Shown one piece after another: positions 1 to 64,000 of a stretch of 64,000 nt of DNA. This DNA is from Encephalitozoon hellem ATCC 50504. Its lineage: Eukaryota; Microsporidia; Unikaryonidae. The number at the start of each line of letters is the position of its first letter. Positions within the stretch are counted from its first letter, which is position 1. Position numbers and translations under genes: made by a program. Location of the stretch: the NCBI RefSeq assembly GCF_000277815.2, contig NW_004057898.1:1-64000 (forward strand), written 5' to 3'. The notes beneath the pieces were generated by a model, which saw only the letters and a list, made by a program, of their open reading frames with translations, ran no database searches and was not told where the DNA came from.

Positions 1-195
1 TTGGGAGGCAAGATGGATTGCTGCTCCTGTCTCTGCTCCTGCCTGTTGTTGGGGGTGGATTTCTTAGATGCGATTGGGTAGTGAGTGATGTTGCAGATGT
101 GTGATATACTCTGTGAACTGCTATAATCGAGATGTTCGTCATCATCTCCATATGGAAATTTTCTGTCATGTATAATCGATCGAGGATGCTAGCCC

Positions 196-1515
196 ATGGA
201 AAGTTCTGACAATTCCTTTCAAAAACGTATTGAGAATCTATTCAGAGTTTTGATACAAAGATGTTTGAATGACGACGGACTTCTCGATTTAAAGACTGAT
301 ATCGAAAAATTTGCTAGTATCTACAAAGACCAGACATCAAATGAACAAAAGGAATCTTTAAATGCATTAGTAAGAGAAATAGACCATTTTATAAGTATAG
401 TGGGTAATTGCAAGATTCAAATACCGGATGTTGCAGCGGAAGAAGAGTTGTTATCAAAAACACTAAACGATATTTTTCCTGAATTACAGAGCGATGATAT
501 TAATAGTGCTGCTCGCAAAATATTTAATGATATTTACAATTTAAATGAGGAATTTGGCCATAGTATACTACAAGAAGAAGCTGAAAACTTCTCGGTATCG
601 GATTTTGTTTCAAGAAAAATTCAATCCTTTCAAGATAAACTTAATGAGAAACTAAGTAATTTTGTTGGTCATAATGAAGTTATTGATGCAATATTGGGGT
701 ATTATAGAAAACTCAAACCCTCTGACTTATCCCAAAAGGCCCCTACTGGTACTGGTATCATTGAAAGAGTCATTCAAAAGATTAAGGAATTAGGGGTAGG
801 TGGTATACTCATTGGGTTTATTATTGTGTTAGTTATCCAGGGGATTCTCTGGGCCACTGGACAACATGATGGAGTGATCGGGAAGGCATGGAGTACAACA
901 TTATATTCAGTGGCAACGATTGGAGCAATGTTATATCTAGTATGGGTTGCTAAAAAAAGTTATAATTCGCTTGATCGTGCTTATAGTGTAATAACGGGAG
1001 AGGTTACTCATGGTGGAATAATGGAAGTGCTGACGAACAGAGAAACACTGACGGCGATTGCAAGCATGATACCGATGGTTGTTGGAATTCCGAACATGGG
1101 AACCATTCTGAGCAGTATATATGGCTTAACGGTTGCTGCGACTAGTATTGTGATGATATATGTTCATAATCTTTCATTGACTGAAATGAACTTGAAGGAG
1201 ATAGGTGTAGTTATGGTTGGAAACATTTTGGTGATTTCACTATACCTTATTGGGTATAAGAAGAGTTTTGAAGACGATGGCTATGGACCCAACTATCGAA
1301 TGCATATCGGAATGATTATATTCGTCTTCCTTCTACTCCTTTTGTCCTTCATTTCGAAAAGAAAGACTAATAACACTACAGAACCCGGGATTAAGTCTCA
1401 TGTAGTGTTTACGATAACCTTACTAGTTAGTACGTTTGTGTCCTTTGTCGCAGGGCGTGAATACAGACAACTATATGGAGGCGTGAACGGTTACGAGAGT
1501 CGCACAGCTGCCTGA
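196..1515 (+). CDS. Orphan multi-pass membrane protein
   Basis: I do not recognise this 439-residue protein. The first 195 residues are hydrophilic and probably helical. From about residue 200 to 420 there are six or seven hydrophobic segments (near 201-220, 234-252, 284-300, 303-323, 335-353, 370-387 and 402-419), so the C-terminal half should be membrane embedded. No signal peptide is visible. The start ATG is preceded directly by CCC (AGCCCATGG). The coding sequence looks more AT-rich than its right-hand neighbours, and the gene sits at the window edge before the largest spacer seen here. It could belong to a subtelomeric, genus-restricted membrane family; that is inference from position and lack of resemblance. 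Confidence 0.75.
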   Translation: MESSDNSFQKRIENLFRVLIQRCLNDDGLLDLKTDIEKFASIYKDQTSNEQKESLNALVREIDHFISIVGNCKIQIPDVAAEEELLSKTLNDIFPELQSDDINSAARKIFNDIYNLNEEFGHSILQEEAENFSVSDFVSRKIQSFQDKLNEKLSNFVGHNEVIDAILGYYRKLKPSDLSQKAPTGTGIIERVIQKIKELGVGGILIGFIIVLVIQGILWATGQHDGVIGKAWSTTLYSVATIGAMLYLVWVAKKSYNSLDRAYSVITGEVTHGGIMEVLTNRETLTAIASMIPMVVGIPNMGTILSSIYGLTVAATSIVMIYVHNLSLTEMNLKEIGVVMVGNILVISLYLIGYKKSFEDDGYGPNYRMHIGMIIFVFLLLLLSFISKRKTNNTTEPGIKSHVVFTITLLVSTFVSFVAGREYRQLYGGVNGYESRTAA

Positions 1516-1843
1516 TAAAGAATGCCATATGAAGCGTTTTTCTATTTATTTGAAATGCTTGAAGTATTCTTGAGGCCATATGCATCAAGAGCTTTTGGAC
1601 GTTATGAGTTGATATGGGCTGTGCTTATATCTCTTCAGCACTCCTTTCGGCAGTTTATTTTATCTAAGTAGAGGAGCAGCACCACCTGTCTTTTTGTTGA
1701 AATAAACAGATCCTGACGGGGTTTTATAATAATCTTTCTTATTCTAGATAAATCTTGGCGGGTTTTTGGGCTTTATATTGGAAATCAAAACAATCCCTGA
1801 AAGATGTTTGTCCTTTTGAACTTTATATCGAAAATAAAAGAAG
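1516..1843. other. Largest gene-free spacer; nothing identified
   Basis: This AT-rich stretch between the orphan membrane protein and the disulfide isomerase gene holds no ATG-initiated frame longer than a dozen codons. It contains several T-runs, two CATATG palindromes and an AATAAA-like string, but no tRNA, no repeat array and no recognisable RNA gene. It probably carries the 3' end signals of the left gene and the promoter of the right gene. Confidence 0.5.
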
Positions 1844-1852
1844 CCCCCCCCC
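1844..1852 (+). promoter_or_regulatory. C9 tract just upstream of the PDI start
   Basis: Nine consecutive C residues end four bases before the ATG at 1857. This is an extreme form of the C-rich start-proximal signal seen before most genes in the window, and it supports 1857 rather than an upstream TTG as the initiation site. By analogy with other Encephalitozoon genes it may mark strong expression; that is inference. Confidence 0.5.
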
Positions 1853-1856
1853 AAGT

Positions 1857-3200
1857 ATGTTTGGCTTTGTGCTTACTATTGCTTTATATGATTATGCAAT
1901 GGGACGGGAATCCCATGTTCAAGGAAGCCAACTAATTGACAACCTGAAGATTGTCCCGAGTCCATCAATGATTGGAATGCTGAAGGAGATGAAAGGTCTT
2001 TTTTCGTATGTATCTGAAAATGAGAAGTTTGACGGGGAAGGTATTGAGGTAAAGCATGACGGGAGGATGTTTGTAGTTCCCAGTACTGAGGATGTTGAGA
2101 AGGCTGTAGATGTTCTAAAGAAGTACCCGGCACCAAGCGAAGAGGCCATTAGTGCCATGAGGTCTGGAGACGGAAATGCAGAAGGCCAGCTAGGGAACTT
2201 TATTGTGTATTTTTTGGATAGCTCTGGGTATAAGGAAAGTTTGCAAAGAAATAAGGAGGGTTTTGCAGAATTCGTATCTACGGATTTATCTCTTGCGTCT
2301 TCGCTAGAGGTCCCTGTTCCTGGGATATATGGGTATAATGCAAATGACAGGCTGTCGTATAAGCTACCTCTGAGTGAAGAAAACATCAAGAGAGTTATTT
2401 CTTTATCGAACCTTTCGATTTTTGGGTTTACTTCGCCAGCCAACATTTCGCTGTACAGGTCGCTGAAGGGAACTATCTTTTACATTTTCTTTGACACGAA
2501 GAGTGGACCTGAGGCATTGATGGAGTATTTTGGAGTTTTAAATGACTTTAGGTATGATGTTCGGGTGATAATTATCCCGAGGATCAAGGAAAGTGTCGAT
2601 CTTAGCGAGTATGGGCTTACGGAAGAAAACCTTCCTGGATGCATATCGATCAGTGAAGACGGAGGAAAATATGTCCTAAAGAATGTATCGAGGGAGAGCA
2701 TTTCTGGATTTGTGAAGGATGTGCTGGATAAGAAGGCTGAGGTATTCTACAAGTCTCAGGACGAGCCTGAAGACAACGATAGCAGGAGTGTAAAGGTTGT
2801 TACCAGGAACAATGTTAAGACATATATTGAAGATGCATCCAAGGACAGACTCATAGTGTTTGGTACTGAAAGATGTCCCCACTGCGTCCGAGTCAAGCCT
2901 GTTATTGAGAAGCTGGGAGAGATTGTAAGAGACCACGCAAACGATAAGGTATTTGTTGGATATTGTGATGTTGGGATGAACGACATGAATGACTTTGACA
3001 TCCAATTCGTCCCTACTCTTTTGCTCTATAAGGCTGGAGGGAAGGAGAGTGTTCTATATTCTGGCGGGGAGAGGAATCTTCCAAATCTGGCCGGTTTTAT
3101 CCGCGAATATGGGGGATTGGGAGTTGATCTGTCTGAGTTCGTGGCGCCTGAGGGTGAGAGGAAGTTCGAGGTGGGAGATGATGCAAGAGCCGAGCTCTGA
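1857..3200 (+). CDS. Protein disulfide isomerase (thioredoxin-fold, CPHC)
   Basis: This 447-residue protein should catalyse disulfide formation and isomerisation in the endoplasmic reticulum. It begins with a short hydrophobic signal peptide (MFGFVLTIAL). The C-terminal thioredoxin domain, about residues 312-435, carries the active site Cys340-Pro-His-Cys343 and a cis-proline segment (FVPTLLLY). The middle of the protein is compatible with redox-inactive thioredoxin-like domains, since no second CxxC is visible. The C-terminus reads RAEL, which may be a divergent KDEL-type retrieval signal. Classical PDI has two active domains and about 500 residues, so this is a single-site form. The frame is open upstream to a TTG, but the ATG at 1857 has a C9 tract before it and starts the signal peptide. 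Confidence 0.88.
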   Translation: MFGFVLTIALYDYAMGRESHVQGSQLIDNLKIVPSPSMIGMLKEMKGLFSYVSENEKFDGEGIEVKHDGRMFVVPSTEDVEKAVDVLKKYPAPSEEAISAMRSGDGNAEGQLGNFIVYFLDSSGYKESLQRNKEGFAEFVSTDLSLASSLEVPVPGIYGYNANDRLSYKLPLSEENIKRVISLSNLSIFGFTSPANISLYRSLKGTIFYIFFDTKSGPEALMEYFGVLNDFRYDVRVIIIPRIKESVDLSEYGLTEENLPGCISISEDGGKYVLKNVSRESISGFVKDVLDKKAEVFYKSQDEPEDNDSRSVKVVTRNNVKTYIEDASKDRLIVFGTERCPHCVRVKPVIEKLGEIVRDHANDKVFVGYCDVGMNDMNDFDIQFVPTLLLYKAGGKESVLYSGGERNLPNLAGFIREYGGLGVDLSEFVAPEGERKFEVGDDARAEL

Positions 3201-3258
3201 TGAAATTAAATGTAATTCCATCCTAGTACTTTTTTGGACAAAATTCTATCCTACAAAG

Positions 3259-3720
3259 ATGGATGTGCCAAGCATTATTCTTAAGCTTCTAGCAGATGGA
3301 ATTGTTTATGGGGAATATTACGAGGCCTTGGGTGCACTGAATGAGCTTCTTAGGCCTATACAATATGAGGTGGTTAGGTGGCCTGATGGATCGTGTATTG
3401 TGCTAAAAGACAACAGGAGTTTGTGCCAACCTGATGCTAGGGCCAAAGAGATTGAGGAAGTGTTCAGAAGAGTGGCATGTGGGATGCCTGTGTCTGGAGA
3501 TGTGGTTGATGCACTCATTCGAGAGCGATGGATTGAAAATGTTGATGGAAGCCTTCTGCTAAGTAAAAGATCACTAGTACAGCACACGGACTTTATCTTG
3601 GGATTGGAAGGAGGGTATGTGATCTGTGATGTCTGTGGATTTCTAAGTGCCGGGGGAGAAGTCCATGAATTCTGTAAGTCACTTCTGGAAAAGGAAAGAG
3701 GCTTAAATGGAGGGGATTGA
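3259..3720 (+). CDS. NSE1: Nse1-like subunit of the SMC5/6 complex
   Basis: The 153-residue product resembles Nse1, the winged-helix and RING-like subunit of the Smc5/6 DNA repair complex. The pattern 'ALIRERWIENVDGSLLLSKRSL' (residues about 85-106) fits the Nse1 signature in which a hydrophobic helix and a conserved Trp precede a short strand and an L-G/S-x-R-x-L segment. It is followed by Cys123-x2-Cys126, His136 and Cys139. The usual Nse1 RING has eight zinc ligands; here the protein stops after about four, so the ubiquitin-ligase half looks truncated. The frame also extends into the end of the disulfide isomerase gene, but the ATG at 3259 avoids that overlap. The identification rests on pattern only; an unrelated zinc protein is possible. 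Confidence 0.55.
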   Translation: MDVPSIILKLLADGIVYGEYYEALGALNELLRPIQYEVVRWPDGSCIVLKDNRSLCQPDARAKEIEEVFRRVACGMPVSGDVVDALIRERWIENVDGSLLLSKRSLVQHTDFILGLEGGYVICDVCGFLSAGGEVHEFCKSLLEKERGLNGGD

Positions 3721-3743
3721 TATTCCATCATCAGTAACCCCGG

Positions 3744-4133
3744 ATGGGGATTCTTGAAGTAGAGTTTCCGTTCAGGATTGATGAAACGCACCCAAGACTT
3801 AAGATGGAGGTTGCGATGGAGAGAAAGGAAGACCTGGTGTCATTCAGCATAGAGTATGATATGGATCTTGCAATAGACAATGCTGAGCTTAAGTCCAAGG
3901 AAGAAGTCCGAGGACGGTTTATGTATGTCTACAAGTTTGTCAATCTGGACAGTGCAATGGAGTTTATGGAAAACAGCCAGGCAAAGGCACTGGAAGCCAA
4001 AAGACTGCTGGATGTGGAAAAAGTAGAAAGGGAAATGGACTCATTTATGGAGAGGTATGAAGCAGGAGAGAAGAGATCCAAGAAGAAGAGGACAATTGTT
4101 GTTGGGGAGGATGGGTTCATGAAATATGTTTAG
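3744..4133 (+). CDS. Small protein, possibly Rrp7-like ribosome biogenesis factor
   Basis: This is a 129-residue hydrophilic protein. A short beta-rich N-terminal half ends in a 'YVYKFVNLDSAMEF' segment that resembles the last strand of an RRM-like fold. A long charged helix follows, with a basic KRSKKKR patch and a terminal 'VGEDGFMKYV'. The late acidic-Asp-Gly-aromatic motif after a basic helix recalls the C-terminus of Rrp7, which acts in small-subunit pre-rRNA processing with snoRNPs. The homology is weak by eye, and a different RNA-binding factor is equally possible. The start is supported by a CCCCGG string directly upstream. Another nucleolar gene, NOP56, lies nearby on the opposite strand. 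Confidence 0.5.
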   Translation: MGILEVEFPFRIDETHPRLKMEVAMERKEDLVSFSIEYDMDLAIDNAELKSKEEVRGRFMYVYKFVNLDSAMEFMENSQAKALEAKRLLDVEKVEREMDSFMERYEAGEKRSKKKRTIVVGEDGFMKYV

Positions 4134-4179
4134 CACCCGTACTGCACTAGAAAGTTTTAGAAGGAAAGAACTTTTATTA

Positions 4180-4800
4180 TTAGGACAGTAAAAATACAAT
4201 AAACTCTTGGATGATAACTATTCCGAACAGGTAGTATGCCCTTCTCATCCTCTCGACCCCTCTATCCATAACACGCCTCTTCAAGCTTCTACTCAAAAAT
4301 ATAAAGAAGCTTACATAAAGATACACACCGACGATCATCTTTACATACTGTACCTTGTTCAGCTGCAAGATTACAGCAATGACATACTTGTATCCGCTGT
4401 ATGCTATCACATCAAGTGTGCCTAGGGCCACATCAAAAAAGTATCCGGATGCTCTTGTGAATAGCACACACATGGCTTCGAGGAAAAACAGTCTGGTAAA
4501 CACAATTCCTAGCCTTTCTGGGCTAAACATGCCTTCGAACCCGAGGAAAAGCGCTCTTACCAAGACGTACGAGACAAAACTCATTATCGGAATATACAGC
4601 TCTGGCCTCGCCATCCCTTCATCTTCGCTTGCCCACTCCTTGTTGTTGAATGGAAATAAAATCAGCACAAGCTTCTTTAAGACAAATGTATTGTCTATGT
4701 CAAAGTAATTTCGGAAGGGCTTTAAAGACACTCCCCCAAGGCCTTTGTTGGCATATTCCGTGCTCCTTCTGATTGCCTCTCTTCCTATTTCTATTTCCAT
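4180..4800 (-). CDS. YIF1: Yif1 family ER-Golgi membrane protein
   Basis: The product resembles Yif1, a Yip1-interacting protein of COPII vesicles that functions in ER-to-Golgi traffic. The family hallmark is visible near the N-terminus: 'YFDIDNTFVLKKL' followed by 'LILFPFNNKEW' and 'PELYIPIMSFVSYVL'. Four to five hydrophobic segments fill the C-terminal two thirds, ending in a hydrophobic tail, as expected for the Yif1/Yip1 superfamily. I start at 4800 because GATACCC abuts that ATG; an in-frame ATG at 4824 would add eight residues. At 206 residues it is shorter than yeast Yif1 (about 314), lacking most of the cytosolic N-terminus. Confidence 0.85.
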   Translation of the reverse strand: MEIEIGREAIRRSTEYANKGLGGVSLKPFRNYFDIDNTFVLKKLVLILFPFNNKEWASEDEGMARPELYIPIMSFVSYVLVRALFLGFEGMFSPERLGIVFTRLFFLEAMCVLFTRASGYFFDVALGTLDVIAYSGYKYVIAVILQLNKVQYVKMIVGVYLYVSFFIFLSRSLKRRVMDRGVERMRRAYYLFGIVIIQEFIVFLLS

Positions 4801-4877
4801 GGGTATCCAAGTATAGAAGTTCATCAAAGCAAAAATATCTTTAGTGTAATCCCTAGAGATGTAATTTATTAATCGCC

Positions 4878-6347
4878 TTATCTTCTTTTATTAAATCTCC
4901 TTGATGTCTTTTCTGTTTCCTTGACATCATTTCTTGTCAGGTCAAAACTTACTCTCTTGCTGCTCTTCTGAGAGTCACCTTCGTCCTTATTTTTTTTCTC
5001 GGAAGCCTTGAACATCTCTTCCTTAGACATGTTCCTAGTTGGCTTTTTATTAGGCCTTGCGTCTCTCTTCGGAATCTCCTTGGGCTGCATATCCTCCTCT
5101 TCATCTTCACCTCTTGATATGCCATTTATTCTATCAAACACCCTCTGGATGGCAGTGCTTGTTTTTTCCACCTCCTCATTAGTGCAAAGAGACTGGATCT
5201 TTTTTTCAATTAGCGATCTAAGCTCAAGCCCATACTCAGATCCCCGCTCCCTTCCAAAGTAGTCGATCCTTGCCGCAATGGAGCATTTTGTTGCGATGTA
5301 TCTGCAGATCCTTGCCTTGTCTTTATCCCGTACCCTGGAAACATAGCTAGAAGTGTAGAGAAGCCCGTATTTGGGCGTCTTTTTCCTCATCTTTAGTGAT
5401 TGGAACAATGACTTCTCTGCTCCAAGAAGCTGGAATGTGGATGCAGGAGCCTTTGCGAGATTCAACAGCCCTCCGGCCTGCGAAATAATTCTCGCACCAA
5501 GAACATCACCTAGTATGGCCGCAAGGTTGGGTGCAATGTAGCTCATCTTCTCCTTCAGATACTTGCTGAGGTTTCCTCTGATTTTGATCTTGCCGTCTAC
5601 AATCTCTATTATCCTTCTCAGGTTAACCATGTCTACTGGAGAAAGCTTCATTCCCATCGAGTTCTTCTTCAGCCTCCTTATCTCGTCAAGCCTTTCCTCG
5701 TTTATTCCTGCTACCTCACATCTAGAGCAATCAGGCCCTGCTTCTTCGTTCACAAGATATTTCACAGCTCCAATATATTCATGGTTGTCTTTCAGTAACG
5801 TCCCCAGCTCAGGAAACACCCACCCATATATCTCTCTTATCCTCATGGAGTACGAGTTTATGTCCTTGTCCACCTGTTCCAGCAGCATAACCGTATGTAT
5901 CACAATGAAGTCTTCTCTCTTCACATTGTATTCAACCTTTTCCCTGGAGTATTCGTACGCCAGCCCAAGCACCGTCTGCTTGCCATCGTATTCATCAAGC
6001 CTCATGAGCTTTTTGAAATTCCGTCTAACTCCTCTCATTATGTTCTCGCTATCCTTATGCTTGATCCTAAGCCCATCAAGACTCTTCCTCAGAGAAACAT
6101 CGCAATGCAAAACTTTCACATTGTTGAGCTCAAGAAACCTCTTTAGATCATCGTGGATCTCCCCCTGGGAAAGACATTTCAAATGATCAGACGCCTCGTC
6201 AATGCTCCCAAACTTCATCCCAGACTTCAGATTTAGGACTTCCGTGAGCTTGGTGTAATCATCATACGTCGACTTTGACATATCCTCATATTCCTTGAGC
6301 TCAAACAGCCCGTATCCTCCGGCATACTCAAATAGCAAGTGTTCCAT
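4878..6347 (-). CDS. NOP56: Nop56, box C/D snoRNP core protein
   Basis: This 489-residue protein is a core component of box C/D snoRNPs, which direct rRNA 2'-O-methylation with fibrillarin in the nucleolus. The N-terminus 'LLFEYAGGYGLFEL' matches the Nop56/58 start. It is followed by a coiled-coil region and the NOP domain at about residues 240-380, including 'YIAPNLAAILGDVLGARII', 'GLLNLAKAPASTFQLLGAEK' and 'KTPKYGLLYTSSYV'. The wording around GAEKSLFQSLK and TPKYG favours Nop56 over Nop58. The basic and acidic C-terminal tail is family typical. The ATG at 6347 is preceded by ACCCC. Convergent spacing to SUA5 is not an issue, as both lie on the same strand with a 73-bp gap. Confidence 0.93.
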   Translation of the reverse strand: MEHLLFEYAGGYGLFELKEYEDMSKSTYDDYTKLTEVLNLKSGMKFGSIDEASDHLKCLSQGEIHDDLKRFLELNNVKVLHCDVSLRKSLDGLRIKHKDSENIMRGVRRNFKKLMRLDEYDGKQTVLGLAYEYSREKVEYNVKREDFIVIHTVMLLEQVDKDINSYSMRIREIYGWVFPELGTLLKDNHEYIGAVKYLVNEEAGPDCSRCEVAGINEERLDEIRRLKKNSMGMKLSPVDMVNLRRIIEIVDGKIKIRGNLSKYLKEKMSYIAPNLAAILGDVLGARIISQAGGLLNLAKAPASTFQLLGAEKSLFQSLKMRKKTPKYGLLYTSSYVSRVRDKDKARICRYIATKCSIAARIDYFGRERGSEYGLELRSLIEKKIQSLCTNEEVEKTSTAIQRVFDRINGISRGEDEEEDMQPKEIPKRDARPNKKPTRNMSKEEMFKASEKKNKDEGDSQKSSKRVSFDLTRNDVKETEKTSRRFNKRR

Positions 6348-6420
6348 GGGGTCCAGTACTTCTGCTTTTCTAAGCTTTGAAGACAGCCAAACTCGGAGGG
6401 CAAAAAAGCAGTTTAATCAA

Positions 6421-7434
6421 CTATAGCATAATAATGTCATCTGCAGCTCTTTCCAGCCTATCCATAATCGCATATCCCTCCCCGCCGAAATCCACACCAG
6501 CAATCAAAATCACATCGCTGGTCTTGTCAAGCCTTCTAAGCCCCTCAAAAAGGTTTCTGCATACCTCTCTCTTGTCATTTCCCATGTTGAAGACATCAAC
6601 CTTTCTGCCAAGAGGAACCTCAATGTTCATTCCAGAATGCAGCCCAACTCCTATTCTAGCGACGCCAGGATTTGCTTCGATGTACCTGAGAATTCTACTT
6701 TCCACCTCTCTTGGCTTTCCTTTGAATAGGACCAGAGGCGATCTCGGAGAGTAATGCTTGTACTTCTGTCCTGGAGACAACACTGCTTCGCCGCTCACAG
6801 CCTTGTTTTTCATGACCACCTCGCAGCTAACAGCACTCCTTATGTCCTCAATCCCCACTCCCCCCGGCCTTAACACCTGGATGGCACCGTCTGAATACCA
6901 CACAACAGTAGATTCTACCCCAACAGGACAGGGCCCTCCATCAATTATCATCCCCACTCTATCTCCAAAATCCTCAACCACATGCTCGACAGTTGTGGGA
7001 CTTGGCCTTCCACTTACATTGGCAGAAGGTGCTGCTACTGGTGCTCCAAGCTTTTCGATTATTTTTAGTAGCTGTTCGTTCCTGGGCATTCTAACGGCAA
7101 TGGTGTCAAGCCCTCCCCTAACAACGGGATTCACATTGTCCTTCGACTTGAACAGAAGACTCAGGGGCCCTGGCCAGAACTTGTCCATCAGCTTCTTGTA
7201 CTCCACAGGAATAGGACCCTCAATAACGTCTTCAAGCATCTTCTCCGAAGAGACATGGACAATAAGCGGGTTGTCTGCAGGCCTTCTCTTGAGCTCAAAT
7301 ATCTTTTCCACTGCACGAGGATTATGGATGCTTGCTGCCAGTCCATACACAGTTTCTGTGGGGACAACCACCACGTCATCAAAGAACTTTACAACTGAAT
7401 CTATGTCGAGATCCCTTATGCTGACTATCCTCAT
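6421..7434 (-). CDS. SUA5: Threonylcarbamoyl-AMP synthase Sua5
   Basis: The enzyme makes threonylcarbamoyl-AMP from threonine, bicarbonate and ATP, the first step of t6A37 formation on ANN-decoding tRNAs. The YrdC/SUA5 domain occupies about residues 10-200: 'VVPTETVYGLAA', 'KRRPADNPLIVHV', 'PSANVSGRPSPT' and 'GVESTVV' are all present. The Sua5-type C-terminal domain follows, starting around 'LSPGQKYKHYSPRSPL'. At 337 residues it is the long Sua5 form rather than the short YrdC form. It is divergent from TFB5, and the 61-bp intergenic region contains two copies of GGCCCTTGC, one near each start. Confidence 0.95.
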   Translation of the reverse strand: MRIVSIRDLDIDSVVKFFDDVVVVPTETVYGLAASIHNPRAVEKIFELKRRPADNPLIVHVSSEKMLEDVIEGPIPVEYKKLMDKFWPGPLSLLFKSKDNVNPVVRGGLDTIAVRMPRNEQLLKIIEKLGAPVAAPSANVSGRPSPTTVEHVVEDFGDRVGMIIDGGPCPVGVESTVVWYSDGAIQVLRPGGVGIEDIRSAVSCEVVMKNKAVSGEAVLSPGQKYKHYSPRSPLVLFKGKPREVESRILRYIEANPGVARIGVGLHSGMNIEVPLGRKVDVFNMGNDKREVCRNLFEGLRRLDKTSDVILIAGVDFGGEGYAIMDRLERAADDIIML

Positions 7435-7442
7435 TTCACCAG

Positions 7443-7494
7443 GGCCCTTGCTGGAAAATGAAATCGATGTTAAGCATTAAGAACTGGCCCTTGC
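7443..7494. promoter_or_regulatory. Bidirectional SUA5/TFB5 promoter with duplicated GGCCCTTGC
   Basis: The 9-mer GGCCCTTGC occurs at 7443-7451 and again at 7486-7494. The second copy ends one base before the TFB5 ATG. Read on the minus strand, the first copy is GCAAGGGCC and ends about 8 nt before the SUA5 ATG. Each gene of the divergent pair therefore has one copy at its start. These are probably variants of the C-rich start-proximal signal; function is inferred. Confidence 0.4.
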
Positions 7495-7495
7495 G

Positions 7496-7693
7496 ATGGT
7501 GAAGGCAACAAAAGGCTATTTCCTCAGAACAGAACCCAGTGTGAAGGAAGTGATACTCAAGCTTGGAGAGACGGAGAACTTCATAATAGAGGACATAAAT
7601 GACACGTGCGTTTTCATCACACCAGAGGCAGCCTCGGACATCAAAGAGCGAGTTGAGCTCATAATGAACAATGCAAAGAATCCGGGGAAGTGA
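7496..7693 (+). CDS. TFB5: TFIIH subunit Tfb5 (TTDA/GTF2H5)
   Basis: This 65-residue protein matches Tfb5/TTDA, the smallest TFIIH core subunit. It binds p52/Tfb2 and stimulates the XPB translocase during nucleotide excision repair and transcription initiation. The family pattern is clear from end to end: 'VKATKGYFLRTEPSVKEVIL', 'FIIEDINDTCVFI' and a C-terminal 'IKERVELIMNN' helix. The length is as expected (65-75 residues). It lies 48 bp upstream of RAD2 on the same strand, placing two nucleotide excision repair genes side by side. A cyclin H-like TFIIH/CAK subunit is also in this window at 40.4 kb. Confidence 0.9.
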   Translation: MVKATKGYFLRTEPSVKEVILKLGETENFIIEDINDTCVFITPEAASDIKERVELIMNNAKNPGK

Positions 7694-7741
7694 AGGCTTC
7701 TCTCGAGTGGAAGGATATGTTATGAGCTTTGCATAGCCCCT

Positions 7742-9436
7742 ATGGGTGTTCGGTCGCTGTGGAGGATTCTCAAGCCTTCTGCAGAAAGGGTTGTGCCGTC
7801 TGGAATAAGACTTGCTGTGGACACAAGCATCTGGATATGCCAATATGGACACTTGGGGAGTGACGACATTGTGTACTTTTTTTCCAAAAGAGTCATCAAG
7901 CTGCTTTACCATGGAATCCAGCCAGTATTTGTGTTTGACGGAAGAGCTCCGGAGATCAAGCGCCAAGCCATTCTGGAGAGAAGAAAGAGGAGCAACAGGA
8001 GCTCGATAGTAGCGGTAGACAGAATGCTTAGAGGCAGGCGCGATGAGGAAAAGGGGCACGATGGGCATAAGCCTGTTATATTTGGAGAGGGTAGATATAA
8101 CTGGGGAGACTTCTTTGAGTCTGACTCTGATTCATATCTATTTGAGTATGAGACAAGCTCGAGTGAAGATGCTCTTTCTTCTGAGCAGGAGGAGCAGCGT
8201 GATGGATTGGAGCCAAGTATAAATTTTGATTTCATTGAGTCTAAAGATTTATCGAGAACACAAAAGCTTAAAAGACTGGTTGAGCTGAGAGGCCGAAGAA
8301 AGGAGATAAGAACAAGGGGTGGCACCAACGACCCAGACACTTTTTCACGCCTACAGATTAAGAACCTAAGAACACGGAACCTTATAAGTCACAATATAAA
8401 GATTCTGGAGGAGAAAGGATACAAAAGGGTTCACGGGGATTGCAAGTCTGTTTACAAGCTTACAAAGAAGTCTGATGGAAGCAAGAATCCCATAGTGAAG
8501 GATATTGATAGACCTGCAGACAGAGAGTCATCCTGGAAGTCAGAATTGTGTATGGATAGTGATTCATCTTCACAGGAGGATGAAATGTGTATAGGTATTG
8601 ATCAATCCTTGGAACAGTTGGAATCTTATCCAACACTTAAAAGCTTGGTCGATAAGCACAGAGTGTTGGAGGATAGTCCGAAGGAGAAAAATGAAGACAC
8701 TGAAGGGGCAAACAAAATTGATGCCGAAAGAGTGTCTTCTATAAGCAGTGTGAAGGAAAGGATGATGGGAGGATTCTTTGTTTTGGATGACGGTACTGAA
8801 TCTTTGCCGGAGAGTTCTGAGAGATGTGTGGAAGAAAGGCATGGTAGCCTCTTCGGAAGTAGAAAGGTCCTTGGTGAGGCAGGGCAAGAGAATCGGGATA
8901 TTTCTAGGGCACTAAGAATCATCAAGGATGTGCTCGATGTGTTCAACATCTCATATGTGGATGCACCTACGGAGGCGGACTCTCAGTGCGGGTTTATGTG
9001 CTATTCCAACATTGTGGATGGAGTGATAACCGAAGACAACGATGTTCTGCTTTATGGTGGAACTATCTTTAGAAACTTCTTTAGAAAAGATAGGGAAATA
9101 GAGAAGTACAGCCTGGAGAAGATTGAGGAAGAGCTGAAGCTTGATAGAAAGAACCTGATTGAGCTTTCACATCTTTTAGGAAGCGACTATACACCCGGGG
9201 TTAGAGGGATAGGTCCTGTTAAGGCTCTCGATGCGGTCAGAAAGGGAACTGTAAGAGAAGAAGATGTAAAGGTGCTGATGGAACTATACATGAACCCAGT
9301 GGCGGCCGATGTGAAGGGCATTTTGGATCCCGTTATAGATAAAGACAAAATAAGAATGTTCTATAAAAATAGTGGGGTAAGCGAAGGAAGGATAGATGGG
9401 GTGATGCGGTTTCTCTCCAATCTGAAACTTGCATGA
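7742..9436 (+). CDS. RAD2: Rad2/XPG structure-specific endonuclease
   Basis: The 564-residue protein is the XPG-type nuclease that makes the 3' incision in nucleotide excision repair. The XPG N domain is at residues 1-90, with MGVRSLW, 'LAVDTSIWI' and 'PVFVFDGRAPEIKR'. The XPG I domain is at about 400-500, with 'DAPTEADSQCGFM', 'DGVITEDNDVLLYG' and the helix-hairpin-helix 'SDYTPGVRGIGPVKAL'. A roughly 300-residue acidic, low-complexity spacer separates them, which distinguishes Rad2/XPG from FEN1 and Exo1. Human and yeast relatives exceed 1000 residues, so the spacer is shortened. The start is preceded by AGCCCCT. It follows TFB5, whose TFIIH complex recruits XPG. Confidence 0.92.
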   Translation: MGVRSLWRILKPSAERVVPSGIRLAVDTSIWICQYGHLGSDDIVYFFSKRVIKLLYHGIQPVFVFDGRAPEIKRQAILERRKRSNRSSIVAVDRMLRGRRDEEKGHDGHKPVIFGEGRYNWGDFFESDSDSYLFEYETSSSEDALSSEQEEQRDGLEPSINFDFIESKDLSRTQKLKRLVELRGRRKEIRTRGGTNDPDTFSRLQIKNLRTRNLISHNIKILEEKGYKRVHGDCKSVYKLTKKSDGSKNPIVKDIDRPADRESSWKSELCMDSDSSSQEDEMCIGIDQSLEQLESYPTLKSLVDKHRVLEDSPKEKNEDTEGANKIDAERVSSISSVKERMMGGFFVLDDGTESLPESSERCVEERHGSLFGSRKVLGEAGQENRDISRALRIIKDVLDVFNISYVDAPTEADSQCGFMCYSNIVDGVITEDNDVLLYGGTIFRNFFRKDREIEKYSLEKIEEELKLDRKNLIELSHLLGSDYTPGVRGIGPVKALDAVRKGTVREEDVKVLMELYMNPVAADVKGILDPVIDKDKIRMFYKNSGVSEGRIDGVMRFLSNLKLA

Positions 9437-9508
9437 TTACTCTGGACGAACGTTTTTGGAAATATTTATATCTGATATAGCGAAAAAAGAAGTCAAAATT
9501 GTATCCAT

Positions 9509-10471
9509 ATGAAACTAAGGTCGAGAAAAATAAAGAAAAGATGCTTGATCTTTTTAGTTCTTTTATCTAATCTTCTACTGATTCTGTTTTTGAGGCACAT
9601 GAACAGGATGAATATAACAAATAAGGTAGATATGGGGCGGTTGAAGTGGTTTGGAACAAGCACAATGGTGGTGAGTGGGCTGGAGGCATTTCGGGACGTG
9701 CGTTTTTCTGATGCAATCTCGGCAGGAGAACTTATTTCGATAGACATTCTGGACCATGGAGATGCTGTAGACTCAATACTAAGCCGGGTGAACACAGAGG
9801 TAAGGGAGGTATTGTTGATTGACGCGAGAAGGCTCCGGGGACTAAACCACTCGACCTTTCCAAGGTTCGAGAGAGAGAAGTTAAACTGTAGTCTTGGGGT
9901 AGACTACATTGAAGAACTGGCCAAAGACTTTATCAGAAGAGTAAATAATGGGAGAATCAAGTATCCGCAGGACAACAGCGCTGCAAAGGAATATGTCATA
10001 AAGCTGAAATCATTTGTCAAGAAGCAGACCAAAGGAGAGGACAGGAGTGAAATGATAAGATTGGTAAATAAGATGTTTCCAACGATTGACATCTCCTTCT
10101 ATACATACATAATGATGGTCCTGCTCAACATCCGGGAGATGATTGTGGAAGATTTCCATGCTATCGAGGAGTCCTTCAAATGCAATAAGATTTACTCCAT
10201 CTCCAACGATAAAATAAACAAGCTCGGAAGAATGATCATGAGAACACGAGCTTTCAGCGACAGAATGCCCAAATGGGATGTGTGTGATGTGTGCTGCAAA
10301 GTGTTTACTGGAGAAGGTCGTGCCAGCCTGCAAAAGCTTGTATGCAATGATGTTATATGTAGAAGATGCTTGAAACAGTCGTTTCTGTACTTGTCCGATG
10401 ATCTCTGTGTGAAGTGCAGAGAAAGATACGACACCCTATCGGATGATATCTCCCAAGATCTATTTGATTAG
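9509..10471 (+). CDS. N-anchored protein with C-terminal cysteine-rich zinc finger
   Basis: I do not recognise this 320-residue protein. Residues 12-28 form a hydrophobic segment after a basic N-terminus (KLRSRKIKKR), so it is probably a signal-anchored membrane protein. The middle is helical and featureless. The C-terminal 65 residues carry Cys259-x2-Cys262, Cys279 or Cys284 with Cys287, and Cys300-x2-Cys303, a spacing compatible with a RING-like or treble-clef zinc site. A membrane-bound E3 ligase is one possibility, but the ligand set is incomplete for a canonical RING. A 72-bp AT-rich spacer precedes it. Confidence 0.7.
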   Translation: MKLRSRKIKKRCLIFLVLLSNLLLILFLRHMNRMNITNKVDMGRLKWFGTSTMVVSGLEAFRDVRFSDAISAGELISIDILDHGDAVDSILSRVNTEVREVLLIDARRLRGLNHSTFPRFEREKLNCSLGVDYIEELAKDFIRRVNNGRIKYPQDNSAAKEYVIKLKSFVKKQTKGEDRSEMIRLVNKMFPTIDISFYTYIMMVLLNIREMIVEDFHAIEESFKCNKIYSISNDKINKLGRMIMRTRAFSDRMPKWDVCDVCCKVFTGEGRASLQKLVCNDVICRRCLKQSFLYLSDDLCVKCRERYDTLSDDISQDLFD

Positions 10472-10553
10472 ATCATGTGTATCTTGAGATGAAAATTCAC
10501 AACCTTTAAAAACCACAAATTTTAATTGAGGTTCAAACAAATGTGCGATAGAA

Positions 10554-12029
10554 ATGCCCATGAAAAGCATGATTGAGGAAGTGAAGAAGGACGGAAAAAG
10601 AAATGGAGGGAATTCCCACGAAAAGACTTGGAATAGAAAAGGCCTTTTGCAAGAAAGACATGCTGAGAGGGTACCTTCCAATCGAGGCGAAATTGTGAAG
10701 CCTGGAGATGGAGTGGGTGCTAACAGGAGGGGGAGATATGAAAACGGCCTGAGCATCGATGCAAATGAAAAGAAAGCAAGTGCAGAAGACATCATGGCAT
10801 GCGAAGCTTCTTCGTCGAGTGGAAGTGTAGAAGAAGGCATGAAAAAGTTGCTGTCGAAGGACGTAAGGCCAGCAGAGGGTATTAGGTGGGAGGCATTCGG
10901 GCTAAAGCCCTTGCTTCTGAAGAGAATATACAGTATTGGATATGAATTCCCCTCACCCGTCCAAGCAGAATCTATTCCACATGCTCTCAGGGGAAAGAAT
11001 CTACTGGTTAGATCGAAGAACGGGACTGGAAAAACAGCGTCCTATGTGATTCCTATGCTCAATGCCATAAACCCCGAGGAGCTGAGCATTCAGGGGGTTA
11101 TACTTGTTCCTATAAGGGAGCTTGCACTACAGATATCAAGGAATGTCAAGAGGCTATCTGAAGGCATGGGGGTGATATCTGTGCCTGTTGTTGGGGGAAC
11201 AAATATGCAGGATGACATCATAAGGGTATCCAATGGGGTCCATGTGATGGTGGGGACACCAGGGAGGATAGTGGATCTGGTTGAGAAGAAGATTGGAGTG
11301 CTCTCAAAGAAGGTTGTGCTTGTGTTTGACGAAGCAGACAAGCTACTTGATGTGACGTTTGGAGAAACAGTCACCAGGCTTCTGGAGCTACTGCCTAAAG
11401 AAAGGCAGATATTACTGTACTCAGCAACATTTCCATATTTTGTTACGGGCTTCACCAAGAAATACATGAAGGAGCCACTATGCATAAACTTGATGAAGGA
11501 GCTCGCACCCATAGGAATCAGGCAGTTCTACACGCAGGTGAAGCCCTCTGAAAAGCTTCTGTGCCTGAGATCCCTTCTTTTGAAACTGAAGATTAATCAA
11601 TGTGTGATATTCTGTAACAGCATCAGGACTGTGGAGCTCCTTGCCATGAAGATTACTGGAATGGGGATGCCTTCTTATTTTATTCATTCAAAGATGGCAC
11701 AGGAGGATAGAAATATAGTGTTCCATAACTTTCTGAAAGGAAAGTGTAAGATTCTAGTTGCAACCGACCTCATCACACGTGGAGTCGATGTCCCAAACAC
11801 AAACTATGTGATCAACTTCGATGTTCCCAAGTCTCCTGAGTCTTATCTCCATAGGATTGGAAGGGCAGGTAGATTTGGAACACGTGGTGTTGCAATAAGC
11901 CTGGTTACGATAGAAGAAAAAGAGATGCTGGCAGATATAGAGACAAAGCTAGGAAAGGAAATATCTCCACTTTCTGACGGAGGTCTAAACCGCTTACATG
12001 AAAGTAACATAGACAAGAATCAAGAATAA
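10554..12029 (+). CDS. DHH1: DEAD-box RNA helicase Dhh1 (DDX6 family)
   Basis: This 491-residue ATP-dependent RNA helicase belongs to the Dhh1/DDX6 branch, which promotes decapping and translational repression in P-bodies. The Q motif region is 'FGLKPLLLKRIYSIGYEFPSP', motif I 'SKNGTGKT', motif Ia 'PIRELALQ', motif II 'DEADK', motif III 'SAT', motif V 'TDLITRGVDV' and motif VI 'HRIGRAGR'. The phrase 'INLMKELAPIGIRQFY' is specific to this subfamily. About 100 residues of basic, low-complexity sequence precede the core; the usual Dhh1 N-terminus is shorter. The start could also be the ATG at 10560, which has CCC directly before it (ATGCCCATG). Confidence 0.93.
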   Translation: MPMKSMIEEVKKDGKRNGGNSHEKTWNRKGLLQERHAERVPSNRGEIVKPGDGVGANRRGRYENGLSIDANEKKASAEDIMACEASSSSGSVEEGMKKLLSKDVRPAEGIRWEAFGLKPLLLKRIYSIGYEFPSPVQAESIPHALRGKNLLVRSKNGTGKTASYVIPMLNAINPEELSIQGVILVPIRELALQISRNVKRLSEGMGVISVPVVGGTNMQDDIIRVSNGVHVMVGTPGRIVDLVEKKIGVLSKKVVLVFDEADKLLDVTFGETVTRLLELLPKERQILLYSATFPYFVTGFTKKYMKEPLCINLMKELAPIGIRQFYTQVKPSEKLLCLRSLLLKLKINQCVIFCNSIRTVELLAMKITGMGMPSYFIHSKMAQEDRNIVFHNFLKGKCKILVATDLITRGVDVPNTNYVINFDVPKSPESYLHRIGRAGRFGTRGVAISLVTIEEKEMLADIETKLGKEISPLSDGGLNRLHESNIDKNQE

Positions 12030-12108
12030 AAGCAAAATTTTGAGTTTCAATGTCAAGGCATTTACTGGCCTTTTAACGCCATCAAGTAATTATGTCGCTG
12101 TAGGCTTT

Positions 12109-13350
12109 CTATTCTTCGTTATCTCCAACCTCTTCTGTGGGAGGCACGAAGTAGGGGATCTTTCCTCTGACCCAGTCATGAAGAATCATTTTCGAAACCG
12201 CATTAACATTGGGCTCCCCTCCCTTTTGCAGCTTGCCGAACTTGACTGCAAGCCTTTCGAGTAAGTCTGCAGAGTCAACAAACTGAACTCTATATGTCTT
12301 TGCTATTGAGTCCCTGGCCTTCTCAACTATCATGTCGATGTAATCCTCAGGATTCTCGATGTTTTCAATTCTGACAGCACCTCTAAGAACTGCTTGGTCG
12401 TAGTCCGAAATAGGAACAATCCCAGGGCAATCTATAAGGTATATCCCTCTTGTGAGTGCTATATATTGCCACACCTTGGTCTCTCCCGGCACGGGCGCAA
12501 CCTTGCATACTTCCTTGTTCCTTAAGGTGTTTATTATGCTGCTCTTTCCAGTGTTTGGATACCCCACAAATCCAACGCTCAAGTGCCTCTTCTTATATAG
12601 TTTGCTAAGCTGCTTTAACAGTCCTATTAGATTTGCCTTTCCATAGTTCTTCGTTATAGAGTTCGAGTGATATGCTATTGTGGGATGCGACCTCGAGAAG
12701 TGCCTTAACCATTTCGCCGTAACCCCTGTGGGAATAAGATCCACTTTGTTCAGGACATACATGAGGTGCTTATGAGGGGCCTCCTCTTTAATGTAGTTTG
12801 CTATCTTATCGCACACAGTTCCAAGCGGATCCCTTGCATCAAGAACGTGAATGATGACATCGCTGCTATCCAGAACCTTATATAATTCAAGCCATATCCT
12901 ATGGCTTTGTCCCTTTACATGATCTTTCTTCACCTCCTTCTTTCTTTCTTTCACCTCCTTGACCTGCTGGGACAGCTCCTCAAGACTACTGTATTGAAGA
13001 TTGGGTCTCTTCCTTACAGATTTTTTCCCGAAAACCTCTCCAAAGTCTGTGGCCTTCTTCTTCCTTATCCCATCCTCTAGCAAAGAGTAGGGGACCTTCC
13101 CTGTTCTAAGAAGCACACTGTATGGACTCTCTATCTTTACCTCCGACCTAAACGCATCCAGTTCTGTGGGAGATATGGTTTTGGTCCCGGTAAACCACTT
13201 CCTACTCGGCTCAATCCTTCCAACATCAGCTTTCGAACTCTGGAAAGGCGCATCTTTGATTATCACCCCCCTTGAGTTTTTCTTTGGCTTCCCCGACCTT
13301 AGCATCTCAAGATACTTCAGATTCTTCTTGTTGTAGTAATTCTCTCTCAT
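12109..13350 (-). CDS. NOG2: Nucleolar GTPase Nog2 (GNL2)
   Basis: The 413-residue protein is a circularly permuted GTPase that acts in maturation and nuclear export of the pre-60S ribosomal subunit. The motifs occur in the permuted order: G5 'DARDP', G4 'LNKVDLIP', G1 'GYPNTGKSSIIN', G2 'PVPGETK' and G3 'DCPGIV'. The N-terminal 'PSRKWFTGTKTISPTELDAFR' stretch is typical of Nog2/GNL2 rather than Nug1 or Lsg1. The acidic C-terminal tail of yeast Nog2 is mostly absent. It converges on DHH1 with 79 bp between the stop codons. Confidence 0.93.
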   Translation of the reverse strand: MRENYYNKKNLKYLEMLRSGKPKKNSRGVIIKDAPFQSSKADVGRIEPSRKWFTGTKTISPTELDAFRSEVKIESPYSVLLRTGKVPYSLLEDGIRKKKATDFGEVFGKKSVRKRPNLQYSSLEELSQQVKEVKERKKEVKKDHVKGQSHRIWLELYKVLDSSDVIIHVLDARDPLGTVCDKIANYIKEEAPHKHLMYVLNKVDLIPTGVTAKWLRHFSRSHPTIAYHSNSITKNYGKANLIGLLKQLSKLYKKRHLSVGFVGYPNTGKSSIINTLRNKEVCKVAPVPGETKVWQYIALTRGIYLIDCPGIVPISDYDQAVLRGAVRIENIENPEDYIDMIVEKARDSIAKTYRVQFVDSADLLERLAVKFGKLQKGGEPNVNAVSKMILHDWVRGKIPYFVPPTEEVGDNEE

Positions 13351-13456
13351 TCTCTGGGATAATTTTTTAATGTCTTAACATTCCAGACAAGGAGATGGGA
13401 AAGGCTAGCCGCTCTTACACTCCCAGAGAAAGCCTGCAGAGGAGCAGATGTATTCC

Positions 13457-14455
13457 TCATAGCCCTGCAAACATACGTCTTGACTTCGAGTTAATATTCA
13501 TATCGACTATTTGGTCCTCAGTGCTAACAAATATCTTGTCGTTCATCTCAGAAAAGACAGCACCAGTTATCTGCTTATCTGGAAACACCTTAATTCTTTG
13601 GCATCTTCTGAAGTCTCTCATATCACAGACAGTCAGAAACGAGAAATGCTCCGTAAAAAACAACAGATCTAGGGAGTTCTTCAAGGAAAACTTCACGTTC
13701 CGGACAGCTCCTCGGTGGCTGTCCTTCTGCTTGCTTTCAAATCTATGAAGGATGTTATCGCTTCTTATGTCCCATATGCATACATACCCATCCTGCGTTC
13801 CAACGGCAAACGCAGAAGACATGCTGTTCCACGATACACTAAATCCTCCATCCTCTGTACTTTTTAATTTTTTGACAAGTTTATAGTTGTCGTTGTCAAT
13901 GGAGTAAAGAAACACATCGTTGGAGTCTCCCACAACAACCAGGAACTTGTTGTCTGGGCTAATCCCACAGCTATTGACCTGTGCTATGTGATTTATGCAC
14001 CCGCTACTCTGAAGCTCCATTGTAAATATCTTTAGAGTTCTGTCATTGTTGCATATGAAGATTCTGTTGTTGTTTATGCATATATTATTGTTAATCGACG
14101 AGCTAACAACTTGAGAAAGAACCTCATTGGTAACAAGGTTCTTGATCTTAAGATGGCCTCTGGAGCCGCCCACTGCTAGAAAGTCGTCCTTCAAGCATAT
14201 GGATGTGGGAAAGAAGTCCACGCCCTCGTATATGGTCCTGATCTTGTTTTCACGAGGATTGTAGGAAACTACATTGCATGCCCTAGGGAAAACCAGGGAT
14301 TCGCCCTTGACCTTGATCATGTCCTTGAGCTGCCAGTGCTGCGAAGTTACTCCAAAGTCGCATGTTTTCTGAATACCATTAACTAAATTAGAGACCTCCC
14401 GAGTTTCTTGTGACATTTGTTTATTTAGTTGGTGATGCAAGACTTTCAAGGACAT
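13457..14455 (-). CDS. WD40 repeat protein, DUF2415-like
   Basis: A single seven-bladed beta-propeller fills this 332-residue protein. WD-type repeats are visible as 'FAVGTQDGYVCIWDIRSD', 'FLVVVGDSNDVFLYSIDND' and 'NNDRTLKIFTM'. Toward the end, 'DLLFFTEHFSFLTVCDMRDF' and 'QITGAVFSEMNDKIFVSTE' resemble the conserved segment of the fungal DUF2415 WD40 family, whose function is not established. The ATG at 14455 lacks a nearby CCC; an alternative start is the ATG at 14415. The assignment to a WD40 protein is firm, the family name is tentative. Confidence 0.75.
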   Translation of the reverse strand: MSLKVLHHQLNKQMSQETREVSNLVNGIQKTCDFGVTSQHWQLKDMIKVKGESLVFPRACNVVSYNPRENKIRTIYEGVDFFPTSICLKDDFLAVGGSRGHLKIKNLVTNEVLSQVVSSSINNNICINNNRIFICNNDRTLKIFTMELQSSGCINHIAQVNSCGISPDNKFLVVVGDSNDVFLYSIDNDNYKLVKKLKSTEDGGFSVSWNSMSSAFAVGTQDGYVCIWDIRSDNILHRFESKQKDSHRGAVRNVKFSLKNSLDLLFFTEHFSFLTVCDMRDFRRCQRIKVFPDKQITGAVFSEMNDKIFVSTEDQIVDMNINSKSRRMFAGL

Positions 14456-14530
14456 CTAGTTTGACGAGACTTTGAGAGCTCTGTCATCTTTTACATGGGG
14501 AGATGGGCTATCCCCGAAAGCACCTCCAGC

Positions 14531-14680
14531 TCAAACATTGTTCAGAAACTCCTCAAGCTGTAGTATCTGAATTCCTTCTAGGCTGTCATTGTTTAATATA
14601 AACTTTCTTACCATTTCCTTGGCTTCCTCCGTAACAAGGGAAGCCTCCTCAATAACCTCCACCTTACTACTGTAGTCCAT
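14531..14680 (-). CDS. Tiny hypothetical protein (49 residues)
   Basis: An uninterrupted minus-strand frame of 49 codons lies between the WD40 gene and TRM732, in a region otherwise gene-free for 279 bp. The product is acidic at the N-terminus (MDYSSKVEVIEEASLV) and is predicted to be two amphipathic helices ending in 'ILQLEEFLNNV'. An in-frame ATG at 14689 would add three residues. The ATG at 14680 has GCCCTCA just before it, the start-proximal signal. The composition (heptad-like leucines) suggests a small interaction module such as half of a histone fold, but I cannot name it. Confidence 0.45.
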   Translation of the reverse strand: MDYSSKVEVIEEASLVTEEAKEMVRKFILNNDSLEGIQILQLEEFLNNV

Positions 14681-14734
14681 TGAGGGCATTTCTTTGGATT
14701 CTTATGAGTTGAAGAGTGAAATTTCCAATCCCTA

Positions 14735-17320
14735 ATGCCTTCTGGCTGGAATGCTAAAGACCTTTCTCTTCTAGCAGTGGAGATCTCCAGGGTATACGGA
14801 ATCAGTCATGAGGAGATAGTGTCCATGGACCTCAAAAGAGGAACGAAAATATGCTACACTCGAGCGAACGGGTCAGAAGTGACACTCGACTATTTGTGGG
14901 AACATGATGAGGAAGATCTCAAAACAAGGTTCAAGCTATGTCTGATAGAGACGCGACTAAAAAGCTGCACAGACAGTGCTGCAAATAGCCTCCTTCTACT
15001 TTTTCCCACTGCGTCCAAGGAGAATCAGATTACGATATTTGCAATATTCTACAAGCTTGCTACAAAATACAAAGTGTATGATGAAAAGATACTTTATGAA
15101 TGCAGGACACATATACACATAGCAGCCTTTCGACAGGCCATTTTGAAGATATTGATAGCATACTCTTTTTCCAGGCCAGACCTCATTTTTAGGGTATTCA
15201 CGTATGAAGAGGCTATGGAGATGAATCTCTTCAATCCTAAGAGCTTAAGTCTGGAGGATCCAAACTCGATAAGTATTGTGAGAAGACTGTTTTCAAATAT
15301 GGACAGGACTTCGTTCAGACACTCAAAAAGAATACTTAGAGATATGGATGAGAGGTTTTTTCTGTACCTGCCGGACGAACTCAGTAGCAAAGGATATTCG
15401 CATCTTCGGGAGCTAATTAGGGAACTCCCCCCTACAAAAGTTCAGGCGATTGGCAGGATGGTTTCAAGAAAGTCTACCGTAGGGCTGTTTCTGCACCCAG
15501 AGATAGACGATGCCCACAAGTTCTTTGCCCATAAAGATATAGAGGTCAGGATTGAATCACTCAGGCACATCAAGGATGTCAGGGTGATGAAAGAATTTTT
15601 AGAGGTTAATCAATTTATCTATAGCAGAAGCATGCTGAAGTTATTGTCTAGATACTTCCAGATATGGCTCAAAAAAAGAGCATCTAAGGATCATGAGCTT
15701 AAGACGATGTATGCTGAGACCATACACCCGATGCTTCAAAGCAGAAATACATCTAGAAGGTTACTTGGGGTATACCTCATGGAGTCACTAGTATCAGAGG
15801 GTATTGTTGAATTTTCGGGATGGGCCCAACTACTATTTGACCCTGACTATGAGATAAGGAAGATTGGATGCAAGTACAGTGAGGGGGTGTCCCTAGAGCT
15901 CAGTGAAATATGTACCCGGATAGAAAGTTACCAGCCATATGATATTCACGGATGCATAGAGTACATGAAGAATAACCGATCAGATCAGTTTCTTGGCACT
16001 CTGAAGGAGATCTTTGACAATAAAGTAGGTTCCATTGTGAATGGGAAAGGTACGGAAGAGATTGCGATACACGGGTTTCTAAGCCTGTTTTCAGAAATGA
16101 GATATGACATTGGAGCCTGTGTGGATGTGGTTTACAAATACTGCTTTGAGAGGCTTTCAAATACTATTTATGAACAAGAGGATGACAGGCTTGTAGCCTG
16201 CAGTAAAAACATGAATGAGTGCTGCAATTATTATTACAGAATGGCATTGGATGGTGACAAGAGCTCCTCTTGGAGGCTAGTACAAGCGCTCTTACACATA
16301 AACCACTTGGGTGTCATATTACAGGTATCTCAGTATCTGAATGGAGTACTCAAGAGCGGAACTCTTGGAGAACGTGAAATACTACAGATAATGGATGCAT
16401 CGTTCAACAGAATCAAGAGTTGCAAGGTTGTTTCGAGAAAAAGTGGAGGAATGCCTTTAATTTTCGTAGCAGTCCTTAAAAACTATCCATTGATTATTGA
16501 TGGCATCCTAGAGAGGCTACTCGAGCTTACTGGTGGGGATGAGAGTACTGTTAAAATTCACTGCTTGAACGTCCTCAGTAAAGTTATTGGAGACGGGTGC
16601 CTGAGCCCAAGAATGTCTTTTCGGATGACTGAGTTGTTTAGGCTGACCTTTAAATGCAGCAGATCCAGCCTTTGGGCTATAAGAAATGTAGGGATAGAGA
16701 TGTTTTCACATCTAGCTCGAAAAGTGTTTGTACAGGACTCGGTGTGCATTGTCTCAATGGCTCATAAGGAGCTCAGAAGCTTGCTTTACAAGGAGCTTGA
16801 TTCTTGTTATGGCAAAGGGGACAATACTTTGGCGTTTCTTATCCTTCATCTGTATGGAAGGATAAAGAGGCTGGACGAAGAGGAAATGAAAGTAATCCGA
16901 AGATTTTCAGGTAAGAGTGGGATGATCGGGCTAAAATCAAAGAGGATTTGTGAGGGAAAGGAATGGATAAGGCCTAAACACCCAGAAGGTCGGATGGCGT
17001 TTGATGAGAAGCTAGGGGAAGGAGAAATACTTTTAAGGCTATTAATACTTCTGGATTCTGAACACACTGAGGAGAGAAAGATGGCTGAACATTACGTCAA
17101 AAGCACATATAATCTGTCTTTATACTCTGAAGAGTATCTCAAACATCATATAGCCAAAAGGATTTGCAGTATTGGATACAGAGAAGCTGCAGTTCAGAAG
17201 CTTAAGAAGTACAGCTTAAATGTAGAGGAATCCCTAAACTGCTTTTTTAGAGACTCTCCCTCAAACGAGCGATTTGATTTGGGATATGATGTCTTTCTCA
17301 TGCAGAAGTACAAAAACTAA
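14735..17320 (+). CDS. TRM732: Trm732/THADA, Trm7 partner for tRNA Nm32
   Basis: This 861-residue helical-repeat protein matches Trm732/THADA, the partner that directs the methyltransferase Trm7/FTSJ1 to 2'-O-methylate position 32 of tRNA anticodon loops. The DUF2428 signature lies around residues 560-680: 'RKSGGMPLIFVAVL', then 'VKIHCLNVLSKV' and 'SSLWAIRNVGIEMFSHL', which align with the RRSAGLP, VHALN and WAVRN landmarks of the family. The rest is alpha-solenoid without clear repeats. Yeast Trm732 has about 1420 residues, so this is a shortened form. CCC precedes the ATG (AATCCCTAATG). Confidence 0.8.
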   Translation: MPSGWNAKDLSLLAVEISRVYGISHEEIVSMDLKRGTKICYTRANGSEVTLDYLWEHDEEDLKTRFKLCLIETRLKSCTDSAANSLLLLFPTASKENQITIFAIFYKLATKYKVYDEKILYECRTHIHIAAFRQAILKILIAYSFSRPDLIFRVFTYEEAMEMNLFNPKSLSLEDPNSISIVRRLFSNMDRTSFRHSKRILRDMDERFFLYLPDELSSKGYSHLRELIRELPPTKVQAIGRMVSRKSTVGLFLHPEIDDAHKFFAHKDIEVRIESLRHIKDVRVMKEFLEVNQFIYSRSMLKLLSRYFQIWLKKRASKDHELKTMYAETIHPMLQSRNTSRRLLGVYLMESLVSEGIVEFSGWAQLLFDPDYEIRKIGCKYSEGVSLELSEICTRIESYQPYDIHGCIEYMKNNRSDQFLGTLKEIFDNKVGSIVNGKGTEEIAIHGFLSLFSEMRYDIGACVDVVYKYCFERLSNTIYEQEDDRLVACSKNMNECCNYYYRMALDGDKSSSWRLVQALLHINHLGVILQVSQYLNGVLKSGTLGEREILQIMDASFNRIKSCKVVSRKSGGMPLIFVAVLKNYPLIIDGILERLLELTGGDESTVKIHCLNVLSKVIGDGCLSPRMSFRMTELFRLTFKCSRSSLWAIRNVGIEMFSHLARKVFVQDSVCIVSMAHKELRSLLYKELDSCYGKGDNTLAFLILHLYGRIKRLDEEEMKVIRRFSGKSGMIGLKSKRICEGKEWIRPKHPEGRMAFDEKLGEGEILLRLLILLDSEHTEERKMAEHYVKSTYNLSLYSEEYLKHHIAKRICSIGYREAAVQKLKKYSLNVEESLNCFFRDSPSNERFDLGYDVFLMQKYKN

Positions 17321-17377
17321 GAGAATTGACCCTTTACCTACTATTATTTAATTAAAGGTGAAACTGCAAACTAGTCC

Positions 17378-18733
17378 TCAGGGTTGGCACCTTGAGACCT
17401 TTCTTGGATAAAGAGTTGCCTCATCAACATTTTCATACTTCATAAGGCCCATCAGGAACCTTTCAAAACCAAGGCCATATCCTCCATGTTTGCACGGGCC
17501 GAATCTTGCCATGTCGAGATACCAGTAATATGGGTCAATGCTTATGTTTTCCCTTTTGAATCCTTCAATCAGGTCTTCATAGGTGTCCTGTCTCATAGAC
17601 CCACCAAGAATTTCTCCAATTCCTGGGAACAGAAGATCAGTACTCTCTGTCAGATTCTTGTTGTCTTCATCCCTTCTCATATAGAAAGGCTTGTGCTCTA
17701 CAAGAAAATGTGTTAAAAACACAGGGCACCCATCGCCGATAACTTCAATAAGATATCTCTCTGCAGCATCGGGAATATCATCCCCAAGCTCAAAGTCTGT
17801 GCCGTCTTCCTTCTTACACCCCTTGCTTCTTAATAACTCAATAGCCTCGGAGTATTTAACCCTTTTGAACGGGGCTTCTGGAACCTTATGAAACTCAAAG
17901 TTAGGAAACACCTTCAGGATATCTTCCTTCATTTCCTCATAGAATCTTTTCATCGAGTATGATACCAAGGCCTCCACAGACGATATGAGCCCGTTCAGGT
18001 CAATATCTGCAAGCTCTGCCTCAACATGGGTGTACTCACTCAAGTGCCTTCGCGTCCTGCTTTTCTCTGCCCGATAAGATGGCATGATACAGTAAGCACG
18101 ATGGGAAACAGGCACCACCGTCTCAAGGTAGAGCTGAGAAGACTGCGTCAAGTAGGCATCAGCTCCATAGTAATCCAGCTTGAAAAGCGTGCTTCCACCC
18201 TCCACCTGGGTTTGGACCATTGTGGGTGGAGTAATCTCTGTGTACTCTTTCTCAAAGTAGAAGTCTCTTATAATCTTCAGAAGATGGCTTCTCGCCTTAA
18301 GAAACAGCTGGCGCCTCTTTGTTCTGAGAGCCAGATGGCCGTTTGTGAGTATGGCATTTACTGAAGACTCCTCGTTCAATGGAAAAGAAGGTGCTATGGA
18401 CTGGTTGTATATCTCGATTCCTTCAACATGTATCTCAAACTCATGGGAATCCTTCTTCCCAAAGTTTTTTGTCACCGTCCCATAAACAGTCATGGATGTG
18501 CACATAGTCAGATGCATCTTCTTCTGATACACACACTTCACTGTCTTGTAGTGTGCATACAGATCGATGAATGTTATGGCAGACTGCGATCTTACATTTG
18601 AAACCCATCCAAAAGTTCGAATTTTCTGCCCTATGTTTTCCTTGGTTATCTTTGATAGCTCAATGTTCTTGTATTCAGAGACATCCAGTCTTGTGATCTG
18701 ATCCTCAATTTCTTTTTCGACCTTCTCGGACAT
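17378..18733 (-). CDS. DED81: Cytosolic asparaginyl-tRNA synthetase
   Basis: The 451-residue enzyme is a class IIb aminoacyl-tRNA synthetase. An OB-fold anticodon-binding domain occupies about residues 30-115 ('IRTFGWVSNVRSQSAITFIDL'). The catalytic domain follows, with motif 2 'YRAEKSRTRRHLSEYTHVE' and motif 3 'GGYGLGFERFL'. The phrases 'PPTMVQTQVEGGSTLFKLDY' and 'SQLYLETVVPVSHRAYCI' and the terminal 'LYPRKVSRCQP' favour asparagine rather than aspartate or lysine specificity. AGCCCCA precedes the start. The eukaryote-specific N-terminal appended domain is reduced to about 25 residues. Confidence 0.9.
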   Translation of the reverse strand: MSEKVEKEIEDQITRLDVSEYKNIELSKITKENIGQKIRTFGWVSNVRSQSAITFIDLYAHYKTVKCVYQKKMHLTMCTSMTVYGTVTKNFGKKDSHEFEIHVEGIEIYNQSIAPSFPLNEESSVNAILTNGHLALRTKRRQLFLKARSHLLKIIRDFYFEKEYTEITPPTMVQTQVEGGSTLFKLDYYGADAYLTQSSQLYLETVVPVSHRAYCIMPSYRAEKSRTRRHLSEYTHVEAELADIDLNGLISSVEALVSYSMKRFYEEMKEDILKVFPNFEFHKVPEAPFKRVKYSEAIELLRSKGCKKEDGTDFELGDDIPDAAERYLIEVIGDGCPVFLTHFLVEHKPFYMRRDEDNKNLTESTDLLFPGIGEILGGSMRQDTYEDLIEGFKRENISIDPYYWYLDMARFGPCKHGGYGLGFERFLMGLMKYENVDEATLYPRKVSRCQP

Positions 18734-18889
18734 TGGGGCTTTCCACCAAGGCCTTTTTGAGTAAATCTACAGTGCAAATGGCATCCCAGCCCATCTTTGT
18801 CTATTTAGCAAATATTTTGCCTCTTGCATTGGGATATTGGCATAGGATAAAAAATTTAAGGTCTAAAGTTCTGGAAACTTTCCCCATCG

Positions 18890-20200
18890 ATGCAGAAGAG
18901 GAATGTTTATGCAGTCCCGGATCTTCCGGTTAAGGAAATAATGCAGTACTTCAGTGAGATGGAAATAAACATCAAAGCAAGCGATATTCTTAAGCCAACA
19001 CCCCAGTCGACTCAAAGGATATATGAGATATTGCTTGAGGTGTACTGTGGGATCAGGACGTCTGACATGGTGCCCCGAATGGAGAACACGGAAATGTTTG
19101 AGGAGTCCTTGTCATACCTTCTTCTACAGAAGAGGATGTCGAGCTTTCTTAGAAGAATAGGCATTGACAATTTTGGGCTCAAGGACCTTGCACCTGATTC
19201 AAAAAGGCTCATTGGGATTCTGAGTGTAATAGTGAACTTTTCGATGTTCAGAGACAACAAAAGGCATGTGTACGAAAGAGTGTGCCAAATGAATGATGAG
19301 AAACTACTTCTTCGGAACGAGATAGATGAGAAGGTTCACAATGCAAAGAAAGAGCTCGAGAGGTGCGAAAGAGACGCAAAGAAAAGTGTGGAAGAGGCAA
19401 AGGAGATCGAGAGGGAGATATCTGTGCTCGAGTCTGAGCTCAAGGATTTCTACAAGCACCAGAGGGCCTTGGTCCAGGAAACTGAGAGGGTCAAGGCGGA
19501 AAGGAACGAATGCAGCGATAAGCTAAGCTCTCTGAGATTGATGCTGCTCAATCTCAATCAAGAGATAACATGTCTGAAGACTCAGGTCGTGAGTGACCCA
19601 ACAAAGCTCATGGAGTTGCTTGACGAGATGAGATGCCTAATTTCCAAGGAAAATGAAATAATGAGAGGGCTAGAGGCAAAGAGAATAAGTCTAAAGGAAA
19701 GGATCGAGTTTATGGAATTGATAAAAGAGGATACGATGAAAGCAATCACACTGTCTCTCTCCAACAAGGAGGCAGACAAAGCCATCGATAGGACAAACAG
19801 GGAGATATCTGAGCTAGAGGTTCAGATAAAGAATCTTGATTCTGGTATTAATGCCCTGAAAATTCGCCTGAATCATGTTAACAGGCAGATTTCGCACATT
19901 GAGTCTAAGATATTTAACCTTCAGGATAACGACAAAAGGTGCTCAGAAGAAATATCTGCAAAGCTTGAGAAGCTCAAGAACAACTATGGGATTGTTTCTG
20001 ACGAAAGAAACTCCATAAGAAGAAAGATTGAGGAGAATGTGCGGTTAACAAAGAATATTGAGTACGAGCTTGTAAAGAAGAGAAACGAACACATAAACGA
20101 CATAACTGCAATCCAGTCGGCACTTTGCAGACTGAAGGATGATGTCTTCAACTACTTTGCAGAGGCAAAAGGAGTGATTGATAAGTCTATGTCCAGCTGA
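18890..20200 (+). CDS. NUF2: Kinetochore protein Nuf2
   Basis: The 436-residue protein fits Nuf2 of the Ndc80 complex, which couples kinetochores to microtubules. The N-terminal calponin-homology-like domain (about residues 1-125) contains 'YAVPDLPVKEIMQYFSEMEI' and 'ASDILKPTPQSTQRIYEILL', the Nuf2 hallmark of a hydrophobic helix followed by DxLxPT. A long coiled coil runs from about 135 to the end. The length agrees with yeast Nuf2 (451). The start ATG follows TTTCCCCATCG. It is 38 bp upstream of ISD11 on the same strand. Confidence 0.85.
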   Translation: MQKRNVYAVPDLPVKEIMQYFSEMEINIKASDILKPTPQSTQRIYEILLEVYCGIRTSDMVPRMENTEMFEESLSYLLLQKRMSSFLRRIGIDNFGLKDLAPDSKRLIGILSVIVNFSMFRDNKRHVYERVCQMNDEKLLLRNEIDEKVHNAKKELERCERDAKKSVEEAKEIEREISVLESELKDFYKHQRALVQETERVKAERNECSDKLSSLRLMLLNLNQEITCLKTQVVSDPTKLMELLDEMRCLISKENEIMRGLEAKRISLKERIEFMELIKEDTMKAITLSLSNKEADKAIDRTNREISELEVQIKNLDSGINALKIRLNHVNRQISHIESKIFNLQDNDKRCSEEISAKLEKLKNNYGIVSDERNSIRRKIEENVRLTKNIEYELVKKRNEHINDITAIQSALCRLKDDVFNYFAEAKGVIDKSMSS

Positions 20201-20238
20201 AGGCTGCGTTTTATTAGGGAGAATTTTGATCCCTCAAG

Positions 20239-20493
20239 ATGCTTCCGGAGTCTGTCAATAGCCTCTATAAAAGCCTTAAGGCTGTGATTCTTCAGTTTAA
20301 GTCTCCAGCATTTGGAAGTTACTTTCTCAAGAAGGCCAGAGATGAATACGATAGCATCAATGCCAAGTTCTGTGAAAAGAAGGACGAAAAGGCCATTGAG
20401 AAGTATCTTAAAGAACAGGGAGAGCTATTGGAGATCCTCAAAAGACAGACGACAATCTACAACATGTTCTACGACGATTCAAGTGCGATATAA
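20239..20493 (+). CDS. ISD11: Isd11/LYRM4, mitosomal Fe-S assembly factor
   Basis: This 84-residue LYR-family protein fits Isd11, which stabilises the cysteine desulfurase Nfs1 during Fe-S cluster assembly. In microsporidia this takes place in mitosomes. The family outline is complete: 'VNSLYKSLKAVILQF', then 'SYFLKKARDEY', an acidic/basic helix, and 'LEILKRQTTIYNMFYDD'. The eponymous LYR triplet reads LYK. Length agrees with human LYRM4 (91). No obvious N-terminal targeting sequence is seen. GATCCCTCAAG precedes the ATG. Confidence 0.82.
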   Translation: MLPESVNSLYKSLKAVILQFKSPAFGSYFLKKARDEYDSINAKFCEKKDEKAIEKYLKEQGELLEILKRQTTIYNMFYDDSSAI

Positions 20494-20702
20494 CCATTCT
20501 TATATAGGAGGTGCTGGCGAGGAGTGCTATTTACAGCATGATAGAGTAAGTTCTAGAATGAAATGCCATAAATAGACACAGGGGGAGGGACTGCTTGAAT
20601 TAATAGCTGATGCAGCGTGTCCATGGATTTCCGATAATAAAAGTCTATTCTACCAGATGCCTTTTGACTGAGAGATACATATAGAGCGAATTTCTGTAAC
20701 CC

Positions 20703-22433
20703 ATGGTTCTTGGCAGGATAAAGAAGATGCTATCGAATGTAAAAAAGAAGGAACTGTCTGGGGATTTATACTGTGGGAGGGAGCACCTAATGAGTGGGTG
20801 CGAGATATCCGTGTCGGAGTCGGAGCTTTCATTTGTATCCAAGAAAAGTAAGATGCAATTCAAGCTTAGCGAGATTATGTCAGTTGGGCATGACAACAAA
20901 GCCTTATGGTTTATTCATGGGCAAAGGAAGTACCTCTTTACGAGCAGTGAAAGTCTAGATGCTCTCTACAAGGGCATAGTACCTCTCATAAAGAAAGTCA
21001 AAACTCTTTATAGAAAAAAAGCGGTGTACTCAAGATATAACACAGTTTCAGGAAGATTTGAAGAAGCTGAAGGGCAGGTTGAAGTGTTTATTGTCGAGGA
21101 TGAGGTATTTCTGATCAGGATAGAGACAAGAGAAGATGTTATACATTTCGAAGAGATAAGAACGGAGACGCAGTACTATATGGACCAGAAAAACGCAACA
21201 TTTGTATGGTCTGTGATGGAGAACGGGGTTTTCCACACGTTTTCATTGAAGTTCACAGACAATGTTGACTTCCTTGAGTTTCTCAGCAAGTACATTGGAT
21301 GTCTCTATAGAAATGTTAACCACGAGAGGAAGGGAGACGAGGAAGCAGAAAAATATTTTGAAAAGATGGAGATGGAAAACTACAATCCTGACGTGTCTGA
21401 GGATTCCGAAGAGGCTGAAGAGTATGCGAGCTGCGATGACGATGAGCTTGAAAACCATTTTGGAGAGGCAGACGAGAAGAACAAGCATCTTGTTGTGGGA
21501 GATGAGATGGCCTTTATCACAAGAGGAAGATCTGTGGGGGTGTTCAAGAACACGAATGATGGCTTGGAATTCAAGGCAAACATCAAGGATGTGCTGGATG
21601 ACGATGTGGAAAAGATAATCACGCATGACAACTGCTCCTCATTAATTTACTTAGACAAGAGCGAAAGAGATAAGTTACACAAGCTTGATGTGGAGAGAGG
21701 AGAGGTTATCGAGACATGGGATGTTCAAAGAAATGTCAACGACTACTTTGATTCACAAAAACTGGTTGACACCGGGTCTCTTATTGGGCTCTCTGATTAC
21801 TCCGTGTTTAGAATTGACCCGAGAGCAAAGGTTAAGGTTGTTGAGTCGAAAGATTACAAAACAAAAAACAGCTTTAACTGTGGAATGGCTACAAGCTCTG
21901 GACATGTTGTCACAGCGGGGAAGGGGGGAGATTTGAGGCTTTATGACAAGATCGACAAAAGAGCGAAGTCCCTTCTTCCGGGATTTGGGGATGAAATCAA
22001 GTACATAGATGTCACAAGCAATGGCAAGCATATTATCTGCACGTGCAAAAACTACCTAATGCTGACAACTGTACCAGGAGACTACAAGCAGCCTGTCGGA
22101 AAGAATAAGCCAGTTCCAAAAAGACTCCAGTTGAAGCCCGAGCATTTGGCATACATCAATGAGGAAATAGACTTTACGCCTGCAAAATTCAGCACCGACG
22201 CATCAGAGAGCAGCATAATAACAAGCACGGGGAGCTATGTGGTTAAATGGAATCTGGACGACGTACTCAATGGGAGGCTGTATTCATACCAGCTCGCCAA
22301 ATGTAGTGACCTAGTTGTTGCAGACAACTTTGAGTTTGGAGAAGATAGCAATGTCATTGTGACCATGCCTGATGACATAAGAAAAGTCAATGTTCGCAAT
22401 CTTAAGAAGCCTGGAAGGAAGATGTGGGGATGA
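20703..22433 (+). CDS. VID27: Vid27-like beta-propeller protein
   Basis: The 576-residue protein resembles yeast Vid27, a cytoplasmic protein linked to vacuole import and degradation of fructose-1,6-bisphosphatase. The N-terminal part (1-220) contains a PH-like module, followed by an acidic linker ('SEDSEEAEEY'). The C-terminal half is the VID27 propeller, with 'LDVERGEVIETWDVQ', 'LIGLSDYSVFRIDPRA', 'VTAGKGGDLRLYDKI' and 'ICTCKNYLMLTTV'. Yeast Vid27 has about 780 residues. The ATG at 20703 is preceded by AACCC. A 209-bp spacer upstream holds no gene. Confidence 0.85.
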   Translation: MVLGRIKKMLSNVKKKELSGDLYCGREHLMSGCEISVSESELSFVSKKSKMQFKLSEIMSVGHDNKALWFIHGQRKYLFTSSESLDALYKGIVPLIKKVKTLYRKKAVYSRYNTVSGRFEEAEGQVEVFIVEDEVFLIRIETREDVIHFEEIRTETQYYMDQKNATFVWSVMENGVFHTFSLKFTDNVDFLEFLSKYIGCLYRNVNHERKGDEEAEKYFEKMEMENYNPDVSEDSEEAEEYASCDDDELENHFGEADEKNKHLVVGDEMAFITRGRSVGVFKNTNDGLEFKANIKDVLDDDVEKIITHDNCSSLIYLDKSERDKLHKLDVERGEVIETWDVQRNVNDYFDSQKLVDTGSLIGLSDYSVFRIDPRAKVKVVESKDYKTKNSFNCGMATSSGHVVTAGKGGDLRLYDKIDKRAKSLLPGFGDEIKYIDVTSNGKHIICTCKNYLMLTTVPGDYKQPVGKNKPVPKRLQLKPEHLAYINEEIDFTPAKFSTDASESSIITSTGSYVVKWNLDDVLNGRLYSYQLAKCSDLVVADNFEFGEDSNVIVTMPDDIRKVNVRNLKKPGRKMWG

Positions 22434-22497
22434 GGGTGTATTTATGATAAATAAATGTTTTTGATATTCATTTGGAAAGGATTTGATCACCCCGAGC

Positions 22498-23661
22498 ATG
22501 GCTCTTAATCCTGTCAAGTTTGAGTACAATGAAAACTACACAAGAAGTATGCCAAGAACTTTCAACAAGGCCGAGGTAGTGCTTACCGATACGGAGTGCA
22601 CCCCTCGAAAGTTTGTGTTTCCCTGTACTGAAAGCATTGAGTACCGTACAGCCAGAATAGTCGAGGTTGAGAAGCTCGGTGCCAGTTGGAGAGATGTTTA
22701 TCGTATAAAGTTCGATGAGAAGCTTCATTTTAAGCCGGGAGATTCTATTGGAATGCTGTGTCCCAATAGCGACGACTTAGTGGACGAAATCATGGAGATT
22801 CTTGGGGTCAGGGATTCTGGATGCCAAATAAAAAGGCCTGGTAAGAATCCATTCAGCTACACGGGGACCATCAGGGACTTTTTCAAATACTACTTCGACT
22901 TCACGGGTCTTCCGAAGAAGTCCTTACTGGCCAACTTGGCAAGAAGCTGCACGGAAACGAATCGCAAGTACATTGAGTACATGTGCTCCAAAGAGGGGGT
23001 AGTAGACTACCTTGGCATTGGAAAGAAGTGGAACAACATTATTGATATTATAAAGACCTTTGGGTGTAAGCCCACGCTAGAGGAAATTGTAGGGGAGTGC
23101 GAGATAGTAAAGCCCAGATACTTTTCACTGATAAATAAGATCGGAAGGGAGTCTGAGATTCTTGTTGGCATAACAAGTAAGACCTTCGAGGGGTTTGTGA
23201 GATATGGCCACGTCTCTGACTTTATAGTTAGGTCTAAGGTGGAGGAGGTTGAACTGTGCTTAAGAACAAATCTCCTTTTCAGAATGGACTACAGTAGCAG
23301 AAAGCTGCTGGCCATATGCACAGGAACAGGAATAGCGCCTTTTATATCATTTGCATCCAATCTCCAGTCGCACCAAAGCATCTGGATCATATACGGATTC
23401 AGGAACGATGAAGATGACATTTCCAAGCTAATAGAGCCCAACAAGAGAATAAAGATCACGGGAGTCAAGTCTAGCACAGGAGCTTATGTCACAGACTATC
23501 TAATGGAAAGGATTGATGAGGTTAGAGAGTATGCTGATGGGGAGTGTACTGTCTATGCATGCGGGAAGATGGAGATTCAGAAGCGGATCTTTGAGATATT
23601 CAGAAACGAGCTTCCTTATATTGTAGAAGCCAAGCGGTTGGTTTTTGATCAATGGGGATAA
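22498..23661 (+). CDS. FAD/NADPH module of a diflavin reductase (Tah18/CPR-like) without FMN domain
   Basis: The 387-residue protein contains the FAD-binding and NADPH-binding halves of the cytochrome P450 reductase family. 'LHFKPGDSIGMLCPN' and 'KPRYFSLIN' mark the FAD domain. 'CTGTGIAPFISF', 'IWIIYGFRNDEDD', and 'CTVYACGKMEIQKRI' mark the NADP-binding domain. The chain ends in a Trp near the C-terminus (FDQWG), the residue that stacks on FAD in this family. No flavodoxin/FMN domain precedes it: only about 40 residues lie before the module. Candidates are a shortened Tah18 (electron donor to Dre2 for cytosolic Fe-S assembly) or a reductase feeding another carrier. The ATG at 22498 has CCCC upstream; an upstream TTG in frame is not used. 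Confidence 0.75.
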   Translation: MALNPVKFEYNENYTRSMPRTFNKAEVVLTDTECTPRKFVFPCTESIEYRTARIVEVEKLGASWRDVYRIKFDEKLHFKPGDSIGMLCPNSDDLVDEIMEILGVRDSGCQIKRPGKNPFSYTGTIRDFFKYYFDFTGLPKKSLLANLARSCTETNRKYIEYMCSKEGVVDYLGIGKKWNNIIDIIKTFGCKPTLEEIVGECEIVKPRYFSLINKIGRESEILVGITSKTFEGFVRYGHVSDFIVRSKVEEVELCLRTNLLFRMDYSSRKLLAICTGTGIAPFISFASNLQSHQSIWIIYGFRNDEDDISKLIEPNKRIKITGVKSSTGAYVTDYLMERIDEVREYADGECTVYACGKMEIQKRIFEIFRNELPYIVEAKRLVFDQWG

Positions 23662-23708
23662 GACCCTGTGTCTTATTACTGCGGCTTGAAAATTCAACCA
23701 TAGAGCTT

Positions 23709-24950
23709 TTATTTATTCAGAGGATACCCAGCAGTCTTTGAGATAGTACCTATCGCTATTGCCAAGATGAAGATGGCGATAGAGAGTATGATAACAAACA
23801 TATTATACCCTCCAGTTACCTTTTCTGCCCCAACATAGCCATCCAACGAGGAAAAACAAACCTGCTCATTCATAAAGCCCACTCCTGTTATTGGTACATC
23901 ATACACTTTCCTTTTCTTACTTAAGACACATTTATCAAACACGTAGATATAGCCATCGGCTGTTCCAACAGCAGTTCGCTGGCCCTCACATGACATTGTG
24001 GTGATCTTTGGAATGTTATAAACCTTCTCATGGTCTCCCTGGAAATACAGGCTGGAATCTTTCCCTTTCAGATAGTAAACAAGCATCCCGTTAACATAAT
24101 CTATTCCTCCGATCTTCTTTTCATAAGAATACTTTTTTGAGTTATATACAAAATTGTATCTCTCGTCCTCGTGCACAATCTTATGAGCCAATCCAGCAGT
24201 TATAAAAAAACCCTCCCAGTTACTGACTATGTCTGATTTTCCTTCTTCTCTTTTCAAGACAATCCTCCCATCTTTTCTGAAAGGCCTGTATATATATTCT
24301 TCGTGTGATTCATCACTGAGCAAGGATCCATTTGCCTTCTTTCTTTTTCTTTCTGGCTTCAATAAGTCGTCTAATGAGTCTGGCGTGTTGATTACATCGT
24401 AGAAGCCATATAGCTTTTTATCGCTGATCACATACAAATCCTTAACAAAGATTTGTGAGGACACCTTTTTTTTCATTTTCTTAACAAGTGTTATGCCAGA
24501 TCCATTAAATCTAAGAAGATAAAAGAACTCTTCTCCACAGGCAGTGAGATACAGCTCTGGCCTCTTTTCCTCGCCTTTAAGGTCATTATCAGCATCTCTA
24601 CTGCAAATACCTGAGGCATTGCATCCAGTTTCATCTAGGCTGGAAGATTCATTCTGAGTATCCTTTGGGTTCTCCTGGCTCTTGGTAGGCGAAACAACGC
24701 TTGCCTCCTCGTCGTACTCATCCCATGACATGTCGTCTTCATCTACTTGGTGAAATTCGTCCGAGGTGCTGCAAACAGCCACATTTACAATGATATCCTC
24801 TGTGGAATAATAGCACACCTCCTTAAGGTCCTTCCCTTCTAGAACCTTGACTCCGTTGCTCTTTCCAAACTCTTTTTCTCCACCACCACCTCCTGCAATG
24901 ACGAATCCATCTTTCACTCGTAATGTAAATACAGGAAAGGAAAGTCTCAT
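23709..24950 (-). CDS. SEC12: Sec12-like Sar1 GEF, ER membrane protein
   Basis: The protein resembles Sec12/PREB, the ER-resident exchange factor for Sar1 that initiates COPII coat assembly. It starts with 'FPVFTLRVKDGFVIAGGGGG', the conserved Sec12 opening with the glycine-rich loop that binds potassium and contacts Sar1. Propeller strands such as 'AVGTADGYIYVFD' follow. A C-terminal transmembrane segment lies at about residues 382-402 ('FVIILSIAIFILAIAIG') with a very short lumenal tail. An acidic insertion ('DEDDMSWDEYDEE') sits in the second blade. Length is 413, close to yeast Sec12 (471). Confidence 0.83.
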   Translation of the reverse strand: MRLSFPVFTLRVKDGFVIAGGGGGEKEFGKSNGVKVLEGKDLKEVCYYSTEDIIVNVAVCSTSDEFHQVDEDDMSWDEYDEEASVVSPTKSQENPKDTQNESSSLDETGCNASGICSRDADNDLKGEEKRPELYLTACGEEFFYLLRFNGSGITLVKKMKKKVSSQIFVKDLYVISDKKLYGFYDVINTPDSLDDLLKPERKRKKANGSLLSDESHEEYIYRPFRKDGRIVLKREEGKSDIVSNWEGFFITAGLAHKIVHEDERYNFVYNSKKYSYEKKIGGIDYVNGMLVYYLKGKDSSLYFQGDHEKVYNIPKITTMSCEGQRTAVGTADGYIYVFDKCVLSKKRKVYDVPITGVGFMNEQVCFSSLDGYVGAEKVTGGYNMFVIILSIAIFILAIAIGTISKTAGYPLNK

Positions 24951-25008
24951 TTAATGGGTTAATAAAAGACGAACAAAAATCCCAAAATACCTTTAATCCA
25001 CTTCTATC

Positions 25009-25824
25009 TCACATCCCTAGAATACAATCTCTAATTCTCTCTCTTATTGAGCCGAGACTGGACCTGTCCACTCTCCCATCATGAATTTCAACACCAGCAG
25101 CATTGTAGTTCTTCATGTAAAGACTGCCCGGAGTACCCCTCCTGAAAAAGTAGAATGTTGGTATGGTGTTGAATATTTCTCCTACGTCTTTTATGTTCCA
25201 TCTACTCACCTGCCACTTGGTTCCATCAAGAAATATACACACAACTCTTTTCCAGTCCTCAGACGTGAATCTTGCCACGTCATCCACTGCAGTAAGCTTG
25301 TGCCCATCAATGCTTAGCTCCACCTTCTCAACCTCACTAATCTTGATCCCATCGGCACATCTACCCTCTTCAAAAAATTCTTCGATATTACTCAGGTTTA
25401 CAGGAGAAGAAACAGACTGAGGAACTATGACATAGTAGACCGTTGGCCTATTTTCGCCTTCTTTCTTGCAAAGATCACTCAGATAATTGTAGTCTCGAAA
25501 TCCGATGTATCTGAAATCCGGTCCATCAATCTTCGCCTGAGCAGTCGTCTCCTTGAAGTTTTCTATCTCTTCCACAATAATCTTCTGGTCTGTATAATAT
25601 ATCTTTCCTATTCCGCTTTCCCTACACAGTGTCATATATACAGTGTACTTTTTATCTTTGTTCAGCAAATAGAACAGAACTTGCTCAAACGTATATTCCT
25701 TTGTCTCTGTTCCCTTAAATTTAATAGTCTTCTTGGGAGAAACCTTCTTCCCACCGATTGTTATTTCGTCTGGGCCCATTTCACATGCATCGGGCTCCCT
25801 AAGCGCTCTCTTCAGCAGATCCAT
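25009..25824 (-). CDS. CDC73: Cdc73, Paf1 complex subunit
   Basis: This 271-residue protein matches Cdc73/parafibromin of the Paf1 transcription elongation complex. The C-terminal Ras-like Cdc73 domain starts around residue 120: 'RPTVYYVIVPQSVSSPVNLS', 'IEEFFEEGRCADG', then 'DWKRVVCIFLDGTKWQV' and 'WNIKDVGEIFNTIPTFYF', the invariant core of the family. The N-terminal half has 'DLLKRALREPDACEM' and a 'EYTFEQVLFYLLN' segment typical of Cdc73 N-termini. Yeast Cdc73 has 393 residues. It sits among other chromatin and transcription genes (E(z), MED7, EED) within 6 kb. Confidence 0.88.
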   Translation of the reverse strand: MDLLKRALREPDACEMGPDEITIGGKKVSPKKTIKFKGTETKEYTFEQVLFYLLNKDKKYTVYMTLCRESGIGKIYYTDQKIIVEEIENFKETTAQAKIDGPDFRYIGFRDYNYLSDLCKKEGENRPTVYYVIVPQSVSSPVNLSNIEEFFEEGRCADGIKISEVEKVELSIDGHKLTAVDDVARFTSEDWKRVVCIFLDGTKWQVSRWNIKDVGEIFNTIPTFYFFRRGTPGSLYMKNYNAAGVEIHDGRVDRSSLGSIRERIRDCILGM

Positions 25825-25825
25825 T

Positions 25826-25841
25826 CAAAAGGGCACTTTTG
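25826..25841. repeat. Perfect short inverted repeat upstream of CDC73
   Basis: CAAAAG and CTTTTG flank a four-base loop immediately upstream of the CDC73 ATG on the minus strand. Such a short palindrome can arise by chance in AT-rich spacers; it is noted because of its position. Confidence 0.25.
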
Positions 25842-25940
25842 AAGAGCTTTTTATTCAAGGCCTTCTAAGAAATACCTTAGGCTCCTTCCATAGTCAAACC
25901 AAAGTACTTTATTGGCAGTAGTGGATGAATGATCCTTGCA

Positions 25941-27608
25941 TCATGCTCCACTTCTCAGGCTTTTGTTAACAAAGTAATCATCCAAGACCTCTCCATCAAC
26001 AACCCCACGGTCCTTCAGTTCCAGAACACGAGGATGGAGTGCATCTAGATTAAAGGGCGGATCAGCAAATAGGTTGCTAAGAAGTCTCACAAATGTAACG
26101 GCTTCCTTTTTGTCCCGGGGAGTAAATGTAAACAGAAAGGATAGGTCAAAAATGTACTTGTGGACCATAAAGTATCTTATCAAGTCCAATGCCATAAACT
26201 TCGGCCCACTGTTGATTAGCATCCTTATTTCCTCTTCAACCTTGTCGTTATCATCAATGCTTGGATTCTGAAGATTGTCTAAAATGTGTGGGTATGCATA
26301 TTGGTGCTCGTCCTTAACCTTGTTGAGCATCGATTTGACACCCTCTGTATTGATTCTTGAGTATATTCTAAATTCCTTAGCAGAAACAAAATTCTTGTTA
26401 ATGAAATCGACAATGTCATCCCTGAACTCGTCTCGAAGTCTGTTTTCCCTCAGGAACTTTTCTGCAACCTCATAGACGTTTTCGTTGTTATTGAACGAAA
26501 GGGTGTAGTACTTGTTTTCTAGCTCAACCTGGAATGTATTATCATAGGGCTTGGATCCTTCTCCTTTGCCAAGGAGAATCCACTCTCCGTTTATTTCTTG
26601 ATACACATTCCCATTAGCAGCCTTGAACTTCTGTCCGTCAGACACAAACTCCCCGTCCTTTAATAGGGATCCCTGCTCATTCCTCATTTCCTCAATGGCC
26701 TTTCTTGCTTCGGATGAAGGATTCGAGGAGTACACATACAACCTCCCATCACTTCCTCCAACATACACTTTATCATTCCACCCAAACCCGGCCCAGCAAG
26801 ACGTCACAGGTATAGATAAACTCTGAATTGGCTTGAGACTTTCGTCAAATATAATAGCCGTCCCATTCTCCCCAGTACATATAACTAGGCCTTTGCCGTC
26901 ACAGGTATAGGAAAATATGCTATACATAAAATTCTTCGTAGAATAATGCTTCAGGATCCTTCCATCCAATGATACCTTGAGAACTATCCCTTCATTGTCG
27001 ATGGAAAAGATGTTCTCGTTCAAAACAGCAACTCCTCTGACATATGAAAGATGATGGTTAAATGTTCTAGTCAGAACTCCATTCTTAAAAATCCGGATCA
27101 ATTTATCACTACACCCAGTCACAATGGTATTTTCATTAATAAACTTGGCACACCAAACAACTGTGGGGTGCGGCATCTTCTGCACTATCCCACCCTTGTC
27201 GTTGTTCATTTGTCTTGGCTCCCAAACAATCACTGTGCAATCCCATGAGCTAGAGACAATAAAATCTCCCATCGTGTCTAAACAGCATACATTCGAAGAA
27301 TGGCCTTTTAAGAACCCCACAGGCACCACCTTTGTACCTTCTTCCTTGTGTCCATCCCTAAGCTGGCACTCGTCCAAAGAATATACAACTATGCTTCCAT
27401 TCTGGCATCCTGCAAATAGGAACCCGCCTCCAATCGCAACACAGTTGACATATCCCTGCCCAGGCTCAATCTCTGTATACCAGCCAAAATCATGCCCACA
27501 CACTCTTATCTTTCCTTCCCTTCCTCCACTAACAACTATATCATCCTTCACAAGAAGTGTTTTCACATCAGAAGTGCTTATCTTTTCAATTCTCTCTATT
27601 CCAATCAT
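25941..27608 (-). CDS. DOA1: Doa1/Ufd3/PLAA, Cdc48 ubiquitin adaptor
   Basis: The 555-residue protein is Doa1 (PLAA), which binds ubiquitin and Cdc48 in ubiquitin homeostasis and membrane protein turnover. A seven-bladed WD40 propeller covers about residues 1-300 ('LKGHSSNVCCLDTMGDFIVS', 'TVIVWEPRQ', 'VTGCSDKLIRIF'). The PFU ubiquitin-binding domain follows at about 335-425 ('FKAANGNVYQEINGEWILLG', 'YDNTFQVELENKYYTLSFNN'). A shortened helical PUL domain ends the protein. The long frame opens at a TTG; the first ATG is at 27608, five codons downstream, and CCC lies upstream of it. SHP1/p47 and RPT6 in this window act in the same degradation route. Confidence 0.88.
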   Translation of the reverse strand: MIGIERIEKISTSDVKTLLVKDDIVVSGGREGKIRVCGHDFGWYTEIEPGQGYVNCVAIGGGFLFAGCQNGSIVVYSLDECQLRDGHKEEGTKVVPVGFLKGHSSNVCCLDTMGDFIVSSSWDCTVIVWEPRQMNNDKGGIVQKMPHPTVVWCAKFINENTIVTGCSDKLIRIFKNGVLTRTFNHHLSYVRGVAVLNENIFSIDNEGIVLKVSLDGRILKHYSTKNFMYSIFSYTCDGKGLVICTGENGTAIIFDESLKPIQSLSIPVTSCWAGFGWNDKVYVGGSDGRLYVYSSNPSSEARKAIEEMRNEQGSLLKDGEFVSDGQKFKAANGNVYQEINGEWILLGKGEGSKPYDNTFQVELENKYYTLSFNNNENVYEVAEKFLRENRLRDEFRDDIVDFINKNFVSAKEFRIYSRINTEGVKSMLNKVKDEHQYAYPHILDNLQNPSIDDNDKVEEEIRMLINSGPKFMALDLIRYFMVHKYIFDLSFLFTFTPRDKKEAVTFVRLLSNLFADPPFNLDALHPRVLELKDRGVVDGEVLDDYFVNKSLRSGA

Positions 27609-27678
27609 CCTGCCAGGGTACAAAAAGGTACATTTAATTCATGCTTTTACTTATTCCAGGAAACTGCACATTCCGACC

Positions 27679-29181
27679 TCAGTCAACTATCCCATGCTTT
27701 TCTTTGTGCTCCTTGCTGTACTCATAGTCAAAAAATAGCTCTTCTCCCTTGTCTATGTCTCTGCTCGCATAGAACCCTATTCTTCTAGTCCCGTTTACAA
27801 GTAAAATAAGTGCATTTAGGTTCGAATTCCTCTTCGAGTGATTGATGAATCTCGACTTGTTTCCTATGAATCTGGAATCAATGACATAAAAAGGCACTCC
27901 CTCTCTACTATATAGATCAAACAGATATGAACTCCTTCTTAGATCATAAAAGGCTCCCCTTCTCTCAGCTTCCTCGTTGCTTATTATTTCCCCCACATAC
28001 TCAATAACAAGCTTGCCTTTCAATATCTTCTTTTGGGCAAACAAGCCGCGTCCTTCTATTTGGCTAGGCGCCACAAATGTTGGCTCGGCCTTGCCCATCT
28101 GTAAATCCTTATTTCCGCATAAATCACATGAACATATTCCCATGCACTCTCTCATTGCCTGTCTGCATGCACATTTGTTGCCACATGCATGCAAACACTT
28201 GCATCCCATAAAGAAGTTCTTGCAACCTATGCAAAGACACGACATCTCACAGTTAGTCCTATTGGAGACACATATGCATCCGTTGTCTTCCGTACAGTCT
28301 CCAAGGTGATCACATGGCGTAAAGAAGGCAGAGGGGTCTATGCCTCCTTTGTTCCTGTTTCCCACTACATACTTATGCCGTCCTATGAAGGCCGTACAAA
28401 ATTCCTTTATTTCTTTGCATGGTATGTACCTTTTACATCTAAAGTAAAAAAGTAAGGAGGCTATGCATTCATAGCCCTGAGATGCCCAGCAGTCACTGTA
28501 AAGATCGCTATATGTTGCCTGGTCTATCTCATTTCTTGTGATACCTCCGTGCAGGCTCTTCATTTTCCTGCATATACTCCCGCAGATTTTTCCGGACTCA
28601 GGTTTTAGCACTGATGGGCTGCTCTTAAACCCCACAGGCTTGATACAAATTCCGTTTGTCTTGGAATGCCATCTACATCCAAATATAAGGCACACATTAC
28701 AAAATAACCTTCTCATTTCTAGCAGTTCCTTGTCTTTGGCATCCATCTCACTACATCTTGACTCGCTCGTAGCATCAAATCTATTGTAAGATATCTTTCG
28801 AGATTCCTTTATACTGTATGGACGTTGCTTTTCGAATGGTTTTATCTCCTTGAATTCTGTCAGGTTCACAAGACCAAACGCCCCTGGTATGCATGGGATA
28901 AACCTTAGAGCAGGATCGTCCTCTCCTCTTATGCTTTTATTTGTGAAAATAAAGAAGGCACCTCTTGTATCCGGCTCTATTCTTGGAATCACTATCTTCC
29001 CAATTGAAGGTTGGAAACAGCCTGTCTCAGGACGCCTCTCTGAATCCAAATCAGGGAAATTTTCACTCCCTACTACCACTCTCTTCATTTTTTTCTTATG
29101 TTCAAGCGCACCATGAAGTCCTGGTGCTTGGGCAGGTGCCACTTTGTCTGATGACTTGTTTGTGTCATTCCTCGAACCCAT
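27679..29181 (-). CDS. E(z): E(z)/EZH2-type histone H3K27 methyltransferase (PRC2 catalytic subunit)
   Basis: The 500-residue protein has the Enhancer-of-zeste domain order. An MCSS-type zinc module lies at about residues 158-210 ('LFCNVCLIFGCRWHS' and 'KICGSIC'). A helical segment at the SANT2 position ('DCWASQGYECIASLLFYFR') is followed by the CXC pre-SET domain from Cys290 to Cys355 ('PCDHLGDC', 'CLCIGC', 'FFMGCKC', 'CACRQAMRECMG'). The SET domain runs from about 365 to 492, with 'IEGRGLFAQKKI', 'YVGEIISNEEAERRG', 'RFINHS' (447-449 being NHS) and 'GEELFFDYEYS'. These features separate it from Suv39, Set1 and Set2. Its start overlaps the start of a plus-strand gene at a CCATGG. An EED homolog lies 1.5 kb away on the same strand. 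Confidence 0.93.
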   Translation of the reverse strand: MGSRNDTNKSSDKVAPAQAPGLHGALEHKKKMKRVVVGSENFPDLDSERRPETGCFQPSIGKIVIPRIEPDTRGAFFIFTNKSIRGEDDPALRFIPCIPGAFGLVNLTEFKEIKPFEKQRPYSIKESRKISYNRFDATSESRCSEMDAKDKELLEMRRLFCNVCLIFGCRWHSKTNGICIKPVGFKSSPSVLKPESGKICGSICRKMKSLHGGITRNEIDQATYSDLYSDCWASQGYECIASLLFYFRCKRYIPCKEIKEFCTAFIGRHKYVVGNRNKGGIDPSAFFTPCDHLGDCTEDNGCICVSNRTNCEMSCLCIGCKNFFMGCKCLHACGNKCACRQAMRECMGICSCDLCGNKDLQMGKAEPTFVAPSQIEGRGLFAQKKILKGKLVIEYVGEIISNEEAERRGAFYDLRRSSYLFDLYSREGVPFYVIDSRFIGNKSRFINHSKRNSNLNALILLVNGTRRIGFYASRDIDKGEELFFDYEYSKEHKEKHGIVD

Positions 29182-29314
29182 GGCAAACAAGAAGCGTCAA
29201 AGCTTTGAACAGGAGTTCATCGACTCATTTGTCAGCGACGAAGTCATTCACTGGAAGTTTGACCCGATTCTTCTTGACGACATTCTAAAGGATAGGATAG
29301 GCCAAGAAGAGTAG
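29180..29314 (+). CDS. Hypothetical 44-residue protein
   Basis: A complete 44-codon frame starts at the ATG in CCATGG and is preceded immediately by AACCC, the start-proximal signal. The product is hydrophilic, with a basic N-terminus (MANKKRQSFEQEF) and an acidic C-terminus ('PILLDDILKDRIGQEE'). It does not resemble any family I know. It lies 29 bp upstream of MED7 on the same strand and shares its initiation site, on the opposite strand, with E(z). The signal and position support a real gene, but its shortness leaves doubt. Confidence 0.5.
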   Translation: MANKKRQSFEQEFIDSFVSDEVIHWKFDPILLDDILKDRIGQEE

Positions 29315-29343
29315 GATATTAGTCGAGAATTCTTCTCCCCAAA

Positions 29344-29739
29344 ATGCCTGTGAGCACCTGGCCAGCCCCTCCGAAATTCAAGAAGAAGACACCTCCACAA
29401 ATACCATCTTCATATACAAGCTTCGGAACAAGCTACAAGGTGGAGAATGGTGTCCCTGTAAACACGTCGTTCCCCTCGGTGAGGTTTGACAAAGAAAGGT
29501 TCAAGGAGCTCATAAATCTCTCCTTCTCCACGTTCATCGAGCTACTAACATTCCCACTTGATCATGAAGAGCTAATAGAAGCTATAAGCAATGCACATCT
29601 TGAAATCAACCAAATTCTCAATGGAGGAAAGAAGATGGAGGCCATATATGAAATTAGAAGAATTAGGAACGATCACACAAGAAATAAAAATAGGATTGCA
29701 GAGGAAACTCGGAGAAAAGTAAGAGACTTCAAAATATAA
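29344..29739 (+). CDS. MED7: Mediator subunit Med7-like
   Basis: The 131-residue protein fits Med7 of the Mediator middle module. The N-terminus is proline-rich and begins 'STWPAPPKFKKKTPPQIPSS' followed by 'YTSFGTSY', the Med7 opening that binds Med31. The central helix 'FKELINLSFSTFIELLTFPL' and 'NAHLEINQILNGGKKMEAIY' match the coiled-coil region that pairs with Med21. Yeast Med7 has 222 residues, so the C-terminal part is reduced. CTCCCCAAA precedes the ATG. It is flanked by E(z) and EED genes on the other strand. Confidence 0.65.
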   Translation: MPVSTWPAPPKFKKKTPPQIPSSYTSFGTSYKVENGVPVNTSFPSVRFDKERFKELINLSFSTFIELLTFPLDHEELIEAISNAHLEINQILNGGKKMEAIYEIRRIRNDHTRNKNRIAEETRRKVRDFKI

Positions 29740-29767
29740 GCCTACATATTTATAGGATATACAAACA

Positions 29768-30703
29768 TCAAGTTAGATCTATTGCCATAAGATGGGTGTT
29801 CTCAAACAGAACAAACATCCGATTCTCAACCACACAGAAATCCTGGATCTTTTCCTTTTTAATGGACTCCAATATTTTAGGGTGTGAAATAAAGCCGATG
29901 TCGTTCATGTCGAACATAACTATATCGTGTGGTTCCATTAAAGCCACCAGAATATCTCCACTTATATCAAACTTCCGGAATAACCGCCTCTTCAATACGA
30001 TTTCCCCAGCAAGCACAACTTCTACAGAAGATTTCGCTTCTTCGTATTTCAGGGAGACTGCATGAATTTTTCTTTCCCCAGAATAGAATATAAGAAGCTC
30101 TCTGTAAAACCTTACACATTCAATAGGAAATTTGCATATGTCTGTGGACGAATAAATAGGGGATATGCACTCTAGCTTGTTCAGGTTCGATGGAATTCTC
30201 CATATTTTTATCGAACAATCTGTTCCGCAGGATGCCAGATACTTCATATCACTACTTACGTCTATTGATAAGACATAGTCCTTGTGCCCACTGTAGCCTC
30301 CAAATATACAGACACATGTCAATCCTGAAACATTCCACATCTTTATTGTTGTATCTTCGCTACAACTCAGCAGATATTCGTTTCCATATCTTTTGATTGA
30401 AGAAATGCACCCTCCATGGGCTCTAATGTGCCCTATAAATGCCCCCTTGGACAGGTTTATTATTTTTATGATGCCAAGCCTGCCTCCAAGTGCTAGCAAA
30501 ACATCATTTCCTGCCATAAAGAACTCACTGCACTGAAACTCTTCGTCGGGATGCTCGTCAAGAACCCTCTGAGCGATCTTGAGGTCGTCTCCATATGATA
30601 TGATTGCCGAGGTTCTTTTCCCGACTAGCGACACTATTCTGCATTTACCGTAACTGCTCATAGATTCGAAGCATGCATTTGGTATTTCAATTACCGAAGA
30701 CAT
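29768..30703 (-). CDS. EED: EED/ESC WD40 subunit of PRC2
   Basis: The 311-residue propeller resembles EED (extra sex combs), the PRC2 subunit that binds the E(z) N-terminal region and reads H3K27me3. Successive stretches match EED: 'LALGGRLGIIKIINLSKG', 'IRAHGGCISSIKRYG', 'LLSCSEDTTIKMWNV', 'CVCIFGGYSGHKDYVLSIDV' and 'ASCGTDCSIKIWRI'. The FGG-x2-GH-x2-x-VLS string is characteristic. Human EED has 441 residues; the N-terminal extension and some late loops are missing. The frame is open further to an ATG at 30760, inside the mevalonate kinase gene, but the ATG at 30703 has ACCCC abutting it. An unrelated WD40 protein is the alternative. Confidence 0.82.
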   Translation of the reverse strand: MSSVIEIPNACFESMSSYGKCRIVSLVGKRTSAIISYGDDLKIAQRVLDEHPDEEFQCSEFFMAGNDVLLALGGRLGIIKIINLSKGAFIGHIRAHGGCISSIKRYGNEYLLSCSEDTTIKMWNVSGLTCVCIFGGYSGHKDYVLSIDVSSDMKYLASCGTDCSIKIWRIPSNLNKLECISPIYSSTDICKFPIECVRFYRELLIFYSGERKIHAVSLKYEEAKSSVEVVLAGEIVLKRRLFRKFDISGDILVALMEPHDIVMFDMNDIGFISHPKILESIKKEKIQDFCVVENRMFVLFENTHLMAIDLT

Positions 30704-30728
30704 GGGGTAGTTAAGTGGGCACAACACA

Positions 30729-31559
30729 TTATTTCCAGACATCGAAAGCATGGAACCCATTCAGATCAATCGATACAGATGTCCATCCGGGGATCTCCTG
30801 TTCTTTTTTTACTACTGTTAAAAGATGTCCTCCGCAGCCGGCACCCGTTATCTTTGCCTCAATACCAATCTCTCTCATTTTATCTATTATGTCCTTTATC
30901 TCTCTAGGGCAAACCCCCAGTTCATCTAACAGGTCTTGGTTCTTCCTAATGAGTCTGTACAGTTCCTCCAAGGTAAACTCTCTTTGTAAAAGTTTGTATG
31001 CCTCTTCTGAAACTTTTCCTATTTCGCCGTACAACTCTTTCTTGCGCCTCCCTAGCCTGATGGCAGACTCTGTGTTCTTGGGTATCCTAGTGTTGAAGAT
31101 GAGTATTTTGAATTGAGAAAGGTGGTGAATAGAAAGCCTTTCAACAACGCCTTTTCTAAAGGAGATCAACCCGCCGGTATAGCAGGCCATCACGTCAACG
31201 CCAGACGCTTTTCCATGGAATGCATTCTCCATTTCAAGAGCTTCCTCTAATATATCTGGACTGCGGGCCTTGGCATATGATAACAGAAGCGATATGGCTG
31301 CACTTGTGCCCAGACCACACCCCAATGCGGCATCCAAAGACAGAGTCAAACGAAAGCCAGGAATGGCGTATCTCCATTTCTCAAATAGGTCCATATAATT
31401 ACCTTCTGCATCAACAGCAACAGCCTCAGTGCTCTTAGAAGACTCAATTGTTAGATATCCATATACATCTACTGCAACAGCAAGGCATCTTTCTCCTGAT
31501 AATACGGCATGCTCACCAAACAATATTACTTTGAGAGGAGATCTAGCCAAATGTGCCAT
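30729..31559 (-). CDS. ERG12: Mevalonate kinase
   Basis: The 276-residue GHMP kinase should phosphorylate mevalonate with ATP in the cytosolic isoprenoid pathway. Motif 1 is 'SPLKVILFGEHAVLSG', the ATP-binding motif 2 'GCGLGTSAAISLLLSY', the 'GKASGVDVMACYTGG' segment carries the catalytic Asp, and motif 3 'ITGAGCGGHLLTVV' is present. The FGEHAV and GKASGVD strings indicate mevalonate kinase rather than phosphomevalonate or galactose kinase. It is notably short: yeast and human enzymes have 396-443 residues. The cis-prenyltransferase gene at 47.3 kb lies further down the same pathway. Confidence 0.9.
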   Translation of the reverse strand: MAHLARSPLKVILFGEHAVLSGERCLAVAVDVYGYLTIESSKSTEAVAVDAEGNYMDLFEKWRYAIPGFRLTLSLDAALGCGLGTSAAISLLLSYAKARSPDILEEALEMENAFHGKASGVDVMACYTGGLISFRKGVVERLSIHHLSQFKILIFNTRIPKNTESAIRLGRRKKELYGEIGKVSEEAYKLLQREFTLEELYRLIRKNQDLLDELGVCPREIKDIIDKMREIGIEAKITGAGCGGHLLTVVKKEQEIPGWTSVSIDLNGFHAFDVWK

Positions 31560-31624
31560 CTAGAGGGGCTCCTCGAGTGGCATTGTGATGAAGGACCAAG
31601 ACACCGATGGATCCAGCTATGAGA

Positions 31625-31696
31625 TTCCTACTGGTCTAGTGGTTAGGATGTCTGCCTTTCAAGCAGGAGGTGGGGGTTCGATTCCCCCGTAGGGAA
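31625..31696 (+). tRNA. tRNA-Glu (UUC)
   Basis: The 72-nt sequence folds into a complete cloverleaf. The acceptor stem pairs TTCCTAC with GTAGGGA, with one G-T pair. The anticodon stem TCTGC/GCAGG encloses the loop CTTTCAA with anticodon TTC, and the T arm is GGGGG TTCGATT CCCCC. Internal promoter elements are visible as the A box TGGTCTAGTGG and the B box GGTTCGATTCC. No intron is present, and CCA is not encoded. Confidence 0.97.
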
Positions 31697-31701
31697 TTTC
31701 C

Positions 31702-31706
31702 TTTTT
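31702..31706 (+). terminator. RNA polymerase III terminator of tRNA-Glu
   Basis: A run of five T residues begins six bases after the discriminator base, as expected for Pol III termination. Confidence 0.7.
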
Positions 31707-31834
31707 CCTTCACCCCGGAAGGAACAGACCTGAAAACAAAAAGCTAGATGTAAATATATAATCCAATTTATTTCCATCAGGCATTCTCCGCTTTAGAAAT
31801 ACCAGAGTAATTAAGAAACGTTCCGGGCATATAT

Positions 31835-33937
31835 TCACTCATCATCAAGAGGTATATTGAATCCAAGCGGCTCAAACAGATATCCTTTTCCCCTAAAGAA
31901 CTTCGAATGAAATTCAACCCAATTGAGTCTCATAGCATGAAGGCATGATCCAAGACCTTCCATTCCAATAAGAAGAACAAGAGTTCCAACGACGTAAATA
32001 CCAGAAAGTGCAACAGGCATAATGAACCCTTCCTTCCCTATCGTAAACTCGTGCAAAACCCTGGTAAGCTGAGCATGGGCAAGAGAAACTGCCCATAGCC
32101 TAAGATACGAGGAAGTATTGGAAATGAGTCCAAGGCCAAACTCAACGACGTGGATAAATTGATTGATCCATAGGCTTGAAATCTCTTCTCTTTTCACCAT
32201 ATTCTTGGACATCATGTATATAGGCTTTCCTAACAACATCCAGGGAATGCATAGAAGCATCAAAAACAATAAGAAGAGCTGCACCCGATGCTGATAAGGA
32301 TAGATCTCTTCAGTGACAACGAACGGGTTCGTAAACATGTTTACAAGAACCCCGATTATCGACGGATAGTTGGATGTAACTAGCCATTTGTAAATTATCA
32401 AGAATACCATGTATCCAACGAATGAGCAGAAGACAATTGTCTGAGGAACAAGCACACCGTATATCTCCACAGGCTCGTTGAAGTATATCGCATTCAGGAA
32501 GGAAATAACTACTCCCAGGCTCATGTGTAGAAACCCTATTATTATCGACATCTTCATCTTCATAGAATTGAGAAAGACCATTTCATTCTTGGAGTGGTGC
32601 CACATGTGGTCAACTCCAAATGGATAGGTTCGATTACTGTCTTTGCTTGAAGAGAATAGAGGAATCGCAAGAGACCCAAAATCAGAGTATAGAAGCCCAA
32701 AGAACATGGCTCCAAGCGAGAACGAAAAGATTATGTACTTCCCACTTACAATCATCTGTAAGGTCTCGGAACAATTCTTAAACTTCTTTGAGTTCCTTAT
32801 CAGATACATCGATAGGCAGAGAAGCAGTAACCCGTGAAACACATCCCCAAACATACATCCAAAGAGCATAGGAAAAGTGAACAGTGTAAATACGGCAGGA
32901 TTGATTTCTCCATACGACGGGATTGCATAGGTATTCGTGAGAATCTGAAAGGGCTCCGTAAACTCGTTTGTCTTAAAGTATGTGGGCGGCATCTCCTTGC
33001 TTTCTGTAACTTCAAATGCAAACAGACTCGTTCCGTCCCCTTTAATCTCATTGATCCTTTTCAGCTTGTTTATGTTCTCTCTGAGAATCCAAGCCTCCCC
33101 CACAAGACAATCCCGATCAAAGTCGAAGCTGAGCTTGTTGAGAGTTTGATATATCTTCATTTCCTTGTTTAGATAATATCTCCAGGTATTTGCAAGATGC
33201 CTGATCTTTTCATGCTCTTTTCCTATTGCTTCATCATTATGATCTTCAATCTGTTGCATCTGGCTTATAGTTGCACTCAGCTCAAGCAGCCCTCGCTTGC
33301 ACTCCCTGAACTTCTTATGGTCAAGTATCCTCCCTCCCAGAGAGGAAAATATGTCCTTAACCTTCTCCAGTGCCTCACTCCCATGTGCAAACACAATAAA
33401 TACAGCCTTTGTTCCGTCCTCAACATCCCTTGTCCTTATCACTAAATTTCTTCGCAATGCCTGGTGAAGTACCTTTCTTATCAAGAGCTTTTTACCTTTC
33501 TCGACTATCCCGGTCATAAAATCAAACTGGACAAGATGCGCTTCCTCCGTAACCGTTCCAAGGAAGTTCTCGGTCTCCTCCAGCATGTACAGATCCTCCT
33601 TTAACTTGGTTTGATTCGTATTGGTCTCCTTCTTTATCGACTTCAGTTGTGTCAACCTAGAAAAAAATTTGTTAACCTGCTCCTCCACCTGATCTATGTC
33701 GCTGTGCTTGATTCCCTCGTCAACCTCGTTGACATCTCCAGTTAGATACTGTAGTCTCGAAATGAGTTTTTCCATGTGTGTTATTTCTCTGGTATATAGC
33801 AGATTCTCGCTCTTGATGTCCTTATTAAGATCTTTGAAGTGGAGCAGCCCGTTCTTTCCTATCTCGGTAATTGTTTGCTTTGCTGTGTCCTTGCTGAAAT
33901 ACATCGACACTAAACACATCTTTTCACTCCTTAGCAT
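31835..33937 (-). CDS. VPH1: V-ATPase V0 subunit a
   Basis: The 700-residue protein is subunit a of the vacuolar proton pump, forming the proton half-channels beside the c-ring. The cytosolic N-terminal half (1-370) is a coiled-coil stator arm, with 'DLNKDIKSENLLYTREITHM' and 'FVIVG'-like ferredoxin folds. The C-terminal half carries about eight membrane helices, starting near 'FTLFTFPMLFGCMFGDVFHG'. The essential arginine lies in 'SYLRLWAVSLAHAQL'. Yeast Vph1 has 840 residues, so this is a compact form. It is divergent from DNA2 across a 213-bp spacer. Confidence 0.95.
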   Translation of the reverse strand: MLRSEKMCLVSMYFSKDTAKQTITEIGKNGLLHFKDLNKDIKSENLLYTREITHMEKLISRLQYLTGDVNEVDEGIKHSDIDQVEEQVNKFFSRLTQLKSIKKETNTNQTKLKEDLYMLEETENFLGTVTEEAHLVQFDFMTGIVEKGKKLLIRKVLHQALRRNLVIRTRDVEDGTKAVFIVFAHGSEALEKVKDIFSSLGGRILDHKKFRECKRGLLELSATISQMQQIEDHNDEAIGKEHEKIRHLANTWRYYLNKEMKIYQTLNKLSFDFDRDCLVGEAWILRENINKLKRINEIKGDGTSLFAFEVTESKEMPPTYFKTNEFTEPFQILTNTYAIPSYGEINPAVFTLFTFPMLFGCMFGDVFHGLLLLCLSMYLIRNSKKFKNCSETLQMIVSGKYIIFSFSLGAMFFGLLYSDFGSLAIPLFSSSKDSNRTYPFGVDHMWHHSKNEMVFLNSMKMKMSIIIGFLHMSLGVVISFLNAIYFNEPVEIYGVLVPQTIVFCSFVGYMVFLIIYKWLVTSNYPSIIGVLVNMFTNPFVVTEEIYPYQHRVQLFLLFLMLLCIPWMLLGKPIYMMSKNMVKREEISSLWINQFIHVVEFGLGLISNTSSYLRLWAVSLAHAQLTRVLHEFTIGKEGFIMPVALSGIYVVGTLVLLIGMEGLGSCLHAMRLNWVEFHSKFFRGKGYLFEPLGFNIPLDDE

Positions 33938-34052
33938 GATTATTTTGTTTGCTTGTCCTGACGAAATTAGGGAAGAGCTTTTATTTACTTTGTTTCAAAT
34001 TTACAAATCTTTACCTCATGGAGAAATCGAACAAATAAGGACATCTATTCTT

Positions 34053-34074
34053 CCCTTACCGTTTTTGGCAAGGG
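34053..34074. repeat. Hairpin in the VPH1/DNA2 divergent spacer
   Basis: CCCTT-a-CC and GG-c-AAGGG flank a six-base GTTTTT loop, giving seven pairs around one A-C mismatch. The same CCCTTA...TTTTT...GCAAGGG design recurs at 39573-39602 before SHP1. It may be a promoter or mRNA 3' end element; the function is unknown. Confidence 0.35.
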
Positions 34075-34150
34075 GCCGAAATAAGTTTGCACCTTGGGCC
34101 GCATGCAAGAATAGACTGCCATTTTAAGCCCATTGTACCCATTTCTTAGC

Positions 34151-36952
34151 ATGCCGATGGAGAAAGAGCTTTCAGTAAAATGGGAGGAATCTAAGAGCTG
34201 TGCAAAAACAGTTCCGAGGAAAATAGAAAGGCCAAATATCTCAACGCTGGATTTTTGGAATGAGGATGCAGGAAATCCTCTTCATTCCGACAAGGATCAC
34301 GACGATTCAACAGATATGGATGCATTCTTCACTTCCACAGACCATGCAATAAGTACGAAAGAAAAGGAGATTTCTGTGTATTCGAAGTTTACAATAAGGG
34401 ATATCAGGAAAATCAAGGATTTCACGGTGTTAATAGGAGATGACATTGAATGCCACTTATCCGGGGAGTGGCGCGATATTGAATATAAGGTAAACAGCCG
34501 TGTCACTGTTCTTCGCTGCATTTGCTGCTCGGAGAAGGATGAAGCCTCTGATGTTGATTGTCTGGATGAAGTCTTTGAATCTGAATGTGAGGAATGTTCC
34601 TCTGAATGTGGGAAAGAAAACACAGAGCAGAGCACCCAAAGGAGCAAGATTTTTGTCACAGATACGAGAAACTATCTCGTGGTGGAGGACAATCCTGTTG
34701 CCATTACCACACTGTCTGAATCTTTAGTTTGCAGAAACAGGCGCTATGTAAACGCGAAGATCGCTTCAATAAGGCTTTCTCACACAGACGCAAGAGTTTT
34801 TATTGGAGTCATAGTTCATTTTATCATGGAAAGGGCCTTGATGCATAAAAACTTCGCTCATGACTTCTTGATAAGCCAGGCAAAGAAAGGGATTTCTGAG
34901 AATGTCATGCTAATGTATAAATGTGGAATCGATGAGAAGACGGCCCTCAACGAAACATTGAAGCTTATAAGGAACATACACATGTTTAAGGACTATAGAT
35001 TTGAGACAGTTGAGACGGAGAAAAGGCTCATGTCTCTTTTATTCAATATCAAAGGAGATGCAGATGCAATTGGAATTGATAAGGTTTTAGAGATCAAAAG
35101 CGCCAAGTCGCAACGGCCAGAGCACCGTGCACAGGTGATTCTCTATGCCCTCATGCTCAAAGAAAAGACGGGAAGCGACTTCTCCCCATACCTATATTAC
35201 ATTCCTGCTGGCGAGTTGATTGAGGTCAAGCTAAGGCACCAGGAAATCAGGAGTCTGCTTAATCTTAGGAATAAGATTGCCGTATTCAATGAGTCTTGCG
35301 AATGTCTGTGTGAAGACTACAGCTGCAGTGCCTTGCTGAAAATAAAAGGACTAGAGAAAACACACTTTCTGAGAAGGCAGCTGGAGGCAATAGACGAAGA
35401 GGAGGAAAGAGCGGTAGAATCTTTTATTCCTGCAACTCTCAGATACCAGAGGAATACGTTGATAGGACTGGATATTCAGGGCGGGCTTCCCCCGAACAAC
35501 ATATATCTGACCCTCTTCAGCTCTGATCTTGTAAAGATTTCAAAAGGAATTGTCGAGGAGACCAATGGAAACAAGTTACTAGTAAGGCTAAATGAAGAAG
35601 TTCTTTTCAAAAAAGAGGAAAGGATGTATGTGTCTTTTGGGGCCTCTGATATATTCTTTAGGTTCATGAGGTTCTCGCTTATCCACATTGCATATCCAAG
35701 ATATTGCACGCCTGAAGTTATCGGGGGGTTTGTCCTGCCTATGGAGCAGAAGGGCCTTGGAATAGATGATGAGTCCAATGAACCAAGCCTGAGTGATGTG
35801 AGCTCCGTGCTGACCGAGGAACTGAATGAATGCTTTGAGAGTGATAAGGAGACTCTAGACAGCGATAAAGAAGAAAAGCAAAGGAAAAGACTCCGAATGA
35901 ATGAAAATGCCGAGGACAAGGCCTTTTCGAATATACCAGGATCTTACAAAAGCTATGCGTTAGACGAAGACAAAATCTCAATACCTGAGGTTTTTAGAGA
36001 AGAATTCTTAAGACTCAATGATGACCAGCGTTCTGCACTATTCCTATCATTGAATTGCAAGAACTATAGAATTATACATGGGATGCCAGGAACGGGAAAA
36101 AGTACTCTTATATGTTTGTTGATAAAAATCCTTGTCCATCTCAAGAAAAAGGTTCTTTTGATATGCTATACAAACCTTGCCTTGGCAAATATTACAAAGA
36201 AACTGAGTGGAATCAGAATATACACTGCTGGGAAGGAGGGATTCTTCTTCAAAGCCACCACCGAGGCCAAGGTATTCTTTGAGAACATAGAGCTCGTTGT
36301 AGGAACGTGTTTCTCGTTTTCAGATCCTATCTATGTAAACAGGCAGTTCGATTTTTGTGTTGTTGATGAAGGTTCTCAGATGCATCTTCTTCTAGCATTG
36401 ATACCGGTAAGCATTTCTACAAAATTTGTAATTGTGGGTGATCATCTTCAGCTAAAACCTCTTTCGAGAAGCTCCAAGGAGCTAAGTCTTTCTCTTTTCG
36501 AGTATCTTCTTGGGGAAGACTATTCTAAGCTCCGAATTCAATACAGAATGGGAAATGAGATAATGAGGCTGTCGAACACGCTGTTCTATAATGGTGAGCT
36601 CGTTGGCAAGAAAAGGCCGTCCTCTGTTGAGTTTATTGACACGGACATTGTAGACTTTATATCGCTAGTGCCTTCCTTCGAAAAATGCACAATTCTCTGC
36701 TACTTTAATGCGCAAGTAGATTTAATAAGGGAGAAAACCAGGTGTGCTGTGGAGACTGTAGACAGGTTTCAGGGTAGTGAGGATGACAAGGTTGTTGTTG
36801 TTTTTGACCCTGTTTCCAAGTGTGAGGTGATGGAGAGTTCCGAGAGGCTCAATGTTGCTCTGACCAGGGCTAAGAAGCACCTTGTCCTTGTCGGTAGTAA
36901 GTCTAAAATGTCTGAAATAGATATACTGAAGAAGCTCATAAGTATTCTGTAA
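34151..36952 (+). CDS. DNA2: Dna2 nuclease-helicase
   Basis: The 933-residue protein is Dna2, which processes long Okazaki flaps and resects DNA ends. The RecB-like nuclease domain lies at about 170-430: 'IVHFIMERAL', 'GDADAIGIDKVLEIKSAKS' with the catalytic Asp, Glu and Lys, and 'HRAQVILYALML'. The cysteine group around 'CECLCEDYSC' with an upstream Cys fits the Fe-S cluster. The superfamily 1 helicase follows, with 'GMPGTGKSTL', 'VVDEGSQM' (Glu-Gly-Ser instead of Glu-Ala-Ser), 'VGDHLQLKPL', 'LRIQYRM', 'VDRFQGSE' and 'NVALTRAKKHL'. The longest frame opens at TTG; the first ATG is at 34151, with another at 34157. Confidence 0.92.
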   Translation: MPMEKELSVKWEESKSCAKTVPRKIERPNISTLDFWNEDAGNPLHSDKDHDDSTDMDAFFTSTDHAISTKEKEISVYSKFTIRDIRKIKDFTVLIGDDIECHLSGEWRDIEYKVNSRVTVLRCICCSEKDEASDVDCLDEVFESECEECSSECGKENTEQSTQRSKIFVTDTRNYLVVEDNPVAITTLSESLVCRNRRYVNAKIASIRLSHTDARVFIGVIVHFIMERALMHKNFAHDFLISQAKKGISENVMLMYKCGIDEKTALNETLKLIRNIHMFKDYRFETVETEKRLMSLLFNIKGDADAIGIDKVLEIKSAKSQRPEHRAQVILYALMLKEKTGSDFSPYLYYIPAGELIEVKLRHQEIRSLLNLRNKIAVFNESCECLCEDYSCSALLKIKGLEKTHFLRRQLEAIDEEEERAVESFIPATLRYQRNTLIGLDIQGGLPPNNIYLTLFSSDLVKISKGIVEETNGNKLLVRLNEEVLFKKEERMYVSFGASDIFFRFMRFSLIHIAYPRYCTPEVIGGFVLPMEQKGLGIDDESNEPSLSDVSSVLTEELNECFESDKETLDSDKEEKQRKRLRMNENAEDKAFSNIPGSYKSYALDEDKISIPEVFREEFLRLNDDQRSALFLSLNCKNYRIIHGMPGTGKSTLICLLIKILVHLKKKVLLICYTNLALANITKKLSGIRIYTAGKEGFFFKATTEAKVFFENIELVVGTCFSFSDPIYVNRQFDFCVVDEGSQMHLLLALIPVSISTKFVIVGDHLQLKPLSRSSKELSLSLFEYLLGEDYSKLRIQYRMGNEIMRLSNTLFYNGELVGKKRPSSVEFIDTDIVDFISLVPSFEKCTILCYFNAQVDLIREKTRCAVETVDRFQGSEDDKVVVVFDPVSKCEVMESSERLNVALTRAKKHLVLVGSKSKMSEIDILKKLISIL

Positions 36953-37007
36953 AAATTACTGAGCCTGATTAGTTTTACCTCGCCGAGATTGCCCTTGAGC
37001 TGTGAGC

Positions 37008-37292
37008 ATGTTGTTTTATGAGTTTTTCAGATCCAACATAGGAAAACGAATCTTCGTGATGCTGAAGGCTGGAGTATATGTATCTGGGGTACTGAGCAAC
37101 ATAGATCCATACCTCAATCTAAGCCTTTTGGAAGTGAACATACTTAGCAATCATCCTGGGCTGGATAGTATTTCTGTGTGTTCTATACGGGGCTCGTCGA
37201 TAAAATATGTCCTTGTTGATAAGGACTCTACTCTGCTGCAGGGAGTGAATGCTGGGAGTAGACTCAGAATGATACTTGATAAATGTTACTGA
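37008..37292 (+). CDS. LSM2: LSm2, U6 snRNA/mRNA decay ring protein
   Basis: The 94-residue protein is LSm2, shared by the LSm2-8 ring on U6 snRNA and the LSm1-7 ring in mRNA decay. It begins 'MLFYEFFRSNIGKRIFVML', the diagnostic LSm2 start. Sm1 contains 'VSGVLSNIDPYLNLSL' and Sm2 contains 'IRGSSIKYVLV'. The length matches yeast Lsm2 (95). The frame opens with GTG two codons upstream; the ATG at 37008 is the conserved start. GCCCTTGAG lies about 10 nt upstream. Confidence 0.92.
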   Translation: MLFYEFFRSNIGKRIFVMLKAGVYVSGVLSNIDPYLNLSLLEVNILSNHPGLDSISVCSIRGSSIKYVLVDKDSTLLQGVNAGSRLRMILDKCY

Positions 37293-37378
37293 ATGTTGTG
37301 TGTATGGCATCAATAAATATCATCTCTCTACAATGACTATTTGTTTCTCTTACCTCTAGCCCCATTTATTCTAGTTTA

Positions 37379-39541
37379 ATGAAAGACTGCAATAATCAGC
37401 AACTAAGGGAATCCGTTGCCGCTATGAAGAATTTTGTGCAAGAGCATTTGAACAAGGGTGTAGCATCATCAACCTGTGAGGAGATTTATCAGGTCTCGTG
37501 GCGCATGGCTAGGCGTAAGTCATGCAGGAAATCCTTGAAGGTAATAAGAAGGGCATCTAAAACCTTTGTAGACGGATCGATAGAAAAAGCACGCGAAGTA
37601 GATTCTCTTAGCATAGGGAAGTATCTGTATGATTTTAACTTCCATTGGAGCAGAAGCATGGACCTTTTCAGCAAGGTGTTTAATCCTATTGCACCTGTCG
37701 AAAAGAGGTTTATTGCCAGGCTATCTCCGAGGCTATTTGCACGGCTTGTGAAGGGGATTGAAGATAAGATAGTGGAGTTTTTAACACATAATATAAAAGA
37801 GGAAATAGAAGGCAAAAGAAGGATCAAAAAGCCAAATGAGTCAGCTCCCAGAGTCTGGGAACATCCTGCCTGCAAGAAGCAAAAACTGAATCAAAGTAGT
37901 GCCAATGAGCCAGGCAATAAACACTGTGAGAAGAAGATGCCTGACGAGTTTGAGCTACTTTGCAGGGAGAGACAGATTTCTGTTATAATCTGCATACTTC
38001 AGGATAGGGGATGTTTTGATATGTTTTCAGAAAGGATTATTGAGTGTTTGATTTCAGTTTTCAGCTCGAAAATATATGATGAGAATCTGGACATACTGAG
38101 CATAAAAGATCTCATTGATAGGTACAGGAAAGTTGAATATATGAAAGGTTACTTCTATGCAGTTGAATCTGGCCTTATGCGTAGGGTAGTTATGAATTAT
38201 ACGAGTGAGGAAGTTTTTGGCATGCTGAATAGGGAGGATGAAATGAGGCTGTGTGTAGGCTTTTTCTGTGCATCTGGCTCTGAGAAAAGGCTTATGGAAG
38301 TCATCGATATGTACTGTAAAGAGGTTATCAAGAGCCTTTCGATTGATAGATTTATTGAAGGATACTATTGGATCTACCTTAAGTTCAAGGAAATAGAGGA
38401 AGATAATAGGGACGATTGGTATCAAAAAATTAGGAAGGGGATTAAGAGATGCAAAAAGGAAGTTGTGAACACCAATGCTGACTGTGCGATTGAGAGTATC
38501 TGCGCGTGGACCGATTCCTTACTGAGAGGAAGAATAACGATTAAAGAAGACATTATTGAGGGAATGGAGCACAGAATTCGTGTCCCAGGAACTAATAAGG
38601 AGGACAGGGTAGACACGAGGAAAGTTTTGAAAAGTACAGGGATGGTGGAAGTCAATTTTGAGGGCAGCGTATGGAGAGAATTTCTTCTGTCAAATATTTT
38701 TGAGATGATTGGAGAGATTTTCCATTTTTGTGACAATAAGGAAGTATTTGAAACGGCTTTGCGAAATAAATTGGGAAATAGGCTTATTTCGCGGTCTTCA
38801 GTGTCTACACACTTGGAAAGCCTGCTGATAGACAGAATTGATCCGGGAAAAACCCAGCTGAACAAGATGAGATGTATGATAAAGGATTTCACCGAGAAAA
38901 AGCTATTTATGGGACACGAGATTTTACTTCTTCGGTCATGCAAATGGCCTAGATACGAAGAAGCTAGTCTTGGGATTCGAGACGTGGAAGAGATCAAGGA
39001 GAGATATAAGGAGGTGGAGAAAAATAGAAGAAAGATAGTTAGATGGAATGACCTGCTTTCGTCCTGTGAGATTGAGTTCTTGGGACGTACGGTTACGGTT
39101 ACTTTGGCCCAGTACCTTATTATAAAGCTTTTGGCAGAGAAGGATAGAGACATTGAGAGCTTGAAGGTATGCAAGACTTGGAATGAAAATCTTGAAATTC
39201 TAATGAAGAAAGAGCTAGTGAGAGTCGAGGAGGGGAAGTATTCCCTAAACTTAGGATTTTGGGAGGAAAATTCCTCCGTGGAATCATTGATTCCTCATAG
39301 CTTTGCATTACAGGGACAGCCTGAGGCTACAAGAATACCTGATGGGCTGGAACCTTATAAGGATCTTCTTGACTGTAAAATAGTAAAAGAAATGAATGCA
39401 AACAAGATACTAAGTAAGAGCAAGCTCAGAGAGCTTCTTGGGCAATGCCATCCATCGGAAATGTTCGATGAAAGAATAGAAAGCCTGGCGAATAGAGAGT
39501 TTTTAAGTATTGAAGGAGAAAACATAAAGTATTTGCCATGA
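37379..39541 (+). CDS. APC2: APC2/cullin-family protein
   Basis: This 720-residue helical protein has a cullin-homology C-terminus and is probably Apc2 of the anaphase-promoting complex. 'ILLLRSCKWPRYEEASLGI', 'RYKEVEKNRRKIVRWNDLL' and 'FLGRTVTVTLAQYLIIKLL' follow the order of landmarks in the cullin homology domain (WP..., R-x-L/I-x-W, R-T/L). The last 55 residues form a winged-helix domain. Asn673 takes the place of the neddylated lysine of canonical cullins (IVKEMN), which argues for Apc2 rather than Cul1-type proteins, since Apc2 is not neddylated. The N-terminal half is too divergent for a firm choice. Confidence 0.6.
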   Translation: MKDCNNQQLRESVAAMKNFVQEHLNKGVASSTCEEIYQVSWRMARRKSCRKSLKVIRRASKTFVDGSIEKAREVDSLSIGKYLYDFNFHWSRSMDLFSKVFNPIAPVEKRFIARLSPRLFARLVKGIEDKIVEFLTHNIKEEIEGKRRIKKPNESAPRVWEHPACKKQKLNQSSANEPGNKHCEKKMPDEFELLCRERQISVIICILQDRGCFDMFSERIIECLISVFSSKIYDENLDILSIKDLIDRYRKVEYMKGYFYAVESGLMRRVVMNYTSEEVFGMLNREDEMRLCVGFFCASGSEKRLMEVIDMYCKEVIKSLSIDRFIEGYYWIYLKFKEIEEDNRDDWYQKIRKGIKRCKKEVVNTNADCAIESICAWTDSLLRGRITIKEDIIEGMEHRIRVPGTNKEDRVDTRKVLKSTGMVEVNFEGSVWREFLLSNIFEMIGEIFHFCDNKEVFETALRNKLGNRLISRSSVSTHLESLLIDRIDPGKTQLNKMRCMIKDFTEKKLFMGHEILLLRSCKWPRYEEASLGIRDVEEIKERYKEVEKNRRKIVRWNDLLSSCEIEFLGRTVTVTLAQYLIIKLLAEKDRDIESLKVCKTWNENLEILMKKELVRVEEGKYSLNLGFWEENSSVESLIPHSFALQGQPEATRIPDGLEPYKDLLDCKIVKEMNANKILSKSKLRELLGQCHPSEMFDERIESLANREFLSIEGENIKYLP

Positions 39542-39572
39542 TACCCAGGAGCTCTGCTTTTATAGAATACTC

Positions 39573-39602
39573 ATTGGACCCTTATTTTTTGCAAGGGCCA
39601 AT
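39573..39602. repeat. Hairpin upstream of SHP1
   Basis: ATTGG-a-CCCTT and AAGGGCCAAT pair over ten bases with a single bulged A, around a nine-base ATTTTTTGC loop. It lies in the 131-bp spacer after the APC2-like stop. It contains GCAAGGGCC, the reverse complement of the 9-mer duplicated before SUA5 and TFB5, and resembles the hairpin at 34053-34074. Confidence 0.4.
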
Positions 39603-39672
39603 CAAGAATCTCTGAATTCTAACACTGCTTTCGAAATTATTTGATAAAAATGTTTTTCCCTTGGAGAGTTCA

Positions 39673-40371
39673 ATGGACTTAGATGCTCGAATTAAAAAGA
39701 TAATGGAGGAGGCCGGATGCTCATACGACTTAGCAAAAAAAGCCGATCAAGAGGCACAAGGGAACCTGCATGCGGCTATAGAGATGGCCAAGAAGAAGGG
39801 CAATGTTTTGTACTCTGGGGGACGAAGCGGGCTTTATGTCGAAGAAAGCCCACAGAGAAAGTCAATAACACAATACAAGAATGGCATTCTGGTAGAAAAC
39901 AAGTTCTACGATTTTTCGGTAAATGACAATATTAGACTCAAAGAAATGTTAGAGAAGGGAACCTTCGATGCATCTCTGCTTGGGTTGCATGGAGATACGG
40001 CGGAGGTTATTTATACAGAGAAGTTAGAGGAGGAATACAAAGAAGAGGCCAAAGCGCCGAAGATTGACACAAAATCTGCATTTGTAGGAGAGGGAAGGCG
40101 GATAGGCCGTTCCAATAGAGACATTCCCCATGCTAATATCGAGGATACACTAGAAATAGCCAAAGATGGAGATGTACTGTTCAAGGTTATGATTGGAAGC
40201 AAAAGGGTTACGGTCAAAATGCTAAGGTCACAAACAATTGGGGACTTCTTTGATTATATGGAAAGATACTATGACTTTGGACTCGTTTTGTCTACCAATG
40301 GAAAAGAGGTTCCTCCATCCCATAGTGTTGAAGAAATTGCAAACAAACTCGTTCTTCTCAGTAGAAGATGA
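39673..40371 (+). CDS. SHP1: Shp1/p47 (NSFL1C), UBA-SEP-UBX Cdc48 cofactor
   Basis: The 232-residue protein is the p47/Shp1 cofactor of Cdc48/p97, used in membrane fusion and ubiquitin-dependent degradation. A UBA-like domain covers residues 1-40 ('IMEEAGCSYDLAKKADQEAQ', 'NLHAAIEM'). The SEP domain follows ('ITQYKNGILVENKFYDFS', 'LKEMLEKGTFDASLLG'). The C-terminal UBX domain starts near residue 155, but its usual Phe-Pro-Arg loop is not evident ('VPPSHSVEEIANKLVLLSRR'). Yeast Shp1 has 423 residues. The frame is open from a TTG at 39661; the ATG at 39673 is used. Confidence 0.85.
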   Translation: MDLDARIKKIMEEAGCSYDLAKKADQEAQGNLHAAIEMAKKKGNVLYSGGRSGLYVEESPQRKSITQYKNGILVENKFYDFSVNDNIRLKEMLEKGTFDASLLGLHGDTAEVIYTEKLEEEYKEEAKAPKIDTKSAFVGEGRRIGRSNRDIPHANIEDTLEIAKDGDVLFKVMIGSKRVTVKMLRSQTIGDFFDYMERYYDFGLVLSTNGKEVPPSHSVEEIANKLVLLSRR

Positions 40372-40440
40372 GCCTGGAAAATACAATTAAATTTATTGAA
40401 CTTGACAAGGTTTTCTCCTCAATTTTGGGACTGCCTGCAT

Positions 40441-41133
40441 TCATACATGTACAAGATTTCCGCTTTGGCCTGGGAACCGAAAGTCCCTGCAAGCACTCCG
40501 GAGCTTGGTAACGTTATCTTGGCTAAAAGGAAAAGCAAGCGAGCTAAACACTTCGCAAGGGAGGAGGAGGCTTGCATACACAAGCTCTATTTCCTTATAT
40601 GATTCTTTGTCTAAAAGAAGTATTTTGTCCATCTTTTGTACAGAAGATGCCCATAGTTTGTCGATACACAGGACAACACATTCTTTTCCATCGTAGACAA
40701 AGGGTTCTTCTCCATCGTTGTCTTCTGGGGTCTTGGCTGTGCCCATAGCTTCAGTTGCAATTCTAATAGCACCCTTTTCCTGAAGCATTGCAAGAACTCC
40801 ATACATCCTGAGATACAGGCTTGGAAAATGAAAATTATAATCCAGGGCCTCAAACATCTCTGACTCGTAGTTCAAAATGCTTTCTTTATTGGACCCAGGA
40901 AGCTTCTTTATAAGAGCATCTATGCTTCCGTGTATCTCCTCACATTTAGAGGCAAGTATCACTATTGCATACACTACATCTTTCATTTCTTTTTCGTCTC
41001 TAAGTATTTTTCCGATGGTCTTGTCAAATATCTGTATGGATGTACTCCTCACCGTCATGGGTAGGCCCAAGTTTATGCATGCGTCCATGATATCCTTTCT
41101 GTACATTATAAGCTTTTCCGTCAAGCTTTTCAT
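40441..41133 (-). CDS. CCL1: Cyclin H-like protein (Ccl1, CAK/TFIIH)
   Basis: The 230-residue protein has a cyclin box and most resembles cyclin H, the activator of Cdk7/Kin28 within TFIIH. The first cyclin fold contains 'MYRKDIMDACINLGLPMTVR', 'VVYAIVILASKCEE' (the conserved Lys and Glu of the box), and 'ESILNYESEMFEALDYNFHF'. The second fold is recognisable as 'IDKLWASSVQKMDKILLLDK'. The E-x-x-L-x-F/Y-N/D-F-x-F wording is close to cyclin H and cyclin C; cyclin C is the main alternative. Human cyclin H has 323 residues. A 186-bp spacer lies upstream. Confidence 0.6.
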   Translation of the reverse strand: MKSLTEKLIMYRKDIMDACINLGLPMTVRSTSIQIFDKTIGKILRDEKEMKDVVYAIVILASKCEEIHGSIDALIKKLPGSNKESILNYESEMFEALDYNFHFPSLYLRMYGVLAMLQEKGAIRIATEAMGTAKTPEDNDGEEPFVYDGKECVVLCIDKLWASSVQKMDKILLLDKESYKEIELVYASLLLPCEVFSSLAFPFSQDNVTKLRSACRDFRFPGQSGNLVHV

Positions 41134-41319
41134 TAAAGGGTTGTAACATCACCGTTATATTGTTGCATCCTTAGATGAAATTCGTTTGTAGCACACATCT
41201 CCAATCTTAATCTAAGGAAAAATAGCTCCAAATCAAAAATACTATAAATCCTCAACAATAGTAACAAATAGGAACAGCCCAACAAAAGATAAGCGTCATT
41301 AGCCAAGTAGGATCCTTGT

Positions 41320-42498
41320 TTATTTCAAAAGTTTTCTGAGGTCGGAGTTAAGGTCCCCAGCTTTTTTCAATACCTTATGAACAGCCATTTCAAAGTCCTC
41401 TTGTGTCACGTGAACCCTCCTTTCTCTTAAAGCATACATCCCTGCCTCTGTGCATACAGCCTTAACCTCGGCCCCAGAGCATCCAACCATCTTTCCTGCT
41501 ATGGCCTCGAGATCAATTCCCTTGGTAAGGTTCATCTTTCTAGAGTGGATTTTCAAGATCTCAAGCCTTGCAGACTCTTTTGGCTGGGGGAACTCGATCT
41601 TCCTATCAATTCTGCCAGTTCTTAACAACGCAGGGTCAAGGATGTCGATTCTATTAGTAGCCATGATAACCTTGATGTTGTTGTGGGATTCAAATCCGTC
41701 GAGCTGGTTCAGGAGCTCAAGCATGGTTCTCTGCACCTCACTGTCACTTCCTTTATTAGAGTCTCCTCTCGTAGAGCCAATAGAGTCGATTTCATCCATG
41801 AATATGATGGACGGTGCATGCTCTCTGGCCATAACAAAAAGCTCTCTTACTAGCCGCGATCCCTCTCCAATGTACTTTTGCACCAACTCAGACCCTGAAA
41901 CCCTTATGAACTTGCATTGGGTATGATGTGCTACAGCTCGCGCCAACAAAGTCTTCCCTGTTCCAGGAGGCCCATATAAAAGCACTCCTTTGGGCTGTGC
42001 AATCCCGAGATTCTCAAATAGCTCTGGATGCTTTATCGGAAGCTCAATGACCTCCCTGATCTCCTTGATTTGCTCGTCAAGCCCCCCTATCATTTGATAT
42101 GTGGAGTCTGGAACCTTCTCAACCATCATAAGCGATACAAGTGGGTCCACCTTTGTGGGAAGTATCCTGTGGACATCATACGAATCACTACGGAGAGCCA
42201 CCCTCACTCCAGGTTTAAGATCATCATAGTTTACCCCATGCTCTACCTTTACCAAGTATTTACCATCTGGATTTGTTTTCACCAGGACTTGCATCTTTCC
42301 CATTTTTTCCACAACTATTCCAACATTGGAACTGGGCTCCTGTACAATAGATATCTCTTCTCTAAGAAACCTGACCCTCCTGTTCAGCTCTGCTCGCTTC
42401 TGTTCTAGAACTCGAAGCACCTTGGCTTTCTTTGCTATGAGCACTTCAAGGTGATCCAGCTTGTTACTGTAGAAGTTTTTGCAAAATCCCTCAGACAT
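41320..42498 (-). CDS. RPT6: 26S proteasome ATPase Rpt6
   Basis: The 392-residue AAA+ ATPase is Rpt6 of the 19S proteasome base. It has an N-terminal coiled coil (about 10-55), an OB domain, and the AAA domain with Walker A 'GPPGTGKT', Walker B '[11 protein letters not shown]', and '[12 protein letters not shown]'. The stretches '[20 protein letters not shown]', '[12 protein letters not shown]' and '[14 protein letters not shown]' identify Rpt6 among the six paralogues. The longest frame opens at a TTG; the ATG at 42498 is two codons downstream and has CCC at a short distance. Conservation is very high, as usual for this subunit. Confidence 0.96.
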
Positions 42499-42684
42499 CC
42501 TCAAGGGATTACATTAGCATTGGATTTTGATTTGGAAAACAAACCAACCTTATAAGAAGGGGAATTTCTGGTTGTCTTACGAAGGCACATACGAGGTAAA
42601 GACATGAAGAAATGGTCTACATAGAAGCTTTATTCTCATACACCATCCCATATCAGCAGAACAGCGCATCCAACTCATATGTCG

Positions 42685-42755
42685 GCTGAGTTAGCTTAGT
42701 GGTAGAGCATGGCGTTGTGGCCGCCAAGATGCGGGTTCGATTCCCGCACCCAGCA
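42685..42755 (+). tRNA. tRNA-His (GUG)
   Basis: The 71-nt sequence forms a cloverleaf with anticodon stem TGGCG/CGCCA around the loop TTGTGGC, anticodon GTG. The D arm is GCTT/GAGC and the T arm is GCGGG TTCGATT CCCGC. The acceptor stem pairs GCTGAGT with ACCCAGC with an A-C mismatch at the fifth pair. A G precedes position 1 in the genome, at the place of the G-1 identity base of tRNA-His. A box (TAGCTTAGTGG) and B box (GGTTCGATTCC) are present. Confidence 0.93.
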
Positions 42756-42756
42756 C

Positions 42757-42760
42757 TTTT
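42757..42760 (+). terminator. RNA polymerase III terminator of tRNA-His
   Basis: Four T residues follow two bases after the tRNA, a minimal Pol III terminator. The convergent NTO1-like gene ends 14 bp further on. Confidence 0.55.
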
Positions 42761-42773
42761 GACATCACCAAAA

Positions 42774-43928
42774 TTACATTTTTCTTTTGTTCATCCACAG
42801 ATCATCTGACAACTTCCCAGGTATAATATCAGGGAGAACAAGTAAAGGCTTCCCAATCATTCTTCTTTTTAGCTCCCAGTATCTCAGTACTTTGGATATG
42901 TCTACGTCATGCCTGTCTTTTAGGTCGTGTATTTTTATCCTTGAAACGATAGATGGTATGGCTATTGGCTGCAAGCTGTTGAGCTTTGAGAACAGCGTGG
43001 GCTTGGGACATCCCATCGGGACTTTCTTCCTAATAATCGGTGGGTTGCGAAGTCTTTCGTAGCCAAACCTATTCGATGTGTTTATCTTTCTGTATCCTAG
43101 CTCGTATGGATTTCTCTTTGAGGGACTATGAAAGGTACAATAGGACAAGCTATTTCTCAGGTCAAAGTAACACTTGTCGAGAGCACATGAAACATGATAT
43201 TTTTTAGGACATGCAAAATAAGAGCAGTGTATCACAGTTCCACGACCTTCGTCACAGAAAAAGCATCCAGACTCCTTTCTATACGAGCTGACATCAATAG
43301 GGTCCTTTGAAAGAGGATGCCCAAAAGAAAGAGATCTGTTGAATATGGCACATAGAACATGACCCCATTTGTTGTCAGATGTCTGTTTGAAGGCACCATT
43401 AGATGAAACACAGAATGAGCATTCTCCCAGGGATTCCCCATATATGCATTTTCTGCACAGCCAGAAGTTACTTAGATCTTGGATTCCGTAGCAATTTTCA
43501 TGCACACATATTTCACATCCTTGGCACACAACAAGGGCCTCATCATTCTCTGACATGTACCTTGTGCAAATGTCACAAAAAGAAGATGGCTTTGCTTGCT
43601 TGACATGCCTTGCCACCAAGCCTCGTATAAAGAAGAACCACTCCTTTTCTAATCTGTCCATGATCAATTCAAAAATGCTTTCAGAAATATCTAGGTTTGA
43701 TAAATGCAAATAGTGTCGATCGTAGGCATCTATTCTGTACAAAGTAGATTCAAAGAAGTCTCTTCTTTGCTCCTTTCTAATCGTTTGTTTTCCCTCTAAC
43801 TTCTTACAAGGTCTGTAAACGCTGTCTGTGATGACGCGACGCATTCTCAGTAAGTCTATGTCGCGATATATGGATTTGTAGCCATGCTCTTCTCTTGGAA
43901 TGCTCTTGAGTGACTGTGGAGTAGACAT
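42774..43928 (-). CDS. PHD plus extended-PHD protein (Nto1/BRPF/JADE-like)
   Basis: The 384-residue protein carries the PHD-zinc knuckle-ePHD cassette of BRPF, JADE and yeast Nto1, scaffolds of MYST-type histone acetyltransferase complexes. PHD1 is 'CDICTRYMSENDEALVVCQG' with 'CEICVHENCYGI' and 'FWLCRKC'. The knuckle is 'CSFCVSSNGAFKQT', and the ePHD includes 'WGHVLCAIFNRSLSF', 'CFFCDEGRGTVIHCSY' and 'KKYHVSCAL'. The long upstream extension of the frame overlaps ELP1; the ATG at 43928 has CCACCCAAAA before it and leaves a 28-bp divergent spacer. No bromodomain or PWWP is present, so the architecture is closest to Nto1/JADE. Confidence 0.82.
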   Translation of the reverse strand: MSTPQSLKSIPREEHGYKSIYRDIDLLRMRRVITDSVYRPCKKLEGKQTIRKEQRRDFFESTLYRIDAYDRHYLHLSNLDISESIFELIMDRLEKEWFFFIRGLVARHVKQAKPSSFCDICTRYMSENDEALVVCQGCEICVHENCYGIQDLSNFWLCRKCIYGESLGECSFCVSSNGAFKQTSDNKWGHVLCAIFNRSLSFGHPLSKDPIDVSSYRKESGCFFCDEGRGTVIHCSYFACPKKYHVSCALDKCYFDLRNSLSYCTFHSPSKRNPYELGYRKINTSNRFGYERLRNPPIIRKKVPMGCPKPTLFSKLNSLQPIAIPSIVSRIKIHDLKDRHDVDISKVLRYWELKRRMIGKPLLVLPDIIPGKLSDDLWMNKRKM

Positions 43929-43956
43929 TTTTGGGTGGCAAAATTCCCCATAAGGA

Positions 43957-46900
43957 ATGGAAAATTTTTTTTCTCGGCATGTGAGCATAGCCGAGATAGG
44001 CAAAGATGACTGGATCTATAGCAAAGGATACATTGCGAAGGGTACTGCCATTTATGATGATTCGGGCACAAAGATGCTTGAGATTCCATTTGTCCCAAAG
44101 CATTTCCATGCTTTAGCATTTGAGTACTTCCTAATAGACGAGCTGAACACAATATATCTAATCAATAAGAGCACGGGGGAAACTTCCGAAATTGGACGAC
44201 TGAACAATGGGGTTAATGCTGTCAGTATATCCAAGGACGAGAATTGGTGTGTTATTATCTCTGGCAATGAGATTCTTCTTTTTGACACATATATTGACCT
44301 CAAGAAATCGATTGAGATTGATTTCGATGGCGTCATCCGAGTCGAATGGACGGACTATGGGCTTTTTGCAGTGCTAACCAGCAAAACGATATTCTTTTAT
44401 GATACTGAACTCAATCTATTAGGAAAAAGTAAAGAGGGGAAGTATGTAGACATTTGCTGGAGAAGCAAATATAATATATTTGGATGTTCAACAGGAACAG
44501 ATGTTCGCTTCATTGAGCCTAATGGGCTTGACCATGGAGACCCACTGGACGTACGATGCACTTCACTATCCTTTCTTGAAAATGAAGATCTACTTGTTAC
44601 AGCTGAAAAAAATGCTCAAGGCTCCCTACTCAAAGTATTCTACACAAAGAATTTTCATTGGTATCTGAAGATTTCAAAGCAGGTGTCTGGTAGGTTTTTA
44701 TGCATCGAGAAGAATGCAGTACTATTTGACGACGAAGAGAAGCTAGTAAGGGTTTTTTTGTTCAAGGAAAAGACATGCTGTGGGCCAGAATACTATGTAA
44801 TTGATGGAAACTGTATACTCTACACGGATTTTTCAGAAAAGATCATTCCCCCTCCATTCTTCTCCACAAGAATTGACCTTGATAAAAACATTATTGATGT
44901 CTTTCCAGGAAAAAAAAAAGGCGCGGTTCTCCAGAAGGATGAGGTGACTATCTTCAGGTGGGAGAATGGTGACTTTGTGAGGGTAAAGACATTCCTTCTA
45001 AAAGAGGAGTTTGACTCTGTTTTACTGTTTGGCAACCTTCTCCTTCTGAAGGGCAGAAGCTCGTTTCTTGTCAAAGGAATGAGTGAAGAAAAAGAAATAT
45101 ACATAAATAAGAACTCAGAGACTGATGAGGGAAAATGGCCGAGCATTATAGGCACAGATAGTATTTGTAGGCAATTGCAAGATGCATTGAGGGGACCAGG
45201 AGGTATTGCCAAGTGCTATAATCTCAAGGAGAAATTGTGTCTGGTATTAGAAGATGGATCTGTCATCTACGATGGCACTAAGATATATTCTGGAGTAGAT
45301 CTGTCGCAGAGGTTTGAGATAGTTATAGAGGAGGATACTTATATCCATAATGGGATGGGGCTTTGTATAAATGGCGAGATTACGGAGAATGTAGCTTCAT
45401 TCTTAGTTGGAGAGCTTGGCATGATCACTGTATCCGAGGGTATGTGTAGGTTTCTCTTTGAGTCCAAAGAAAGTACTTGCCAGGTCGATCACAATCTAGA
45501 GCTTCTATGCGCCGTAGATTTCAGAGTGATTGGGATGACTAGACACGGGACACTTGAAACATACACCCCTAAGATTTATACACTAGCATTTGTGAAGAAG
45601 CTTTTGTTTGATGGGAAGTATAAGGATGCAGTAGACGGATGTCTGAGACATGTCGTTCCCTTTAGGGTATTTCTAGACTATGATATTGAATTCAAGAAAT
45701 TTGTGGATGGATGTAAAGATGCACATCTGATATCATTTTTCAATGAAGCCCTTCAAAGGCTCGATGGCTTCGATTTCGTCCTTGAAAGTGAGAGGGCCAA
45801 AAGACTTAGAAGGGTTTTCAATTCTGCTGTAGTCCTGGAGTCCGAAAATGCTAGAGAGCATTTTGATGGAATGATAAAGCATGACGAGTCAATAAGTTCA
45901 AATGCCCTTGCTCATCTAGTTGGATGGAAGTACAAAGGGGAGCCTTATGATCAGGAAACCTGCAGAGGTGAGTACGAAAATACTCTCGAGAAGAACTCTA
46001 ATATGTGTGGACGGAGACCTAGAGATTTCTTCAATGAGCTACTCTTGTCTCTAGATCTAGAAAAGAATTTCAAGTTTATTATTTTCTTGCTTGTGAAAGT
46101 AAAGAGAGTAGATCTAGCACTTTTGGTGGCCAGGCACGACTTAAAGGCAGGTATTGAGTATATGCTATCTATAACCAGTATAGATAATGTTATAAATTCT
46201 GCATTGGAGAGCTGCGATGAAAACTTGATACGTGAAACAATGGAGGCCTGCCGAAAAGACTCGTCGGACTTTCTTTCTTTAATTCATAGCTGTGAGGAAG
46301 GTTTGCGGAGGTTTAAAGTTAATGATTTCCTTGAGAATAGAGTCGATGCTCTTTGGCATCTGAGCAGAACAGAAATGGTTGATCTCGAAAGAGAATATAT
46401 AAAAAAGCATAGCCTTGTTGAAGAAGCACTGATGTATGAAGCCTGTGGGTTGAGCATTAGAGAAGAGGGACATTACTTCAATCTGTGTGCAGAGCTTCTT
46501 TCTCCCGACAAGGCCTTGATCCTTTTTAAAAAAACAGGGAACATAGAGAAGGCTTTAGAGGTATCTTTAGAAAATCTGTATTGGAGAGAGGCCTTAGATC
46601 TTTGCGACAAGGAAAATTGGAGGGATCTTTGCAAGCTGTTGGCCTGTAGGCTTTCAGAGTCTGGAAGGCATTATGAATCAGGCAAATTGCTGGAGGAGTT
46701 TCTAGAAGATCCGGAAGGGGCCTTTGGCGAGTATATAAGGGCTAGAAGTATGGGAAATGCTTTAAGACTATGCACAGATGATGAATGCCTCATAAGGGAA
46801 TCACGTGATATTCTGAGGGAGAAGCTCCTATCTCTTGATGATATCAAAAGATCCTTTATAAAATACAGGAACAGATTAGAAGCTCTTGAAGAAAGGGAGG

Positions 46901-47250
46901 ACGATTGGATGAGCGAAACATCGTTCAGCTATACAGAAAATATGAAGGGGAGCAGAAGTACAAAGGCCAAGAATAGGCCAGGAGGCAAGTACGAGAAAGA
47001 ATTTGTGCTTGGTAAGCTTAGGGATATTGGATTGAGCCTGATAAAATGGAGGGACGGAACAGAGGATCTTCTAATGGTATTCAAGAAATTTAAGATGGAG
47101 GAATGTATCTCTGCACATGATATTTCATTTAACGAAGTGGCAAGCACCATTAAGGATGATATGGATAACATATTCAAAACAGAAAAAGGTCATTTCTATG
47201 ATCCAAATAGGCCGATTGTCGAAAAGCCAGACCTGAGTAAATGGTGCTAG
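43957..47250 (+). CDS. ELP1: Elongator subunit Elp1 (IKAP)
   Basis: The 1097-residue protein is the scaffold of Elongator, which installs cm5-type modifications on wobble uridine 34 of tRNAs. The N-terminal two thirds form divergent WD40 propellers ('INGLSISKDENW'-type strands are seen as 'NAVSISKDENWCVIISG'). The C-terminal third is TPR-like: 'EEALMYEACGLSIREEGHYF', 'FKKTGNIEKALEVSLENLYW', 'AFGEYIRARSMGNALRLC'. The terminal 'SETSFSYTENMKGSRSTKAK' followed by a basic stretch matches the serine-rich, tRNA-binding segment of Elp1. Yeast Elp1 has 1349 residues. CCCC lies 7 nt before the ATG. Confidence 0.87.
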   Translation: MENFFSRHVSIAEIGKDDWIYSKGYIAKGTAIYDDSGTKMLEIPFVPKHFHALAFEYFLIDELNTIYLINKSTGETSEIGRLNNGVNAVSISKDENWCVIISGNEILLFDTYIDLKKSIEIDFDGVIRVEWTDYGLFAVLTSKTIFFYDTELNLLGKSKEGKYVDICWRSKYNIFGCSTGTDVRFIEPNGLDHGDPLDVRCTSLSFLENEDLLVTAEKNAQGSLLKVFYTKNFHWYLKISKQVSGRFLCIEKNAVLFDDEEKLVRVFLFKEKTCCGPEYYVIDGNCILYTDFSEKIIPPPFFSTRIDLDKNIIDVFPGKKKGAVLQKDEVTIFRWENGDFVRVKTFLLKEEFDSVLLFGNLLLLKGRSSFLVKGMSEEKEIYINKNSETDEGKWPSIIGTDSICRQLQDALRGPGGIAKCYNLKEKLCLVLEDGSVIYDGTKIYSGVDLSQRFEIVIEEDTYIHNGMGLCINGEITENVASFLVGELGMITVSEGMCRFLFESKESTCQVDHNLELLCAVDFRVIGMTRHGTLETYTPKIYTLAFVKKLLFDGKYKDAVDGCLRHVVPFRVFLDYDIEFKKFVDGCKDAHLISFFNEALQRLDGFDFVLESERAKRLRRVFNSAVVLESENAREHFDGMIKHDESISSNALAHLVGWKYKGEPYDQETCRGEYENTLEKNSNMCGRRPRDFFNELLLSLDLEKNFKFIIFLLVKVKRVDLALLVARHDLKAGIEYMLSITSIDNVINSALESCDENLIRETMEACRKDSSDFLSLIHSCEEGLRRFKVNDFLENRVDALWHLSRTEMVDLEREYIKKHSLVEEALMYEACGLSIREEGHYFNLCAELLSPDKALILFKKTGNIEKALEVSLENLYWREALDLCDKENWRDLCKLLACRLSESGRHYESGKLLEEFLEDPEGAFGEYIRARSMGNALRLCTDDECLIRESRDILREKLLSLDDIKRSFIKYRNRLEALEEREDDWMSETSFSYTENMKGSRSTKAKNRPGGKYEKEFVLGKLRDIGLSLIKWRDGTEDLLMVFKKFKMEECISAHDISFNEVASTIKDDMDNIFKTEKGHFYDPNRPIVEKPDLSKWC

Positions 47251-47279
47251 TAGTTAAGAGGTACAAATAATGGACATTA

Positions 47280-48101
47280 TCAATTCAATAAATATTTATC
47301 TTCCAGCTTATGCTTTAAAAGTATCAAGAAGAGGTGTGCAGTTGTAAGCTCGGGCCACATGGGCTTTGCAAAAAACACAGACGTCCCCTTTGCAACCTGG
47401 CGAATCATGAAGTTACTTAATCTTCTTGTATCTCCCGTTCTTATGAGTATGTCGACACGGCTGTCAAACTGAATCCCATTATTAATTTCATCTTCCGAGG
47501 AGTATGCGAAAAAGATGTTTACAGTTATATCGGTGTTGCTTTTAGACTCTCTCTCCAAGTCCACAAGTCTATCTCTAACATCCTTTTCAAGGAGATCCAA
47601 CCTTCCATATACACGGAATCTCGGCATGATGCTTATTTCTTTGGGCTCTTTTGTCTTTCTTTTGACGATCTCCATTATTCCGTTTACTTCATCGGGAGAC
47701 CTCTTAAGGTTGTTCAATGCAAAGCAGAAAAAGGAAATCTCCTTAAAACCATAGAAATACCCAAAGTTGATGAATTCGTATATCTTATGAAGACCTTTAT
47801 CCTTTTTAAATCTATCTTTCTGCCCAAACTTCTTCATATATCTTCTGTTTCCATCGCAAATAAATGCAATATTCATGTCCTTAAAGATGCCAAGCTTACT
47901 CCTTTGATTGCTTCCAGTTGGATGACCATGGCTATAAGGCCCACCACTCCATATACATAAAGCTTTCCAGGCAAGCACACAAGCTTGCTTGAGAATCTCC
48001 AATATAAAAAGAACCGTCTTTATGGCATATGCACTGTTGATTATGCTCTCAGTGATTTCGATGGCACATACGAAAACTCTTACTCTTAGACTTCCTAGCA
48101 T
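47280..48101 (-). CDS. cis-prenyltransferase (dehydrodolichyl diphosphate synthase)
   Basis: The 273-residue enzyme should elongate farnesyl diphosphate with IPP to the dolichol precursor at the ER. The catalytic opening is 'MNIAFICDGNRRYMKKFG', with the essential Asp in CDGNRR. 'GFKEISFFCFALNNLKRSPD' corresponds to region III (usually FSxENxxR), and 'VDILIRTGDTRRLSNFMI' with 'FFAKPMWPELT' to regions IV-V. About 70 residues precede the core, including a hydrophobic helix ('TVLFILEILKQACVLAWKAL') likely to anchor it at the membrane. Region III is degenerate (Asn-Asn for Glu-Asn). Confidence 0.9.
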   Translation of the reverse strand: MLGSLRVRVFVCAIEITESIINSAYAIKTVLFILEILKQACVLAWKALCIWSGGPYSHGHPTGSNQRSKLGIFKDMNIAFICDGNRRYMKKFGQKDRFKKDKGLHKIYEFINFGYFYGFKEISFFCFALNNLKRSPDEVNGIMEIVKRKTKEPKEISIMPRFRVYGRLDLLEKDVRDRLVDLERESKSNTDITVNIFFAYSSEDEINNGIQFDSRVDILIRTGDTRRLSNFMIRQVAKGTSVFFAKPMWPELTTAHLFLILLKHKLEDKYLLN

Positions 48102-48200
48102 CTAACAGCCAATGGATTCCATAAAAAACTTTTAATAGCTCAAAAACACAATAACTAATTATGAGAGAGCGGACTTATCGTAAAACATCCTCAGCCATGC

Positions 48201-49445
48201 TTAAATAAAATCTATAGTGTTTCTGTCAAGTCTTTCCGTCTCTAGCTCTAACCTGTTTCGGATCGCACTTTCCTTGTTTCTTTCGTTCAATAGTTCGTTG
48301 TTCCTTATCTTCAGAACATTATACAACCTTTCTAGTTCCTCTATATTTCTCTTTATCTCCTGAGACCGAGTTTCATCGAGCTGAAGCTCCCTGTTGCCTA
48401 TGTCATACTCTTCGTCATATTTTTTTATTCTGTCCGAAAATATCTTTTCCTCATCCTCAAGAAGTGCGAGCTTTGACCTTTGGTCATCCATCATCTTCGA
48501 GAGCTTTAAAAGTTCGTTTCTAGATAGTCTTATTAGAGCCAATGTCCTGCGCCTTTGAACCTCAACTTCCTTTATGTTGGCTTGCAAGTTCCTCAAATGG
48601 TTTTTCTTTGTATGTAGCCTTGACATCATTCCGTCCTTCATTTTCTGTGTATCCTGTATCTTCTCGGCAATTTGGTCTATATCCTGCAACAGTTTATCGA
48701 TACTATTTTGCAGAATGCTCTCTTTCTGTTTGCTCTGTGCCATCTTTAAAGCTATAAACGATCTTTTTGCTCTCAACTCGTCAGATGGTCCGCCATTCCC
48801 TGCGATACCAAATCCCATCCCATCTTCTAGTGGTGCTCCGCCATATCTAGGAACATCTGTAAAAGAATCTCCGCCTCCAAGAGAAAACGGGGTATATTTG
48901 CTTTGATCCGATCTATATCCCATCAAAATGTCCTTTGGAGCATAATTTTGCATTCCAGACCCTTCGTATATATTCTTACCAAGCATCTCCTGATTGTTCC
49001 CGCCAAATAAGCTTCTAATGTGTAGTGGATTCAGTAAAGAATCCTCCTGGTAGCCTCTCTTTATCTCTGGCATCATGTCCTCGCCCGCCAGATTCCGTAT
49101 CGGCCTTCCAGTATATTCTGGCTTTGGAAGGCCTGACATCGAATGGCCTCCGCTATCATCCTTTTTGCTTTCACCGTCATTTGTTTTATCAGACGGCTTT
49201 GACTCGTCCTGACCCATACCATTGTACTTTGAAAGCCCACTTTCGCTGTCCCCAGCTATTCTTTTTGTTCCTTTGCTGTTGGAAAGAAGCACCGTATCTT
49301 TGCTATTTTTTATAGCTCCTCCAAGGACATTCATAACTTTTCTGGCCATGTCCGGATCCTGGCCCCGCTTTTCAGTAACCCCGAGATCATCGATGACAAC
49401 TACTTTGGACATACATAGCTGCAGCAGAACCATTATGATCATCAT
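48201..49445 (-). CDS. Secreted coiled-coil protein, candidate spore-structure component
   Basis: I do not recognise this 414-residue protein. It starts with a convincing signal peptide (MMIIMVLLQLCMS). Residues 20-210 are low-complexity, rich in Ser, Gly, Asp and Lys, and 'GGAPLEDGMGFGIAGNGG' gives a glycine-rich patch. Residues 215-410 form a long charged coiled coil ('DKLLQDIDQIAEKIQDTQKM' and so on). No Cys follows the signal peptide and no membrane anchor is seen, so it should be exported. In a microsporidian, such proteins often reach the spore wall or polar tube, but I have no family evidence. Confidence 0.7.
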   Translation of the reverse strand: MMIIMVLLQLCMSKVVVIDDLGVTEKRGQDPDMARKVMNVLGGAIKNSKDTVLLSNSKGTKRIAGDSESGLSKYNGMGQDESKPSDKTNDGESKKDDSGGHSMSGLPKPEYTGRPIRNLAGEDMMPEIKRGYQEDSLLNPLHIRSLFGGNNQEMLGKNIYEGSGMQNYAPKDILMGYRSDQSKYTPFSLGGGDSFTDVPRYGGAPLEDGMGFGIAGNGGPSDELRAKRSFIALKMAQSKQKESILQNSIDKLLQDIDQIAEKIQDTQKMKDGMMSRLHTKKNHLRNLQANIKEVEVQRRRTLALIRLSRNELLKLSKMMDDQRSKLALLEDEEKIFSDRIKKYDEEYDIGNRELQLDETRSQEIKRNIEELERLYNVLKIRNNELLNERNKESAIRNRLELETERLDRNTIDFI

Positions 49446-49557
49446 CTTTGTTTATTTCTTTGTACTACCTTGTTGTTTTTAATTCCTTTGTTTCACAAGC
49501 AGATCTTTGTCCTGGGGCCCAGAATGGGTGAAGAGAGCTAAGGTAATGGTTGAGTAA

Positions 49558-52224
49558 ATGAAGATATGTCGAAAAGCCCTCAAAATGAGAGAGGAAGATC
49601 TAGAGGACATTAAGAGAGTTTATGAAAGACACGGAGAAGCTCTAGATGTAAGCAGAATAACGAGCGGGACAAGGCACGTTTTCAAATATGTTATGGACAT
49701 CCCCGAGTCTCTGCTCGATTATCCAGAGGTAAAGCATCTCCGCTTTTTAGCAAAAGAAAAGATAAACCATATTGTGAATGAGATAAGAAGCCGGAATAAT
49801 GAGGGGGATACTGATTCCGAAAGAACCTTAGAGTGGATGGCAGCCATGAAGAATATTAGAAAGGTTCATTCTGCAATTATGGGATATGAATCTGGGCGTA
49901 TAGCATTTTGCAGAAAGATCAGCATAATATGTGCTAGAGAACTGAGAAGAGGGCTCTCGAAGACATCCAGGATCAATCCCATACTAAAGTCAAAAAGGAT
50001 CTACAGAGAGTTGTTTGGGCACATCAAGAAGGCTGAAAGAAATATAAAGGACAGATCTAAGAAGGCAGAGAAGGAGGAAATGGAAAGGAAGAAGAAAGAA
50101 ATGGAAGAAAAAGAAGAGCTAAGGCAGAAGAGAAAGTTTGAATATCTTTTAAGCCAGACGGAGCTCTTCTCTCATTTCATACTGAAAAAAAACAAATGCA
50201 GTCTTCCAGACATCGAGGAAGTAGAGGGGTCTGGAGCTGAAGAATATAACAAGATGAAGGGATATGAGGCAGCTATGCTTCAAAAAGAAAAGCTGAAGGA
50301 GTTTGGGCCGCCAAGATCTGGAAAGAAATTCAAGGATGGAGGAGAGACAACAACACGGTATGTACCCCAGCCAAAAATACTAAGGTGTACTTTAAAAGAG
50401 TATCAGATCAAGGGGTTAAACTGGCTTGTGAGTTTGTATGACAAGGGAATCAACGGGATCCTTGCAGATGACATGGGACTGGGCAAAACCGTTCAGTCGA
50501 TCTCTTTGCTGGCCTACCTTTACGAAACAGAGGAGATTCCAGGACCCTTTCTTGTAGTAACTATTTCGTCAACACTTGATAACTGGGCTCAGGAGTTTTC
50601 AAGGTTTCTTCCCTGTTTCAAAGTGTGTAGGTTTTCTGGGTCTCCGAATGAAAGAAAAGAGCTAAAGAAGCAATTCAAGAATTCTGATGTCGTGATCACC
50701 ACATACCAAACAGCTGTTAGTGATGAAAAGATGCTAAAGAAAATAAAATGGCAGTACATGATTCTTGATGAAGCACAGGCGATCAAAAGCAGTATGTCCC
50801 GAAGATGGAAGACTCTTCTGAGCTTTAGGGCGAGAAATAGGCTTCTTTTAACGGGTACCCCAATACAGAACTCTATGCAGGAGCTATGGGCTCTTCTTCA
50901 CTTCATAATGCCCACTCTGTTTGATTCTCTCAGCGAGTTCAGTGATTGGTTTAGCAAGGAAATAGAGACCTCAGCAACAATGAAGAAAACAGTTGATGAG
51001 AAGTCCCTGCAAAGACTTCATACAATTTTGAAGCCTTTTATGCTTCGAAGGCACAAATCTGACGTTATTCATGAGCTAGGGCAAAAGACACAAATCGACT
51101 TGTATTGCAATCTGAGCTACAGGCAAAAGGTATTGTATAAGGAGATTACAAGATCTTGTTCAAGTATGGAGATGGAGAATTTACTCATGCAACTGAAGAA
51201 GGTTTGCAACCATCCTGACCTGTTCAAGAAGCTGGAACCTACTTGCGGGCTGAGTCTTGAAGTCAATGATGGGATGGGAGATGTAGTCTCGTTTGGAAGG
51301 AGTAAGATGGACATCAAGATTCCCAGTCTTATTGCAAAAGATGCACTTGAAGTGTTTCGTAGAAGGGAGCGGGAGCTGGCGGAAAGAATCAGCCACTTAC
51401 GCAAAATTGCCTGTAGAAATGGATTTTGGGGATGGTATCTAAGGGAAAGTCTAGACTTCAAGTATGGAAGTCCCGTTTTTAGAAGTGTTGAGGAAGCTGG
51501 AAGGATCATTTTAAAGAATAGAGAAAGTATAGACCATGGATATTTGGTAAAGAAACTAAGAATGTCAATAGACGAAGAGATCTATTACCTGAGGAGATAT
51601 GTTTGCTGTATAAGTCCTGTTGTGGCAACTGCTCCTAGGTTGCTTTCAAATGAGGTCGAGCTTCCAGCAATAGAATTGGAAAATATGTATATTCCACTCA
51701 ATGCAACCATTCATGTTCCCCCGCTGAATACGTTCATCGGAGATAGTGGGAAGATGATTGTTCTAGATGAGCTACTTCCGCGACTTAGAGCAGAAGGGCA
51801 TAGATTATTGATTTACTTTCAGATGACAAGGATGATAGATCTCATAGAAGACTATCTTGTGAGAAAGGGGTATACCTATCTCAGGCTTGATGGTAGTCTG
51901 AAGGCATCAGCCAGGGCAGAGGTTATTAGAGATTGGCAAACAAGTGATAAGTTTATCTTCTTATTGAGCACGCGTGCTGGAGGGTTGGGGATAAACCTAA
52001 CAGCAGCAGATACTGTTATCTTTTATGATAGCGACTGGAATCCCACTGCAGATCAGCAGGCAATGGATAGAGCGCATAGGTTAGGGCAAACAAGAGATGT
52101 AACTGTGTACAGGCTCATAACAAGAGGAACGGTTGAAGAAAAAGTTCTGGAAAGTGCCAACAGAAAGGATGAGATACAGAAAATGGTTATTCATGGAAAC
52201 ATATTCGAAGGAGAGAACTTTTGA
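49558..52224 (+). CDS. INO80: INO80 chromatin-remodelling ATPase
   Basis: The 888-residue Snf2-family ATPase is Ino80. A DBINO-type helical segment lies at about 90-220, where 'KKAEKEEMERKKKEMEEKEE' and 'QKRKFEYLLSQTELFSHFI' are typical. The ATPase core has 'LKEYQIKGLNWLVSLYDKGI', motif I 'DDMGLGKT', motif II 'DEAQ' (INO80-type DEAQ), 'LLTGTPIQNSM', and the C-terminal lobe 'STRAGGLGINLTAADTVIFY' and 'DRAHRLGQT'. An insertion of about 250 residues separates the lobes, as in Ino80/Swr1. Yeast Ino80 has 1489 residues, and the missing part is mostly the N-terminus. A three-to-four-codon-scale upstream ATG frame at 49524 ends before the start. Confidence 0.92.
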   Translation: MKICRKALKMREEDLEDIKRVYERHGEALDVSRITSGTRHVFKYVMDIPESLLDYPEVKHLRFLAKEKINHIVNEIRSRNNEGDTDSERTLEWMAAMKNIRKVHSAIMGYESGRIAFCRKISIICARELRRGLSKTSRINPILKSKRIYRELFGHIKKAERNIKDRSKKAEKEEMERKKKEMEEKEELRQKRKFEYLLSQTELFSHFILKKNKCSLPDIEEVEGSGAEEYNKMKGYEAAMLQKEKLKEFGPPRSGKKFKDGGETTTRYVPQPKILRCTLKEYQIKGLNWLVSLYDKGINGILADDMGLGKTVQSISLLAYLYETEEIPGPFLVVTISSTLDNWAQEFSRFLPCFKVCRFSGSPNERKELKKQFKNSDVVITTYQTAVSDEKMLKKIKWQYMILDEAQAIKSSMSRRWKTLLSFRARNRLLLTGTPIQNSMQELWALLHFIMPTLFDSLSEFSDWFSKEIETSATMKKTVDEKSLQRLHTILKPFMLRRHKSDVIHELGQKTQIDLYCNLSYRQKVLYKEITRSCSSMEMENLLMQLKKVCNHPDLFKKLEPTCGLSLEVNDGMGDVVSFGRSKMDIKIPSLIAKDALEVFRRRERELAERISHLRKIACRNGFWGWYLRESLDFKYGSPVFRSVEEAGRIILKNRESIDHGYLVKKLRMSIDEEIYYLRRYVCCISPVVATAPRLLSNEVELPAIELENMYIPLNATIHVPPLNTFIGDSGKMIVLDELLPRLRAEGHRLLIYFQMTRMIDLIEDYLVRKGYTYLRLDGSLKASARAEVIRDWQTSDKFIFLLSTRAGGLGINLTAADTVIFYDSDWNPTADQQAMDRAHRLGQTRDVTVYRLITRGTVEEKVLESANRKDEIQKMVIHGNIFEGENF

Positions 52225-52397
52225 AATAAACAATACATTACAACCTGGATCGATACCATTCATTTGTTCTTTGGAGTCCAATTATATCCGTAGCTTCATC
52301 TGAGAGTACATTGCCCAATAGAACAGGCTCTTGGACAACCAGCTCCTTTTTATAGAAATAAATAATATATCAATGTATTTACAAGAAGGTGATCTAT

Positions 52398-53585
52398 ATG
52401 GAATTCCTGGACAGTCTGATTCTTGGGTCTAGTACGCCCAGATATGCCGACGAAGCACTTTTTCCTTCTAAGACATACAAAAAGCCGATATGTAATAGAA
52501 AACATTGTAATACAACGTGTACCTCAAAAGTGCTTGCAGAGTTTGAATTCTGGGCTTATTTTCTTTCAGAAAAAGAACCTAACAGGAAAGAGGTCAGGAA
52601 GAAAATACACACGATAAACCGAGACCTGAGGTTTTCGGTATGGACAAAATGCATAGGATCAAGGGAGAAATGCATAGAGCTAAAGCCGGTAGGGCTTCCT
52701 GATCCAAGCGGTGGCTCGAGTGATAAGCTCCAAGAAAATGAACATGGAAAGATGGAAGACAGAGACCTAGTGAAGTTCATATTGGACCTATGCAGGGATG
52801 TAGAAGGCAACAGCCAGGAAGACATGTTCAACATTATAAAGAACCTAGAGAGAGATTTCCCGATGATATCTGATTTCAGGCTACTTGCATTGTTCATAAT
52901 GCATTTTCTGGAATTACCATATACCTCTCCAAGGGCCGTATACCGCTTTGTTTATTCGCTAATGGAGTCTCATAACTTTTGTAGTGTGTTCTCAATGGCT
53001 GAAGAGTCAAAGACAGATGGTGGGACAAGTGGAGATGAAAAAAATAGTACACGTCCAGCATTTTGGAAGTCTTTCGTATGTGACTATCCCCTAGTGTTTG
53101 ATCAGATGGTTGATCTCTTGCTTTGCTACGAGGGTGCAGACATAGCTTCTGTCCCTGCATTTCTTCAGAGGCAAACTGGAGGCAGTAATTTGGAAGAATG
53201 GGTTAAGTTTATATCAATAAGGTCGAATTTAGAAAAACTAGGTGATGTCTTTGATAGTAAAAGGCTAGAAAAGCCCGTAGAAGTGAACAAAAGGGAGGAA
53301 ACATACTTTGACTTCCTGGTTGTTCAAAACGAGGCCATAAAGGCTCAGGAGATGATGAAAATAGAGGCCAGCGAAAGGCTTAATTCTCTTCAAGAGGAAA
53401 GAAATGAGCTTTATGTGCAGAAGGTCAATCTTATGAAAGCATGCTCATCCTTAGAATCCGACCTCAAGGAATATCGCGAGGGGTATGTCAAAAAGGTTGA
53501 GGAAATGCTTCACGATGTCGAAGATAAATGTGAGAGATATGAGCAAGAGAATATAAAACTCAAAGCAAAACTGGAGGAGAAATGA
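52398..53585 (+). CDS. Hypothetical coiled-coil protein
   Basis: I do not recognise this 395-residue protein. A cysteine group near the N-terminus ('CNRKHCNTTC') may bind a metal. The middle (about 140-265) is predicted to be a helical domain with hydrophobic helices ('FRLLALFIMHFLELPY'). Residues 300-395 form a coiled coil running to the C-terminus. The frame opens with GTG three codons upstream; the ATG at 52398 is used. It precedes SMC3 on the same strand by 104 bp, but nothing in the sequence ties it to cohesin. Confidence 0.75.
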   Translation: MEFLDSLILGSSTPRYADEALFPSKTYKKPICNRKHCNTTCTSKVLAEFEFWAYFLSEKEPNRKEVRKKIHTINRDLRFSVWTKCIGSREKCIELKPVGLPDPSGGSSDKLQENEHGKMEDRDLVKFILDLCRDVEGNSQEDMFNIIKNLERDFPMISDFRLLALFIMHFLELPYTSPRAVYRFVYSLMESHNFCSVFSMAEESKTDGGTSGDEKNSTRPAFWKSFVCDYPLVFDQMVDLLLCYEGADIASVPAFLQRQTGGSNLEEWVKFISIRSNLEKLGDVFDSKRLEKPVEVNKREETYFDFLVVQNEAIKAQEMMKIEASERLNSLQEERNELYVQKVNLMKACSSLESDLKEYREGYVKKVEEMLHDVEDKCERYEQENIKLKAKLEEK

Positions 53586-53689
53586 ATACAAATAGATTGT
53601 TGTAAGATTAAATTGTATAGAGAAATGTTCTTTTGGTTTTAAGGGAATACAATCCGTTTAGATTATTGGAAACGATCCCCTTAGGTTTA

Positions 53690-56600
53690 ATGCACATCAA
53701 GCAGATAAGGCTGAAAAACTTCAAAAGCTTTAAGGATGAGACATTGATACCATTATCAGAGGGTGTTAACATTGTTGTTGGACGAAATGGGAGTGGGAAA
53801 AGCAGTATTGTATCTGCAATCCGTTTTGTATTGTGCGGAGAGAAGTATAGCTGCGAGTCAAGAATGGAGCTTATCCACGAAGGGATTAGGGCCAGTGAGG
53901 AGGAGGCAAGTGTTGAGATTGTATTTCACGATGAGACAAGGGAGTTTGAGGAGAAGGGGCTTAGTGTCAGAAGAGTTGTGGGAATCAAAAGAGATGAGTA
54001 CATGCTAGATGGAAAGGTTATGTCGAAAGAGGAAATTGCGGGATTACTCCAAAGCCGTGGGTTCACGACAGATAGTCCATACTTTATTGTTTTACAAGAA
54101 GAGGTATCTGAGTTTGCAATTCTTAGTGACAAAAAAAGATACGAATTGATGAAAGATGTTGCAGGAGTGTCTGGATATGAAAGAGATAGGGAGAATAGCA
54201 TGTCTATGCTTGAGGAGACGAGGATAGGCGAAAACAAAATTGAGCTATTATTGGATAAGATTGAAGAAAAGCTAAGAGGATTCGAAAACGACAAGAGGGA
54301 GGCGGAATTATGTTTGGAGTTAAAGAAGGAGAAGAGAAGGCTTGAGTATGGATATATTGAGAGGGAGGTTGGAGAGATTAACAAGGAAATCTCGAGTATT
54401 GAGAGCCTTGTATCTAATGACCTTGAGGAAAGTTCTGAGGAACATGAGGACTATGGATGTGAGATTAGGGAAATAGAGAATAGGCTAGTAGGCCTTATTA
54501 GTAGGAGAAAGGAGCTGTATGCTGATGAGAAGTATAAGGAAAAGGAATGTGAGATTGAAGAGGAGATGAGAAAGATTGAAAAGAAAAGAAGCGATTTTTG
54601 TGAGATTGAAAAAACTGAGAAGAGGAATCTGATGAATCTTAGAAGGGACGAGAAGGAGAACTTTGTGAAGTCAGGGTACATAAAATATCTGGTGGGGTTT
54701 CTCGAGACTTTAGGCAATAGAGAGGTGAGGCCTGAGGAAATAGAGGCAGCTAGAGAGGCTTTGAAGCAAAAAATAGAAAGACTAAAAGCTTTTGATGGAC
54801 CTGAGAGTTCTAAGGCAGTGAAGGCTGAGGAAAGGAAGAATCTTGAGGAGCTCATTGAAAAGAGAAAGTATCTATGGAGGGAGGAAAGAAGACTTAAACT
54901 TTCTGAAGAGTCAATAGCAGAAGTCATTAAGTCGCAGGAAGATAGACTTATTGTGATGGGTAATGGTGGGGTAGATGCATATAGGCAGATAAAGTGCGAA
55001 AAGGGGGTTCTGGGATATGTATATGACTTGATAAGTGTTCCCAATGAGTTAGCAAGTGCCTTCGAGGCGGTTGTGGGAAATGCCCTATTCAATATAGTTG
55101 TTGAGAATGAGGAAGTAGCATCGAATGTATTAAGAAAGATGAAGGATTTAAGATCAAGAATAACTTTCATGCCGCTCAATAGAATTAAGTATAAGGAGGA
55201 GGACGAGGTGAAGGATCCAAATGTTATTTCGTTGACATCGCAGTTGAAATGCAATCATAAATATAAGGCTCTTCTTGGATACATTACAAGAAGCTTCTAT
55301 CTTTGCCCGGACTTGAAGCAGGCACTTTACTCATCCAAGAAGTATGGGATTAATGTTGTTACGCTTTCCGGAGAAATAGTGACCAGAGAAGGGCCTATAA
55401 CCGGCGGATACGAAAGAAGAAACATGGCATTCCAGGAATACAAGAAGATTTGCAAGGAAGCGAGAAGAATGAAAGGAGAAATTGCCCGAATACAGCATGA
55501 CCTCAGGAAGATAAGCGGAGAAATTGAAGAGGCAAGGATGTATAGGGAGGAATCTGGAGATGGATCCAGGTACCATGAGAGCCTGAAATCTGGCGTCTTA
55601 TTTCTCCAAGAAAAGATAGAAATACTAGAGAAGATTATCAAGGATGGGCTTGATAGAGACAAGATTAGTGGAAGACTCCGAAGATTAAGAGAAGAGGAAA
55701 AGGATTCACTGCTCAAAAGCATATGGATCGCTGGAGAAATCAAGAAAGTTGATATGAGAATAAAGGAAGCCAGAATTGAGATAAAGAGGGTGAATGACAG
55801 TATGGGACACCTTAAGGAAGAATTGGAAAAGTCTAAGATGTATAAAGAGGCAATTGAAATTGACAAGAAGATCTTAGAATTAAAAGATAGGAGAAGGGTT
55901 GCTAAGGAAATGATGTTCAACGAGGACAACATGGGGCTATTTGCAAGGCCCAAGAAGATAAATATTGAAATGGAAAAGCTGATGAGGAGAAAACACATGC
56001 TGATAAACAAAAGAAACGAATTGTGTGAGAAGATAGGCGTCTCTGATTTCAAGAATTTAGAAAGGCTATTTCCTGACAAGGGGAAAGAAGAAATAATGGA
56101 GGAGATAGCTAGGATCAACGAAAGGATCCGAGGGCTTTCGCTAGTTAACAGAACCGCAGTATCTCAATGGGAAAGCTATATAGGGCAGAAAGATTCTATG
56201 AGGAAAAAGTTAGAAGATATGAAGTACGACAAGAAGTGTATACTTGATTTTATGGCGGAGTTAGACTCTAGAAAGGAAGACACTATGAAAAAAGCTATAG
56301 AAATAGTAAAGGAAGGGTTTTCAGAGTTCTATTCAAGGCTTACGAATGGAGGCACAGCAGAGCTTTACTCGTACGAGTCCGGTATAGGCGTTAGAGTAGG
56401 GGAAGGCACTAGTACAAATCTGCTCAGTGGGGGACAGAAGGCTTTAGTGGCATTATGCCTGATATTTAGTATGCAAAAAGTAAGTCCATCGCCTTTATAT
56501 GTACTTGATGAAATTGATGCTAACTTAGATTCGCAAAGTAGGGAAAGGGTTTCTGCGTTGATAAGGGAAATGAGCATGACATGCAAAAATCAGTTTATAG

Positions 56601-56740
56601 TAACAACTTTTAGAAAGGAGCTACTAAATTGCGGAGATAAGTATCTCAATGTCGAGTTCCAGGAAAAAAGAAGTAATGTCAGGGAGATTGATGTGGTAGC
56701 AGCCCATAAATTTCTTGAAGAAGGGCTGGGCGAAAGATAA
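53690..56740 (+). CDS. SMC3: Cohesin subunit Smc3
   Basis: The 1016-residue protein is an SMC ATPase of the Smc3 type. The N-terminal head begins 'MHIKQIRLKNFKSFKDE', with Walker A 'GRNGSGKSS' at residues 31-39. 'GFTTDSPYFIVLQEEVSEFA' and 'VAGVSGYERDRE' match Smc3. Two coiled-coil arms flank a hinge at about 430-560 ('GYVYDLISVPNELASAFEAV', 'GPITGGYERRN'). The C-terminal head holds the signature 'LSGGQKALVAL' and Walker B 'YVLDEIDANLD'. The acetylation dyad of the head reads Lys100-Arg101. The frame is open from a TTG at 53633, but the conserved start is the ATG at 53690, preceded by GATCCCC. Confidence 0.93.
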   Translation: MHIKQIRLKNFKSFKDETLIPLSEGVNIVVGRNGSGKSSIVSAIRFVLCGEKYSCESRMELIHEGIRASEEEASVEIVFHDETREFEEKGLSVRRVVGIKRDEYMLDGKVMSKEEIAGLLQSRGFTTDSPYFIVLQEEVSEFAILSDKKRYELMKDVAGVSGYERDRENSMSMLEETRIGENKIELLLDKIEEKLRGFENDKREAELCLELKKEKRRLEYGYIEREVGEINKEISSIESLVSNDLEESSEEHEDYGCEIREIENRLVGLISRRKELYADEKYKEKECEIEEEMRKIEKKRSDFCEIEKTEKRNLMNLRRDEKENFVKSGYIKYLVGFLETLGNREVRPEEIEAAREALKQKIERLKAFDGPESSKAVKAEERKNLEELIEKRKYLWREERRLKLSEESIAEVIKSQEDRLIVMGNGGVDAYRQIKCEKGVLGYVYDLISVPNELASAFEAVVGNALFNIVVENEEVASNVLRKMKDLRSRITFMPLNRIKYKEEDEVKDPNVISLTSQLKCNHKYKALLGYITRSFYLCPDLKQALYSSKKYGINVVTLSGEIVTREGPITGGYERRNMAFQEYKKICKEARRMKGEIARIQHDLRKISGEIEEARMYREESGDGSRYHESLKSGVLFLQEKIEILEKIIKDGLDRDKISGRLRRLREEEKDSLLKSIWIAGEIKKVDMRIKEARIEIKRVNDSMGHLKEELEKSKMYKEAIEIDKKILELKDRRRVAKEMMFNEDNMGLFARPKKINIEMEKLMRRKHMLINKRNELCEKIGVSDFKNLERLFPDKGKEEIMEEIARINERIRGLSLVNRTAVSQWESYIGQKDSMRKKLEDMKYDKKCILDFMAELDSRKEDTMKKAIEIVKEGFSEFYSRLTNGGTAELYSYESGIGVRVGEGTSTNLLSGGQKALVALCLIFSMQKVSPSPLYVLDEIDANLDSQSRERVSALIREMSMTCKNQFIVTTFRKELLNCGDKYLNVEFQEKRSNVREIDVVAAHKFLEEGLGER

Positions 56741-56796
56741 GAGGGAGACGCTGCTATCAGGGCTTATACTTTCTTGAAAAACTCACCCCCTCTTTG

Positions 56797-57102
56797 ATGG
56801 GAGAAAGCGAAGAGTTTGTTTCTCCGCTTGACCTGGCAAAAAGGTTAAGATCCAATATGTACGACCCTTCTGAAGCGCTTCTGTCTATACAGTGTCTAAG
56901 CAAGCCCTTTTCCATAAATAAGGATCAGGTCAGGGCAGTAAGAAGGCTTTCAAAATTTCTTTTCTGCCTTACCTTGGACAGGGATGTGCTTGTGTCCCTA
57001 GTGTTCAATCATGAGACAATTGATACATTCATGAACTTTAGCAAGATAACTATGCACAGGATGTATGATGGAATTTATTATAATGTTGATATCGAACTGT
57101 GA
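56797..57102 (+). CDS. Small helical hypothetical protein
   Basis: This 101-residue protein has no recognisable family. It is predicted to be all-helical ('LSIQCLSKPFSINKDQVRAV', 'RLSKFLFCLTLDRDVLVSL'), suggesting an armadillo/HEAT-like or four-helix fold. ACTCACCCCC stands 8-13 nt before the ATG, supporting it as a separate gene. The next gene is in a different frame, and the 52-bp spacer between them holds AATAAA and its own CCC start signal. That argues against this being a frameshifted N-terminus of the downstream protein. Confidence 0.65.
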   Translation: MGESEEFVSPLDLAKRLRSNMYDPSEALLSIQCLSKPFSINKDQVRAVRRLSKFLFCLTLDRDVLVSLVFNHETIDTFMNFSKITMHRMYDGIYYNVDIEL

Positions 57103-57154
57103 GTAGCTAATAATAAACATTTGAGATGTTTTTTTACCAAAACGTTCTGCCCTA

Positions 57155-58477
57155 ATGCTGAAAGAGCTGATTGATGAGGACGATTTTTGTAAAAAGCTGA
57201 GGATGTCTAAAGAGGCAAATACTAAGGCCGGGTTCTATTCGCTTTTTTATATTTTACTACACGATCCATCTCTACAAGTATTGGAAAGTCTTCTTTCTAA
57301 TTACACACTGCAAGATGTCGTAAACGGTCTTAAGCATCTTATTAAGTTCAAGTTTGATAGGCTGACTAAAGATGCCTATGCAAACATACTCTTTGTAGTC
57401 CGAATGATGTTAGACTATGAAGAGAACATAGATACGCTAATTATAAATCTTTTACGGCATCACTTGGTCGAGGAGGTGTATTCTATGTACAAAGATAAAT
57501 CAAGGTATTTCAGCAATCATCCAAACAGTCTAATGTTCTTGATGTTTTTCTGTGCACAAAGCAATTCAAAAAGAGATGCTTTTGAGGATTCCAACTTCAC
57601 CACACGGGATTTTTTATTCACAACTGTAAGAGAGATGATTACAAATCCACACTTTGATGAATATAAAAAGAAGAGGGCAAAGAAGATGTCGAAAAGTGCG
57701 AGCCCAGAATATCCTGACTTTCCATTTGCTTCATATTTTTCCTCGAAGCAACTTCTTCAGACACTGCTCACGCCTACACCTTTAAACATCCTGTCTTCTC
57801 AGCTTTCTGTGGAGCTCGAAATGAATATTATGTTTATCTTAGAACACGAGCAAAACTTCAAGTTCCATCTGGGTCTCCTCTTCAGAAACTATATAAGAAA
57901 CGAGGACGATGCATGCAGAGCCCTCAGGTTTATTGTGAATATTCCATATCCACAGAATATTGCAAGGTTGGCCAATTCGATTTTAGATAAATATCCGTCA
58001 TCGTATCTTGCGCTGATATATGACATGCTGTTTTGGAATCAAAAGGAGAAGCTGAATGGAAACCTGGTAGAATATCTAAGGGGAAGTAACAACAAAATCA
58101 CAGCAAAGCTAGATTCTCTACAAGAAGAGTGGGAAGCGTTGAGACTAGCCATGGAGAGTATTAAGAGGAAGCAAGAAAACACAGTGGAGGATGTGATTAG
58201 GATGATCCATGGCCTCAACTTTCAAAAATATTTTGGCCTAATCAAAGAAATGGAAAAATGGGGAACACCTATAGTTCCAAGAGAAATGTATGACAGAATC
58301 ATAGGGGAGTCATCTGAGTGGGACGGATATGCACAAGTCTATTTATGGAAAATAATAGGATTCCAAAAAATTTATCTAGGATTTGATGTTGATACGCCCA
58401 GAAGAATAGAGAGTCTAGAGGCACTAGAAGGCTTCGAAATTGTTAGAAATCTTTTGAGCATTAAAAAGAAGCCGTAG
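57155..58477 (+). CDS. Integrator subunit 3 (INTS3)-like protein
   Basis: The 440-residue alpha-helical protein resembles the N-terminal half of INTS3, a subunit of the metazoan Integrator and SOSS complexes. The order and wording of several landmarks agree with INTS3: a 'TTRDFLFTTVREMITNPHFD' helix; 'LLQTLLTPTPLNILSSQLS' with 'ELEMNIMFILEHEQNFKFHL' and 'FRNYI'; and 'SYLALIYDMLFW' at about 282-293, where INTS3 has a similar LALFYDWLFF. The C-terminal 145 residues have no clear match. INTS3 has about 1040 residues, so this would be a compact form. Alignment was by eye; an unrelated alpha-solenoid is possible. CCC precedes the ATG. Confidence 0.6.
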   Translation: MLKELIDEDDFCKKLRMSKEANTKAGFYSLFYILLHDPSLQVLESLLSNYTLQDVVNGLKHLIKFKFDRLTKDAYANILFVVRMMLDYEENIDTLIINLLRHHLVEEVYSMYKDKSRYFSNHPNSLMFLMFFCAQSNSKRDAFEDSNFTTRDFLFTTVREMITNPHFDEYKKKRAKKMSKSASPEYPDFPFASYFSSKQLLQTLLTPTPLNILSSQLSVELEMNIMFILEHEQNFKFHLGLLFRNYIRNEDDACRALRFIVNIPYPQNIARLANSILDKYPSSYLALIYDMLFWNQKEKLNGNLVEYLRGSNNKITAKLDSLQEEWEALRLAMESIKRKQENTVEDVIRMIHGLNFQKYFGLIKEMEKWGTPIVPREMYDRIIGESSEWDGYAQVYLWKIIGFQKIYLGFDVDTPRRIESLEALEGFEIVRNLLSIKKKP

Positions 58478-58491
58478 GGTTCTCTTCTAAG

Positions 58492-59133
58492 TTATATGAT
58501 TGATCTGTTCCCTAGCATCTCGGCCAGGCAGTCTTTGTGCTTCCTGATTTCTACTATATGTTTCTTCAACAAAAGTACATCATCAAACCTTAGGTTTCTT
58601 AGGCCGACCAGATATTTTAGCTTTACAATGTTCAATTGCTCATCTAAGAGATCCATCATTGTTTTTATCCTCACTGTAGTCCACTTATTTGCTGTTTCTG
58701 CTTGTATCTTCAGCTTTATATTGCTGAGTATAAGTCTCTCTCCACAGCTTAGTTGTGTAGACTTCAAAGAAAAAATCTTTTCAGCTAGATCCCTCAGAGA
58801 GCAGTTCTCGGGAATATTAAGAAGCTGAAGGAGTTTGATTTCATCCTCGCTGGGAGGCTCAGAAGGCTTTGTCTCGTTTCCTCTTATTCTTCGCAGCACC
58901 TTGGCACATTCAACGGCAATGGAGATCTTAAAGTCTATTGGAGGAGGATGAAGCTTATGAAAGCATCCTTCACACAATAAATCATTAATATCCATCAATT
59001 TGTAGCACAAAGAACAGCTCATCGATTTCGATTGTCTGGCGAGATACTCAAAAGTTAAGCTTGTTCGCATAAAACGTTCCTTTGTCTTTGTATCCCTTAA
59101 AACCTTAAACGCATTGGTCCAATTGATAATCAT
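58492..59133 (-). CDS. Hypothetical zinc-ribbon protein
   Basis: I do not recognise this 213-residue protein. Cys40-x2-Cys43-x10-Cys54-x2-Cys57 forms a plausible zinc ribbon ('CSLCYKLMD', 'LLCEGCFHK'). The rest is helical, with 'LLQLLNIPENCSLRDLAEKI' and a charged C-terminal half of alternating hydrophobic residues. It converges tail-to-tail with the INTS3-like gene with a 14-bp gap. The composition would suit a nuclear or cytoplasmic RNA/protein-binding factor, but there is no specific evidence. Confidence 0.7.
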   Translation of the reverse strand: MIINWTNAFKVLRDTKTKERFMRTSLTFEYLARQSKSMSCSLCYKLMDINDLLCEGCFHKLHPPPIDFKISIAVECAKVLRRIRGNETKPSEPPSEDEIKLLQLLNIPENCSLRDLAEKIFSLKSTQLSCGERLILSNIKLKIQAETANKWTTVRIKTMMDLLDEQLNIVKLKYLVGLRNLRFDDVLLLKKHIVEIRKHKDCLAEMLGNRSII

Positions 59134-59241
59134 GTATTTTTGAAAAAATCCTTTGATCTAAATATACCCGGTATATCTTCAACAGAAAACCTGTTTCAGA
59201 AGAGAATCACTATAGCAAGCAAAAGAGATCGCTGAAACATT

Positions 59242-59781
59242 TTAATCGGTTTTCTTACTGTTTTCAATTACATCCTTTTTGCTGAGTTCGTTTTCAGCAA
59301 CACTCTTTACAGCGTCAGTGGCCTTTTTTACTGCGTTTTCAATTCCACCCTCCTCTCTGTACCAGCTCTCCGGAATTCGCACCAGTATATTGTCATAGAT
59401 GATTATTCCCCCTCTGAACTTGAGAGGCCCTGCCCATAGGAGGAAAAAAAACTTTATAGTGTACCATAAGGGGACGAATCCGATGATAGTGTTATAGTAG
59501 GCATCTAAAGACGACAAAATCCCGAAAATCATCCAGAACACAATCATGTGCTTTGTCTCCTCCTTTTTTGGATTCACCTGCCTCAATATAACGAGGGTTT
59601 CCTGAAGTGGAATGATTATTCCAATAGTAGATGTTACTAGAGGGCCGAGAGATGTTGCCATGATAATTACCAAACAGAGAAAGCTTATTCCAAGTAGAGC
59701 ATATTCCTTCCTGATGTTCATTCTCTTCTCGATCGCATCCAGAATAGGAATCCTCTCGGCTTGTTTTCGCAAACAATCCAT
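59242..59781 (-). CDS. YOP1: Yop1/REEP (DP1/HVA22 family) ER-shaping protein
   Basis: The 179-residue protein belongs to the TB2/DP1/HVA22 family, whose hairpin membrane helices curve tubular ER. It matches yeast Yop1 in length (180). Two long hydrophobic hairpins are visible ('YALLGISFLCLVIIMATSLG', 'LVTSTIGIIIPLQETLVILR'; then 'HMIVFWMIFGILSSLDAYYN', 'FVPLWYTIKFFFLLWAGPLK'). The family's terminal amphipathic helix follows, rich in Lys and Glu. The longer frame would start at 59841, but the ATG at 59781 has ACCCCAAA before it and gives the family length. Confidence 0.9.
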   Translation of the reverse strand: MDCLRKQAERIPILDAIEKRMNIRKEYALLGISFLCLVIIMATSLGPLVTSTIGIIIPLQETLVILRQVNPKKEETKHMIVFWMIFGILSSLDAYYNTIIGFVPLWYTIKFFFLLWAGPLKFRGGIIIYDNILVRIPESWYREEGGIENAVKKATDAVKSVAENELSKKDVIENSKKTD

Positions 59782-59869
59782 TTTGGGGTCTATTTTCAAA
59801 CAAACATATAAGGAATTTTGAAGTTTATTACAGGTTTGCATATTATTAGAGACTTTTCAAGGCCTGGTT

Positions 59870-60322
59870 ATGTCCACTCATTCCACGGGGCATGAGTTTT
59901 TTATGAATATGGCCTTCGCCGAGGCAGCAAAGGCATTTAATAAGCTAGAAGTTCCTGTGGGATGTGTTGTTGTCAGAGACGGGGCTGTGCTATCCATGTC
60001 CCATAACATGACGAATGCTAATAAATCGCCGCTTGATCATGCAGAAATAATTTCTATTAGAGATGTAGACTGCTCGAACAGCATATTCTATGTGACTTGT
60101 GAGCCATGCATTATGTGCATGGGAATACTTGGGAGATTGGAAAATGTCGAAGTGTACTACGGATGCAAGAATGAAATCTTTGGAAGCGAAACAATATGTG
60201 GTGTTGGGGTAAATAGTACACACCTGCCAGATGACCGATGCTTTAAGATACTTCAGGAGTTTTATACCCGAGAAAATGCATTTGCTCCTGATGAAAAGCG
60301 AAAGATCAAAAGGAATCGTTGA
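59870..60322 (+). CDS. TAD2: tRNA adenosine deaminase Tad2 (ADAT2)
   Basis: The 150-residue zinc deaminase fits Tad2, the catalytic partner of Tad3 that converts wobble A34 to inosine in several tRNAs. The active site is His57-Ala-Glu59 ('LDHAEIISI') with Pro-Cys80-x2-Cys83 ('CEPCIMCMG'). The N-terminal 'FFMNMAFAEAAKAFNKLEVP' and 'GCVVVRDG' and the later 'VYYGCKNEIFGSE' are typical of the ADAT2/TadA group. Length is as expected. The usual 'N-x(9)-TRHAE' reads 'NANKSPLDHAE', a minor departure. It converges on the myosin gene with 20 bp between stops. Confidence 0.9.
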   Translation: MSTHSTGHEFFMNMAFAEAAKAFNKLEVPVGCVVVRDGAVLSMSHNMTNANKSPLDHAEIISIRDVDCSNSIFYVTCEPCIMCMGILGRLENVEVYYGCKNEIFGSETICGVGVNSTHLPDDRCFKILQEFYTRENAFAPDEKRKIKRNR

Positions 60323-60342
60323 GTAAAAAATTTATATATTAC

Positions 60343-63300
60343 TTACCTTATTGACTTCAGAATAGATAACAAGCTTTCTGAAGGCAGGTACCTAGGACAT
60401 ATAAAGGAATGTGGGGATACAGCTGTGTAGGAGGGTAGTGTTACGGTGGGATCTGAAATAAACTTGTCATTTCTATTGTCGTTTCCAAAGAAATACGATG
60501 CCTCAGCGTCGAGTTTCGACACAATTTCATTTATCTGGACACAGTTCAAAATAGAGCATTCATCTAAAATCAGATCTGCCGTTGCTCGGGACTCGACAAG
60601 ATTGATAAGTCTTATTATTGATGTGGTGTGGGACAGATTAAACATTCCCTCCAGATAATTTATGCTTCTGCAAAACTTGTCTATCTCATTTATGTTGTAA
60701 TTTATCTGGACTCCCCGGTTGAAGGAAAGGAAGTTTTTCTTAACCAGGATCTCGTTGAAGACGGAAACGTTTATGGTTTTGAGAAGATAATTGACAGATT
60801 CCATAATATATGTGTCCGGGATGTAATAGTAGGACATCTGGTGATAAAAGTATTCTAGGAGACGTATAAGTTTGGAAATGTGAGGAGGTTTGAATATTTT
60901 TTTGAGGTATCCTTCGTTACATTTGAATTTTGATAGCTGCTGGTGTTCTATGACAGCATAGGGAAGGACTTCAAGAAGAGAGCTTCTCTGAAGCTCACAA
61001 AGATGTTTGAACAAAACAGATACGAGATTTTTGACCTCGCTTACATTATTGATTCCCTGCCCACGGAGAATGCTTTCGTATTCAATAAGATTGGATAGAA
61101 TGAAGGAAACCTTATGTATGTTTCTCTCAAACATGTGTAACTTAAGGCTAATCTCATTCATCATACATACTGAGCTTTCTACTATATCCTTCCCAAGCTT
61201 ATTCACAGCGTAAAATGCAGAATGCGCCAGACTCAAAACCTCAGGTCTAGGTACTTCCTCGTTCGAAAACGTAGGAACAAACTCCAAATACAATTGTACC
61301 AGGCAGCTGAGCACATTATAAGAATTGGTAAACGACACACTCATCTGCGAATCGTCGTCGTCCTCTTCTTTTTCTAAAAGAAGCCTTTCAAGATCCTCAA
61401 CCTTTGCTTTGTATTTCTCGAGCTCCAACTCAACCATATTTTTTTTCTTTAGAGCTTCACTCTGGAACCTGTACTTCAGCTCAAGAGATTTGCAATTCCT
61501 ACAAGGCGCCTCACAGAATCTTTTGTATTGTTCTATCTTGAGTTCTAGATCTCGTATTATCTCCTTGTAGCTTCTTTGCTCCTCAGTGTCTTCTTTTGAA
61601 TCTTGGAGTTCTTCAATATCTTCGCCCCCTTCAACTAGGAGCTCCATGGAATTATGATCCGTAAGTGGAACGTCTCCATTCATATCCCTACTCACAAACG
61701 TAATGCTTTGCTTTTTATCGGGACCTCGTCCACTCAGATAGCCTCTCAAGGCGTGCTTGATATTTCTAAAACACTCAGCATAAAATAGAAGCCTGCGTGC
61801 TTCTAAGATATTTAGGGTCTCGTTGCTCATAAAGTACCTTGTTTTCCCCTTTTTCACATTGACCATATCGAATAACGTAGGCTCAAGAATTTTATAGCGA
61901 CTTTCAAACTCATCCTTCCTTATTTCCTGTGGGAAACATTGCTTACTTACCCTTATGGTTTCCAAAATTCCACACTCTACAAGCTGTTTTGATACTAATA
62001 ATCTATCAAATACTTTTGGCTTCTTGTGAGCATTGGGCTTTATACATTTTATATATTTTGCTTGAGTTTCATTTATGGAATGGAGTAACCTATTCATGGA
62101 ATCTTTGAAATACTTAACTAGATCCTCTTTGCTTTCTTCATCAATGATAAGATCATTCTTGAATATCCTTAGGTTTCCTTTTTCTCTGTTCTTATCTAAA
62201 AATGACCTTAGATCGTACTCCACGCTCCCTGCATAGTGGGATACTATTATCCTATCATCCGCCTTAGTCCTGATATTTCCATTCAAATAGTTTTTTATCT
62301 TCATGCTTAGGTTTTTAGTATTTCCCCATGCATTAAAGCTCTCCTCACTTATTAGATCCATAAGCCCACAGGGCTTTTCAAAGTCAAGAATACATTGGTT
62401 ATTGTCAAAGAATTCGACATCATTCCACTCAATGCCTTCCTCCTTGTACATTTCCTGCTTCTCTCTGAAAACCTTCCTAATAAAGTCGCTCTGTATCTTC
62501 TCATTTGTCCAGTTTATGCAAAGCTGATCAAGGCCGTTGTTTTCAAAAACCTCAAATCCAAATATATCAAGAACAGAGATAGAAACCTCTCCGCTTCCAC
62601 TCAGGCAGCTGTTTATGGATGTTGTAATATAGTTGAATATGTTCGAGTAAAGTAACCTGGCCATAGAGTTTCTTATTGTGATGGCTTGCTTCAAAGTGTT
62701 GAAGACCTCTATCGTTTCTCCCTTGACTTTTATCGAAAATCTAACAAGTGATTCCTCAAATACGTCTTCTTGGATGTGGTGAAGCTTGCAGAATTCAGTA
62801 AAACACTCATTTCTCACAACCTTGAGAATCCCATCACTGCTGAATTGAATAGACCCTAAATATAGAATTCCTAAAAGGCATTTCTCAATCTCTTTTATAC
62901 AGGTTATTCCTATGCTTTTCATTGCAGAACATGTTGCCTCATATTCTTCAGACAGGCGCATAGTGCTTTCTCTATCTCCTAGTAGATTTGAAGTGTCAAT
63001 GAAATCGTTCTTCAAGTTAAAGTCCTTAAAGGCGCAAAATTGGTAAAATATATGAAAGTTCTTTTCTCCGGCTTCATGGTGAGTCACCCTGCTCTTTTCG
63101 AGGAGATATGTCTCAAACCTAGCTCCGGTTATTTTTCCATCAAACATTAGCTTGATCCTTTTTCCAAACCTCGAACTGTTATCATTGAGAACAGTCTGTG
63201 CATTTCCAAATGCTTCCAAAATCGCATTGGCGGCTGCTATGTTTCTCTCGATAGATGCATTGCTTGCTGTTCTTTCTACTAAGTACTTTATAACTAGTTT

Positions 63301-63687
63301 TGTGTTTTCTGTTTTTCCAGACCCGGACTCCCCGCTAATTACAATGGTTTGATTTCCATGGACAAATAAATCTTGATACGATGCCTCCGCCACATCATAG
63401 ACATGTACATTGCCAGAATAGTCAGAAGACGGCTGCAAAGTCTTTATGTCATGAGAGTTAATGTTTTCATATGGATTAAGAGCCAGAAATATTAGCCCGG
63501 ATTTGGTATAAATCCTTCCAGAAGCATACCTCTTCTCCAATATGTTAAGGATAACATCATCATCCAGATCATTCAATTCGCATAGATCATTATTTTCCAT
63601 CTTGGGATACAGAAGCCTCTTCTTTTGTTCTCCGAAGAACCAATGATTTGTAAGAAGTACGATACGAAGGTCTATACCTCGAACCAT
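60343..63687 (-). CDS. Class V-like myosin heavy chain with DIL tail, short neck
   Basis: The 1114-residue myosin has a motor domain to about residue 670, with P-loop 'GESGSGKT', switch I 'NDNSSRFGK', switch II 'LDIFGFEVF', and an SH1-helix region followed by 'KGKTRYFMSNETLN'. The neck holds only one degenerate IQ-like motif ('IKHALRGYLSGRG'), where class V myosins have about six. A coiled coil follows at about 720-790 with a Cys pair ('CEAPCRNC'). The C-terminal dilute (DIL) domain contains 'FLSFNRGVQINYNINEIDKF', typical of cargo-binding class V tails. The start could be the ATG at 63687 or at 63600; the former keeps a family-like N-terminal region. Confidence 0.88.
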   Translation of the reverse strand: MVRGIDLRIVLLTNHWFFGEQKKRLLYPKMENNDLCELNDLDDDVILNILEKRYASGRIYTKSGLIFLALNPYENINSHDIKTLQPSSDYSGNVHVYDVAEASYQDLFVHGNQTIVISGESGSGKTENTKLVIKYLVERTASNASIERNIAAANAILEAFGNAQTVLNDNSSRFGKRIKLMFDGKITGARFETYLLEKSRVTHHEAGEKNFHIFYQFCAFKDFNLKNDFIDTSNLLGDRESTMRLSEEYEATCSAMKSIGITCIKEIEKCLLGILYLGSIQFSSDGILKVVRNECFTEFCKLHHIQEDVFEESLVRFSIKVKGETIEVFNTLKQAITIRNSMARLLYSNIFNYITTSINSCLSGSGEVSISVLDIFGFEVFENNGLDQLCINWTNEKIQSDFIRKVFREKQEMYKEEGIEWNDVEFFDNNQCILDFEKPCGLMDLISEESFNAWGNTKNLSMKIKNYLNGNIRTKADDRIIVSHYAGSVEYDLRSFLDKNREKGNLRIFKNDLIIDEESKEDLVKYFKDSMNRLLHSINETQAKYIKCIKPNAHKKPKVFDRLLVSKQLVECGILETIRVSKQCFPQEIRKDEFESRYKILEPTLFDMVNVKKGKTRYFMSNETLNILEARRLLFYAECFRNIKHALRGYLSGRGPDKKQSITFVSRDMNGDVPLTDHNSMELLVEGGEDIEELQDSKEDTEEQRSYKEIIRDLELKIEQYKRFCEAPCRNCKSLELKYRFQSEALKKKNMVELELEKYKAKVEDLERLLLEKEEDDDDSQMSVSFTNSYNVLSCLVQLYLEFVPTFSNEEVPRPEVLSLAHSAFYAVNKLGKDIVESSVCMMNEISLKLHMFERNIHKVSFILSNLIEYESILRGQGINNVSEVKNLVSVLFKHLCELQRSSLLEVLPYAVIEHQQLSKFKCNEGYLKKIFKPPHISKLIRLLEYFYHQMSYYYIPDTYIMESVNYLLKTINVSVFNEILVKKNFLSFNRGVQINYNINEIDKFCRSINYLEGMFNLSHTTSIIRLINLVESRATADLILDECSILNCVQINEIVSKLDAEASYFFGNDNRNDKFISDPTVTLPSYTAVSPHSFICPRYLPSESLLSILKSIR

Positions 63688-63775
63688 TTGGAACCAATAA
63701 AACAGAGTCTAACTATAAACCATTTAATGGGTTAGCAACGGTAACAGCAAACAAATCATTTGGAGCTGTACGCAT

Positions 63776-64000
63776 TCAAGGCACCTTGGGTGCATGCTTG
63801 ACTACTACATTGAGCTTCTTCTCAAAATACAAAAGACTACATAATAAGTCGTCATCATTTTCAAATGCCACAAGAGAGTCCTTGTCCTTTATGTAGAGAG
63901 AAAACTCATTATAATGGTCCAGGCTCACAAAGTCCAGACTCTGAGATGGAAGAAAATGACCTCCAATCCTTCTGATCACGTTCTTCTTGAAGTCTGCAAA
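63776..64000 (-). CDS. 3' part of a gene cut by the window edge, possibly PB1-domain protein
   Basis: The minus-strand frame is open from the right edge to a TGA at 63776; the true start lies outside the window. The visible 74 residues contain 'FSLYIKDKDSLVAFENDDDL' and an ending 'KLNVVVKHAPKVP'. The alternation of an acidic Asp/Glu-rich loop with strands recalls the OPCA motif of PB1 domains, which mediate heterodimerisation. This is only suggestive. No ATG is needed here, since the upstream codons continue without a stop. Confidence 0.6.
   Translation of the reverse strand, partial: FADFKKNVIRRIGGHFLPSQSLDFVSLDHYNEFSLYIKDKDSLVAFENDDDLLCSLLYFEKKLNVVVKHAPKVP

What the first reader, a model, noticed from the sequence alone, without database searches (positions are those of the whole stretch)
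27679..30703. A Polycomb PRC2 pair (E(z) and EED) within 3 kb of a microsporidian-type genome
The minus-strand gene at 27679-29181 has the E(z) architecture (MCSS zinc module, SANT2-like helix, CXC, SET with RFINHS and FFDYEYS). The minus-strand gene at 29768-30703 matches EED/ESC across several propeller blades. PRC2 is absent from many fungi, including baker's and fission yeast, so an H3K27 methylation system in so reduced a genome would be notable. The proximity suggests co-inheritance; only MED7 and a 44-residue gene lie between. A plausible target is silencing of subtelomeric or host-stage genes. SUZ12 was not seen in this window.
Basis: partly seen in the sequence, partly recalled or inferred. 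Interest (0 to 1): 0.85.

Follow-up and report, generated by a model that had tools for sequence, protein, structure and literature searches.

The report
Stripped-down Polycomb methyltransferase pair in Encephalitozoon
A parasite with one of the smallest nuclear genomes known keeps, side by side, the enzyme and one partner of the Polycomb gene-silencing machine; this enzyme is the only one of its SET-domain class that we could find in its genome, and it may do the work that other organisms split between two silencing systems.

Summary
Window 27679-29181(-) encodes an E(z)/EZH2-type methyltransferase and 29768-30703(-) an EED-type propeller, in an Encephalitozoon hellem genome. E(z) itself is not new: an NCBI record names it EZH2, and PMC10158259 lists it as "Clr4/EZH2" and argues for H3K9 heterochromatin.

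Added here. (1) It is the only SET gene found in the 2.25-Mb assembly, also with a Set2 query. (2) HP1 and an RBBP4-type protein are present; Suv39, JmjC, BAH and Dot1 were not found (mostly weak controls). (3) The EED model ranks EED structures first, but the H3K27me3-binding aromatic cage is not conserved. (4) Thirteen of 13 microsporidian E(z)s carry a 3-5 residue SET-loop insertion that 17 of 17 other E(z) rows lack and SUV39H2 and Clr4 have. (5) One of two H3s keeps both lysines in similar contexts (SARKT, SARKA); the other lacks K27.

Best reading: a pared-down PRC2-type core, the cell's only SET writer of H3 methylation, probably read by HP1. The residue written (K27, K9 or both) is open. 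No SUZ12 was found, but no positive control rang. No activity was tested.

The parts
27679..29181 (-). E(z)/EZH2-type SET methyltransferase, 500 aa: N-terminal stretch with SRM-like motif, MCSS-like zinc module, SANT2-like stretch, CXC, SET; no cysteines after the SET domain
27703..28317 (-). CXC+SET part (residues 289-493)
   Evidence: EZH2 match over residues 287-493; SET hit 27724-28053
27841..27921 (-). SET loop with a 5-residue insertion relative to other E(z): interval from the EZH2 F667 to the N688 equivalent (residues 421-447) is 26 instead of 21 residues
29768..30703 (-). EED-type WD40 propeller, 311 aa, aromatic cage not conserved
29344..29739 (+). short gene between the pair, possibly MED7 (below Pfam cut-off)
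29180..29314 (+). 44-aa ORF; its ATG overlaps the E(z) start by 2 bases; no Pfam match at E<=0.1

Best explanation
The two genes encode the catalytic subunit and the propeller scaffold of a pared-down PRC2-type complex. In well-studied eukaryotes E(z) methylates H3 when held by EED and SUZ12; here E(z) and EED (perhaps with an RBBP4-type protein) are kept while no other SET enzyme was found, so this pair is likely the cell's only SET writer of histone H3 methylation. The mark (most likely H3K27, possibly also H3K9) is laid on the H3 that carries the canonical tail, is probably read by the HP1 protein, and probably serves silencing of chromosome-end and rDNA chromatin. EED has lost the aromatic cage, so it should hold the enzyme together without the H3K27me3-driven positive feedback of canonical PRC2. 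Shown here: homology, fold of EED, lysine-channel residues, gene content, cage loss, SET-loop insertion. Inferred: complex formation, activity, site, reader and targets.
Against: No VEFS/SUZ12 match. EED cage missing. SET loop of Suv39-like length; AU tests on the SET domain alone do not reject grouping with Suv39 (p 0.083), Set2 (0.050) or MLL (0.099). E(z) model poor (mean pLDDT 54), so EED-binding and SANT parts are unverified. The second H3 gene, next to H4, lacks K27; if it is the bulk H3, as PMC10158259 assumes, most nucleosomes offer no K27 site. PMC10158259-style searches in Microsporidia sp. MB found Swi6/HP1 but list only three of five Clr4-complex parts, Clr4 not among them (PMC13174016), so HP1 may persist without this enzyme. 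A second chromodomain protein (CHD-like) is another possible reader. No activity data.
Confidence: 0.65

Rival explanations
1. The gene is functionally the H3K9 methyltransferase (the 'Clr4' of PMC10158259): an E(z) by descent that has taken over the Suv39 role and writes H3K9me for HP1, with K27 minor or unused.
For: HP1 is present with no Suv39-type SET gene found; the SET loop interval is 24-26 in 13/13 microsporidian E(z) rows, as in SUV39H2 (24) and Clr4 (26), against 21 in 17/17 other E(z) rows; loss of the EED cage; the K9 context SARKT keeps T10 while K27 has A28.
Against: CXC in the place of pre-SET, no cysteines after SET, no chromodomain in the protein; an EED gene is kept next door; E(z) lies on the E(z) side of the tree; the Suv39-type comparison rests on two sequences; loop length alone does not set specificity.
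Confidence: 0.15
2. Decaying relic: E(z) and EED are leftovers with little chromatin activity, as some Microsporidia are reported to have no SET gene at all (PMC9692433).
For: Lost cage, no SUZ12 found, low-confidence N-terminal half; SET-free Microsporidia are reported.
Against: Both genes are intact; E(z) rows are named from Encephalitozoon, Ordospora, Trachipleistophora, Vavraia and Vairimorpha, and the lysine-channel residues are invariant in the 14 rows examined; genes without use are rarely kept in so small a genome (inference).
Confidence: 0.1
3. The pair methylates a non-histone protein and has left chromatin.
For: Cage loss removes the best-known histone contact of EED; one of the two H3s lacks K27; no activity data.
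Against: HP1, an RBBP4-type protein and an H3 with K9 and K27 are kept.
Confidence: 0.1

Closest known systems
Canonical PRC2 core (human EZH2-EED-SUZ12-RBBP4; Chaetomium ctPRC2)
   Same: E(z) with CXC+SET and conserved lysine channel; EED propeller; RBBP4-type protein and an H3 with K27 in the genome
   Different: 500-aa E(z); no SUZ12 detected (sensitivity unproven); EED aromatic cage lost; SET loop 5 residues longer
Cryptococcus neoformans PRC2 (Ezh2, Eed1, Bnd1, Msl1, Ccc1)
   Same: Fungal PRC2 in which SUZ12 was first thought missing
   Different: [quoted passage not shown] no counterpart was found here
Paramecium Ezl1 PRC2 (PMC6586856)
   Same: E(z)-type enzyme; Y at EZH2 position 665 and an acidic residue at 668, both discussed there in relation to H3K9 enzymes (these two residues occur in many other E(z) rows too)
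   Different: Ezl1 was shown to methylate K9 and K27; here it is a hypothesis. Ezl1 has apolar residues at EZH2 D652 and D659; here they are E and D by eye on the alignment
Clr4/Suv39 (KMT1), the published label of this gene in Encephalitozoon
   Same: SET loop length; HP1 in the same genome
   Different: CXC not pre-SET, no post-SET cysteines, no chromodomain, EED gene next door

Membership tests
E(z)/EZH2 (KMT6) | CXC domain directly before SET | tested here: met
   EZH2 match over residues 287-493; 16 of 18 EZH2 CXC cysteines
E(z)/EZH2 (KMT6) | Lysine-channel and catalytic residues (EZH2 Y641, F667, N688, H689, Y726) | tested here: met
   identical in the window and 13 related rows
E(z)/EZH2 (KMT6) | SET domain groups with E(z) | tested here: inconclusive
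   tree support 94/89 for the E(z) side, but AU tests do not reject alternatives
E(z)/EZH2 (KMT6) | MCSS zinc module | tested here: met
   cysteine pattern aligns with oomycete E(z) P0018; the model does not resolve it
E(z)/EZH2 (KMT6) | SANT2 and EED-binding helix | tested here: inconclusive
   low-confidence model
E(z)/EZH2 (KMT6) | H3K27 methyltransferase activity | not testable with these tools
   needs an assay
EED/ESC | Sequence and fold closer to EED than to other WD40 propellers | tested here: met
   one-stretch profile score and first 41 structure rows; whole-sequence E-values alone rank repetitive WD40 chains higher
EED/ESC | H3K27me3 aromatic cage (F97, Y148, W364, Y365): a functional feature of canonical EED, not used here to define homology | tested here: not met
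   Y148 absent or non-aromatic in 22/22 microsporidian-type rows; W364 not W in 22/22 (F in 3, gap in 2); Y365 F in the window, non-aromatic in 21 others; F97 not placeable
PRC2 complex | SUZ12 with VEFS box | tested here: inconclusive
   no match at E<=10, no control genome rang
PRC2 complex | RBBP4/p55 | tested here: met
   CAF1C_H4-bd domain at C7:91560-91769, 5.9e-29; listed as RBBP4 in PMC10158259
PRC2 complex | Substrate lysine K27 in H3 | tested here: met
   L003 H3 tail ...KSARKAV...; the H4-adjacent H3 lacks it
Suv39/Clr4 (KMT1) | pre-SET domain | tested here: inconclusive
   no match in the genome at E<=10, control silent; CXC stands in its place
Suv39/Clr4 (KMT1) | post-SET cysteines and, in Clr4, a chromodomain | tested here: not met
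   no cysteine after Y486; only SET reaches Pfam's cut-off

The most novel reading that the evidence does not exclude
A single E(z)-EED pair has absorbed the Suv39 job: after loss of the other SET enzymes, microsporidian E(z) acquired a Suv39-like substrate loop, H3's two sites converged on SARK, and one writer marks both K9 and K27 for an HP1 reader, without EED feedback: a one-enzyme heterochromatin system.
Probability: 0.27. Interest if true: 0.8.

Novelty: new variant of a known kind. Interest (0 to 1): 0.57.

Why it matters
If right, Encephalitozoon would have one of the simplest chromatin-silencing systems described: one SET enzyme, one scaffold and one HP1. It would show that the SET enzymes for H3K4 and H3K36 (Set1, Set2) can be dispensed with while an E(z) is kept, would correct the published H3K9/Clr4 reading of Encephalitozoon heterochromatin, and would offer a natural case of PRC2 without H3K27me3 feedback. 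An E(z) as the only SET enzyme would also be a clear target to examine with existing EZH2 inhibitors.

Tried and rejected
SET-only phylogeny as decisive proof: it favours E(z) but AU tests do not reject the alternatives, so the case rests on CXC+SET scores, architecture and the EED partner.

'E. cuniculi has lost E(z)': suggested by the lack of an E. cuniculi row, rejected because PMC10158259, on three species, lists three loci for this gene.

SUZ12, JmjC, BAH, Dot1 and pre-SET searches gave nothing. For VEFS and pre-SET no control rang; JmjC and BAH each rang in one prokaryote control, below the cut-off; Dot1 rang in six controls, over the cut-off in one. So these absences are weak to moderate.

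The Y at EZH2 665 and the D at 668 are shared with many other E(z) rows, so they were not used as evidence for K9 activity. The human-EED profile alignment (5.5e-44) was not used to tell EED from other WD40 proteins, since no other propeller was compared in it.

The window's own-genome assembly is 2.25 Mb in 12 contigs and may miss chromosome ends, so 'only SET gene' means 'only one found in this assembly'. Introns could also hide a match.
Full report
WHAT IS THERE. The minus-strand ORF 27679-29181 (500 aa) and the minus-strand ORF 29768-30760 (330 aa; true start at M20, base 30703) are open and uninterrupted. Between them lie a plus-strand gene that may be MED7 (15.2 bits, cut-off 25.8) and a 44-aa ORF whose ATG overlaps that of the methyltransferase gene by two bases. 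The organism is Encephalitozoon hellem or a near-identical strain: the 500-aa protein matches an E. hellem record named histone-lysine N-methyltransferase EZH2 at all but two positions. The window lies on a 66.6-kb contig of a 2.25-Mb, 12-contig assembly.

E(z). Over residues 287-493 the best PDB match is human EZH2 (132 bits, 1.8e-37); the next family, SUV39H2, reaches 78 bits and SETD2 67. Sixteen of the 18 EZH2 CXC cysteines and the lysine-channel residues Y641, F667, N688, H689 and Y726 are kept in the window and in all 13 related rows examined. The zinc module before the SANT2-like stretch lines up with an oomycete E(z). A tree of 39 SET domains places 13 microsporidian rows together (98/98) on the E(z) side, apart from Set2, Suv39 and MLL rows (94/89). 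The SET domain alone is not decisive: AU tests for holding the microsporidian rows with Suv39, Set2 or MLL give p 0.083, 0.050 and 0.099. The E(z) identity therefore rests on the CXC+SET match, the architecture and the EED gene next door.

LINKAGE. Of the 15 E(z) rows P0001-P0015, five have a longest contig of exactly the same length as that of an EED row (68163, 268753, 86210, 163969, 44860), which suggests, without proving, that the two genes sit on one contig in those species as well.

LOST CAGE. Human EED reads H3K27me3 with F97, Y148, W364 and Y365 (recalled; numbering checked against the sequence). In 22 of 22 microsporidian-type rows the Y148 place is a deletion or a non-aromatic residue. 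W364 is W in none (F in three, gap in two). Y365 is F in the window and non-aromatic in the other 21. F97 cannot be placed. Two MAFFT modes agree on the W364 and Y365 columns, and the profile alignment treats Y148 as an insertion of the human protein. Row P0059, which looks like a canonical EED, has F at Y148. Prediction: this EED cannot drive the usual H3K27me3 feedback.

ONLY SET GENE. A six-frame search with the Pfam SET profile finds one locus at E<=0.001 and still only one at E<=10. A fungal Set2 protein used as query also finds only this locus, at 1.9e-17: since a Set2 query finds even the E(z) SET domain, a true Set1, Set2 or Suv39 gene should have been seen. Dot1, JmjC and BAH were not found (weak to moderate controls). 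PMC9692433 (passages and section 3.1 read) reports E(z) genes in some Microsporidia and no SET gene in several.

READERS AND SUBSTRATE. The genome encodes an HP1 (156 aa, chromo 1e-20, shadow 4.8e-12) and an RBBP4-type protein. A second chromodomain protein, with two chromo hits before an SNF2 helicase (CHD-like by eye), lies on C1. There are two H3 genes. The standalone one (L003) keeps the canonical tail, with K9 in QSARKTT and K27 in KSARKAV, and matches H3.1 at 171 bits. The one next to H4 (L002) has a tail without K27 and with a changed K9 context, and scores 136-139 bits against plain H3 and H3/CENP-A chimeras alike. PMC10158259 calls the standalone gene CENP-A on synteny grounds. The tail and the scores suggest the reverse, but the standalone H3 has a two-residue longer loop 1, a CENP-A-like trait (recalled), and the H4-adjacent one does not. 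So it is likely, not settled, that the lysines sit on bulk H3; if not, the PRC2 reading is weakened.

A SUV39-LIKE LOOP. From the EZH2 F667 to the N688 equivalent there are 21 residues in 17 of 17 other E(z) rows (human included; several are near-copies), in six Set2-type rows and in MLL1, but 24-26 in 13 of 13 microsporidian rows; SUV39H2 has 24 and Clr4 26. The insertion is a shared trait of microsporidian E(z) and follows the strand that holds the substrate (the latter is recalled structural knowledge). Only two KMT1 sequences were compared.

HOW IT MOST LIKELY WORKS. E(z) and EED form the core of a pared-down PRC2-type enzyme that is the cell's only SET writer of H3 methylation. Because HP1 is kept but no Suv39 was found, either HP1 reads the E(z) product at K27 or E(z) also writes K9. 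[quoted passage not shown]). The likeness of both H3 sites (SARK), the Suv39-like loop and the lost EED cage fit a one-writer, one-reader system, but none of them shows it. Against it, PMC13174016 reports Swi6/HP1 but not Clr4 in Microsporidia sp. MB (passage), so HP1 may have other work. The likely targets are rDNA and subtelomeres, which PMC10158259 and PMC4704409 propose as heterochromatin on other grounds (passages read).

WHAT WAS KNOWN. PMC10158259 lists this gene as Clr4/EZH2 (second-column locus 01g01810, which I take to be E. hellem; column heads not seen) and discusses it as the H3K9 enzyme Clr4; polycomb, EED, H3K27 and H3K27me3 have no occurrence in its main text. The surveys PMC10638273, PMC8788455 and PMC7348808 do not mention Microsporidia or Encephalitozoon in their main texts. 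Searches on microsporidia with PRC2, H3K27, Polycomb, EZH2, EED and histone marks listed no paper on a microsporidian PRC2, on the cage loss or on the loop; only listings and the passages named here were seen, and most subscription papers are not in that library.

LIMITS. No activity, expression or localisation data. SUZ12 absence is unproven (no control rang); PMC10638273 notes that SUZ12 can be missed because it diverges (passages). The assembly may be incomplete. The E(z) model is poor. On checking this report against the calls, I added the H3 ambiguity, the Microsporidia sp. MB result and the second chromodomain protein, and lowered the best explanation from 0.70 to 0.65, the novel case from 0.30 to 0.27, and raised two rivals to 0.10 each.

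Noticed in passing
L003:1483-1917 and L002:1483-1905 (own genome C3 and C9): Of the two H3 genes, the standalone one has the canonical K9/K27 tail and the higher H3.1 score, the one next to H4 a degenerate tail: this speaks against the synteny-based CENP-A assignment in PMC10158259, but the standalone gene has the longer loop 1, so it is not settled.
   Followed up: partly
L012 (own genome C1, about 25083-25400, minus strand): Second chromodomain protein, CHD-like: two chromo hits and an SNF2 helicase part in a 1258-aa frame.
   Followed up: partly
window 42774-43988 (-): PHD + extended-PHD protein with a weak EPL1-like stretch (NuA3/BRPF-like by recall); such reader modules persist although no Set1 or Set2 was found.
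   Followed up: no
window 25009-25824 (-): Cdc73 C-terminal domain protein (PAF1 complex) kept although no Set1/Set2, which PAF1 normally supports (recalled), was found.
   Followed up: no
window 29180-29314 (+) and 29181 (-): A 44-aa ORF and E(z) start head to head with ATGs overlapping by two bases; the E(z) N-terminus is alike in E. romaleae and Ordospora.
   Followed up: no
window E(z) residues 212 and 487: The window differs from the E. hellem record P0001 at two residues (G for E, E for G), the second just after the catalytic Tyr.
   Followed up: no
window 25941-27608 (-): Doa1/PLAA-type protein (WD40 plus PFU domain) next to E(z).
   Followed up: no
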